Source: Candidatus Zixiibacteriota bacterium (GTDB lineage Bacteria > Zixibacteria > MSB-5A5 > JAABVY01). From it: a stretch of DNA of 39,069 nt. The position numbers were made by a program, and so were the translations under genes. Below are positions 1 through 39,069 of this stretch, piece by piece; position 1 is the first letter of the stretch, and each line of letters starts with the position of its first letter. The notes below the pieces were generated by a model that saw only the letters and a list, made by a program, of their open reading frames with translations, was not told the DNA's origin and made no database searches. The stretch lies in contig WJMC01000069.1 in NCBI GenBank assembly GCA_014728145.1, positions 1-39,069 of the forward strand, in the 5' to 3' direction.

Positions 1-1
1 C

Positions 2-1468
2 AACGCGCAAATGGAAATGATACTCGATGGCGAGGGTCCGGTAGACGAGATGATTGACGAAATCTTCCGTGCCTTCCATACCTTCAAAGGTACCTTCAGC
101 CAGCTCGAGCTGATCAATGTTGTCGAGAAACTTCATGCTCTCGAATCGAAAATTACAAGGCTCCGCTCCGAACGACCGGAGATGAGCATCGAAGAATGGC
201 GCAGGATGTTATCTTCCATGGGACTGCAGAAATGGCTCGAAGCTGACCTGGAGATTTTAAAATCACACCTGGGCGATAAGTTCTTCAGCCGTAAAGCGGC
301 ACTGATCGTGGAGCCCTCGCAGATAGCAGATATCGAACAGAAAATGATCGCTACTTTGACCGCCGGAGAAAACAAACTGCTTCTCCCGCACTTGAGAAGA
401 CTGCGTTACAAGCCGTTTAAGGAACTCCTGGGATCATACCCGGAGTATGTCGAACGCCTGGCGGAAAGGCTTCAGAAGCTGGTTAACCCCGTCGTTATCG
501 AGGGCGATGATGTGCTGGTGGATCCCGACCACTATCATGAATTCGTCAAATCGCTGATCCACGTTTTCCGCAACAGCGTTGATCATGGCATCGAAACCGA
601 TGAAGAGCGTTTCAGCGCGGGCAAGGATGAATTCGGTCAGATAAAGTGCGAGATTAAGCCTAATAAGCGCACGATAGAGCTGAAAATATCTGATGACGGG
701 CGTGGACTCGATATCAACAGCGTGCGGGCCAAAGCAATTGAAAAAGGTGTCTTTGATGAAAACACGATCGGGGATGTGCCTGATGAAAAAATAAAGGAAT
801 TGATCTTTATGGATAGCATATCCACGCGCGAGAATCCCTCTGAGATTTCCGGGCGCGGTGTAGGGCTCTCTGCTGTTCGTTCTGCTCTTGACAAACTGGG
901 CGGATCTGTTCATGTCGAGTCGATCCCCGGACAGGGCATAACCTACCATTTTGAACTTCCGGTGATTGAAACTATCGATTTGCCCGAGATCTCGATCGAT
1001 AAAATCATAGCGCCAATGGTCAATCGAGCGCGGGAGTTGATGACTGACGAAATGGAAATCGGCGTAGTCGATTCAAAATGTATTGAACCTGAAGAGACTG
1101 ATCGCTTGATGATCGAGGATATTACCGCCTTGATCGGAATCAAGGGCGCGCTGTCGGGTACGTTCGCGATGAGTTTCGAGCGAGATCTGGCAATGACACT
1201 TGTGCGTAAATTCGCTATCGATGAGTTGAGTGATGAAGAGGCCGAGGAGTATGTCGAAGATACCATGGCCGAAATTACAAACATTGTACTGGGGAATACC
1301 CTCAATGTATTTCCCGAAATTAACAACCTGGTAACTATTGGTACACCCAAGACAGTCAGGATCAACAGCTCGGTTCTACGGTTTACCGGTTCGGATATCT
1401 GGACCGCGACAGTCATGACCGAGCAAGGACGTCTGTCGGTCAGTCTTCTGGTTTCAGATACTATGTAA
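2..1468 (+). CDS. CheA-type histidine kinase with C-terminal CheX-like domain (5' end cut off)
   Basis: The frame is open to the window edge, so the true start lies upstream; residues here are counted from the ATG at 11. A histidine phosphotransfer segment carries the HxxKG-type motif HTFKG, with His23 as the likely phosphorylated residue. A CheA-like ATPase domain follows: N box HVFRNSVDHGIE (His184, Asn188), G1 box DDGRGLD and G2 box GRGVGLS near residue 282. From about 330 to the end the protein resembles CheX, with the ExxN motif EITN (Glu421, Asn424) followed by LGN; in CheX/CheC proteins these residues help remove phosphate from CheY. I see no CheW-like P5 domain and no long dimerisation helices, so this is not a standard chemoreceptor kinase. 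The receiver gene at 1512 is the natural partner. The fold assignments are good; the pathway controlled is unknown. Confidence 0.85.
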   Translation, partial: NAQMEMILDGEGPVDEMIDEIFRAFHTFKGTFSQLELINVVEKLHALESKITRLRSERPEMSIEEWRRMLSSMGLQKWLEADLEILKSHLGDKFFSRKAALIVEPSQIADIEQKMIATLTAGENKLLLPHLRRLRYKPFKELLGSYPEYVERLAERLQKLVNPVVIEGDDVLVDPDHYHEFVKSLIHVFRNSVDHGIETDEERFSAGKDEFGQIKCEIKPNKRTIELKISDDGRGLDINSVRAKAIEKGVFDENTIGDVPDEKIKELIFMDSISTRENPSEISGRGVGLSAVRSALDKLGGSVHVESIPGQGITYHFELPVIETIDLPEISIDKIIAPMVNRARELMTDEMEIGVVDSKCIEPEETDRLMIEDITALIGIKGALSGTFAMSFERDLAMTLVRKFAIDELSDEEAEEYVEDTMAEITNIVLGNTLNVFPEINNLVTIGTPKTVRINSSVLRFTGSDIWTATVMTEQGRLSVSLLVSDTM

Positions 1469-1511
1469 ATCTGCCGATTAAAAATATGATGGAGATTTTT
1501 CAGGAGGAAAA

Positions 1512-1895
1512 ATGGCGACTATAATGATTGTGGATGATTCCATGATGATGCGCAGGAATCTCAAAAAAATCCTGGTACAGGCCGGTCATGAAGTGATTTG
1601 CGAAGCTTCCAATGGCAATGAGGCACTGGCCGCATTCAAGCGTCATCAACCCGATTTGATTACGATGGATATCAATATGCCGATCATGGATGGTATCGAG
1701 GCTGTCAAAAAGATCCGCGAAGTCAACCCGAACGCGGCGATCGTGATGATCAGCGCTCACAACGAACAGAGCCGGGTTTACGAAGCGATCAAAAGCGGTG
1801 CAAAAAATTACATCGTCAAGCCGATTCGTTCAGATAAAGTCGTGTCAGTTGTCAATGAAGTAATGACCAAGATCAGGGAAGCGCAAAATACGTGA
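1512..1895 (+). CDS. CheY-like single-domain response regulator
   Basis: This 127-residue protein is one receiver domain and nothing else. The acidic pair is Asp8/Asp9, the phosphoacceptor is Asp53 (TMDINMP), the switch residue is Ser81 (MISAH) and the conserved lysine is Lys103 (VKP). A strong AGGAGG stands at 1502-1507, four bases before the ATG, and the gene begins 43 bp after the kinase-CheX gene, so the two are probably co-transcribed. By family knowledge it accepts phosphate from the kinase's His and works by protein contact, since it has no output domain. The CheX-like domain next door could dephosphorylate it, giving a closed kinase, receiver and phosphatase set. Whether it acts on motility or another process cannot be told. 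Confidence 0.93.
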   Translation: MATIMIVDDSMMMRRNLKKILVQAGHEVICEASNGNEALAAFKRHQPDLITMDINMPIMDGIEAVKKIREVNPNAAIVMISAHNEQSRVYEAIKSGAKNYIVKPIRSDKVVSVVNEVMTKIREAQNT

Positions 1896-2013
1896 TTTGT
1901 GCCCAACAATCAGGATTGTAAGTCGCCATTTAATCTGAAAAATCGGCACATTTACTATTTATCCGCGTTTTTGACTTGCTTATCACCTTATCTCTCTGCA
2001 ATTTACTGCAGGT

Positions 2014-2601
2014 ATGAATGAAACCAATATCAGTGCTGTATTTGAAACCAAACGAATGTTTGTACGCCGCGCCCGGGCATGGCAGGAGGATGTCGATCTT
2101 TTCTTCCGGCTCTGGAATGATCCGCTCGTGATGTGCAATGTCGGATTTCCGGAGGGACTGTTGATTTCCCGTGACGAGGTCGAGCAAATTTTGAGCGACA
2201 ACGATCCCGGCCTTCTGGACAGCAAACTCCTGGCCGTGTTAAAACAGGAAGGTGTTTTGATTGGGGAATGCAAACTGGGCCGTCCGGATGCCAAGAAGAT
2301 CGCCGAGACAGATATCAAGCTGTTGCCTGAATACCACAACCGCGGACTCGGTAGTGAACTCAAGCAGGGTTTAGTGGATTACCTGTTTACGCATACTGAC
2401 TGCATGGCGGTCAGGTCTACACCCAATGTCCATAACACGGCCTCTCAAAAGATGCAGGAGTATGTCGGGGCAAAAAAAACAGGACGCCAGGTTTATCACT
2501 TCCCGGAAAAGATGAAGATTCCCACGGAACCTGTCGATCATTTCATTTACCTGCTCGATCGTCAGACCTGGGAAAAACGGTCTCAATTTAATCTGATGTG
2601 A
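2014..2601 (+). CDS. GNAT-family N-acetyltransferase (RimJ/RimL-like)
   Basis: The 195-residue protein begins with the strand expected of Acetyltransf_3 members (ETKRMFVRRA). It has the acetyl-CoA pyrophosphate-binding motif A, HNRGLGSEL at residues 108-116, after the strand ETDIKLLPEYH, and then the typical NxxNxxSxxMxEyxGA-like motif B (NVHNTASQKMQEYVGA). Members move an acetyl group from acetyl-CoA to an amine, such as a protein N-terminus or a small molecule; the substrate here is unknown. The ATG at 2014 has only a weak ribosome site. The gene stands alone between the receiver gene and the convergent nine-PAS kinase. It ends 46 bp from the end of that kinase and no clear terminator hairpin lies between them. 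Confidence 0.85.
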   Translation: MNETNISAVFETKRMFVRRARAWQEDVDLFFRLWNDPLVMCNVGFPEGLLISRDEVEQILSDNDPGLLDSKLLAVLKQEGVLIGECKLGRPDAKKIAETDIKLLPEYHNRGLGSELKQGLVDYLFTHTDCMAVRSTPNVHNTASQKMQEYVGAKKTGRQVYHFPEKMKIPTEPVDHFIYLLDRQTWEKRSQFNLM

Positions 2602-2647
2602 GATGATTGGATTGAGCTGTGCAAGATAATGGCAGGCTATAGTATAA

Positions 2648-5600
2648 TTATTTTACTTGTTGTTTGCGGTCGAGTTCTTCCCTTACAGCCTGTGCAATCG
2701 ATTTTAAGGTGAGAGGTTTGCGTATAAAAGCTCCTGCCCCCATCCTCTGCGATTCGGCAACCCGCGCGCTCTCGGCATAGCCTGAAACTATAATCGCTTT
2801 CTGGCCCGGCCTGATCTTGAGAGCCTGCTCGTAAGTCTGCGCGCCGTCGATTCCCCCCGGCATAACCATATCCAGAACCAAAAGATCGAAATTTCGTTTC
2901 CGGAGCATCTCGCAGGCCTGTTCACCGCTTGTAGCGCTGGCAACCGTGTACCCCAGCTTGGACAGGAGTTTGCTCGTGACTTCGCGCTGGATGTGGTCAT
3001 CATCGACGATCAGGATGCTCTCATTACCGCCACTAATGCTACTGTCAGCTACTTGACGGTTGGGTTCGCGGGTGATGGGAAAATACAGATAAACCGTCGT
3101 TCCCTCACCGTGCTTGCTTTCAAGGTCGATATACCCGCCATGGTCCTCGATTACGGCATGAACCACGCTCAGACCAAGACCCGTACCGCGTCTTTTATCT
3201 GTCACCTTGGTGGTAAAAAACGGGTCGAATATCCGGGGCATATCCTGTGGATCGATTCCTGTGCCGGAATCCGCGATAGACAGCCGGACATATTCGCCTC
3301 GGGGTACCTGGCCGTAACTGTGACGGAGCTGGTCAACGTAGTAGTTTTTGGTTTCGATAGCCAGTCGTCCGATATCCTGCATGGCATCGCGCGCGTTGGA
3401 GAGCAGGTTCGCAACCGCCCTGAAAATCTGGGCCCGGCCTCCCTTGATATTCATCAGATCGTCCGCCAGGGATTTCTCCATGATGAGTGTTTCCGGTAAT
3501 GGATAGATCTGGTTGATTATGCTGTTGACAATTTCATTGAGATTCAACGGTTCCTGGTTGTAATGTCCACGCCTTCCAAGAGTCAGTAGTTCCTGGTTGA
3601 TATCGGACATCTGTTCGGCCGCTTTTTTCATGTCGTCCAGGTAACTCAGCGCCGGATGATCAGCCTCGAGTTCGTCTTTGATCAGGTCGGGATAAGCGGT
3701 CAATGGTCCCAGGAGGTTATTGAAATCATGCGCCACCTGCCCGGCAATCCGACCCGCAGTTTCAAGTCTCTGGGCGCGTGAGGCGAAATCCTGCAGGCGC
3801 CGTGTTTCGGTAATGTCGCGTACATTAACAAGCAATGTTTCCACCTGTCCAGCCTTGGTGAATTCAGGAATCAGGTGGAAGTCGTAGTAACGGCTCTCAT
3901 TTTCGTCCGGTACCTCCAGTTGGAAACTCTCATCTTTGCCGGTTATAAATACCTTTTCAAGACTGTGCAAAAATTTGCTCTTGATCGGTTCAGGGTATGG
4001 AAGATCATCGATTCGCTTTCCGACAATCGCTTCCGGATCTCTTTTGATCATTGCTTTTGCTGCCTGGTTAACAAACAGGATTGCATGACTGCGGTCCAGA
4101 CGGGCAATGATATCAGTCGTGTTTTCTGTCAGGGTACGGTACATTTCACGGCTGGCCTTGAGCTCCTGTTCCGCATGTTTTTGTTCTGTGATATCCTCGA
4201 TCACACCTTCGATCCAGCCCTGCTTGAGGTTTATGCGCGAGGATGAACGGGTCCAGATCGTACTGCCGTCTTTGCGCCTGAAGCGGGCATCAAATCCACT
4301 GACCTGACCATCTCTCTGGAGAATCTGCAAAAGCCTTTCACGTTCACCGCTATCGATATAGTTATCCCGGGTTATATACTGGGCGATGGCTTCCGCCCGG
4401 TTTTTAAAACCGAACATGCGGGCCGCCTGCTCATTGCATTCCAGCACCTTGCCATCACTGATACGAGTACGGAATAGGCCGACCTGGGCGTTTTGGAAGA
4501 TATTGCGATACGTTTCTTCGCTCACCCTGAGAGCTTTCTCGGCACGCTTGAGAGCTGTGATGTTTTTAGCAATCGAGGCAATGGCCACGATTTTGCCGTC
4601 TTCATCTGTCAACGGCGAGAGGGTAGTCAGGGTGTATACCTTTTCACCGTTTTTGTGCCAGCGCAGGCCCTGCAGGTTGCGCAGTTCCTCGCCCGCAAAA
4701 CAGCGCTTGAGCTGTGCCCTGGCTTCATCACGAAATTCCGGGGGGAGGATCAGGGTCATCGGCTTGTACAACAGTTCATGCCGTTGCCAGCCATAAGCGC
4801 GCTCGACTTCATCATTAACATCGATTATCACGCCGGCCGGATTGACGATAATAATTGGATCGGAAGCATCCATGAAGACTTTGGAAAGGTGCCTCAGCGA
4901 CAGCTCCAGCTTCTTGCGGTCGTCGATATCGATAAACAGGCCGTGCCAGACTTTCAGGTCATCGCCGTCAGTATCGTAGGGATGCATGATCGCCTGCACC
5001 CACTTATATTCAGCTCCCACCCTTATCCGGAATTCTGAATTGAATCTTTTGTTCGAGGTCGGATTCAGATCACCTTGTTGCAATAATTTATTGAGATCGT
5101 CAGGATGCACTAATTCAAGAAATATCTCGATATCATGTTTCATTTTCTCAGCCGATTCACGGCCGAGAAGGTCGGCCAGTCCCGGTCCGAAGTAGGTCAT
5201 ATGACGACGCTGGTCACGGTCGACGCGGAAAGAAAAGACCACGCCCGGGGTATTCTCGGCTATTGCTTTGAAGCGTTGTTCGTTCTGTCGCAGGGCATTT
5301 TCAGCTTCCGTTCTGTCAGTGATGTCCTGCGCCATGGAGAGGATCGACTTGAGCTTACCGTTCTCATCCAGAAAGACCGAATTGTTCCAGATGCAATGCT
5401 TGATCTCACCATTTTTGGCGTAATTCCTGTTTGTGACCACGGTACGTCGATATTTGCCCTCGAGCATCTCATTGGTAACTTTAACAATTTGTTCCTTGTC
5501 GTCTTCATGTATGAAATTCCAGTCGCCCCAGCCTTTGCCGAGAACTTCATCTTCCGACCAGCCGAATATCTTTTCCGCCCCGTTCGACCAGCTCCTGAGT

Positions 5601-7243
5601 CGAAACTGGTTGTCCCATTCGATAATCGCCAGCGGGGAATTCTCGAAATGGAAGGCGATCTGTTTGTTGGCACGGTAGAGTTCCAGTTCAGTCTGCTTGC
5701 GGTCGGTGATATTCTGGCAGATTTTTCCAATTCCGGTAATCTTGTCATTCCTGTCGAAGAGTGGATAAATATCTTCGTTAAACCAAAACTCTCTTCCCTC
5801 CCACTCGATGCTGTGCTCGGATTTGAGAGGTTTCCCGGTGCGGGCGACTTTCAAGATATCTTCCTGCATCTTGCTGGCCACTTCGGGCTCGAAGAAGTCA
5901 CCGACGTTTCTGCCGATCACCTCGGATTTTTTCATGCCATAAGCGGAATGGCCATGACAGTATAAGATATTGCCCTCGAGATCGTAATACATTACGAGGT
6001 TTTCGGAATTCTCGATCAAACGCCGGAAACGAGCTTCGCTTTCGTACAGTTTCCTGATGGTTTCTTTGCGGTCGGTGATATCACGGATCATGCTCAGATG
6101 CAGGCCGGGTAAGAAATCGGCGACGGCACGATACTCCGCTGTAATATGCTTTCCATCCTTGCGTTTCAGCAGGATTTCGCCCTGCTGATTTTGGTCTGTC
6201 TTGAAATCGCTCCAGATTTGATCGAAATCCCGTGATTTTTCCCCTGTAACGATAACATCGGCGACATTCAGCTCCAGGAGTTCATCGAGACGATATCCTA
6301 AGAGATCACAGGCGGCCGGATTGATATTGATGTAATCGCCACTATCATTGGTGATCATGATCGCGTCGAGCGAATTGTCGAACAGCGCCTGGAGCCTTTT
6401 CTGGCTCTCGAGCAGGGCCTGCTCAGCTTTCTTGCGGTGGGTGACCTTTGTATGAGTTCCCACCATACGGGTCGGATTGCCGTTTCTGTCAAATTCGATC
6501 ACCCGCCCGCGACTCAGAATCCACTGCCAGTTTCCCCCTTTGTCCCGGACTCGATATTCTACCCGGTACTGCTCGCTCTTACCCTCGAGGTGCTGCTGGA
6601 GGGCTTTTTCACGTCCCGGCATATCCTCGGGATGAATCCGCGAGAGGTAAAAATCGCTGTCAGGATCAAGTTCCGATTTATCATAGCCCAGAAGTTTCGG
6701 CCATCCGGGATTGTATAGCATTTCACCCTTACTGAGATCATAATCCCAGATAGCATCGGAAGTGGCTTCCATCACAGACTGCAGAAGTTTACCGTTTTCT
6801 ATAAGGCTCTTTTGAACCTGCTTGCGGTCGGAGATATCACGAATAAAACTAACCACACCTTCGATTTTACCGTTTTTACGAACAAGTTGTGTGCTGGCTT
6901 CAACATAAACCGGCTGACCCCATTTATCCTCGATTTCCACTTCCATCAGAGAAAGCTGTCTTTTGCCACAGATAATTTCCTTGAACAGTGACAGCATTTT
7001 AGGCAGGTTGGAGGCTTTCAAAAATTTGAATGTGGCAAAATTCTTGCCGATCAGGTCCTCACGCTTGTGACCGAAAACAACGTCTTTATTCAAGTCGAGT
7101 ACCCGTCCGAACTTATCGAGGAACGCAACTATATCGTGCGCATTGGCGATAATAGCGTGCATCCGGTCCGTCGACTCGTACAAATAGCCTGAGTGTTCAC
7201 TTTGTTTTTCTAAGGGTCTATTATGGTGTTGATTGGAATCCAT
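2648..7243 (-). CDS. Nine-PAS hybrid sensor histidine kinase with C-terminal receiver
   Basis: I prefer the ATG at 7243 (1531 residues); a TTG at 7252 adds three residues, and neither has a good ribosome site. Nine PAS/PAC units follow one another from about residue 27 to 1150. Each ends in a recognisable PAC motif such as RDISDRK, RDITDRK, QNITDRK, QDITDRT, DIDDRKK, NITALKR, EDITEQK and RDITETR. Then come a HisKA domain with phosphoacceptor His1172 (VAHDFNN), a HATPase domain (N box NLLSNARDAM, G1 DSGTGID, G2 GTGLGL) and a receiver with Asp1458 (VLDMVMPGG). I see no membrane segment, so it should be cytoplasmic and sense soluble signals such as redox state, small ligands or light. No DNA-binding regulator lies nearby. 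It shares the H-box context GPLxxYPDL with the kinase at 10820, so the two are paralogues. Confidence 0.95.
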   Translation of the reverse strand: MDSNQHHNRPLEKQSEHSGYLYESTDRMHAIIANAHDIVAFLDKFGRVLDLNKDVVFGHKREDLIGKNFATFKFLKASNLPKMLSLFKEIICGKRQLSLMEVEIEDKWGQPVYVEASTQLVRKNGKIEGVVSFIRDISDRKQVQKSLIENGKLLQSVMEATSDAIWDYDLSKGEMLYNPGWPKLLGYDKSELDPDSDFYLSRIHPEDMPGREKALQQHLEGKSEQYRVEYRVRDKGGNWQWILSRGRVIEFDRNGNPTRMVGTHTKVTHRKKAEQALLESQKRLQALFDNSLDAIMITNDSGDYININPAACDLLGYRLDELLELNVADVIVTGEKSRDFDQIWSDFKTDQNQQGEILLKRKDGKHITAEYRAVADFLPGLHLSMIRDITDRKETIRKLYESEARFRRLIENSENLVMYYDLEGNILYCHGHSAYGMKKSEVIGRNVGDFFEPEVASKMQEDILKVARTGKPLKSEHSIEWEGREFWFNEDIYPLFDRNDKITGIGKICQNITDRKQTELELYRANKQIAFHFENSPLAIIEWDNQFRLRSWSNGAEKIFGWSEDEVLGKGWGDWNFIHEDDKEQIVKVTNEMLEGKYRRTVVTNRNYAKNGEIKHCIWNNSVFLDENGKLKSILSMAQDITDRTEAENALRQNEQRFKAIAENTPGVVFSFRVDRDQRRHMTYFGPGLADLLGRESAEKMKHDIEIFLELVHPDDLNKLLQQGDLNPTSNKRFNSEFRIRVGAEYKWVQAIMHPYDTDGDDLKVWHGLFIDIDDRKKLELSLRHLSKVFMDASDPIIIVNPAGVIIDVNDEVERAYGWQRHELLYKPMTLILPPEFRDEARAQLKRCFAGEELRNLQGLRWHKNGEKVYTLTTLSPLTDEDGKIVAIASIAKNITALKRAEKALRVSEETYRNIFQNAQVGLFRTRISDGKVLECNEQAARMFGFKNRAEAIAQYITRDNYIDSGERERLLQILQRDGQVSGFDARFRRKDGSTIWTRSSSRINLKQGWIEGVIEDITEQKHAEQELKASREMYRTLTENTTDIIARLDRSHAILFVNQAAKAMIKRDPEAIVGKRIDDLPYPEPIKSKFLHSLEKVFITGKDESFQLEVPDENESRYYDFHLIPEFTKAGQVETLLVNVRDITETRRLQDFASRAQRLETAGRIAGQVAHDFNNLLGPLTAYPDLIKDELEADHPALSYLDDMKKAAEQMSDINQELLTLGRRGHYNQEPLNLNEIVNSIINQIYPLPETLIMEKSLADDLMNIKGGRAQIFRAVANLLSNARDAMQDIGRLAIETKNYYVDQLRHSYGQVPRGEYVRLSIADSGTGIDPQDMPRIFDPFFTTKVTDKRRGTGLGLSVVHAVIEDHGGYIDLESKHGEGTTVYLYFPITREPNRQVADSSISGGNESILIVDDDHIQREVTSKLLSKLGYTVASATSGEQACEMLRKRNFDLLVLDMVMPGGIDGAQTYEQALKIRPGQKAIIVSGYAESARVAESQRMGAGAFIRKPLTLKSIAQAVREELDRKQQVK

Positions 7244-7559
7244 TCTGTCCAACTATGGAATATTTACGTTATGAGTTACGAATTACAGTTTTTCAGGTAG
7301 TACCCCGTATTCTTGCCTGCGCTCAAATCCGGAATTATAGTCAGTAATTGAGCCTCCCTTTAAATACGCAAAAAATGCGCAGTTGAAGGCTATTTATATA
7401 AAATAATCGGCTGCATGGCAATATTGTTTTACGACTATATTGCCTGCCTGTTAATCTTTTTTATAGTGTGCCTGAAACAGTTGATCTACGGGTTGCGTTA
7501 AAGTTGAATAGGATGTCATTTAGTTGGAATATAAGAAATATTTAGTCCAAAATTAAGTA

Positions 7560-7588
7560 TTGACATCAAACTATGATATGTGTATATA
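7560..7588 (+). promoter_or_regulatory. Sigma70-like promoter of the GIY-YIG-like gene
   Basis: TTGACA at 7560-7565 matches the -35 consensus exactly. A 17-base spacer separates it from TATATA at 7583-7588. Transcription should begin near 7595 and leave an untranslated leader of about 165 nt before the ATG at 7759. Confidence 0.6.
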
Positions 7589-7612
7589 CGTTCTTTCGGA
7601 GGATCAGCGCCT

Positions 7613-7654
7613 TTGAAAAGGTATCGAGTGCGTGTAAGAGTGACTGACTGTTGA
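7613..7654 (+). CDS. Possible 13-codon leader peptide
   Basis: A TTG codon at 7613 opens a frame of 13 codons ending in TGA at 7652-7654. It reads M-K-R-Y-R-V-R-V-R-V-T-D-C and is preceded by GGAGGA at 7598-7603, about 10 bases upstream. It lies inside the predicted leader of the downstream gene. The arginine/valine alternation is striking, but so short a frame can arise by chance and TTG is a weak start, so this is only a candidate. Confidence 0.2.
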   Translation: MKRYRVRVRVTDC

Positions 7655-7758
7655 ATTACAGCCTACCTTAGTCTTTGGCACATCATCCTGCGATAATTAG
7701 AATCTGGCGGCTGAAAAAACACTATGTTAGTGCTTTCAATTATAGTTAGGAGGATCTG

Positions 7759-8463
7759 ATGAGCCGGCTTGACGATGTTAAGAAGTTCTATCAGATAATG
7801 AGCAAACTGGAGAAGAAAATCGGGGGTAAGAAACAGTTTGGGAAATTATCTGATTTTGAAAACCTGCCTGAGAAGGGCATCTATTTCCTGTTCGAAAAAG
7901 GCGAACTTCGTTCGACCTCGGGCCGTGGCCTGAGAATTGTGCGGGTTGGTGCTCAGGCGATAATGCCGTTTTCGCGTTCAAGTATGCAGAACCGTCTGCT
8001 CTCGCACCGCGGTAACGATGAGGACTTAGGCGGCAAGCATCGCCGTTCCGTTTTGCGCAAACTGATCGGCCGTGCTGTCATGAAGCGCGACAAGATCAGC
8101 ATCCCGACCTGGGAAAAGCGTGTCCAGCCTCATCCGAAGGAAAAGCAGGTCGAGGAAAAGATCTCGAAATATGTGCGCGACAACTTCAAGTTCCTGTATC
8201 TCGACGTTGATACTGATCCGGAATCGTGGAGGATGCGCAAGTATTTCAAGAAGAATCTTCTTTCTCTTCTGGGTAATTTCAAGAAAGAAGAATTCATCGA
8301 TCCGCCCTCCAAGAAATGGATGGGGAATCAGCTTTCGGGCAAGGATGAAAAAGTGGCCGCTTCCGGGCTCTGGAACGCCATGCATGTTAAACGTAAATAC
8401 GAACCGGAATTTCTGGATAAGCTGGAAAAGTATGTCAATGCCATGAAGGCAGTTAAAAAATAA
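7759..8463 (+). CDS. GIY-YIG nuclease-like protein
   Basis: The 234-residue protein has the pattern of a small GIY-YIG-like family: GIYFLFEKGE at residues 40-49, VRVG at 61-64 in place of the usual YIG, then RLLSHRG (Arg79, His83) and GGKHRRSVLRKLIG. In true GIY-YIG enzymes the tyrosines, an arginine and a later glutamate cut DNA. Here Tyr42 and Arg79 are present while the second tyrosine is not, so activity is uncertain. The charged C-terminal half (residues 110-234) has no domain I can name. An ideal AGGAGG at 7748-7753 fixes the start. The gene appears to be transcribed alone from its own promoter with a long leader. Roles in DNA repair, restriction or defence are possible, but the neighbours do not point to one. 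Confidence 0.65.
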   Translation: MSRLDDVKKFYQIMSKLEKKIGGKKQFGKLSDFENLPEKGIYFLFEKGELRSTSGRGLRIVRVGAQAIMPFSRSSMQNRLLSHRGNDEDLGGKHRRSVLRKLIGRAVMKRDKISIPTWEKRVQPHPKEKQVEEKISKYVRDNFKFLYLDVDTDPESWRMRKYFKKNLLSLLGNFKKEEFIDPPSKKWMGNQLSGKDEKVAASGLWNAMHVKRKYEPEFLDKLEKYVNAMKAVKK

Positions 8464-8556
8464 TTTCAGCTACCGGTCGGGTTTTTGAATTAGGGCGAAT
8501 CCCGGACACCACTTTTTTTACAAAGCTTTTGTTCACGCTGAAAAAATTGTCGTGCA

Positions 8557-8609
8557 CCTTGATCACGCAACAGTCCTTTTCTGAAAACTGTTGCGTGATC
8601 AGATCAAGG
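8557..8609. repeat. Long perfect inverted repeat between two plus-strand genes
   Basis: Arms of 14 bp (8561-8574 and 8587-8600) are exact reverse complements around a 12-nt loop. The left arm reads GATCACGCAACAGT. The outer flank CCTT at 8557-8560 can also pair with AAGG at 8606-8609 if four bases bulge out. No T-run follows either arm, so this is not a standard intrinsic terminator, although the hairpin could end or stabilise the upstream transcript or act as an operator for the membrane protein gene that begins 48 bp later. Confidence 0.75.
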
Positions 8610-8657
8610 GCGTATTTTCCTTATGCGAGACAGCATCAGTTGAAAAACGCCTGAATT

Positions 8658-10583
8658 GTGAGGTGCGCGATTCTATCTGTCAAGATCCTGTTCTGGATCA
8701 TCTCCTGCCTGTACCTGGCGGGATTACATCTACCCCTCTCGATAAGTTGGGGAATCATGCCGACCGAAAGCCTTTCGGATATCGGTACTCATATTATCCT
8801 GATCGTGATCATCGTCGTATCGCTAATTGAGATTCCGGGACTGAAACTTTACGATTTTTACAGATCTGCTCTTGATTTGCTTAACAAGCTGATCTCTAAA
8901 GTGCCCAAATGGATCAGCGCGACACCTGGTTTACTGGTGACCCTGGCTGTTTTCACAACCCTGCAAAATAAGTTGCATCTCTACGGCGACGGTCATTTGA
9001 TCATGGGACAGATCATGGGCGGAGAAATCCCCTCCAAAACTGCCTTTTTGTTCAGCCACCTGACGTTGGCCATCAAAGATCTGGCACATCTCGATACATA
9101 CCCTGAAATCGAACTGATGCTCAGGATGATATCCATTCTATCCGGATTGATTTTCGTGTTCGGGTTACACAAACTGTGCGGACTGCTGTTTACGGGAAGG
9201 ACTGCCAGGATCACGGCATTTCTATTAGTTGCGACCTGTGGTGCCACTGTCATGTTCTACGGCTATATTGAAACTTACCCGCTTTTTCTGGCTTTGACGG
9301 TTCTTTTTTCATGGTTAGCTCTGCGTGCAATTGTTAAGCAGGTGAGTATCTGGCCGGCAGTGCTTGTGCTGATCCTGGGTACAGTCTGGCACTACCTGTT
9401 TATGGTATTCATTCCGGCCGGGATTTACTTGTTGATTTACCGTAACAAATTTCTGCCCGGAAAACTCCTGTTCGCCGGGCTCTGCGGGTTAATGCTGACT
9501 GTGTACATGATCGGTCAGTCCCTCAGTCGCGAGGGAATAGCGCCGTTTCTACCGCTTTTAGCCAATCAGCAGACCTCCTACACCCTGTTTTCGATCTCTC
9601 ATCTGACAGACTTTTTAAATGCCATGCTCGTGGCCGGACCGTTTCTTACCTTCGCCGGTTTGATGGGTGCGGTTATCATCCTCGTAAACAGCAGAGTTCG
9701 ATCGAAGCGGATTTCATTTTTTATGTTTATGTTTCTTCCCGCCTTAAGCCTGGCATTCATAACCGACCCGGCCCTGGGTGCGATACGCGACTGGGACCTG
9801 CTGGCGGTCTTTATATTCCCCGGAATTCTTCTCAGCCTGGTGCTGTTTGCTCATCTTGAAAATAACGGCAAAGCGTTAAAGTCTCTGGTAGTGCCGTTGT
9901 TGCTTTTTAACCTGCTCCATACTGGCGGTTTTCTGATCTTAAATCGCGATGTTGATTTTGCCCTTGAGCGGATGGTCGCAGTCCTGGTTGATGATCCCCA
10001 TTACCAGAGCGATTACTATTTTGGGAGCCGGACTGAGTCTTTGGCAATGATTTTGGAGGATGTGTATGGACGCGAAACAGTTGCTCGAAAATTGCGATCT
10101 CGGCGCCAAAGCAGGTTGAAAGACAGGGAGAAACTGGTGCTGGCAAATCGTTTCTACCAGATGGGCACCTACCGGAACGCATGTATCCGCTTCGAAAAAT
10201 ATGATCAGGAATATGGCCTGCCGATTGCCTCGAAATGTAATTACGCCAAGACACTGTACTTGCTGGACGATTGCGATAGAGCAGTTGAGATTTTTAAGAA
10301 AATCCTCACTGATAGTATCAACACTGATTTCTATTACTATCTCGCTGATTGTTACGACCGGTTAGACGAACCTGATTCGAGCCGGAAGTATATGCGCCTG
10401 TATCAGCGCGACGTTCCGGAAGAGAAAGAGCTTTTCGAAAGGTTGAAAAGCGGGCTGAACCTGTCTGAGGAAAACGCCCGGGACATTCTGATTATGCGCT
10501 GGTTGGGTCAGTACCCATGTTCAAAATATCCAGCCTGGAGCATCTTGAAAAAATATCTGCGATCTGCTGAACAAGCAAACTGA
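8658..10583 (+). CDS. Polytopic membrane protein with C-terminal TPR-like tail
   Basis: I do not recognise a named family with certainty. From the GTG at 8658 the product has 641 residues. The first 430 or so hold roughly ten hydrophobic segments, starting at residues 5-25 and including the loop motif GYIETYP and, later, ALGAIRDWDLLAVF. Both recall the large group of ArnT/GT39-like membrane glycosyltransferases and their relatives. Residues 440-641 are soluble and helical, with TPR-like pairs such as RFYQMGTYRNACIRFEKY and AVEIFKKILTDS. The start is unsure: no ribosome site precedes the GTG, and an ATG at 8757 would remove the first segment. It could move a sugar or lipid-linked group at the membrane, with the tail as a protein-binding scaffold, but this is inference. 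Confidence 0.6.
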   Translation: MRCAILSVKILFWIISCLYLAGLHLPLSISWGIMPTESLSDIGTHIILIVIIVVSLIEIPGLKLYDFYRSALDLLNKLISKVPKWISATPGLLVTLAVFTTLQNKLHLYGDGHLIMGQIMGGEIPSKTAFLFSHLTLAIKDLAHLDTYPEIELMLRMISILSGLIFVFGLHKLCGLLFTGRTARITAFLLVATCGATVMFYGYIETYPLFLALTVLFSWLALRAIVKQVSIWPAVLVLILGTVWHYLFMVFIPAGIYLLIYRNKFLPGKLLFAGLCGLMLTVYMIGQSLSREGIAPFLPLLANQQTSYTLFSISHLTDFLNAMLVAGPFLTFAGLMGAVIILVNSRVRSKRISFFMFMFLPALSLAFITDPALGAIRDWDLLAVFIFPGILLSLVLFAHLENNGKALKSLVVPLLLFNLLHTGGFLILNRDVDFALERMVAVLVDDPHYQSDYYFGSRTESLAMILEDVYGRETVARKLRSRRQSRLKDREKLVLANRFYQMGTYRNACIRFEKYDQEYGLPIASKCNYAKTLYLLDDCDRAVEIFKKILTDSINTDFYYYLADCYDRLDEPDSSRKYMRLYQRDVPEEKELFERLKSGLNLSEENARDILIMRWLGQYPCSKYPAWSILKKYLRSAEQAN

Positions 10584-10819
10584 GATAATCAACTTAAATC
10601 ACGGTCAGAGCTTACCCGGTACACTGTTTCAACCTGCAAATATTAGTCAGGCCCGTTCACTTTGAAACAATCATATCCGTTTTTATCCATTGCAATAGGT
10701 TCTTATAGATTGGTTTGATTGTGCCGATATAATTAAAAGTGACGATGTGGTCTGCGTACTGACCTTTTCGGACCGAAAAGGGAAGTATTGACTGAAAGCA
10801 AAGTACACTGATTTTTATT
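10584..10819. other. Intergenic region upstream of the second hybrid kinase
   Basis: This 236-bp AT-rich gap holds no convincing gene. Its main feature is a perfect palindromic hairpin, CCTTTTCG at 10763-10770 and CGAAAAGG at 10774-10781 with a three-base loop. It lies directly before a -35-like TTGACT at 10788-10793. No good -10 stands at the right distance: the best, TTTTAT at 10813-10818, is 19 bases away. The promoter of the kinase is therefore unsettled, but the palindrome is well placed to be an operator. Confidence 0.45.
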
Positions 10820-12817
10820 GTGTTCAATATTAATAGCATTGCTATACCTATGTGGACAATTATTATATATTTTGCATTACCTCATATTTTAACGTCCGCC
10901 TCCGTAAATGCTTCAAACAGTGCGGGAATGTTGCATGATGGCATTTCCGGGGCGTTACTTTTCAGCGTGGGCCTGTTTTGCGGTCTGACAATCGGCATGA
11001 TGTTACTTGCATATCTTAAAAAAAGGTATCGTGCGAGGATTTTTCAGGTAACAAATCGGATCAGGCAGGCTTTCGAGACAGGAGACTATTCAGCACATTC
11101 TGTGGACGGCTCCGACGGGCCGACCTCGCAGTTGTATGAATACCTCAATCAGACATTGAAACGATTTGACGATCGCGACCAGGAACTCAAACGCGCTCAT
11201 AAACTGCAGGAAAGCTGGGCTGGTAAACTTCAGTCCGAACTGATAGAACGTAAACGGTTGCAGAAAGAGCTTGTCGTCTTCAAGAAACTTGTTGACAATG
11301 CGGCTATTGGTATGGCCATGGCTGACCTGAATTATCGAGTAACTTATGTTAACCGGGCCACCCTGGATATGCTCGAGATTGAAAGCGACAAAGATATCCT
11401 CAATGACAGGGTGCTGGACTATTATCCCGAAGAAGATCGTGATCGACTTTATAATGATATTGTGCCTGAGGTGTTTTCGAAGGGACAGTGGAGTGGCGAA
11501 GTTGAGATGCTGACCAAATCCGGCAACAGGATTTTGACCTCACACAGCGCCCACTTGATTAGAGATAATTACGGTCAGCCGGAGCTGTTCGTAGCTGTAT
11601 TTTCCGATCTCCGTGAAAAAAATGAAATCGAGAAGCAGAAGCATAAACTGCAACAGAGGCTGGAGCGTGCGGAAAAGATGGAAGCCCTGGGATTGATGGC
11701 CGGCGGGGTTGCTCATGATCTCAACAACATGTTCGGCCCGCTGGTCGGCTACCCCGACCTGCTTTTGATGGAACTTCCGGAGGACAGTCCTCTCCGTATC
11801 TATGTCCAGAGGATCGGCCAGGCGGCGCGCGATGCGTCCGATGTAATCCAGGATCTTCTTACTCTGGCTCGCCGGGGACGCTATGAACTCGAACCAGTCG
11901 TGCTCAACGATATCGTCAAAAGTTTCATCGAGTCACCTACATTTGAAAAGTATAAGTATGAACACGGTAATGTCACGATCGAAGTCGAGTTGGAGAAAAA
12001 ATCACCCAATCTCATGGGTTCGCACCTGCATCTCTACAAAGCGATAATGAACCTGATAGTAAATGGATTCGAAGCGATGCCATCGGGGGGCAGGTTAAAG
12101 GTCTCGACCTCCCATGAAGTTCTAACCAAACTGCATTCCGGCTATGATAAAATCGAACCGGGAGAATATCAACTGCTTCGAATAAAAGATACCGGAGTGG
12201 GAATCGACAGAGAAGAGATACCGAAGATGTTCGAGCCGTATTATTCGAAGAAAACTATGGGGTCTTCCGGAAGCGGTCTGGGGCTGGCAATTGTATATGG
12301 TATCGTGAAAGATCATCACGGTTACTACGATGTTTTCTCGGAGACCGGCAAGGGTACCGAGTTCGTGCTCTATTTTCCAACTACCCGTGAGAAATCACTA
12401 AAACCGATTGTTCCCGATGATCAGTATGCCGGAAGCGAGCGGATCCTGGTAGTTGACGATGACCACCTTCAGCAGGAATTGATCGGCGAGCTGTTGAAAC
12501 GGCTGGGTTACAAAGTTACCACGGTCTCTAATGGTCACGAAGCGATCAAGTACCTGACCGGCAATGAAGTCGAGCTTGTGATCCTGGACATGATCCTGGA
12601 GACCGATTACAACGGCTTCTCTGTCTTTGGAGATATACAAAAAATCAATCCCGATCAGAAATGCCTTGTGATCAGCGGATTCTCGCCGACTGACCAGGTT
12701 TTTGAAATGCAGAATCGAGGAGCCGGATCGTTCATCCGCAAACCGTTTGACCAGGCTACCCTGGTGCGTGCAGTTCGTGCCGAACTTGACCGCAAGGCCC
12801 CACTCGCCAAAGTTTAA
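10820..12817 (+). CDS. Membrane-anchored hybrid sensor histidine kinase (PAS-HisKA-HATPase-REC)
   Basis: From the GTG at 10820 the protein has 665 residues; an ATG at 10850 is an alternative start and neither has a ribosome site. Two hydrophobic segments (about 11-31 and 46-66) enclose a very short loop. A coiled linker, one PAS domain (about 155-270), a HisKA domain with His299 in VAHDLNN, and an ATPase domain (N box NLIVNGFEAM, G1 DTGVGID, G2 GSGLGLAIV) follow. A receiver domain comes last, with phosphoacceptor Asp590 (VILDMILE). The tiny external loop means it probably senses inside the membrane or through the PAS domain. The kinase core is close to that of the nine-PAS protein at 2648, including GPLVGYPDL after the H box. 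No response regulator with an output domain is near, so phosphate is probably passed to a distant partner. Confidence 0.93.
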   Translation: MFNINSIAIPMWTIIIYFALPHILTSASVNASNSAGMLHDGISGALLFSVGLFCGLTIGMMLLAYLKKRYRARIFQVTNRIRQAFETGDYSAHSVDGSDGPTSQLYEYLNQTLKRFDDRDQELKRAHKLQESWAGKLQSELIERKRLQKELVVFKKLVDNAAIGMAMADLNYRVTYVNRATLDMLEIESDKDILNDRVLDYYPEEDRDRLYNDIVPEVFSKGQWSGEVEMLTKSGNRILTSHSAHLIRDNYGQPELFVAVFSDLREKNEIEKQKHKLQQRLERAEKMEALGLMAGGVAHDLNNMFGPLVGYPDLLLMELPEDSPLRIYVQRIGQAARDASDVIQDLLTLARRGRYELEPVVLNDIVKSFIESPTFEKYKYEHGNVTIEVELEKKSPNLMGSHLHLYKAIMNLIVNGFEAMPSGGRLKVSTSHEVLTKLHSGYDKIEPGEYQLLRIKDTGVGIDREEIPKMFEPYYSKKTMGSSGSGLGLAIVYGIVKDHHGYYDVFSETGKGTEFVLYFPTTREKSLKPIVPDDQYAGSERILVVDDDHLQQELIGELLKRLGYKVTTVSNGHEAIKYLTGNEVELVILDMILETDYNGFSVFGDIQKINPDQKCLVISGFSPTDQVFEMQNRGAGSFIRKPFDQATLVRAVRAELDRKAPLAKV

Positions 12818-12837
12818 TCTAGCTCCAATCAATTAAA

Positions 12838-12863
12838 AACCCCGCTACCTGAGTAACGGGGTT
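12838..12863. terminator. Bidirectional intrinsic terminator
   Basis: AACCCCG at 12838-12844 pairs with CGGGGTT at 12857-12863, and three more pairs (TAC/GTA) extend the stem past a C-A mismatch. It lies between the converging kinase (plus) and secreted-protein (minus) genes. On the minus strand the stem is followed by a T-run (plus-strand A-run at 12835-12839), so it best terminates the minus-strand gene. The plus side ends in TTAACTTGTTT, which is weaker. Confidence 0.8.
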
Positions 12864-12891
12864 AACTTGTTTGTGTATCCGTAATAGCGGA

Positions 12892-15800
12892 TTAACGCAT
12901 CAGAGTCATCTTGCGGATTTCGTTGATATTTTCACCGGTCAGGCGATAGAAGTAGATTCCGCTGGCGACCTCTTCACCCGTCGCCGAGCGTCCGTCGAAT
13001 ACCACCTGGTGGTTACCCGCCGAATATCTGCCCTCGGCCAGCACCGCAACCTTCTGGCCGACGATATTGTAAACCTCAAGCTTGATTTCGGTTTCGCGTT
13101 CGAGATAGAAAGCGATTGTCGTAGTCGGGTTAAACGGGTTCGGGTAGTTCTGCTCGAGTTTGTAAGCAACCGGCAGGCTACCGGATGTCGACCGCGCGCT
13201 GAAGCGGTCAGAGATATCCGCCTTTCCACCCATACCGTTCCAGCTGATATCCGGATAAGTTCTCTTGCCGTCTATGAAGACAGCGATCTTATCTCCGGAT
13301 CGAGCGAGTTTTGCGCTTTCATTCCGGCCGTCATTGCCGTATACGGGAGTGAACTTCAGGATTGAACCGTCGTAGATCGATTTACCGCATAAAACGCCAT
13401 CTGTTGTATATGCCTCGATCGAAGCACCCGGAGCAACTTTGTGGCCGTCGATTGTCAAATCCTCACCAAAGATTGACATCCATTTGCTGGACCGGGTATA
13501 CTCCGGCTGGTGATTAGTAAAGTAACCGCCGGTTTTCGAGAACGGCAGATCTTCCCAGCCCGGATAATTTAAGAATTCATTGCAACTGGATTTGACCCAG
13601 TAGCCGTACCACGGTTTCATGTGGGTCAAAGTTACGAATGATTTCAGGTTTGGCAACCAGGTCTGGCCACCCAGCATGGTATCCCATCCCAAAACCACGA
13701 TTACACAGTCCAGAATATCATAAAGAGCGTCATCTACCGGCAGTGAATCCGCAGGCCAGTAGCTGATCAGGTTCCAGCCGCTATAGATGCTGATTCCTTC
13801 ATTAACCGGAATTTTGGGGCCACAGATTTCGAGCTCGGTGGCGCACTCCATGTAGAACCAGTAACCATGGTAAAAATCGACATGGTGCAGAGTTGAGAAC
13901 TGCGGATACATCGGGTCATAGGTCAACCCGCCCTGGTCAAAGGCCTGAATAAATCCGAGGCAGTTCGGATCGGCCATCTGGTCAAGCATATCCTCGATAT
14001 CGGCTTGATACCACTTATTCCATGAGATCAAATTCCAGCCCTGCTCGAGCTGAAGCACCCGGCATGTGCTGAACAGACACGTCTCGAAGTTATCGCCGTT
14101 GGCAGTCCAGATCACAAACGGATCGGTATAGACTTCCTCGCCGTTGATCGTGAATTGAACCGTGTCACCGGTTTCACAGCCCTCGTCGATATCCTCTGAA
14201 TACATATCGTCATGGTAGATCGGCATCAGGCCATACTTGCCGTCATTACGGACAACATCCATCCCGCACAGTACGCCGTCGGGATCATAGGCGCGGATCG
14301 TGTCGCCCGGCATGAGCGGTTCACCATTGAGTTGCGGTGCTCCACAGTAAACATTGATCCACTGGTTGGTCGGTTTGACCTCCTCCTCGCCGCCTTCGCA
14401 GGCCTCGATCATAATCTCTGAATAGCTTACATTGCCCTGCAAGTCATACACGAATAATCCGCCGAATCCATCCATTGTATGATCGATAAGTTCTATCTTG
14501 AAAGTTACCACTGTATCGCCGGGTGTGTACTGGTCAACAGTCAGTTCGAGGTTTAAGCTGGCTGTGTCCAGGAACATCTGGTTGATACCGCTGATCGTGT
14601 CGCCCATGTCGACAGCTTCGCCGAAGAGAATGCAATCATCCTCCTCGAAAGTGACCATCGGAGGTGTGGTGTCGCTGGACGGGATCGCGGCAAACATCGC
14701 GCCACCGGGGAAGATATAGGAATCGTAGCTGGCGTAACCCTCGACTGTAATACCATGGGGCTGATTGGATGAATAGGTCGAATGGGTACCCTCGTTAAGC
14801 TCAACCACAGCCGCGTAGAAGTCAGTATTCGAGATCTGCGAGAATTCGTTTGCATCGATCGGGACACCATCGAGCTCGAGCGTGCCCACATCGTCACCAT
14901 GGGCGATGACTGAAAGGAAATGGTAATCGAACTGGCCACCGCCGATGGTTGAAAAAGTATAACTCGAGAGATATTGCTCCGCTGGAGTCATATTGCCCAT
15001 GGCTGGATCGCCCTCGATAGCTCCGGGGGCATTCTGGCCGGTCATGAACTGAGCTACGAAAATCCTCTTGTCGGGATTGTTAGTACTGAAAATGTGACTG
15101 TCGGGGGTATAGGAAAGCTCATAAAATTCACCCTTGTCGAGTGTCACCAGAAAAGTATCATCCAGGTAAATATCCGTATTATCCTGAGCCGAGACCACGC
15201 GATAAATTGTTCCGTTGGGACGCAATGGCAGATTGGTTACATAAGCGCCGACACCCCAGGTTTGAACCGGCTGGGCCACCTCGAAGACATGGTCGCAGGC
15301 GGCCACATTGGGAGGTGCCGTAATACAGCGGTTGCCGTTAGTCATCCCGATCGGTTTGTTGGAACTGATCAGGGTACCTGTCAGGTCACCCGGTGCTTTT
15401 GAACAGTCAGCGCGGTTCATGTAGCTTTCCATGGCGTCCAGAGTGATCGTAAACGGTGTTCCAGAGGGATGACCGCCCATCAGGGGTTTGGTCGGAGTGA
15501 TAGTAACCTCGGTATTGTCATAGGCCGCCACTACCGCGAACTCCCCGCCATACTGGCAATTTTGGGCTTGGTAAGTTATGACGATATACTCGGTGTTCAT
15601 TACATCCACCGGCAACGCCAGGGCGGCATCGGTGGTAAACGTCTCGCGGTTGATCATGTAGCAGATGAACTCCTGCTGGGAATACACGTGTACAGCATGA
15701 TCGGTGACAGTCGCAACCGGCCAGCCGTTGGCGGACTCCAATGGGATTTCCACAATCGTAACCACACCCGGAGTAAGGCTGACCGTGGTTTCGAAAATCG

Positions 15801-16023
15801 GTGCAATCGCCGGGTACTTGATATGCACTGAATCGACCGGCTGTTCCGCGGTCAGGTGCAGTTCGGTTTTCTGAATAGGTACAGTCTGGTCATTGTAATT
15901 GGGTAGATAAGTTAACAGGAAGTCTTTACCCTTGTTGTCGAAATACTGGGCATTGGCGGTCAGTGCAAAGCAGACCAGAAGCGCCAGCAAAATAAAAAAT
16001 ATCCTGTGTCTTTGATGTTTCAT
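12892..16023 (-). CDS. Secreted IgGFc-binding-type protein with T9SS/FlgD-like C-terminal sorting domain
   Basis: The 1043-residue protein starts at an ATG with a strong AAGGAGA site and has a Sec signal peptide (hydrophobic residues 9-23, likely cut after TANA at about 25). Residues 25-430 match the IgGFc-binding N-terminal type: GKDFLLTYLPNY at the start, and later GYASYDSYIFPGG. Then come a module at about 552-650, two GWNLIS modules near 661 and 747, and a second copy of the first module at about 845-941. Both copies carry GVLCG and a following acidic loop. The C-terminus (950-1043) is the Por-secretion/FlgD-like type: NYPNPFNPTTTI, VYNIVGQKV, GIYFYRL, and a basic end. It should be exported and held at or released from the cell surface, where it may bind proteins or glycans. 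The ligand is unknown, and IgG binding is only the family name. Confidence 0.85.
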   Translation of the reverse strand: MKHQRHRIFFILLALLVCFALTANAQYFDNKGKDFLLTYLPNYNDQTVPIQKTELHLTAEQPVDSVHIKYPAIAPIFETTVSLTPGVVTIVEIPLESANGWPVATVTDHAVHVYSQQEFICYMINRETFTTDAALALPVDVMNTEYIVITYQAQNCQYGGEFAVVAAYDNTEVTITPTKPLMGGHPSGTPFTITLDAMESYMNRADCSKAPGDLTGTLISSNKPIGMTNGNRCITAPPNVAACDHVFEVAQPVQTWGVGAYVTNLPLRPNGTIYRVVSAQDNTDIYLDDTFLVTLDKGEFYELSYTPDSHIFSTNNPDKRIFVAQFMTGQNAPGAIEGDPAMGNMTPAEQYLSSYTFSTIGGGQFDYHFLSVIAHGDDVGTLELDGVPIDANEFSQISNTDFYAAVVELNEGTHSTYSSNQPHGITVEGYASYDSYIFPGGAMFAAIPSSDTTPPMVTFEEDDCILFGEAVDMGDTISGINQMFLDTASLNLELTVDQYTPGDTVVTFKIELIDHTMDGFGGLFVYDLQGNVSYSEIMIEACEGGEEEVKPTNQWINVYCGAPQLNGEPLMPGDTIRAYDPDGVLCGMDVVRNDGKYGLMPIYHDDMYSEDIDEGCETGDTVQFTINGEEVYTDPFVIWTANGDNFETCLFSTCRVLQLEQGWNLISWNKWYQADIEDMLDQMADPNCLGFIQAFDQGGLTYDPMYPQFSTLHHVDFYHGYWFYMECATELEICGPKIPVNEGISIYSGWNLISYWPADSLPVDDALYDILDCVIVVLGWDTMLGGQTWLPNLKSFVTLTHMKPWYGYWVKSSCNEFLNYPGWEDLPFSKTGGYFTNHQPEYTRSSKWMSIFGEDLTIDGHKVAPGASIEAYTTDGVLCGKSIYDGSILKFTPVYGNDGRNESAKLARSGDKIAVFIDGKRTYPDISWNGMGGKADISDRFSARSTSGSLPVAYKLEQNYPNPFNPTTTIAFYLERETEIKLEVYNIVGQKVAVLAEGRYSAGNHQVVFDGRSATGEEVASGIYFYRLTGENINEIRKMTLMR

Positions 16024-16447
16024 CCTTATTCTCCTTGAATGGGCATTGTGTGGTGTGTCCGATTAACGGGAGTGATCATCGTGATACTAAACTCCTTTCT
16101 TCATCCTCTGAACTGTTATGTATGCAAGATTACCTTATTTTCAGTATTCGATGACCGCTTAAGTATCTGTTGTGCGACTATTTCCATTATCGTAAAAACA
16201 GCCACAAAGCTTTACAGTTGTCGCCTTCGACAATTCAGCATGAGACCGGTCAGACCGAAGTATTTCTGCCCCGATGACTGTGCGGTTGATGTTTAGATTT
16301 TTCGGGCCGAGGCCCTTACAGATATATTCCGTATGACTTTCTGGTCTACTGGAACAGGGGAGTATTCCAGATGATTAAAAGTCACAGTCTGACGTGATGT
16401 ACAGTCAAAATACAGCAGGCTTTAGCGGTTGTCAATTTCTTTTTCGT
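16024..16447. other. Intergenic region with the long leader of the secreted-protein gene
   Basis: The 424-bp gap lies upstream of the secreted-protein gene and downstream of the Mpv17-like gene, both on the minus strand. A promoter can be read at 16435-16407 on the minus strand, implying a leader of about 375 nt. Inside it are small hairpins: TTGTCG/CGACAA around 16220 and a GC-rich GGGC/GCCC around 16300. I could not match these to a known riboswitch. A strong ribosome site stands just before the ATG at 16023. No gene is convincing here. Confidence 0.5.
16407..16435 (-). promoter_or_regulatory. Sigma70-like promoter of the secreted-protein gene
   Basis: Reading the minus strand, TTGACA occupies 16435-16430, then a 17-base spacer, then TATTTT at 16412-16407. 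The -35 is perfect. The start of transcription would be near 16400, some 375 nt before the start codon, unless a nearer promoter exists that I did not recognise. Confidence 0.5.
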
Positions 16448-17008
16448 TCAGCCTTGAATAGCTTGCGTTTGTGCGGGTTCTTTTGACTGCTTGGAAAGCC
16501 CCATTATCAGGCCCAGGACAACCGACCAGAGGGCGGCCAGGCCGATTTGAAAATTGGCCGGCAGGCTGAACGTAACCGTATGGGCCGGTATCCAGAACCA
16601 GATCAAAGTCCACCACGCTTTGGTTATTCCAGAGAAGTCCCACTGGCGCAGTATCAGGTTATCCTCGATGCGATGGAAAAGCATCATCTGGGGCCCAAAA
16701 AAGAGATTTGTCAGAACCGAGACGGCCAGCGCCCATCCAAAACCGGAGGACATGAACTGTGGCAGAAGGTTGTGCTCCAGAAGAGCTACTGTAAAACCCT
16801 TCATCCCTGTGAAGCCGTACTTGATAATGATTCCCAAAAGCGCCCAGGCCACGATTTTACCGAGCAGTTCCGGAAACTTGCAGGGCAGTGTCGGCCGACT
16901 GGTTTTCAGGCTGGAGGAGAGGACTTCCCCCAGTGTGCCCAACAGCGCGAACTGTATTGCGGCTGACAGGAGCGGGTTTTCAGATACCCACAGGAGATAG
17001 GAGTCCAT
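16448..17008 (-). CDS. Mpv17/PMP22-like integral membrane protein
   Basis: I chose the ATG at 17008 (186 residues), which begins 10 bp after the CGGC gene stop. A longer frame from 17089 would overlap that gene by about 70 bp and add a stretch without family likeness. Four or five hydrophobic segments are visible. The C-terminal block WWTLIWFWIPAHTVTFSLP, followed by hydrophobic residues and a basic end, resembles the signature of the Mpv17/PMP22 family (W, WP/WIP, then F and P). These small proteins form or modulate channels in eukaryotic organelle membranes; bacterial relatives have no settled function. The tight spacing suggests co-transcription with the CGGC gene and a shared job, which I cannot name. 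Confidence 0.55.
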   Translation of the reverse strand: MDSYLLWVSENPLLSAAIQFALLGTLGEVLSSSLKTSRPTLPCKFPELLGKIVAWALLGIIIKYGFTGMKGFTVALLEHNLLPQFMSSGFGWALAVSVLTNLFFGPQMMLFHRIEDNLILRQWDFSGITKAWWTLIWFWIPAHTVTFSLPANFQIGLAALWSVVLGLIMGLSKQSKEPAQTQAIQG

Positions 17009-17018
17009 AAAATAAAGT

Positions 17019-17381
17019 CTAATAGTTATGTGTGCCGACAACCACTTCCTGGTCGAAATTCTGCTTAACAAGCTCGGCGATCTGCTCAAAATCGAGCGGA
17101 CACTGGCCGGTTTTTTTGGCCTTGACGATACAGGTGCCTAGGTGTATGGTGTCGTATTCACGGCCGATCTGGCTGGCGATCTCGTTCATCAGCGTCACTT
17201 TCGGCATAATTAAACCGGGACAATCACCGCAGTTTCCCAGCGCCACCAACTCGACTTCGTCATCTTTATAGCGTGCGAATTCACCCTCGCGCAGTTGAAT
17301 CGCCTTGAGACATTTTTCGCAGGCGATACAGAGCTGGTCCTGGATCCGTTTGCATCCGACGATAGCTATCTTCTTTGACAT
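17019..17381 (-). CDS. CGGC domain protein (cysteine-rich, putative metal-binding)
   Basis: This 120-residue protein has eight cysteines: Cys10, 18, 21, 24, 51, 54, 84 and 94. They include CIACEKC near the start and GNCGDCPG followed by HLGTCIVKA and CP in the second half. That layout is typical of CGGC domain proteins, which are thought to bind a metal or iron-sulfur centre; the biochemical role is not established. The start is supported by GGGAGAGG just upstream of the ATG. It has no signal peptide or membrane segment, so it is cytoplasmic. It is the first gene of a probable two-gene unit with the Mpv17-like protein. Confidence 0.8.
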   Translation of the reverse strand: MSKKIAIVGCKRIQDQLCIACEKCLKAIQLREGEFARYKDDEVELVALGNCGDCPGLIMPKVTLMNEIASQIGREYDTIHLGTCIVKAKKTGQCPLDFEQIAELVKQNFDQEVVVGTHNY

Positions 17382-17510
17382 TACCTCTCCCTTCGTTCTG
17401 CCGTATCAAATATCGAATATGATACATGCCAGACTATTGCCTGGCAATCTTTTTTATTCAATATACGACGGGAAAGCAAACCAGGTTGGGAGACAGCAGG
17501 TTGTCCACTA

Positions 17511-18443
17511 TCAAAATTGTGTGGCATATTCGTGGTAGAGTTCCGAGGAGAGCGCGTCGAGATTCTCCATGTAGAGGTCGCCCTTGTAGCGAGCCAGCGC
17601 ACGAGCCTGGTAATCGTTCAGGCATTTCAAGCCTCCCAGATGCAGGTAGCCTCCCAAATACTGGGAAAGCACTTCCGCCTGATGGTCGCTCAGCTTGGCG
17701 ATTCCATCCAGGAAAAGTTCATCACCTCCGAACACGGAGAGCGCCATCGCCTGGTAATCGTTGATTTCGGTCAAGCCGTTAAGCGACAGCCCTTTGCCTC
17801 TAAAAGAAGCCAGGGAGGTCAGCTGGGCGTTGTTGACCTGGGCGATGCCGTTAAGCGAAAGGTAATCGACATGGAATCCGGCAAACACTTCCGCACCCTG
17901 ATCGGTCAGGTAGCGGATGCCGTTGAGGTAAATCGCCTGGCCCTCGTAGTGAGATAGAGCTTCGGCTTCCTCGACCTCCACGAGTGTGATACCGTTTAAA
18001 AAGATCTCGTAACCGTTGTAATTCGCCAGATGCCCCGCCGCTTCGGCCGAGATCCGCTCCAGGCCGTTTAAATACAGCCTGTAGGCCAGCGACAGGGAAA
18101 CATATTCGGCCACGGAATCGGGAAGCTCGGTCAGGCCGGAAAGGTCGAGCCCTTTGCCCCGGAATTTGGCCAGGTGAAAAGCCTGCTTTGGTGAGAGTTC
18201 GGTAAGGTTCACCAGGTTCAGGTAATTGCCCTGATATTCGCTCAGCTTTTCAGCCTGCTCGTCAGTGAGACGACCAATTCGCTTGAAATTGCCCTTTTTA
18301 AAAGCCTGAGCAAAACTCTTCTCGGAAAGCGGGCCTGATGCAGCCTTCGATTTTGATCCATCGCCACCACCGCACGCTGATAGCAACAGCGCAGTTACGG
18401 CGGTAAAAATCGTTATCTTTATAACCTCAGTCAGCACTCTCAT
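17511..18443 (-). CDS. Lipoprotein built of 24-residue leucine-rich-like repeats
   Basis: The 310-residue product has a lipoprotein signal with lipobox LLSAC (Cys24), followed by a Gly/Ser-rich tether. From about residue 55 to 300 the chain is a run of nine full 24-residue units, with partial units at each end. Their consensus is roughly xxLxLNGLxxIxxxxAxxLSxYxG; examples are YLNGIRYLTD, LSLNGLTEIND and LFLDGIAKLSD. This regular pattern predicts a right-handed solenoid similar to leucine-rich repeats, a form often used to bind proteins. It is likely anchored to the periplasmic or outer face of the envelope. The gene is on the same strand as its neighbours, 65 bp from the peptidase gene and 129 bp from the CGGC gene. 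I know no named family with certainty. Confidence 0.7.
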   Translation of the reverse strand: MRVLTEVIKITIFTAVTALLLSACGGGDGSKSKAASGPLSEKSFAQAFKKGNFKRIGRLTDEQAEKLSEYQGNYLNLVNLTELSPKQAFHLAKFRGKGLDLSGLTELPDSVAEYVSLSLAYRLYLNGLERISAEAAGHLANYNGYEIFLNGITLVEVEEAEALSHYEGQAIYLNGIRYLTDQGAEVFAGFHVDYLSLNGIAQVNNAQLTSLASFRGKGLSLNGLTEINDYQAMALSVFGGDELFLDGIAKLSDHQAEVLSQYLGGYLHLGGLKCLNDYQARALARYKGDLYMENLDALSSELYHEYATQF

Positions 18444-18508
18444 TTCGACATCCTTGTTCTCTTCGGTATCGTATATATTTAACGGCCGAAAACGCCAATC
18501 TCTTGAGT

Positions 18509-19468
18509 TTATCTTCTGACATATCGATGCACATCGACATGGAAATGGGTAGTGTGATCACCCGTTCCTTCACCGCGCGCGGTCTCGTCGGGGCCGACCA
18601 CCAGCGAAAAATGACGCCTCAGCTCGAAATCCATGCGCCTCAAAAATCTCTCCTTGGGTGTACGCGGTTGTCCCAGAAGCGGGCCCCAGTCGCGGCAGAT
18701 ATTGCCTTCCTCGATCCCGTCACGGGGAGGACCATAAAAACCTGCGGTATCGGATTGGTCCCCTGAAACGATATAGTACCAGCAGATATCGATCGCGTTG
18801 CCCCAGCCGTGAGCCGAATTACGGGAGGGGTTGTTGGGATCTGCCCGCCCGGGCCAGATCCCGGCGTGGTCGACCTGCACTATTCCCAGTGTTCGCAGGT
18901 AGCGGAACAGGCGTGCCAGTGCCAGCGCCGTATTGGCGTTGATCAGGCGTCCCCGGCGTGGCCTGCGTGCTATTGAAATCGGCGCGAACGGGTTAGCTGG
19001 TATCGATTCTTCGCCCTCACTTGTTTCGGATTCGTCGCGCGGATGAGGCTCGACCTCCGGAGCTTCACCGGGCGGACTCCAATCACGCTGAGGCTGGCAG
19101 GTTGCGTTGTATTTCAGACGAACTCCGGAAATCCAGATCGGGCGCGGCAACACGATCGGGGTGTCGATAAAACGATGATGTACACGGTCGAAGTCGACCC
19201 GCATCTCATCCAGTTCATTGAGGCAGGCTTCGCCCTCCATTTCATATACAAATTGTTCATATGCGGCAGGTTCGGGGAATTCGGTCGGAAACAGGTTAGC
19301 GGCCTGGACCTGACCGCGACTGCCGGATTCTTCACGGGCCTGCTCCGGAACCACAGTTTCAGCACCAACCGTGAAATCATCACCGCCACATTCGGGACAT
19401 TCTGTGGGCACATTATCGCGGGATTCGACTTCTCCCACCCATTCGCATTCATTACAGGAAACACGCAT
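18509..19468 (-). CDS. Zinc-ribbon protein with extensin-like/M15-type peptidase domain
   Basis: The 319-residue protein opens with a zinc ribbon (Cys5, Cys8, Cys24, Cys27). Residues about 185-319 resemble the extensin-like C-terminal domain and M15 D-Ala-D-Ala carboxypeptidases: SAHGWGNAIDI (His220, Asp227) and HTTHFHVDVH (His308, His310). In the M15 group such His and Asp residues hold the zinc and cut peptidoglycan stem peptides. Between the two lies a proline- and acid-rich linker. There is no signal peptide, which is odd for a wall enzyme. The ATG begins 6 bp after the stop of the OmpA-type gene, so the two are surely one operon and probably one complex. A secreted effector or wall-remodelling enzyme is my inference. 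Confidence 0.7.
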   Translation of the reverse strand: MRVSCNECEWVGEVESRDNVPTECPECGGDDFTVGAETVVPEQAREESGSRGQVQAANLFPTEFPEPAAYEQFVYEMEGEACLNELDEMRVDFDRVHHRFIDTPIVLPRPIWISGVRLKYNATCQPQRDWSPPGEAPEVEPHPRDESETSEGEESIPANPFAPISIARRPRRGRLINANTALALARLFRYLRTLGIVQVDHAGIWPGRADPNNPSRNSAHGWGNAIDICWYYIVSGDQSDTAGFYGPPRDGIEEGNICRDWGPLLGQPRTPKERFLRRMDFELRRHFSLVVGPDETARGEGTGDHTTHFHVDVHRYVRR

Positions 19469-19474
19469 ATCTAC

Positions 19475-21643
19475 CTAACCCTGAAGCATCTCCTCTTCTT
19501 CCGGACCCATAGCCTTCCCTGACTGGCTGGAATCACCTGAAGACATCGCCAAAACTTCTTCCTCTTCTTCTTCCTCTTCACCCATCGCCAGGATTTCTTC
19601 CTCTTCATCGGGGGGTTCACCCGACGACAGGATCACACTGTCACCCGCGGGAGCTTCCTCACCGCCGAAAGTTTCCTCGCCGTCGAAATCATCGGGTACA
19701 GGCGGTTCGAAATCGATCACCTCTCCGTTATCGAGAACGATCTTGATCGTTCCTTCGGGTATGTTCTCGTGGTAAATCAATCCTTCCGAATCGGTAGAGC
19801 CGGTGATTACTCCGCCGGAGTGCTTGAGCGTGTAACCCAGATCGGTTGCAGGTCTGCCAAAAGCGTCCTCGACAATAATCTTGACAGTAGTTTGTTCAAC
19901 CACATCCTCATCGTTGATTATTGTATAGTTGTTCAAGGCCTCGTTGTTGGCATCCAAACCGTAGAGCGGACAACTGTTTTGATCGCAGGCGGTGTCGGGG
20001 AAGGGAGGAGAATCAGTGCAACAGCCAAAATCCAGTTCGGTGTTGGGGCGCAGAAACAGGATCTCGACCCGGCGATTGGTCTGGCTGGCGTACTCATCCG
20101 CTCCCGGATGATCGGTTGGAATCGACTCACCGCAGGCGCACATCTGGCGTCCCGGGCAGAAACTCAGATAGCTGGAATAATTGCGCAGGTCATCGCGTTC
20201 TTCTCCGAGCATATCTTCCAGTTCCCGACGGTACATATCGAATGCCGCGCCCCAGGTCTGACCGCCCCAGATGCCGTCGACCGCGATTTCTTCGTTGAAT
20301 ATCCGGTTGTAACCCCGCTGGTAGTTGCGTATTGCCTGTGTACTGCGATCCCCGATAACGCCGTCGACCGGACCGGGATCGCAGTTGAGACCGTCCCATT
20401 CATGGAAGTATTTCAGGATCGCCTGCTTGTCTTCGTCGGTGTTCTTCTGTTCGACTGATTCTTTAAACATTTCTTTGTTGCCGGTCAAAAGCGCCAGAAT
20501 CACCCGCGCGCGATGATATGAAAGATCGAAATTGTACTGCGCACGGCCACGCGAGTCGGTATGGCCGGTGACCAGCATCTGGTAGTCCTGATGCTCTTCG
20601 GCATACAGGTAGGCCCGACGCACAGCCTGCAGGGCCGGGATCTGTGATTGAGTCTCGGAGGTTTCTTCGATTGGAGCCGGAACAGCGCTGTCTGTACGGA
20701 ACTGCATATCTGAAATCTCGATCACTTTAACAGCGCCGGTTTCGGGAGTGAGGCCTTCGAGTACCAGGGTGTTCTCCTGGTTGGGAGCTATATTGAATTC
20801 CGGTTTGAGCGGCTCGACGAGCATCTGGATTTCTTCCTCTTCTTCATCGATTTCGCTCAGGGCATTGATGTCTTCGAAGATATCATCCAGGTCGAGCTCG
20901 ACACCTAACTCACCAGATACATTTTCGAGTTCCTTTAAAGCCTCATTGAGCTTTTTGTTGGTATCCTTGATTTCGGGCAAATCGTTTTCAAAATTTTCGA
21001 ACGAAGTAAATTCCAAAATCTGCTCTGATTGATTCCATTTGTTGAGAGCTTCATCGGCAAGCTTTTTGGCCTTGTCAGCTTTTTGTTTAGCTTCACTGGC
21101 GGCGGTGTCGGCCACCTGCCCGACACGCCGGCGGACTTCCCTGACCGCCTCGGCCAGTGTCCTGTTGGTCTTGCGGGCTCCGTCTTTGGCTGTATCAAAG
21201 ACTTTTTCCGCGCCACGCGTGGCTGCGCTGCCGATCTGGTCGGTGAGCTCCGTGACACGATCCCATGTTCTCGCCAGTGAGCGCCGGGTGATCCTCTGGG
21301 CACCCTGGCGCCCCTTGTTAATCAACTCGATTGCGTTGTCTCGAGCAGTTCCCAGGGTCTCCCAGCTTTTTTCCCAGCCTTCGCTGATTTTATCGAAGTC
21401 GTTTTCACGAACACCCTCTTTTACAATTTCGTAGGTGTCATTGGCTTTGCCGACAACCTCGTTGATTTTACCCCACGGATCGATATCCTCAATCTCGTTA
21501 TAGGCCTCATCGATAATCTGGCTGGCTTCCTGCTCAACCGTGTCGAACAGGTTTCGACGAGCCTCGGAGATATTGTCTACCGCCTCGCGCAATTCTTCGA
21601 AAGTTGGATGACTGGTCAGCCAGTTGCTGTCCTCTTCAGGCAT
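19475..21643 (-). CDS. OmpA-type protein with nested peptidoglycan-binding domain and acidic tail
   Basis: I prefer the ATG at 21643, with GAGGTG six bases ahead, over the GTG at 21652; this gives 722 residues. The first 270 are helical and charged. An OmpA-type fold begins at about 302, with the peptidoglycan-contact motif TGHTDSRG. It is interrupted at about 407-472 by a PG_binding_1-like unit (DGVIGDRSTQAIRNYQRGYN, then VDGIWGGQTW), and resumes as QTNRRVEILFL near 525. A cysteine cluster (FGCC, CDQNSC) and an Ig/carboxypeptidase-regulatory-like domain (VEDAFGRPATDLGYTL) follow, then a tail of long Glu runs. No signal peptide or membrane segment is visible. The domain mix recalls proteins linked to contractile injection or type VI secretion systems, though no other part of such a system lies here. 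It likely works with the peptidase downstream. Confidence 0.72.
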   Translation of the reverse strand: MPEEDSNWLTSHPTFEELREAVDNISEARRNLFDTVEQEASQIIDEAYNEIEDIDPWGKINEVVGKANDTYEIVKEGVRENDFDKISEGWEKSWETLGTARDNAIELINKGRQGAQRITRRSLARTWDRVTELTDQIGSAATRGAEKVFDTAKDGARKTNRTLAEAVREVRRRVGQVADTAASEAKQKADKAKKLADEALNKWNQSEQILEFTSFENFENDLPEIKDTNKKLNEALKELENVSGELGVELDLDDIFEDINALSEIDEEEEEIQMLVEPLKPEFNIAPNQENTLVLEGLTPETGAVKVIEISDMQFRTDSAVPAPIEETSETQSQIPALQAVRRAYLYAEEHQDYQMLVTGHTDSRGRAQYNFDLSYHRARVILALLTGNKEMFKESVEQKNTDEDKQAILKYFHEWDGLNCDPGPVDGVIGDRSTQAIRNYQRGYNRIFNEEIAVDGIWGGQTWGAAFDMYRRELEDMLGEERDDLRNYSSYLSFCPGRQMCACGESIPTDHPGADEYASQTNRRVEILFLRPNTELDFGCCTDSPPFPDTACDQNSCPLYGLDANNEALNNYTIINDEDVVEQTTVKIIVEDAFGRPATDLGYTLKHSGGVITGSTDSEGLIYHENIPEGTIKIVLDNGEVIDFEPPVPDDFDGEETFGGEEAPAGDSVILSSGEPPDEEEEILAMGEEEEEEEEVLAMSSGDSSQSGKAMGPEEEEMLQG

Positions 21644-21755
21644 ACGGGGCACCTCGTTACAATTGATAAAATCTACTGATTGCAGTTAATTTTAACATCA
21701 GTTAAGTCAATTATCAACAAGATTTTCAATTCGCACCAGATAATCCGGTTCGAAT

Positions 21756-21783
21756 TTGACGACAGGCAAAAAATAAATATATT
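21756..21783 (+). promoter_or_regulatory. Sigma70-like promoter of the DUF1573 gene
   Basis: TTGACG at 21756-21761, a 16-base spacer and TATATT at 21778-21783 form a good promoter. Transcription should start near 21790. The short leader carries a small hairpin, CAGGG/CCCTG at 21800-21816, before the AAGGAGA ribosome site. Confidence 0.6.
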
Positions 21784-21851
21784 TAGAAATTCTGAATCGC
21801 AGGGAGTGTTGCCCTGTAAACTGTTATAGTCAATGTAACAAAGGAGATAGA

Positions 21852-22580
21852 ATGTCAAAGCTTGTCAAACCAGTTACGTTTCTGGCGGTCATCCTGATCT
21901 GTTTCACCACGGTCGCATTTTCACAGGCTAAAAGCGGTGGAAAACTGGACATGAGAGAAAGGATCTTCGATTTCGGTCTGGTTCCGCAGGAAAGCCGCGT
22001 GGTGCATAATTTCATGCTCAAGAACGTGGGCGATGCGGAAGTCAATATCACCGAGATCAAGTCCAACTGCGGATGTACCACAGCGCCGGTTGATGAAAAC
22101 AAAATTGCACCCGGTGATTCTACTGTCATGGAAGTTACCTTCAAAAGCGGCAGGCGTACCGGCAAGCAGGAAAAATTCGTCAATGTAACTACCGATATGG
22201 AACCCCGCGGACTGTTCAGGATCGTGATCCAGGCCTGGGTTGAAACTCCGACCCAGAGAACTCCGCCATTGACTTCTGAGCCTCGCACAATCGAATACGC
22301 TCCGCGCGATATGAAGCATCGCGGCAAATCCGAGGTAACTCTCAAAAACAACTCAGATGAAACCCTCGAACTTGAAATTGCAGGTTATTATGAACCGCTC
22401 GGTCATCCTGAACTGAAAGGCAACAGCCTCAAGCCGGGTGAGACTACAAAACTGGTCTATGATTTCAATGTGGTCGACAACAACAAGCTCGAATATGGTG
22501 CCGTGACTGTGAGTGCAAAAGGTGAAGAAATTGATTTGAATTACACGGTCCCGATTACAAAAGTGCGAGTGAAGAAATAG
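21852..22580 (+). CDS. DUF1573 periplasmic protein
   Basis: The 242-residue protein has a Sec signal (hydrophobic residues 8-23, likely cut after VAFSQA) and then a DUF1573 domain: FDFGLVPQ, the strand VHNFMLKNVGDAEVNI and the hallmark SNCGCTTAP with Cys73 and Cys75. The rest is a second Ig-like beta-sandwich in which KNNSDETLELEI repeats the pattern. DUF1573 proteins are found in the envelope of Bacteroidetes and related groups; their role is not established, and the fold suggests protein binding. The start is fixed by AAGGAGATAG directly upstream. A promoter stands at 21756. The DUF6125 gene starts 20 bp after its stop, so the two are probably co-transcribed. Confidence 0.88.
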   Translation: MSKLVKPVTFLAVILICFTTVAFSQAKSGGKLDMRERIFDFGLVPQESRVVHNFMLKNVGDAEVNITEIKSNCGCTTAPVDENKIAPGDSTVMEVTFKSGRRTGKQEKFVNVTTDMEPRGLFRIVIQAWVETPTQRTPPLTSEPRTIEYAPRDMKHRGKSEVTLKNNSDETLELEIAGYYEPLGHPELKGNSLKPGETTKLVYDFNVVDNNKLEYGAVTVSAKGEEIDLNYTVPITKVRVKK

Positions 22581-22600
22581 ATTCGATACCGGGAGAATAT

Positions 22601-23122
22601 ATGCGGGAACCTATCAATGTAGAACAGCTTGATAGTGATGATCTGCGATCATTGCTGTCCGATTTCGCCAAGCGCTGGCTGGCTCACGACGGTCTCTGGT
22701 TTCAGGCGGCGGAAAAAGAATTCGACCTCGAGACCGCGATGAAACTGGATACCGAGGCCTGGCGGAGATTCTCTCCGATTGAAGCCAAGCGGATCAAGAA
22801 AATCCTGAAACTCAAAGACAAGGCCGGCCTTGAGGGTCTGGCCGAAGCCCTCAAGCTCAGGCTGTATGCCTTCATCAACAAGCAATCAATTGAATTCATC
22901 GATGTCAATACGCTCGAGCTCAGGATGGTCGACTGCCGGGTACAGTCAGCCCGACAGCGCAAGCAGATGTCACTTTTTCCATGCAAATCAGTTGGAATCG
23001 TGGAGTATACTACCTTCGCGGAAACCATCGATGAACGGATCGAAACTGAGTGTGTCCGCTGTGTGCCGGATGAATACAACGGCGAGTGTTTCTGTCACTG
23101 GAGATTTAAGCTCGAGAAATAG
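22601..23122 (+). CDS. DUF6125 family protein
   Basis: The 173-residue protein matches what I recall of DUF6125: an N-terminal helix with LSDFAKRWLAHDGLWFQAAEKEF, then IEAKRIKKIL, MVDCRVQSARQRK, FPCKSVGIVEYTTFA and a cysteine-rich end. Cysteines at 112, 128, 151, 154, 163 and 165 look set to bind a metal or cluster. The family is related in pattern to the L-2-amino-thiazoline-4-carboxylic acid hydrolase-like group, but its reaction is unknown. There is no signal peptide, so it is cytoplasmic. A GGGAG site precedes the ATG. It follows the DUF1573 gene and converges on the MauE-like gene with only 6 bp between the two stops. Confidence 0.75.
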   Translation: MREPINVEQLDSDDLRSLLSDFAKRWLAHDGLWFQAAEKEFDLETAMKLDTEAWRRFSPIEAKRIKKILKLKDKAGLEGLAEALKLRLYAFINKQSIEFIDVNTLELRMVDCRVQSARQRKQMSLFPCKSVGIVEYTTFAETIDERIETECVRCVPDEYNGECFCHWRFKLEK

Positions 23123-23128
23123 AAATTA

Positions 23129-23623
23129 CTATCCGGGGAGATGATTCTGGACTGCCAGCACCTGGCGTTTCCCGTACGCTATCTGATGCAAAAGCAGAAG
23201 CAAAAAGCCCAGATCCCGCAATAGATATATCCAGGTGTAGCTGGAGCCCTTGGAGCTGGCCTCGATATCGTGGGTGTTGGAGAAGCATCCGCAGTCCTGC
23301 AGGTTCACCCCCATCGCCATGGCGATTACAAAAGCGGCTATGAAGATCAGCATCAGGACAAACATGATAAAAGCTGAACCCCGCGGAAACAGCCCGATTA
23401 TTAGCGCGAGGCCGATCACAAGTTCCAGGCTGGGGAGCAGTACGGCAGTGATATTGATCAACTGCCAGGGCAGGATCTTGTAGGCGGCGACTGTGATCGC
23501 GAATTCGCGCGGATGCAAGAACTTGTCCCAGGCGGCATACAGGAAAATCGCACCCATAATCAGCCGGGTTGCAAGCACTAACCATTCGTTTGCCAGGAAA
23601 CTGCGTGATGATGAGTTCATCAT
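23129..23623 (-). CDS. MauE/DoxX-like membrane protein
   Basis: The 164-residue protein has four hydrophobic segments and the MauE/DoxX pattern: ATRLIMGAIFLYAAWDKFLHP, AAYKILPW, LPSLELVIGLALIIG, then DCGCFS (Cys111, Cys113) in an outer loop. MauE proteins support disulfide formation or folding of periplasmic enzymes such as methylamine dehydrogenase; related DoxX-type proteins are quinone-linked. No methylamine genes are here, so a more general thiol or sulfur role is likely. Its start codon overlaps the stop of the rhodanese gene by four bases (ATGA), which ties the two together in translation. Confidence 0.8.
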   Translation of the reverse strand: MMNSSSRSFLANEWLVLATRLIMGAIFLYAAWDKFLHPREFAITVAAYKILPWQLINITAVLLPSLELVIGLALIIGLFPRGSAFIMFVLMLIFIAAFVIAMAMGVNLQDCGCFSNTHDIEASSKGSSYTWIYLLRDLGFLLLLLHQIAYGKRQVLAVQNHLPG

Positions 23624-24177
23624 GGTAAAGCTGTCTCTTCGGGGTTGTCGCCGGTACCAACCGGGAGCTGGTTATCCTGCCAGAATTTCCATCCGCCAAA
23701 ATATATCGATATGTTTTTATAACCCATGTTGTAATACAGGTAGCGCGCCAGCATCAGGGAGGCATCACATTCAGTACCTGAACAATAAGTTACCAGGTGT
23801 GTCGTATCCGTGGCAAGTTCCTCAAACTGAGCCAGATGCTGTTCGAATGTGGCGTCATCACCCTCGAAAAAGAAGTTGATCGCGCTTTCCACGTGGCCAT
23901 CCTCGTATTCCTCCGGGGAACGGGCGTCCAAAAACAGGTAGTCGCCGGTTAGATAGGCTTTATAAGCTTTCTCGGTGTTGAACAGGTTAAAGACGGTATC
24001 CATACCGGGCTCCCATGAAAACGGGTACCAGAGGGTATCGCTGTCGCTGATGTCGGTTAGATCCTGGTAGTACTGAACCCAGGGTATCCTGTTCGATGAT
24101 ATAGTGTTATTTATAACACCCAGAAGCAGTCCGGCGATGACCAGAATAATTACCTGTATGTGAAGTCGGTTGAGCAT
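23620..24177 (-). CDS. Membrane-anchored rhodanese-like protein
   Basis: The 185-residue protein starts with a membrane anchor (residues 9-24). It then carries one rhodanese domain facing the periplasm: FLDARSPEEYEDGHVESAIN and the active-site loop YCSGTECDAS with Cys132 as the expected sulfur-carrying residue. The C-terminal YYNMGYKNISIYFGGWKFW fits the end of the fold. Rhodaneses move sulfane sulfur between small donors and protein thiols. The ATGA overlap with the MauE-like gene suggests a paired membrane unit for sulfur or thiol chemistry. No ribosome site is obvious before the ATG at 24177. Confidence 0.88.
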   Translation of the reverse strand: MLNRLHIQVIILVIAGLLLGVINNTISSNRIPWVQYYQDLTDISDSDTLWYPFSWEPGMDTVFNLFNTEKAYKAYLTGDYLFLDARSPEEYEDGHVESAINFFFEGDDATFEQHLAQFEELATDTTHLVTYCSGTECDASLMLARYLYYNMGYKNISIYFGGWKFWQDNQLPVGTGDNPEETALP

Positions 24178-24284
24178 AGGCGGTTAAAATAAACTAAATT
24201 CCCCGTTTGCAAAGCAAAATCTTCAAAAAAAGATACACTTTTCAGCCGGTTTTGTTCCCGTCTCGCTTACGATAAGCGGAGTTT

Positions 24285-25769
24285 TCAGGCCGCCTGGTTT
24301 TCGCGTGCCAGCTTTTCATACTTTTCTTTGATGCGGTTGATCCGGTAATAGGTCGAGTCGGCCTTGCGGTTGATCTCAAGGATTCTTTCCATCCGTCTTA
24401 AAGCGGTTTCAGTATCTCCCTCTCCGCGATGCAAAAGAGCCGATATGTAGAGACTGTGGATATGGTTGGGATTTATCTCGAGGCTTTTTTCAATCAGATC
24501 GAAAGCTTCCTTTTTGGAGCCTGTATAGTATTTGCCGACAGCCAGCAAATTCCTGAAATGGATGGTCATATCGGGGCGCCAGAAACGCTTGTTTTGTACG
24601 ACTTCCTCAAGCTCAAGCAGGCTGTCATAGTCCTCACTGAAACGGTTTATCTGAGCATTGGCAAAAACTACCCAGATCAACTTCTCATCGACCAGCGAAT
24701 TCCCTTTTTCTCCAGATTGGCTGATCTCGATTAAACCCCTGGCGCTGTCGAGGTAAATACGGGCCAGTTCGAGGTCTTCTTCCGCATAGGTAATGGCATG
24801 TCCCATCGCCCCCCAGATAAGGGCATTTGTGTCCGGACGGGCATAGCCCAGTTGCATAAGGCTGTCGGCAATCTGGTGTGCCATCTCGAGATCACCCTGG
24901 TTCCAGTAGGTACGACCGCGGTTGATCAAAAGCTCGCGCTTTTCGCGGTAGTCCTGACAGAGTTGCCGAATCCTGTCCAGCGACTGATGAGCCTTGATAA
25001 ACTGCCCCAGGCCGGAATAAGCGTAGGCCATGTGATAAAGCACAAACGAGAAACGGGGTTCAATCTGGTGGGCGGTTTTGAAAGCTTCCAGGGCTTCTTC
25101 GTAGCGACCGATCGCCATCAGAATCTCTCCCTTTGAGTCATGGGGGTTGGCCTGGTCAGGAAGTAATTCGCGATAGCGTTCGAAATACCTGAGAGCGGTA
25201 TCGTAGTTACCACGACCGAATTCCAGATACCCGAGGTTATTGTAAACCGGGGCAAAATCCGGTTCGATTTCGACGATTTTTTCGAACTCGCTGATCGCCT
25301 TTTCGATCTCACCCTGCTCCCAGGCGATTGTACCTAATGCCAGGTGACCGTCGGTGCGATTTGGAAATTCCTCAACATATCTCTGAAGGACAGTAATAGC
25401 GGAATCAGGCTTTCCCTCGTTGATCAATCGCCTGAAATCGATGTACAGTTTCTCGTGTTTTTTGAGGTTATCGTATTCCTGCAGGGCCTGTTTGAGGTGA
25501 AAATCGCTGGCTTCATTTTCACCATAGCGCGCCAGCTGTTCAGCCAGGTAGACATGCGCCATAGCAAAATTAGAATCCAGCTCGACTGCTTCCTGAAGCC
25601 TTTCAATTCCTTCGCGGATATAGAGTTTGCCTAAAAGATCACGACTCTCGAGAAACAGTTCGTAGGCTTGCTCGGAGGATGTGGTAAACTCCTTGCTGTC
25701 GCGCAGGGCGTAAACAGCCGAAATGATCACCAGCAGTACAAATACTATCAATATTATTCTATTTAACAT
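24285..25769 (-). CDS. Membrane-anchored TPR protein
   Basis: The 494-residue protein has an N-terminal hydrophobic segment (residues 4-22) and then TPR units through most of its length. Clear examples are AHVYLAEQLARYGENEASDFHLKQAL, NLGYLEFGRGNYDTALRYFERY, GEILMAIGRYEEALEAFKTA and SALLHRGEGDTETALRRMERIL (quoted in part; each shows the small and large residues at the usual TPR positions). Such proteins act as scaffolds for protein complexes at the membrane. The ATG at 25769 is supported by GGAG eight bases upstream. It lies 107 bp from the rhodanese gene on the same strand and is divergent from secD. The partner is unknown. Confidence 0.85.
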   Translation of the reverse strand: MLNRIILIVFVLLVIISAVYALRDSKEFTTSSEQAYELFLESRDLLGKLYIREGIERLQEAVELDSNFAMAHVYLAEQLARYGENEASDFHLKQALQEYDNLKKHEKLYIDFRRLINEGKPDSAITVLQRYVEEFPNRTDGHLALGTIAWEQGEIEKAISEFEKIVEIEPDFAPVYNNLGYLEFGRGNYDTALRYFERYRELLPDQANPHDSKGEILMAIGRYEEALEAFKTAHQIEPRFSFVLYHMAYAYSGLGQFIKAHQSLDRIRQLCQDYREKRELLINRGRTYWNQGDLEMAHQIADSLMQLGYARPDTNALIWGAMGHAITYAEEDLELARIYLDSARGLIEISQSGEKGNSLVDEKLIWVVFANAQINRFSEDYDSLLELEEVVQNKRFWRPDMTIHFRNLLAVGKYYTGSKKEAFDLIEKSLEINPNHIHSLYISALLHRGEGDTETALRRMERILEINRKADSTYYRINRIKEKYEKLARENQAA

Positions 25770-25837
25770 CGCTTGCTCCAGAAAATAAATAGACAGACCC
25801 GCAAGCCGGATTTGTCCGGCCTCGGATCAGAGACGAT

Positions 25838-25869
25838 TATCCTGAAAGAACTTTTGTCGTTTCAGGATA
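25838..25869. repeat. 10-bp inverted repeat in the secD upstream region
   Basis: The arms TATCCTGAAA and TTTCAGGATA are exact reverse complements around a 12-nt loop. There is no T-run, so it is not a typical terminator. It lies about 70 bp upstream of the TPR gene start and 130 bp before the secD -35, and could affect either. Confidence 0.6.
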
Positions 25870-25997
25870 CATTATACCTTGTTTATTATCGCTTGAAAAA
25901 GGCATTTGTTTCAGTTTTTTAAAATATTTGTAAAACATTACCGGGCAATTTATTACTTTCAGGTGAGTTATAGTTGTCGCGGGTGGCCATATTTTCG

Positions 25998-26025
25998 TTG
26001 ACAACATCTGTTTTCATACTATATT
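25998..26025 (+). promoter_or_regulatory. Sigma70-like promoter of secDF
   Basis: TTGACA at 25998-26003 is a perfect -35. A 16-base spacer leads to TATATT at 26020-26025. Transcription should begin near 26032, giving a leader of about 42 nt that ends with GAGGAGG before the secD ATG. Confidence 0.75.
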
Positions 26026-26073
26026 GTGGGACTAATTTTTGATAAATTGATGATTGAGGAGGAACGGATCTGA

Positions 26074-27807
26074 ATGCGAAAAACTGAAACGATACGAATC
26101 GTGGCCATACTGGTAATTGTGGTGGCTGCGTTGTACTTTTTATTGCCTACGATTCGGTTGATGGTTACCGGCGAGGATGAACTGGCCCGTATGAAAGAGA
26201 CCGACAGGCAGTCTTACAATGAGCTGATCCGAAGTTCGATCAAGCTGGGGCTCGATCTCCAGGGTGGCCTCAGGCTGGTGCTCGAACCGGAAGTCGCCAA
26301 TGCTCAGAGCCAGGCGGCCTCCAATGTCGCCGATCAGGCCCTGGTGATTATCTCCAACCGTATCAATGGTATGGGCTTGACAGAGCCGGAGATCCGCAAG
26401 CGCAAGAACAACCAGATCGTGGTAGAGATACCCGGCATCGATTCTTTTTCGGTCGCCAGCGCTAAAAAACAGATCTCCCAGATAGCCAAGCTGGAGTTCC
26501 GTTTTCTGGAAACACCCACTGTCACCCAGCAGACAATCGAAAAAATAGACTCTTATCTGGCCTCTAAGTACAGCGACCAGATGCCGGATCAGAGCCTGAC
26601 CGACACTTCCGCTGAAGAGCCCGAAATCGATCTCGATACTGCCGGCACTGATACTGCCGCGGGCGAGGAAGAAATCGAGCTCGAGGACACCCTGCCGGAG
26701 GTAGAGCAGGAACCGGAGCTGGCGGATGTCGAAGAGGCCGAGGCTGAGGATATCGAAGAGGATCCTTCGTTTGCCGAAACTTCGCTGTCTGCTTACCTGA
26801 TGAATGCTGACCGTTCCTCATTTTATATTAAAGGTAATAAAGACCGGGTGCAGAAGATTCTGAACCTGCCCGAGGTTCAGGAGATCATCCCGGATAATTC
26901 AGAATTTCTGTTTTCGACCGGACCTGAGGAATTCAACGGTATATTCTATGACCGCCTCTACCTGGTCAAAAAGGAAGTCGTGCTGACCGGTGAGTCGATC
27001 GAGGGAATTCAACCGTCGTTCGACCAGTTCCGTAATCCCGAAGTAGTCTTCGATATAAAATCGAATTATCGTGCCAAATGGGCATCGGTGACCGGCAACA
27101 ACCTCCAGAAACCACTTTCGATCGTGCTCGACGGTCGGGTGGAATCGGCTCCCACTATTCAGAATCAGATTACAACCAGCGGCCGTATCACAATGCGGTC
27201 CGGCGCTACCTTTTTGGAGGGTCAGCAACTGGCCAACGTGCTCAAGTCAGGTGCCCTGCCGACTCGCCTGATCGTCAAAGAGGATGTCATTATTGGTCCT
27301 TCTCTGGGTAAAGATTCGATCCGCAAGGGTATCACCGCCTCGATGGTAGGTATCATTCTGGTAGCGATATTCATGCTGTTTTATTACCGCGCCTCCGGAA
27401 TCGTGGCGGTCATCGCCCTGCTTTTCAACTTGTTCGTACTGATGGCGGTGATGGTCATACTGAATGCCACTCTTACAGTCCCGGGGGTGGCTGGTATCGT
27501 GCTCCTGGTCGGTATTTCGGTCGATGCCGCGGTGCTGATTTTCGAGCGTATCCGTGAGGAGATCCGTACCGGCAAGACTGTCCGTGCGGCTATCGATGCC
27601 GGTTATGCCCGCGCCACGGTGGCGATTATCGACTCGAACATCACTACGCTGATTGTAGCAACTCTGCTTTACTATATCGGTTCCGGGCCGGTCAAGGGAT
27701 TTGCCGTTACTCTTTCGATCGGTATTTTGATCTCGCTTTTCTCGGCCCTGGTGGTTACTCGTACTATCTTTGAATTCCGTAAAACCTACAAGAAGCTGAG
27801 TATTTAA
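26074..27807 (+). CDS. secD: Protein translocase subunit SecD
   Basis: SecD, with SecF, uses the proton gradient to pull exported proteins off the SecYEG channel on the periplasmic side. The 577-residue product has the first membrane segment at 7-29, then the conserved LGLDLQGGLRLVLEP and the periplasmic P1 region. The C-terminal membrane domain contains ARATVAIIDSNITTL, whose Asp520 matches the proton-path aspartate of the family, and GSGPVKGFAVTLSIGI. Residues about 169-236 are an unusual insertion with 28 acidic residues and no Lys or Arg. A GAGGAGG lies upstream with rather long spacing. secF starts 11 bp after the stop, and the two share the promoter at 25998 and the terminator at 28824. 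Confidence 0.97.
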   Translation: MRKTETIRIVAILVIVVAALYFLLPTIRLMVTGEDELARMKETDRQSYNELIRSSIKLGLDLQGGLRLVLEPEVANAQSQAASNVADQALVIISNRINGMGLTEPEIRKRKNNQIVVEIPGIDSFSVASAKKQISQIAKLEFRFLETPTVTQQTIEKIDSYLASKYSDQMPDQSLTDTSAEEPEIDLDTAGTDTAAGEEEIELEDTLPEVEQEPELADVEEAEAEDIEEDPSFAETSLSAYLMNADRSSFYIKGNKDRVQKILNLPEVQEIIPDNSEFLFSTGPEEFNGIFYDRLYLVKKEVVLTGESIEGIQPSFDQFRNPEVVFDIKSNYRAKWASVTGNNLQKPLSIVLDGRVESAPTIQNQITTSGRITMRSGATFLEGQQLANVLKSGALPTRLIVKEDVIIGPSLGKDSIRKGITASMVGIILVAIFMLFYYRASGIVAVIALLFNLFVLMAVMVILNATLTVPGVAGIVLLVGISVDAAVLIFERIREEIRTGKTVRAAIDAGYARATVAIIDSNITTLIVATLLYYIGSGPVKGFAVTLSIGILISLFSALVVTRTIFEFRKTYKKLSI

Positions 27808-27818
27808 AGGAGTCGGCC

Positions 27819-28799
27819 ATGTTCAGGATAATTGGTAAAACTAATATAGATTTCATCAGCCAACGCCGGTATTCCTTCGTGGTTTCCGGCATACTGCTTC
27901 TGGTCGGCCTGTTCGCCTTCTCCATGATCCTATTGGAGAAAGCCAATTTCGGCATCGATTTCTCGGGTGGTACCGAAATGGCCGGCATTTTTGAAAAACC
28001 GATAACGACCGAAGAACTGCGCACCGCGCTGACAGACGAGGGTTTGACCGGGGCCCGCATCCAGACCTACCAGATATCGGATACGACCGCCTTTTTGATC
28101 AAGATTAAGTCCGGCACCGTGACTGAGGCCGATATCGAAACCGGCGAGGTGACCGACACTGCTCTTGTGGCTGAATCCACCCTGTCTGAAAGAGTCGGCG
28201 AGAAAATCCTCTCGGTTATTAACGACAAATTCCCGGGCAACGATTTCCATATGCTGTATTCGAATATCACCGATCCCTCGATCGGTCGTGAGCTCAAGGA
28301 CCAGGCGGCCTGGATGGTGATCGCGGCGGTGATCGGAATCCTCATGTATATCTGGATCCGTTTCGATTTTCGCTTCGGTGTGGCCGCGACGTTTACGACC
28401 TTCCATGATGTATTACTGGTGCTGGGAATCATGTTCCTTCTGGGTCGCGAGGTCAGTATCCTGCTCGTTACCGCGCTTTTGACACTTGCAGGTTACTCAT
28501 TGACCGATACGGTGGTGGTTTTCGACAGGATTCGTGAAAACCTCAAAACCTTCCGCCGCAAAGGCGATTTCGTCTCCACCGTCAACCTCTCGATCAACGA
28601 GGTCCTGAGCCGTACTCTGGTGACTTCGATTACAACGTTATCGGTGGTAACCGTACTGTTCATATTTGGCGGTGAGGTGGTTCATGATTTCGCTCTGACC
28701 TTGATCTTCGGAATTATCGTGGGTACCTATTCCTCGGTCTTTGTGGCCTCGCCACTGATCGTGGTCTGGGAAAACCTGGCCCCCAAACGCTTTAAATAA
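27819..28799 (+). CDS. secF: Protein translocase subunit SecF
   Basis: The 326-residue protein is the standard partner of SecD in the membrane. It has the first segment at about 19-37, the conserved IDFSGGTEM, and later LSRTLVTSITTL, FGGEVVHDFALTLIFG and GTYSSVFVASPL, all typical of SecF. The P1-like region between (about 60-155) is of normal size, so only SecD carries the acidic insertion. An AAGGAG precedes the ATG. It is the last gene of the secDF unit and is followed by a strong terminator. I see no yajC or other Sec gene in the window. Confidence 0.97.
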   Translation: MFRIIGKTNIDFISQRRYSFVVSGILLLVGLFAFSMILLEKANFGIDFSGGTEMAGIFEKPITTEELRTALTDEGLTGARIQTYQISDTTAFLIKIKSGTVTEADIETGEVTDTALVAESTLSERVGEKILSVINDKFPGNDFHMLYSNITDPSIGRELKDQAAWMVIAAVIGILMYIWIRFDFRFGVAATFTTFHDVLLVLGIMFLLGREVSILLVTALLTLAGYSLTDTVVVFDRIRENLKTFRRKGDFVSTVNLSINEVLSRTLVTSITTLSVVTVLFIFGGEVVHDFALTLIFGIIVGTYSSVFVASPLIVVWENLAPKRFK

Positions 28800-28823
28800 G
28801 AAACTGCAAAATTGAGATAACGA

Positions 28824-28852
28824 GCCTCCGCATATGCGGAGGCCTTTTTTTT
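28824..28852 (+). terminator. Strong intrinsic terminator after secF
   Basis: GCCTCCGCAT and ATGCGGAGGC form a perfect 20-base palindrome at 28824-28843, followed by a run of eight T at 28845-28852. It lies 25 bp after the secF stop and should end the secDF transcript. Confidence 0.95.
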
Positions 28853-28892
28853 GAGAATTCAACTCTATATGATAAATGCCTAAAGATTCCTA

Positions 28893-28926
28893 TTGACAAT
28901 GATAGGGTTATTTCTATATTAGAAAT
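28893..28926 (+). promoter_or_regulatory. Leaderless promoter with overlapping operator-like palindromes
   Basis: TTGACA at 28893-28898, a 16-base spacer and TATATT at 28915-28920 form a near-ideal promoter. With the usual spacing the transcript starts at 28927, the A of the ATG, so the mRNA would have no leader and no ribosome site. ATTTCT/AGAAAT (28910-28915 and 28921-28926) forms a 17-bp palindrome over the -10, and CCTAT/ATAGG (28889-28893 and 28902-28906) overlaps the -35. Either could be bound by the ArsR-type product for self-control. Confidence 0.65.
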
Positions 28927-29502
28927 ATGACTAATGACAGGCAAATACAAGAAGTAATGGTTTTAAGTGAGGAGCAGCAGGTCAAGGCGTATGTTCATCC
29001 GACCAGAATCGTTATTGTTCAAATGCTCGCTGAACTGAAAATGACTGTCTCACAGGTTGCCAGAAAACTTGGAGTTCATCCAGCCAACCTGACTCATCAT
29101 TTTAAGCTTCTTCAAAAAGCCGGTCTTATTAGGCTGGTAGAGAAGCGGGATATCGGAAAGAACATAGAGAAGTATTATCGCGCTTCGGCAATTGATTTCG
29201 TGGTAAACACAACCCGGAGAAAACAGGTGGATAAAGTTCATCTTGCCCTCTCTGTTTTAAAGGCTGATCTCATAGAAGCTATGGGTCGAATTAAAAAACA
29301 GGATTCAGCAGATGTTCTGTCGATCTTAAACAGTGCCAGACTCAGCCAGGCCGATTTCAATTTGTTCGTGCGCAGGCTCAGGGGTCTGGCAAATGAGTTC
29401 AAACAGTGTGATTCCGATACCGGGAGAACGTACAACCTGAATGTAAGCATCTATCCGGGTGAAATTTCGAAAACCAGCAGTAAGAATATCTCAATTCTAT
29501 AA
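28927..29502 (+). CDS. ArsR-type winged helix-turn-helix regulator
   Basis: The 191-residue protein has an ArsR-like DNA-binding domain at about 20-95: VKAYVHPTRIVIVQMLAEL, the recognition region VSQVARKLGVHPANLTHHFKLLQKAGLI, and a wing VEKRDIGKNIEKYYRA. The C-terminal half (about 105-191) is helical, with no metal-binding cysteine motif typical of classic ArsR, so it may sense a different ligand. No ribosome site precedes the ATG, which fits the leaderless promoter described at 28893. The palindromes there suggest self-repression. The serine hydrolase gene follows after 46 bp and is probably under the same control. Confidence 0.85.
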   Translation: MTNDRQIQEVMVLSEEQQVKAYVHPTRIVIVQMLAELKMTVSQVARKLGVHPANLTHHFKLLQKAGLIRLVEKRDIGKNIEKYYRASAIDFVVNTTRRKQVDKVHLALSVLKADLIEAMGRIKKQDSADVLSILNSARLSQADFNLFVRRLRGLANEFKQCDSDTGRTYNLNVSIYPGEISKTSSKNISIL

Positions 29503-29548
29503 GCGATTTTCACAGTTCAATCACTTAAAAGGTATTTGGGTTTGATTC

Positions 29549-30775
29549 ATGATTAAAGAATTGATTGGAGCGCTGTCTGCTAAAATATCATCTCTGTTTA
29601 CCTCAGCAGGTTCAACTTCTGATTGGAACTGGCAACCCGTTGTAGGAAGTGATGAGGAATTGACGGAGGTTTTAGGGCAGATTTGTGACGAGTTCGATCA
29701 ACCTGCCATGTCCGTCGCGATAATAGTCGGTTCTGATATAATAGCGAAGGCGGCAAGCGGTGTTTGTGAATACGGAATGAATACTTCAGTAGACATTTCC
29801 AGTCGTTTTCATATCGGCTCAACCACAAAATCGATGACCGCGATGCTTCTTTCGGCATTGGTTGAAGACGGTAGTTTGAGCTGGGAAATGACCCTCGATC
29901 GGCTCTTGCCGGAGATTGAAATGCGGAATGAATACAAACAAGTAAGTCTGCACGATCTGCTGGTCAATCGGGCGGGGATCGTACCATTTCAGCAATTTGG
30001 TCAGGATGACCCGGAGCTGACCGAAAAAATCTGGAAAGAGATACCTTTGGGCTTCGCCGATCCTGTTCAGCAAAGGCTTGAGATGGCAAAAGTTCTGCTA
30101 AGTGCGAAACCATTCGTAAAACCCAGAACCAAAGCTGTATATTCCAATGCCGGCTGGGCAATCGCCGGTTTGATAATAGACAAAATCACCGGAAGCTCGT
30201 ATGAATCGGCTTTAAGGCATAAAATTCTTGACCCTCTGGAGATGTTCGAAACAAAAGTTGGCGGATGGCCTGCATCACCTGCAGATTTGAACCAGCCGCG
30301 CGGCCATTATCCACCCGAACAGGGTCATTATTCAAAACCCAAAGCGCAGTCGCTACAAGAAGATTATGTTCTGCCATTTTGGATGAATCCTTCCGGGGGC
30401 GTCCATTGCAGTATCAGCGATCTTGCCCTTTATGTTCAGGAGAACCTTCTTGGTCTAAAAGGAGAAGGGAAATTGCTTTCGAGAGCGAGTTATAAAACTA
30501 TTCACAGTATTCAGGTAACCGCTAAAATGAGGGAAATGTATATCGGTTTGAAAAGCGACGCGGATGCTTCCTACGGTTATGGATGGGCGGTAGTGCCGGT
30601 AGAGGGTGATCTACTAAGCATTGCTGATGGAAGCGGCGGTACGTTTTTCGCCAGGTTGATAGTATTTCCGCCTCTCAACGCAGCTTTCTGCGGGTTGACG
30701 AATTGCGGTAATGGTGCTGTGGCCCTTGATTGGGCAATCGAGAAAACTACCGGATTCGAGTGGAATAGCCATTAG
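29549..30775 (+). CDS. Serine hydrolase of the beta-lactamase class C family
   Basis: The 408-residue protein has the catalytic SxxK motif STTK (Ser91, Lys94) in HIGSTTKSMTAML, the second motif YSNAGW (Tyr198, Asn200), and a late GSGGTF in place of the third HTG/KTG motif. Members include class C beta-lactamases, D-aminopeptidases, esterases and penicillin-binding proteins, so the substrate cannot be given. No clear signal peptide is present, which argues against a periplasmic beta-lactamase. The ATG has a weak AAAAGGT upstream. It lies 46 bp after the ArsR-type gene with no promoter evident between, so the pair probably forms a regulated unit in which the regulator senses a molecule linked to the enzyme's reaction. 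Confidence 0.88.
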   Translation: MIKELIGALSAKISSLFTSAGSTSDWNWQPVVGSDEELTEVLGQICDEFDQPAMSVAIIVGSDIIAKAASGVCEYGMNTSVDISSRFHIGSTTKSMTAMLLSALVEDGSLSWEMTLDRLLPEIEMRNEYKQVSLHDLLVNRAGIVPFQQFGQDDPELTEKIWKEIPLGFADPVQQRLEMAKVLLSAKPFVKPRTKAVYSNAGWAIAGLIIDKITGSSYESALRHKILDPLEMFETKVGGWPASPADLNQPRGHYPPEQGHYSKPKAQSLQEDYVLPFWMNPSGGVHCSISDLALYVQENLLGLKGEGKLLSRASYKTIHSIQVTAKMREMYIGLKSDADASYGYGWAVVPVEGDLLSIADGSGGTFFARLIVFPPLNAAFCGLTNCGNGAVALDWAIEKTTGFEWNSH

Positions 30776-30870
30776 TTTAATCTGCTTGCATTAAGGCCTT
30801 AGACTAAATTCACACAAATTCCTGTTTCAGTGGATTTCAATCATTCACGGTTGATTTGATCTAATCAATT

Positions 30871-30925
30871 TTTTTCAGATAACTGGCGGGGGTGGTCCAT
30901 CTCATTCAGGTTAGTATCTGAAAAA
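30871..30925. repeat. 11-bp inverted repeat upstream of cydAB
   Basis: TTTTTCAGATA at 30871-30881 and TATCTGAAAAA at 30915-30925 are exact reverse complements separated by 33 bases. The arms flank a G-rich segment (GGCGGGGGTGG). They could be paired regulator sites or a long RNA hairpin at the end of the serine hydrolase transcript. Confidence 0.65.
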
Positions 30926-31146
30926 CAGTATAAAAATGATAGCATCAAACTATTCATCTGCATACGAGCGGGTCATCAATTTCGGATGTGTATCCGCCGA
31001 CTTTCAGCGACAGTTAAGATGCCACAAACCCTCGTGATTGTTTATTATTGCTGATTTCGCGGCCTGTGAATTTATATCCAATATTTTAAATTCGACCAGC
31101 GTATAGAGTTTACAGGTTGTGAAAAAAAGATTGGTGAGGTTTTTTC

Positions 31147-31175
31147 TTGACCGCTTTACTCAACAGTTGTAATCT
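31147..31175 (+). promoter_or_regulatory. Sigma70-like promoter of cydAB
   Basis: TTGACC at 31147-31152 and TAATCT at 31170-31175 are separated by 17 bases. Transcription should start near 31182, about 40 nt before the cydA ATG. Confidence 0.55.
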
Positions 31176-31221
31176 TTTCAAAGCTGACGGATGCACCATG
31201 TAAGTTAAGGCGAGCATACTG

Positions 31222-32568
31222 ATGGATCTGGAACTATTATCACGAGTTCAGTTTGGCCTGACTGTCGGATTTCATTATTTGTTCCCACCGCTTTCCATAG
31301 GACTGGGGCTTTTTCTGGTTATAATGGAGGGCACTTATCTCAAGACAAAAAACGAACTCTACCACAGCATGACCCGTTTCTGGGTCAAGATTTTCGGCTT
31401 GATATTTGCCCTGGGTGTGGCCACCGGTATCGTCATGGAATTCCAGTTCGGTACCAACTGGGCCACTTATTCGCGCTATGTCGGCGATGTTTTTGGAAGC
31501 GCTCTGGCGGCTGAGGGAATTTTCGCCTTTTTCCTGGAATCCGGGTTTTTGGCGATCCTGCTGTTCGGCTGGGACAAGGTGTCGAAGAGAATGCATTTCA
31601 TTGCAACTGTGCTGGTGGCGTTCGGGGCGCATTTTTCTGCCATCTGGATCGTGGTCGCCAACAGCTGGCAACAGACCCCGGCCGGGCATCATATTGTCGG
31701 TACCGGCGATACGGCCCGGGCCGAGATCCTCGATTTCTGGCAGGTTCTCTTTAACCCCTCGTTTCTGGACCGTATCAGCCATGTTTTCATGGGATGCTGG
31801 CAGGCGGGGGCTTTTTTCGTCCTGTCGGTGTCAGCATTTTACCTGCTACGCAACAAGCATCGCGAGTTCGCCAAAGCTTCCATGAAGATAGCGGTCGTGA
31901 TAGCCGTGGTATCATCATTATTACAGCTCGTGACCGGTCATTCCTCGGCCCATACGGTAGCACGTACCCAGCCGGCTAAATTAGCCGCCTACGAGGGACA
32001 TTTCCCGGCTGAGGCTCCGGCCGGATTGTACCTGTTCGGGTGGGTCGATGAAGAGAATCAGAAAACCACCGGGTTTGAGATTCCGGGATTTCTGAGTTTT
32101 CTGGTGCACTGGGACAGCGAGGCACCGGTGACCGGGTTGAATGCCTTCGCTGAGGAGGACAGGCCTCCGGTCAATATCGTCTTCCAGTCCTACCACCTGA
32201 TGGTGGCGATCGGTATGCTCTTGATCCTGATTTCGCTTATGGCGGCGGTGAAATGGAAGCTGGGCAGCCTGTTTACCACCCGCTGGTTTCTGACAGTACT
32301 TGTGTTCTCTGTTCTTCTGCCACAGCTTGCCAATCAGCTGGGATGGTTTTCGGCCGAAGTCGGACGACAACCCTGGGCGGTATACGGGCTTTTGCGCACC
32401 GAGGATGCGGTCTCGGTTTCGATCGGAGCGGGGCATGTAATCTTTTCTCTGATCCTGTTTATGCTAATTTACACCTTGCTTTTTGCGCTGTTCATCTATC
32501 TTCTCAATGAGAAAATCCAGAAAGGTCCCGAGGGGATCGAAACTTCGGAGGGAAAACTGGCGGCATGA
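31222..32568 (+). CDS. cydA: Cytochrome bd oxidase subunit I
   Basis: CydA holds the three haems and the quinol site of the bd-type terminal oxidase, which reduces oxygen to water at the membrane. The 448-residue product keeps the key residues: haem ligands His18, His187 and Met327 (matching E. coli His19, His186 and Met393), quinol-loop Lys253 and Glu258 in KLAAYEGHF, and Glu98 and Glu106 of the proton path. GRQPW is present near the end. It is shorter than the E. coli protein (522) because the Q-loop is short, so it belongs to the short-Q-loop type. About nine membrane segments are seen. The ribosome site is weak (AAGGCGAG). The stop overlaps the cydB start by four bases. Confidence 0.97.
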
Positions 32569-33593
32569 ATTTCGCCCTCGATTTAAATTCAGTCTGGTTT
32601 ATATTGATCGGGATCCTGTTTGCCGGGTATGCCATGCTGGATGGTTTCGACCTGGGAACCGGCGCGCTTCACCTGTTTACAAAAACTGACCAGGATCGGC
32701 GGATCATGTTGAACGCAATCGGCCCGGTCTGGGACGGTAACGAAGTCTGGCTGGTGACCGGTGGCGGAGCTCTCTTTGCGGCGTTTCCCGAGGTCTATGC
32801 GACTTCGTTTTCCGGATTCTATATCGCCATGATGCTTCTGCTGGTCGGGTTGATCTTCCGCGCGGTCGCCATTGATTTCAGGAGCAAACAGGAGATGAAA
32901 TGGTGGCGGCAGTTGTGGGATGTCAGCTTCTCGGTCTCCAGTATCCTCTCATCACTTCTGATTGGTGTGGCGCTGGGAAATATCGCCTGGGGCATTCCGC
33001 TCGATGCCCGTGGTGAATTTATCGGAAATTTCTTTACGCTGTTGAATCCCTATGCCATCATGGTCGGGATTACGACTGTAGCCCTGTTCATGATGCACGG
33101 GGCGATTTACCTGGTTATGAAAACCGAAGGCGAACTGCAGTCCCGGATCCGGGGCTGGGTCAACAATACGATTGTTTTCTTTATTATCTGCTATGTCACC
33201 ACGACTATGGCAACTCTCCTGTACGTGCCGCATATGTCGGCCAATATCAAGGCCAATCCGTGGTTGTTCGTAGTACCGCTTTTGAATATGCTGGCGGTTG
33301 CCAATATCCCGCGCGAGATACACCACGGGCGCGAATTTCGTGCTTTTCTGTCATCCTGCGCCTCGATGATAGCGCTTCTGGCCTTGTTCGGGATCGGGAT
33401 GTACCCGAACCTGATTCTTTCCAATCCGGAAGTCGCCAACAGTTTGAATATCTACAATGCCGCCTCCTCGGATAAGACGCTGGGAATCATGCTGATAATT
33501 GCCGCCCTGGGAATGCCTATGGTGATCGCATACACGACCAGTATCTACTGGATTTTCCGGGGTAAGGTGAAACTTGACTCCACCAGCTATTGA
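32565..33593 (+). CDS. cydB: Cytochrome bd oxidase subunit II
   Basis: CydB is the second large membrane subunit, needed to assemble and hold the haem core of CydA. The 342-residue protein shows the family signatures AMLDGFDLGTGAL and GPVWDGNEVWLVTGG early on, and has about eight membrane segments. Its ATG overlaps the cydA stop (ATGA at 32565-32568), so translation is coupled. I could not see a CydX-type small subunit or the CydCD transporter after it. The next gene begins 162 bp later with its own promoter. Confidence 0.97.
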   Translation: MNFALDLNSVWFILIGILFAGYAMLDGFDLGTGALHLFTKTDQDRRIMLNAIGPVWDGNEVWLVTGGGALFAAFPEVYATSFSGFYIAMMLLLVGLIFRAVAIDFRSKQEMKWWRQLWDVSFSVSSILSSLLIGVALGNIAWGIPLDARGEFIGNFFTLLNPYAIMVGITTVALFMMHGAIYLVMKTEGELQSRIRGWVNNTIVFFIICYVTTTMATLLYVPHMSANIKANPWLFVVPLLNMLAVANIPREIHHGREFRAFLSSCASMIALLALFGIGMYPNLILSNPEVANSLNIYNAASSDKTLGIMLIIAALGMPMVIAYTTSIYWIFRGKVKLDSTSY

Positions 33594-33650
33594 TTTCTCT
33601 TTCAGGATGTAAAACAGATGATTGTCCGGAACTCTTTATTCAATCCGGGC

Positions 33651-33678
33651 TTGACAAATCCGGATTTATCCTTAAAAT
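33651..33678 (+). promoter_or_regulatory. Promoter of the DUF4159 operon with a 12-bp palindrome in the spacer
   Basis: TTGACA at 33651-33656 and TAAAAT at 33673-33678 lie 16 bases apart. The spacer and the last -35 base include the perfect palindrome AAATCCGGATTT (33656-33667). A second arm AATCCGG at 33642-33648 pairs with CCGGATT at 33660-33666. A repressor bound here would block RNA polymerase. The predicted leader is about 70 nt. Confidence 0.65.
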
Positions 33679-33755
33679 CCATAATAAATCTGATTGCTGG
33701 CTGATTTTCCTGCCGATTCCATAAACTTTCAGGGCACTTGAGCGTTTAAGAGTAT

Positions 33756-34436
33756 ATGATGGAACGATTTATTGTAGTTATTACCTGTCTCTGTTGCGTA
33801 TTATTATGTATGTCGGATCTGTCCGGCGCGGAGGATACACCCTCCAGTCTGCAGATCGCCCGGCTGAAATATTTTGGCGGGGGGGACTGGTACTGGGGAC
33901 CTTCGGCTCTGCCGAACCTGATTGAATTCGTGGATAGAAACACTCCGCTTCAGATCGCACCGGAGGAGGTCCGGCTGACTTTGACCGATGAAAAGCTGTT
34001 TCACTACCCATTTCTATACCTGACCGGTCATGGACCCGTGCGGTTTTCAGTAGAAGAGGAAGAACGGCTGGCCCTGTATCTGACAGCGGGCGGTTTTCTG
34101 TTCGCCAACGATTCCTATGGTTTACGGAAATCGTTTATGGAGGAGATGGAGCAGGTCTTCCCGGATACAGAACCGGTCGAACTGCCGTTTTCGCATGGTA
34201 TATTCAATTGTTACTATAATTTTCCCAACGGTCTGCCCAAGATCCATGAACACGACAAAAAACCTCCACAGGCATACGGGTGGTTCGTGGATGGTCGCCT
34301 GGTGGCGCTTTTGGCCTATGAGTCCGATATAGGTGATGGGTGGGAAGATCCTTCAGTTCACAAGGATTCACCGGAAAAACGCCAGGCCGCCCTTAAGATG
34401 GGTGCCAATATATTAACCTGGGTACTTTTAAACTGA
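33756..34436 (+). CDS. DUF4159 exported protein
   Basis: The 226-residue protein has a Sec signal (hydrophobic residues 5-19, cut near LSGA). It then has the DUF4159 pattern: QIARLKYFGGGDWYWGP, LPNLIEFVDRNT, FLYLTGHGPVRFS, LYLTAGGFLFANDSYG and, near the end, AYESDIGDGWEDP. The fold is related to glutamine-amidotransferase-like and ThuA-like domains, but the family has no known activity. DUF4159 genes commonly lie in MoxR/BatA/DUF58-type gene sets with DUF4175-like proteins, as here. The DUF4175-like gene starts 10 bp after its stop. The first of two adjacent ATG codons was taken; the ribosome site is weak. Confidence 0.88.
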   Translation: MMERFIVVITCLCCVLLCMSDLSGAEDTPSSLQIARLKYFGGGDWYWGPSALPNLIEFVDRNTPLQIAPEEVRLTLTDEKLFHYPFLYLTGHGPVRFSVEEEERLALYLTAGGFLFANDSYGLRKSFMEEMEQVFPDTEPVELPFSHGIFNCYYNFPNGLPKIHEHDKKPPQAYGWFVDGRLVALLAYESDIGDGWEDPSVHKDSPEKRQAALKMGANILTWVLLN

Positions 34437-34446
34437 AGAGGATGAT

Positions 34447-37400
34447 ATGCCCGAAGACAAACAAATCCAGCTTCTGACGACGCGTTTGAAAAAATTGGGG
34501 GGGCATATCCTTTCGATCAGGCTCATGTTCGGCCTGATGCTGTTGATCGCACTGGCCGCCATATCCGTTTTTGTGGCCACCGCCGTTCACGGCCTGTTCT
34601 ACCTGCCGGTCTGGTTCAGGACGGCTTTCGATATACTGGTCGGGATCAGCGCATTCGCGCTTATGATCTGGTTTATATTCCGTCCGCTTATCCTTCGTCC
34701 GCGGGTGGAAACCTTAAGCCTGCTGGTCGAGAGGAAACATCCAGGCTTGAAAAACCGAATGATTGCCGCTCTGCAGCTCGAAAAGGAATTATTGCAAAAC
34801 AAGCAAAATTATTCGCAGGTACTGATTCGTCAATGTATCCAACAAGCCGAACAACTGAGCCGGGAAATCGATTTCAAATCCAGCTACCGACATCCGCATC
34901 TCAAAACCGGTCTCAGACTGACCGCGATCTCGGTCGTAGCTGCTGTGGCCATGCTGGTTTTATTGCCCGGTTTGTTCTCGTCCTCGTGGCAGGTCTTTTC
35001 CGACCCGCTGACCGAAATCCCGCGAGAGTTGACTTATGATTTGGTGGTCGAACCGCAGTCTGTCGATGTGCTCAAATTCGATGACCTGAAAGTGAGCGCC
35101 TATGTATTCGGTCATAAGCTTCCCGAGGATGCCAAAATTTTCTGGAAAGTGGCAGAGAAGTGGCGGGAAAATGAATTCAAGCAGGGCAACGAAGCCAGCG
35201 AGTATCCTGAGTTGCAGTCCGCAAATTTGAAGACAATCAGCGATACACTGATTTTTGACTATACATTCGAGGAAATCCGTCATGACTTCGAATACTTTGT
35301 CGAGGTCGGTGATCTCAGGTCTCCGATGTACAAGGTCGCGGTGGTCGACAAACCCCGTATCAACAATATAAAATTGTCATATTTCTATCCTGAATATACG
35401 CGTCTTTCGCCGGTCGTGATCGATGAAAACGACGGCACTGTGCAGGCCCTCAAAGGCACCGAAGTCAAGCTCGAAGCGCTGGCCAACAAGCCTGTCGCTG
35501 AAGCCGAGGTAGTCTTCGAAAATGGCAGTTCACAAAAGCTTAAGGTCGATTCCAATCAATTGTCCGGGACGTTTCCGGTTGATCGTGACGGGTCATATCA
35601 TATCAGCGTGGTGGATGCGATCGGCCATCGTAATCCAGATCCGATCGAGTACCGAATCATGATGATGGAGGACCTGCCACCCTCGATTCGAATCGTCAAG
35701 CCGGGTGGAAATATCGACCTGGATGATTACCTGGCATTCGATCTGCACGCTTCGCTTTCTGATGATTTCGGTTTCTCGAAGCTGGTGTTGCATTACACAA
35801 TTCATCTCTCAGCACTGGAACATCACCAGGACTCGACGATTTTCAGAATCGACCAGAATAAGAGCGATCAGTTGATCGAATACTTCTGGGATCTCTCCAA
35901 TAAGGGGCTTTACCCGGGAAGCTATGTCGATTACTACTTCGAAGTTTTCGACAACGATTATATATCCGGTCCCAAGTCGGCTGTCTCGCGGACATATACC
36001 GCGCGTCATCCGACGATCAACGAGATGTTTACAGAAATCGAGGAAGCCCGTGAAGAGATGATTTCGGATATGATCGAAGCTCTGCGCACCGAGCAGAAGA
36101 TAAAAGAGGCTGTCGAGAAACTGCATGAGGACCTGCAGTTCTCCGATGAGATCGACTGGGAAACCAAGCAGGATATCCAGAAGACTCAGGCTGAGCAGGA
36201 AGAGCTGATCAAAAAATTCGAGGAGGTCTCCAAAGATTTCAAAAAGCTCAATGAGCAAGCCAAAAAACAGGACCTGCTGAGCCTCGAGATGATCCAGAAA
36301 CTCAATGAACTGCAGAAACTGTTCGACCAGGTGGCTACTCCCGAGATGAAGGATGCGATGCGCAAGCTGGCCGAGGCGATGGAGAAAATGGACAAAAACG
36401 AACTGGAAAGGGCGATGAAGGAATTCGAGATGTCGAGCGAGGAAATGCTCGAAAATATCGAGCGCTCGATCGCACAGCTCAAGCGTTTCCAGGTAGAGCA
36501 GAAAATGCAGGCGATGGTAGCTATGGCGGAGAAGATGCTGGAGAATCAGGAAGGTATCAATGCCGATGTGTCCCAGGCTCAAAAGGAGCAACTGTCGAAG
36601 ATCAAGCCCCGTCAGGATACTAATAAAGATGAATTTGAACGCTTGAAAGAACACTCCAAAGAGCTCGAAAAAATGCTCGAGGAGAATCAGATGCAAAACG
36701 ACCAGAGCGCTGGAAGTTTTTGCCAGGCGGTCAATGACAACCAGGCTGATGTGCCGATGGAGAAGGCCTCGCAGGCGATGAGCCAGAAGGATCAAGAGCA
36801 GTCGGCACAGCAGGGCGGACAGGCCTCGATGGACCTGGAGAAGCTGGTCGACCAGATGAAAAACGCCCAGTCCCAGTTCTCCAACCAGATGTCGGCCGAG
36901 ATGGTGCAGAAAATGCGCGACGCGGTCGATCAATTGCTGTATCTCTCGGATGAGCAGGAACAGCTTTACAATGAAATAGAACCCCTCAGGCCGTTGTCCG
37001 GAAGCATGAACGAGCTGGCCCAGAAACAGCAGAATTTGACCTCGGAAACCGAACGGATACGTAACGAACTGGTAGATATGGCCAAGCAGTCGGCCTTTAT
37101 GCAAAGCGCTATCGATGATTTCATGGAACGCGCGCTGTCCTCGATGAGAAGTTCGGTGGAGGCGATGTCTAACTCGAATCAACGCAGTGCCGCCTCCTAC
37201 CAGAACGAGGGTATTTATTCACTCAACCGCTCCGCGCAGACATTGATACAGTCATTGAACAACCAGTCGCAGTGTAACTCGAGTTGCAACAAGAATCAGT
37301 CGATGTTCACCAAGATGAAAAAGATGTCCCAGAGCCAGAGCAAGGTCAACCGCCAGACGCAGAATATGTGCAATAATCCGGGCAACAACATGGGTAAACC

Positions 37401-37842
37401 ATCGGCCGAACAGCTTCGCAGGCTGGCCGCGGAACAGTCCCAGATCGGGCGCGGGATCCAGGAGATGGTGGACGAATTCGGCAACCGCAAGGATGCCCTC
37501 GGTCGACTGGATAAGATGTCCGGTGAAATCAGGGAAGTGGTCGAAGCGCTCGAAAAGGGTGAGACCGGCCCGCAACTTATGGCGCGCCAGAAAAAGATCT
37601 ATTCGCGTATGCTCGACTTCCAGCTTTCATTGGAACGACGAGATTATTCTGAACAGCGTAAGGCCGATACCGGCCAGGACGTGGTCCGCGAATCTCCCGA
37701 TGAACTTGATTTAAAGGGCAACCTGTCCGAATCCGAGTATCGTGCCAAGCTCGAAAAGTATATGCAGGAAACATATCCGCCTGAATACGAAAACCTTGTT
37801 AAAGATTATTTCAAGGCGTTGATGCAGTCTGATAACCGATGA
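34447..37842 (+). CDS. DUF4175-like membrane protein with long coiled-coil region
   Basis: The 1131-residue protein has three membrane segments at about 26-47, 58-80 and 156-177. Large Ig-like extracytoplasmic regions come next (about 195-520; for example DLVVEPQSVDVLKFDDLKVSAYV and later YFEVFDNDYISGPKS, each quoted in part). A long helical part, rich in Glu, Lys, Gln and Met, runs from about 525 to 1100. This layout is that of DUF4175-type proteins. The function is not known; a periplasmic stalk or tether driven by the partner MoxR-type proteins is a reasonable guess. The ATG is preceded by AGAGGATG. Its stop overlaps the next start by four bases, so the three genes form one operon. Confidence 0.8.
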   Translation: MPEDKQIQLLTTRLKKLGGHILSIRLMFGLMLLIALAAISVFVATAVHGLFYLPVWFRTAFDILVGISAFALMIWFIFRPLILRPRVETLSLLVERKHPGLKNRMIAALQLEKELLQNKQNYSQVLIRQCIQQAEQLSREIDFKSSYRHPHLKTGLRLTAISVVAAVAMLVLLPGLFSSSWQVFSDPLTEIPRELTYDLVVEPQSVDVLKFDDLKVSAYVFGHKLPEDAKIFWKVAEKWRENEFKQGNEASEYPELQSANLKTISDTLIFDYTFEEIRHDFEYFVEVGDLRSPMYKVAVVDKPRINNIKLSYFYPEYTRLSPVVIDENDGTVQALKGTEVKLEALANKPVAEAEVVFENGSSQKLKVDSNQLSGTFPVDRDGSYHISVVDAIGHRNPDPIEYRIMMMEDLPPSIRIVKPGGNIDLDDYLAFDLHASLSDDFGFSKLVLHYTIHLSALEHHQDSTIFRIDQNKSDQLIEYFWDLSNKGLYPGSYVDYYFEVFDNDYISGPKSAVSRTYTARHPTINEMFTEIEEAREEMISDMIEALRTEQKIKEAVEKLHEDLQFSDEIDWETKQDIQKTQAEQEELIKKFEEVSKDFKKLNEQAKKQDLLSLEMIQKLNELQKLFDQVATPEMKDAMRKLAEAMEKMDKNELERAMKEFEMSSEEMLENIERSIAQLKRFQVEQKMQAMVAMAEKMLENQEGINADVSQAQKEQLSKIKPRQDTNKDEFERLKEHSKELEKMLEENQMQNDQSAGSFCQAVNDNQADVPMEKASQAMSQKDQEQSAQQGGQASMDLEKLVDQMKNAQSQFSNQMSAEMVQKMRDAVDQLLYLSDEQEQLYNEIEPLRPLSGSMNELAQKQQNLTSETERIRNELVDMAKQSAFMQSAIDDFMERALSSMRSSVEAMSNSNQRSAASYQNEGIYSLNRSAQTLIQSLNNQSQCNSSCNKNQSMFTKMKKMSQSQSKVNRQTQNMCNNPGNNMGKPSAEQLRRLAAEQSQIGRGIQEMVDEFGNRKDALGRLDKMSGEIREVVEALEKGETGPQLMARQKKIYSRMLDFQLSLERRDYSEQRKADTGQDVVRESPDELDLKGNLSESEYRAKLEKYMQETYPPEYENLVKDYFKALMQSDNR

Positions 37843-39069
37843 TTAAGCGTTCGCACACAGTAATTGTAGTTCTTCTATTATCTCTGCTGGTACCGGTATT
37901 CGCTCATGCGATCGAACCCCAGCATGCCAAGCAGTTGACTATGGCCCGGCGTTACCTCGGGGAGGGGATGACCGAGGAGGCGTATTCGATTCTGGACAAC
38001 CTTCTCAAGCTGTACCCATCGGAACCCCGTATGTTAAACGAGATTTACAAACTCTATAAAGACAACAAGGACTACGAACGAGCGCTTGAATTACTGAATC
38101 ATCGCCGTATGGTCTTCCCGCGCGACAAGAGTCTGACTTTAGAGAAGGGCAGTCTGTTTCTTCGTATGGGTGAGGATGATTCGGCCTCGGTCGCCTATAA
38201 TAAATATCTGAAGCGCATGGGGCATTCTCAGGCCGGCTATAAAAATGTATCCCGGGCCTACCAGTTGAATGGATACTACCGTCAGGCAACGGAGACATTT
38301 TTGGCGGGACGGAAACAGATCGGCGATTCATCGATGTTTGCGCAACAGCTGGGCTGGCTTTACCGCCAGAGACGTAATTACAAAGACGCCACCCTCGAAT
38401 TCTATAAATTCATGACCGCCGATACAGCCAACCTCCGTCACGGGATTTCGGATATACGGAGCCTGATTAGTTATCTCGACGATTATTCCGAGCTTAAAGA
38501 CGCGTTTCAGCAGATAATTGAAAATAATCCCGATGATTTTCATGCCCACGATTTCTACGCCGAAATTCATCTCAGAAAAGGCCATCTCGACAGCGCTTTC
38601 GAGGCGGTCAAAATTGCCGACAGCCTGGACGAAAAAGACGGTCGTCATCTGTTATCATTCGCCAACAACTGCCTGACGCAGAACCGTTTTCGGATGGCCG
38701 AGAGAACCTGCCGGTATATCCTGGACAACTATGATAATCCGCAAAGCAAGGGTATGGCCGAGATCCACCTGGCACAAGCCTATCTCAACCTCGAGCGACC
38801 TGATTCAGCTATAATGATCTATCATTCGATAATTGAAAAGACATCGTCTAATCAACCGCGCTGGTTTGACGGTATTTACCTTTTGGGGAATACCTTCCTG
38901 GAGCATCTCTACCAGACCGATTCAGCCCGATACTACTTCAACCAGTTGATCGAGAAAGATCGCACAATGCGCTGGGCTGACCGGGCGCGTATGAAGATCG
39001 CGGATTCGTATATAATCGATAATCAGCTCGAGCGTGCCGACAGCCTCTATCTCGCTGTCAACACCAACA
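37839..39069 (+). CDS. Exported TPR protein (3' end beyond the window)
   Basis: The ATG at 37839 overlaps the stop of the DUF4175-like gene (ATGA) and the frame stays open to the window end, giving at least 410 residues. A signal peptide is clear: basic start MIKR, hydrophobic residues 8-20, likely cut after FAHA. TPR and TPR-like units follow: ARRYLGEGMTEEAYSILDNL, YKDNKDYERALELLN, LFLRMGEDDSASVAYNKYL, QLGWLYRQRRNYKDATLEFY and more, up to RADSLYLAVN at the edge. It should be a periplasmic or outer-membrane scaffold. TPR proteins of the BatE type often sit in the same MoxR/BatA operons. The length and C-terminus cannot be told. Confidence 0.88.
   Translation, partial: MIKRSHTVIVVLLLSLLVPVFAHAIEPQHAKQLTMARRYLGEGMTEEAYSILDNLLKLYPSEPRMLNEIYKLYKDNKDYERALELLNHRRMVFPRDKSLTLEKGSLFLRMGEDDSASVAYNKYLKRMGHSQAGYKNVSRAYQLNGYYRQATETFLAGRKQIGDSSMFAQQLGWLYRQRRNYKDATLEFYKFMTADTANLRHGISDIRSLISYLDDYSELKDAFQQIIENNPDDFHAHDFYAEIHLRKGHLDSAFEAVKIADSLDEKDGRHLLSFANNCLTQNRFRMAERTCRYILDNYDNPQSKGMAEIHLAQAYLNLERPDSAIMIYHSIIEKTSSNQPRWFDGIYLLGNTFLEHLYQTDSARYYFNQLIEKDRTMRWADRARMKIADSYIIDNQLERADSLYLAVNTN

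Follow-up and report, generated by a model that had tools for sequence, protein, structure and literature searches.

A putative paired operator that holds the start codon of an ArsR-like regulator gene in a regulator-serine hydrolase gene pair of a Candidatus Zixiibacteriota bacterium

Background

In ArsR/SmtB metalloregulators, the metal-binding cysteines are conserved. An ArsR-type winged helix of known structure is also found in PH1932 of Pyrococcus horikoshii (PDB 1uly), an archaeal protein. Repressor genes without a leader have been described in other contexts: for the cyanobacterial repressor CvkR, leaderless translation is combined with a conserved binding motif, and Tn1721 tetR and lambda cI are named alongside it in the discussion of that report (PMC9938897). 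Leaderless genes are widespread in bacteria, with a mean of 3.9% in those Spirochaetes genomes that have them (Zheng 2011, PMC3160421), and genes adjacent to a -10 have been described in Deinococcus-Thermus (PMC12340547). Our literature search by title and abstract, which covered few subscription papers, returned no ArsR/serine-hydrolase operon, no leaderless gene with ArsR operators and no leaderless autorepressor with a start-codon operator matching the gene pair described here, and nothing on leaderless genes in candidate phylum WOR-3.

We analysed a 39,069-nt stretch of DNA from a Candidatus Zixiibacteriota bacterium (contig WJMC01000069.1, assembly GCA_014728145.1), the whole of which is called the window below. 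A previous sequence-only reading had pointed to a leaderless, self-repressed ArsR-type gene with palindromes on its promoter, controlling the serine hydrolase gene that follows. The gene pair is ordinary in kind; its unusual point is a start codon that lies inside a conserved putative operator.

Results

The gene announced as ArsR-type is real (Table 1): the domains HTH_5 (41.5 bits, cut-off 22) and HTH_20 (49.9 bits, cut-off 27) are both above their Pfam cut-offs, and the best solved relative by sequence is PDB 1uly (E 4.5e-12, residues 8-152). In an AlphaFold2 model built on a 5-row alignment the mean pLDDT was 45, the winged helix alone being partly confident. An identity as metalloregulator was rejected, as the protein scores 42 bits against NCBIfam family NF033788, under the cut-off of 55, and its only cysteine, residue 161, is not conserved among relatives. 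The serine hydrolase that was said to follow is equally real, with PF00144 at E 4.4e-38 and both the SxxK and the YxN motif; against the NCBIfam class C beta-lactamase model it reaches 57.5 bits, far under the cut-off of 415. The two genes are separated by 46 nt in which no terminator was found, and a terminator-like hairpin after the upstream gene sets the pair apart.

Table 1 Features of the regulator-hydrolase gene pair and its promoter region in the window
Feature	Position	Strand	Remarks
Terminator-like hairpin (intrinsic type) and T run	28824..28843	+	8-pair stem, 7 G-C, then CTTTTTTTTG
-35 hexamer TTGACA	28893..28898	+	perfect match to -35
Putative operator unit O1, ATAG-GGTTATTT-CTAT	28902..28917	+	relatives: TTAG-N8-CTA[A/T] at same place
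19-bp palindrome, TATTTCTA-TAT-TAGAAATA	28909..28927	+	over -10; read as O1/O2 junction
-10 hexamer TATATT	28915..28920	+	spacer to TTGACA 16 nt
Putative operator unit O2, TTAG-AAATATGA-CTAA	28919..28934	+	holds start codon; 17 bp from O1
Predicted +1, A of ATG (leaderless)	28927..28927	+	seventh base after -10; same geometry in L031
ArsR-like winged-helix regulator, 191 aa	28927..29502	+	HTH_20 3e-13, HTH_5 1.2e-10
Serine hydrolase, beta-lactamase (PF00144) superfamily, 408 aa	29549..30775	+	HIGSTTK at residue 88, YSN at 198

A scan of 84,980 species genomes yielded five loci, one in Spirochaetales (L031), one in Neomarinimicrobiota (L032) and three in WOR-3 (L033-L035), with regulators of 46-51% identity for the four that could be aligned in full. 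Searching by group at E 1e-20, we found a regulator match in 1/132 genomes of the own phylum, this being the window itself, in 1/245 of the Neomarinimicrobiota group and in 9/147 of the WOR-3 group, where four matches (G134, G135, G136 and G260) are close and five are no more than distant paralogues. Four of 296 Spirochaetes genomes matched, namely G132 with L031 and three with reversed gene order; at E 1e-15, the class of G738 returned the same three reversed-order carriers among 48 genomes. Because this spread is scattered and the own phylum has no other carriers, the gene pair was probably gained horizontally. Neither a comparable site nor a hydrolase neighbour was seen for a 31% homologue in genome G055 (L002). 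For viral contigs, an 18-bp start-region pattern matched 65 stretches, and a protein relative was present in 0/58 candidate stretches, so that the pattern matches were left out of account; 11 plasmid records matched, all below 60% identity and only one with a query coverage of at least 80%, and phages gave none.

The regulator has a serine hydrolase from one common subfamily as its neighbour at all nine loci where the DNA is present, these being the window and L031-L035 with the regulator first and L129-L131 with the hydrolase first (a further regulator-first locus, L124, ends inside the regulator at a contig edge). The hydrolases compared share 39-51% identity with that of the window, for which the closest match in 58 related genomes searched (in G047) reaches 34-35%.

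The promoter TTGACA-16-TATATT of the sequence-only reading stands, with 11 of 12 consensus letters and the top rank among four promoter-like sites within 28400-31500. Since shuffled sequence holds on average 5.1 promoter-like sites of any quality, such a match is not evidence by itself. The ATG at 28927 is base 7 after TATATT, the usual place of +1, so that the predicted transcript start falls on its A, and no SD-like sequence precedes it; both points agree with what had been claimed. An SD-like 4-mer lies near the candidate start of 59/100 long ORFs of the window genome, compared with 31/100 in a shifted control. SD use in this genome is moderate, and because many of its genes show no SD-like 4-mer, the missing SD is weak evidence for a leaderless start. 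The region also contains a 14-nt direct repeat, 86% identical (TCTATATGATAAAT at 28864-28877 and TCTATATTAGAAAT at 28913-28926, 49 nt apart), which is possibly due to chance.

The palindrome over the -10, given before as 17 bp, is 19 bp long and appears to be the junction of two units. Taken alone it is only mildly unusual, since 68 out of 2000 dinucleotide-shuffled versions of 28849-28948 have arms of at least 8. We consider it real because its block is conserved across phyla: an alignment of the start region of five loci gave the common block TTCTAWATTAGAAAWATGRCTAAT, in which 21 of 24 columns are invariant, ATG included, with 8/45 invariant columns in the upstream flank and 0/21 downstream. 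The second palindrome, said to lie over the -35, had to be dropped. Only CCTAT-N8-ATAGG (28889-28906) is present there, with 5-bp arms of which shuffles of the same 100 bp average 2.1, and the relatives are without it. The comparison with related genomes, which had been suggested as a check, therefore retained the -10 block but not the -35 palindrome.

In place of these two palindromes we propose an operator of two 16-bp units, 17 bp apart. Two [TA]TAG-N8-CTA[AT] dyads at exactly this spacing, with the ATG inside the second, are found in 6/6 regulator-first loci that can be read at this place (the window, L031, L032, L033, L034 and L124; L035 is masked at the site). The best copies of the unit read TTAGAA-N4-TTCTAA. 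At the place of O1 the five relatives have TTAG-N8-CTA[A/T], and the O1 of the window is a poor copy, with ATAGGG as its left half. In O2 the ATG occupies positions 9-11, its G replacing the T at position 11, and the start codon looks as if fitted into an operator. A search pattern, TTAGRAAWNNDNCTAA, was drawn from these same sites and is hence informative on uniqueness, not on presence. It has a single match per genome in G000 (the window genome), G134, G738, G711 and G723, each at the regulator-hydrolase operon, and 5 to 6 matches each in G132, G133, G135 and G260; reversed-pattern controls gave 0 to 11 matches per strand.

The position of the promoter relative to this block varies. The second unit begins 26-27 bp after TTGAC in the window and L031, whose promoters set +1 on the ATG, while in L032, L033, L034 and L124 it begins 48 bp after TTGAC, the promoter sitting 21-22 bp further from the ATG, and an SD-less leader of about 22 nt is predicted. 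Leaderless expression, as put forward before, is hence best predicted for the window and L031 and does not extend to the other four relatives. Because these four predict a leader, what is conserved is the block of operator and ATG without SD, and not the zero-length leader.

Genome-wide, we counted pairs of TTGAC-(17-19)-TANNNT and ATG against a reversed-pattern control. In the window genome, an assembly fragmented into 255 contigs, there were 57 pairs against 15 in the control at a spacing of 5-7 nt, 30 against 22 at 12-14 nt and 43 against 12 at 22-24 nt. The 57 pairs at the shortest of these spacings mark candidate leaderless genes. In 484 kb of unselected contigs (C1-C40; contigs chosen for containing hits were excluded from every count), four ORFs lay at 5-7 nt compared with about 1.6 per 3-nt bin, a small excess. 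In 300 kb of the WOR-3 genome G134 (L153-L167), where such promoters were counted before the ATG of ORFs of at least 80 aa, 21 ORFs (20 distinct) lay at 5-7 nt compared with about 3.8 per 3-nt bin elsewhere, a strong excess. These counts make leaderless starts plausible in the window genome; in G134 such starts are apparently common, which points to frequent leaderless genes in WOR-3.

An autorepressed operon could also be read from a leadered transcript without SD, the ATG being on +1 only incidentally. The leaders of about 22 nt predicted ahead of the same ATG in WOR-3 and Neomarinimicrobiota fit this reading, which we nevertheless regard as unlikely, given that no upstream promoter of comparable quality is listed in the window, that the leaderless geometry recurs in L031, which belongs to another phylum, and that the window genome shows an excess of pairs at the leaderless spacing.

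The three hydrolase-first loci of the Spirochaetes (L129-L131) bear on which sequence is the operator. Upstream of the hydrolase gene, here the first, all three have a single TTAG-N8-CTAA dyad (TTAGRAAAAATTCTAA type), 27 bp from where TTGAC begins, and MTN is absent from the N terminus of their regulators. This movement of the unit to the promoter of whichever gene is first is the best evidence for an operator of the operon, and along with the linkage at nine of nine loci it supports by comparison the self-repression and hydrolase control that had been suggested. It also makes it rather doubtful that the central palindrome TTCTA-N3-TAGAA, the site of the sequence-only reading, is the operator and the outer half-sites are accessories: none of the three loci was found to have a TTCTA-N1-4-TAGAA-type site, even though TTCTA-N3-TAGAA ranks as the longest perfect palindrome of the window's promoter region and its core TTCTAWATTAGAA occurs once in G000. 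A second exact core site in G133 lies inside another sequence, has no start codon after it and was taken as chance. L130 and L131 are flagged with internal stops, and L130 contains Ns, which may reflect damage to these two genes or poor assembly. In the same two loci (L130 near 227, L131 in reverse complement near 207) the dyad is extended into long arms, e.g. GCCGACATTAG/CTAATGTCGGC, the outer parts of which differ in sequence but stay complementary, which a simple repressor site does not explain.

Such complementarity would suit an RNA element, i.e. a leader hairpin that acts on translation in place of a DNA operator, and TTCTAWATTAGAA would fold as a hairpin within the leaders of about 22 nt. 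We hold this to be very unlikely, since the window and L031 have most of the block ahead of the predicted +1, the left arm is at the expected -10/+1 in L129-L131, and the product of the adjacent gene is a DNA-binding protein.

The opening residues of the regulator, Met-Thr-Asn, are coded by O2. Residues 1 and 3 do not vary among 5/5 aligned proteins, and the codon for N3 is identical in all five loci, as is the case for only 9 of 70 invariant residues. By eye, no other in-frame ATG, GTG or TTG was seen near the N terminus of L031, L033 and L034, which fixes their start codon. Translation from the internal ATG at 28957 behind a leader of about 30 nt, though preceded by a purine run and close to where the regulators of the hydrolase-first loci begin, is the least credible reading in view of the invariant residues 1 and 3 and of the missing in-frame start there in L031, L033 and L034.

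Discussion

From the promoter geometry, the paired conserved sites, the gene linkage and the relocation of the site, we infer binding, repression, ligand release and the 5' end of the transcript as follows. Regulator and hydrolase would be transcribed together from TTGACA-16-TATATT as a two-gene operon. The ArsR-like winged-helix repressor, as a dimer, would occupy O1 and O2, with consensus TTAGAA-N4-TTCTAA, which together span the spacer, the -10, +1 and the first three codons; one bound dimer per unit would block RNA polymerase at -10/+1 and silence both genes until a ligand releases the repressor from the DNA. In this genome the transcript would most likely begin on the AUG and be translated leaderless. 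Site position, relocation with gene order and near-uniqueness support this mechanism, and we consider it likely that 28927-30775 is an autorepressed regulator-hydrolase operon with two operator units, leaderless in the window.

More tentatively, and with somewhat less than even confidence, operator and translation start may be regarded as one overprinted element. In the regulator-first form, the start codon would have been built into the second of two operators in tandem. The DNA site would fix MTN and preclude an SD, keeping the gene SD-less or leaderless as the gene pair passes between phyla, while the promoter moves by about 22 bp relative to an unchanging block of operator and ATG and the operator stays at the front of the operon despite the switched gene order.

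If true, this would be a compact case of a transcriptional operator dictating where and how translation begins, in an arrangement kept by several phyla whose proteins are about 50% identical. Nature would here also offer three forms to compare (leaderless, with a short leader lacking an SD, and in reversed order with an SD leader) when the persistence of leaderless starts is studied. The operator would moreover be defined for a family of ArsR-like/serine-hydrolase pairs that was not found described in the literature searched.

Compared with known systems, the regulator has the same ArsR-type winged helix as PH1932, which leaves its C-terminal 40 residues unmatched. With the ArsR/SmtB metalloregulators it shares HTH_5 and HTH_20, but it stays below their NCBIfam cut-off and, with its single unconserved cysteine, is without their conserved metal-binding cysteines. 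The hydrolase has PF00144, SxxK and YxN in common with the class C beta-lactamase/DD-peptidase superfamily, though below the class C cut-off. The distant WOR-3 paralogues L119, L122, L123, L125 and L126 have two dyads as in the window, paired, of TTGAATATT type and just after TTGACA..TATAAT, but the leader of these genes is an ordinary one with an SD, and the conserved gene downstream is a different one. Lambda cI, Tn1721 tetR and CvkR (PMC9938897) are leaderless repressors, as predicted for the regulator of the window, and belong to other protein families; the regulator gene differs from them in that its start codon sits inside the proposed operator.
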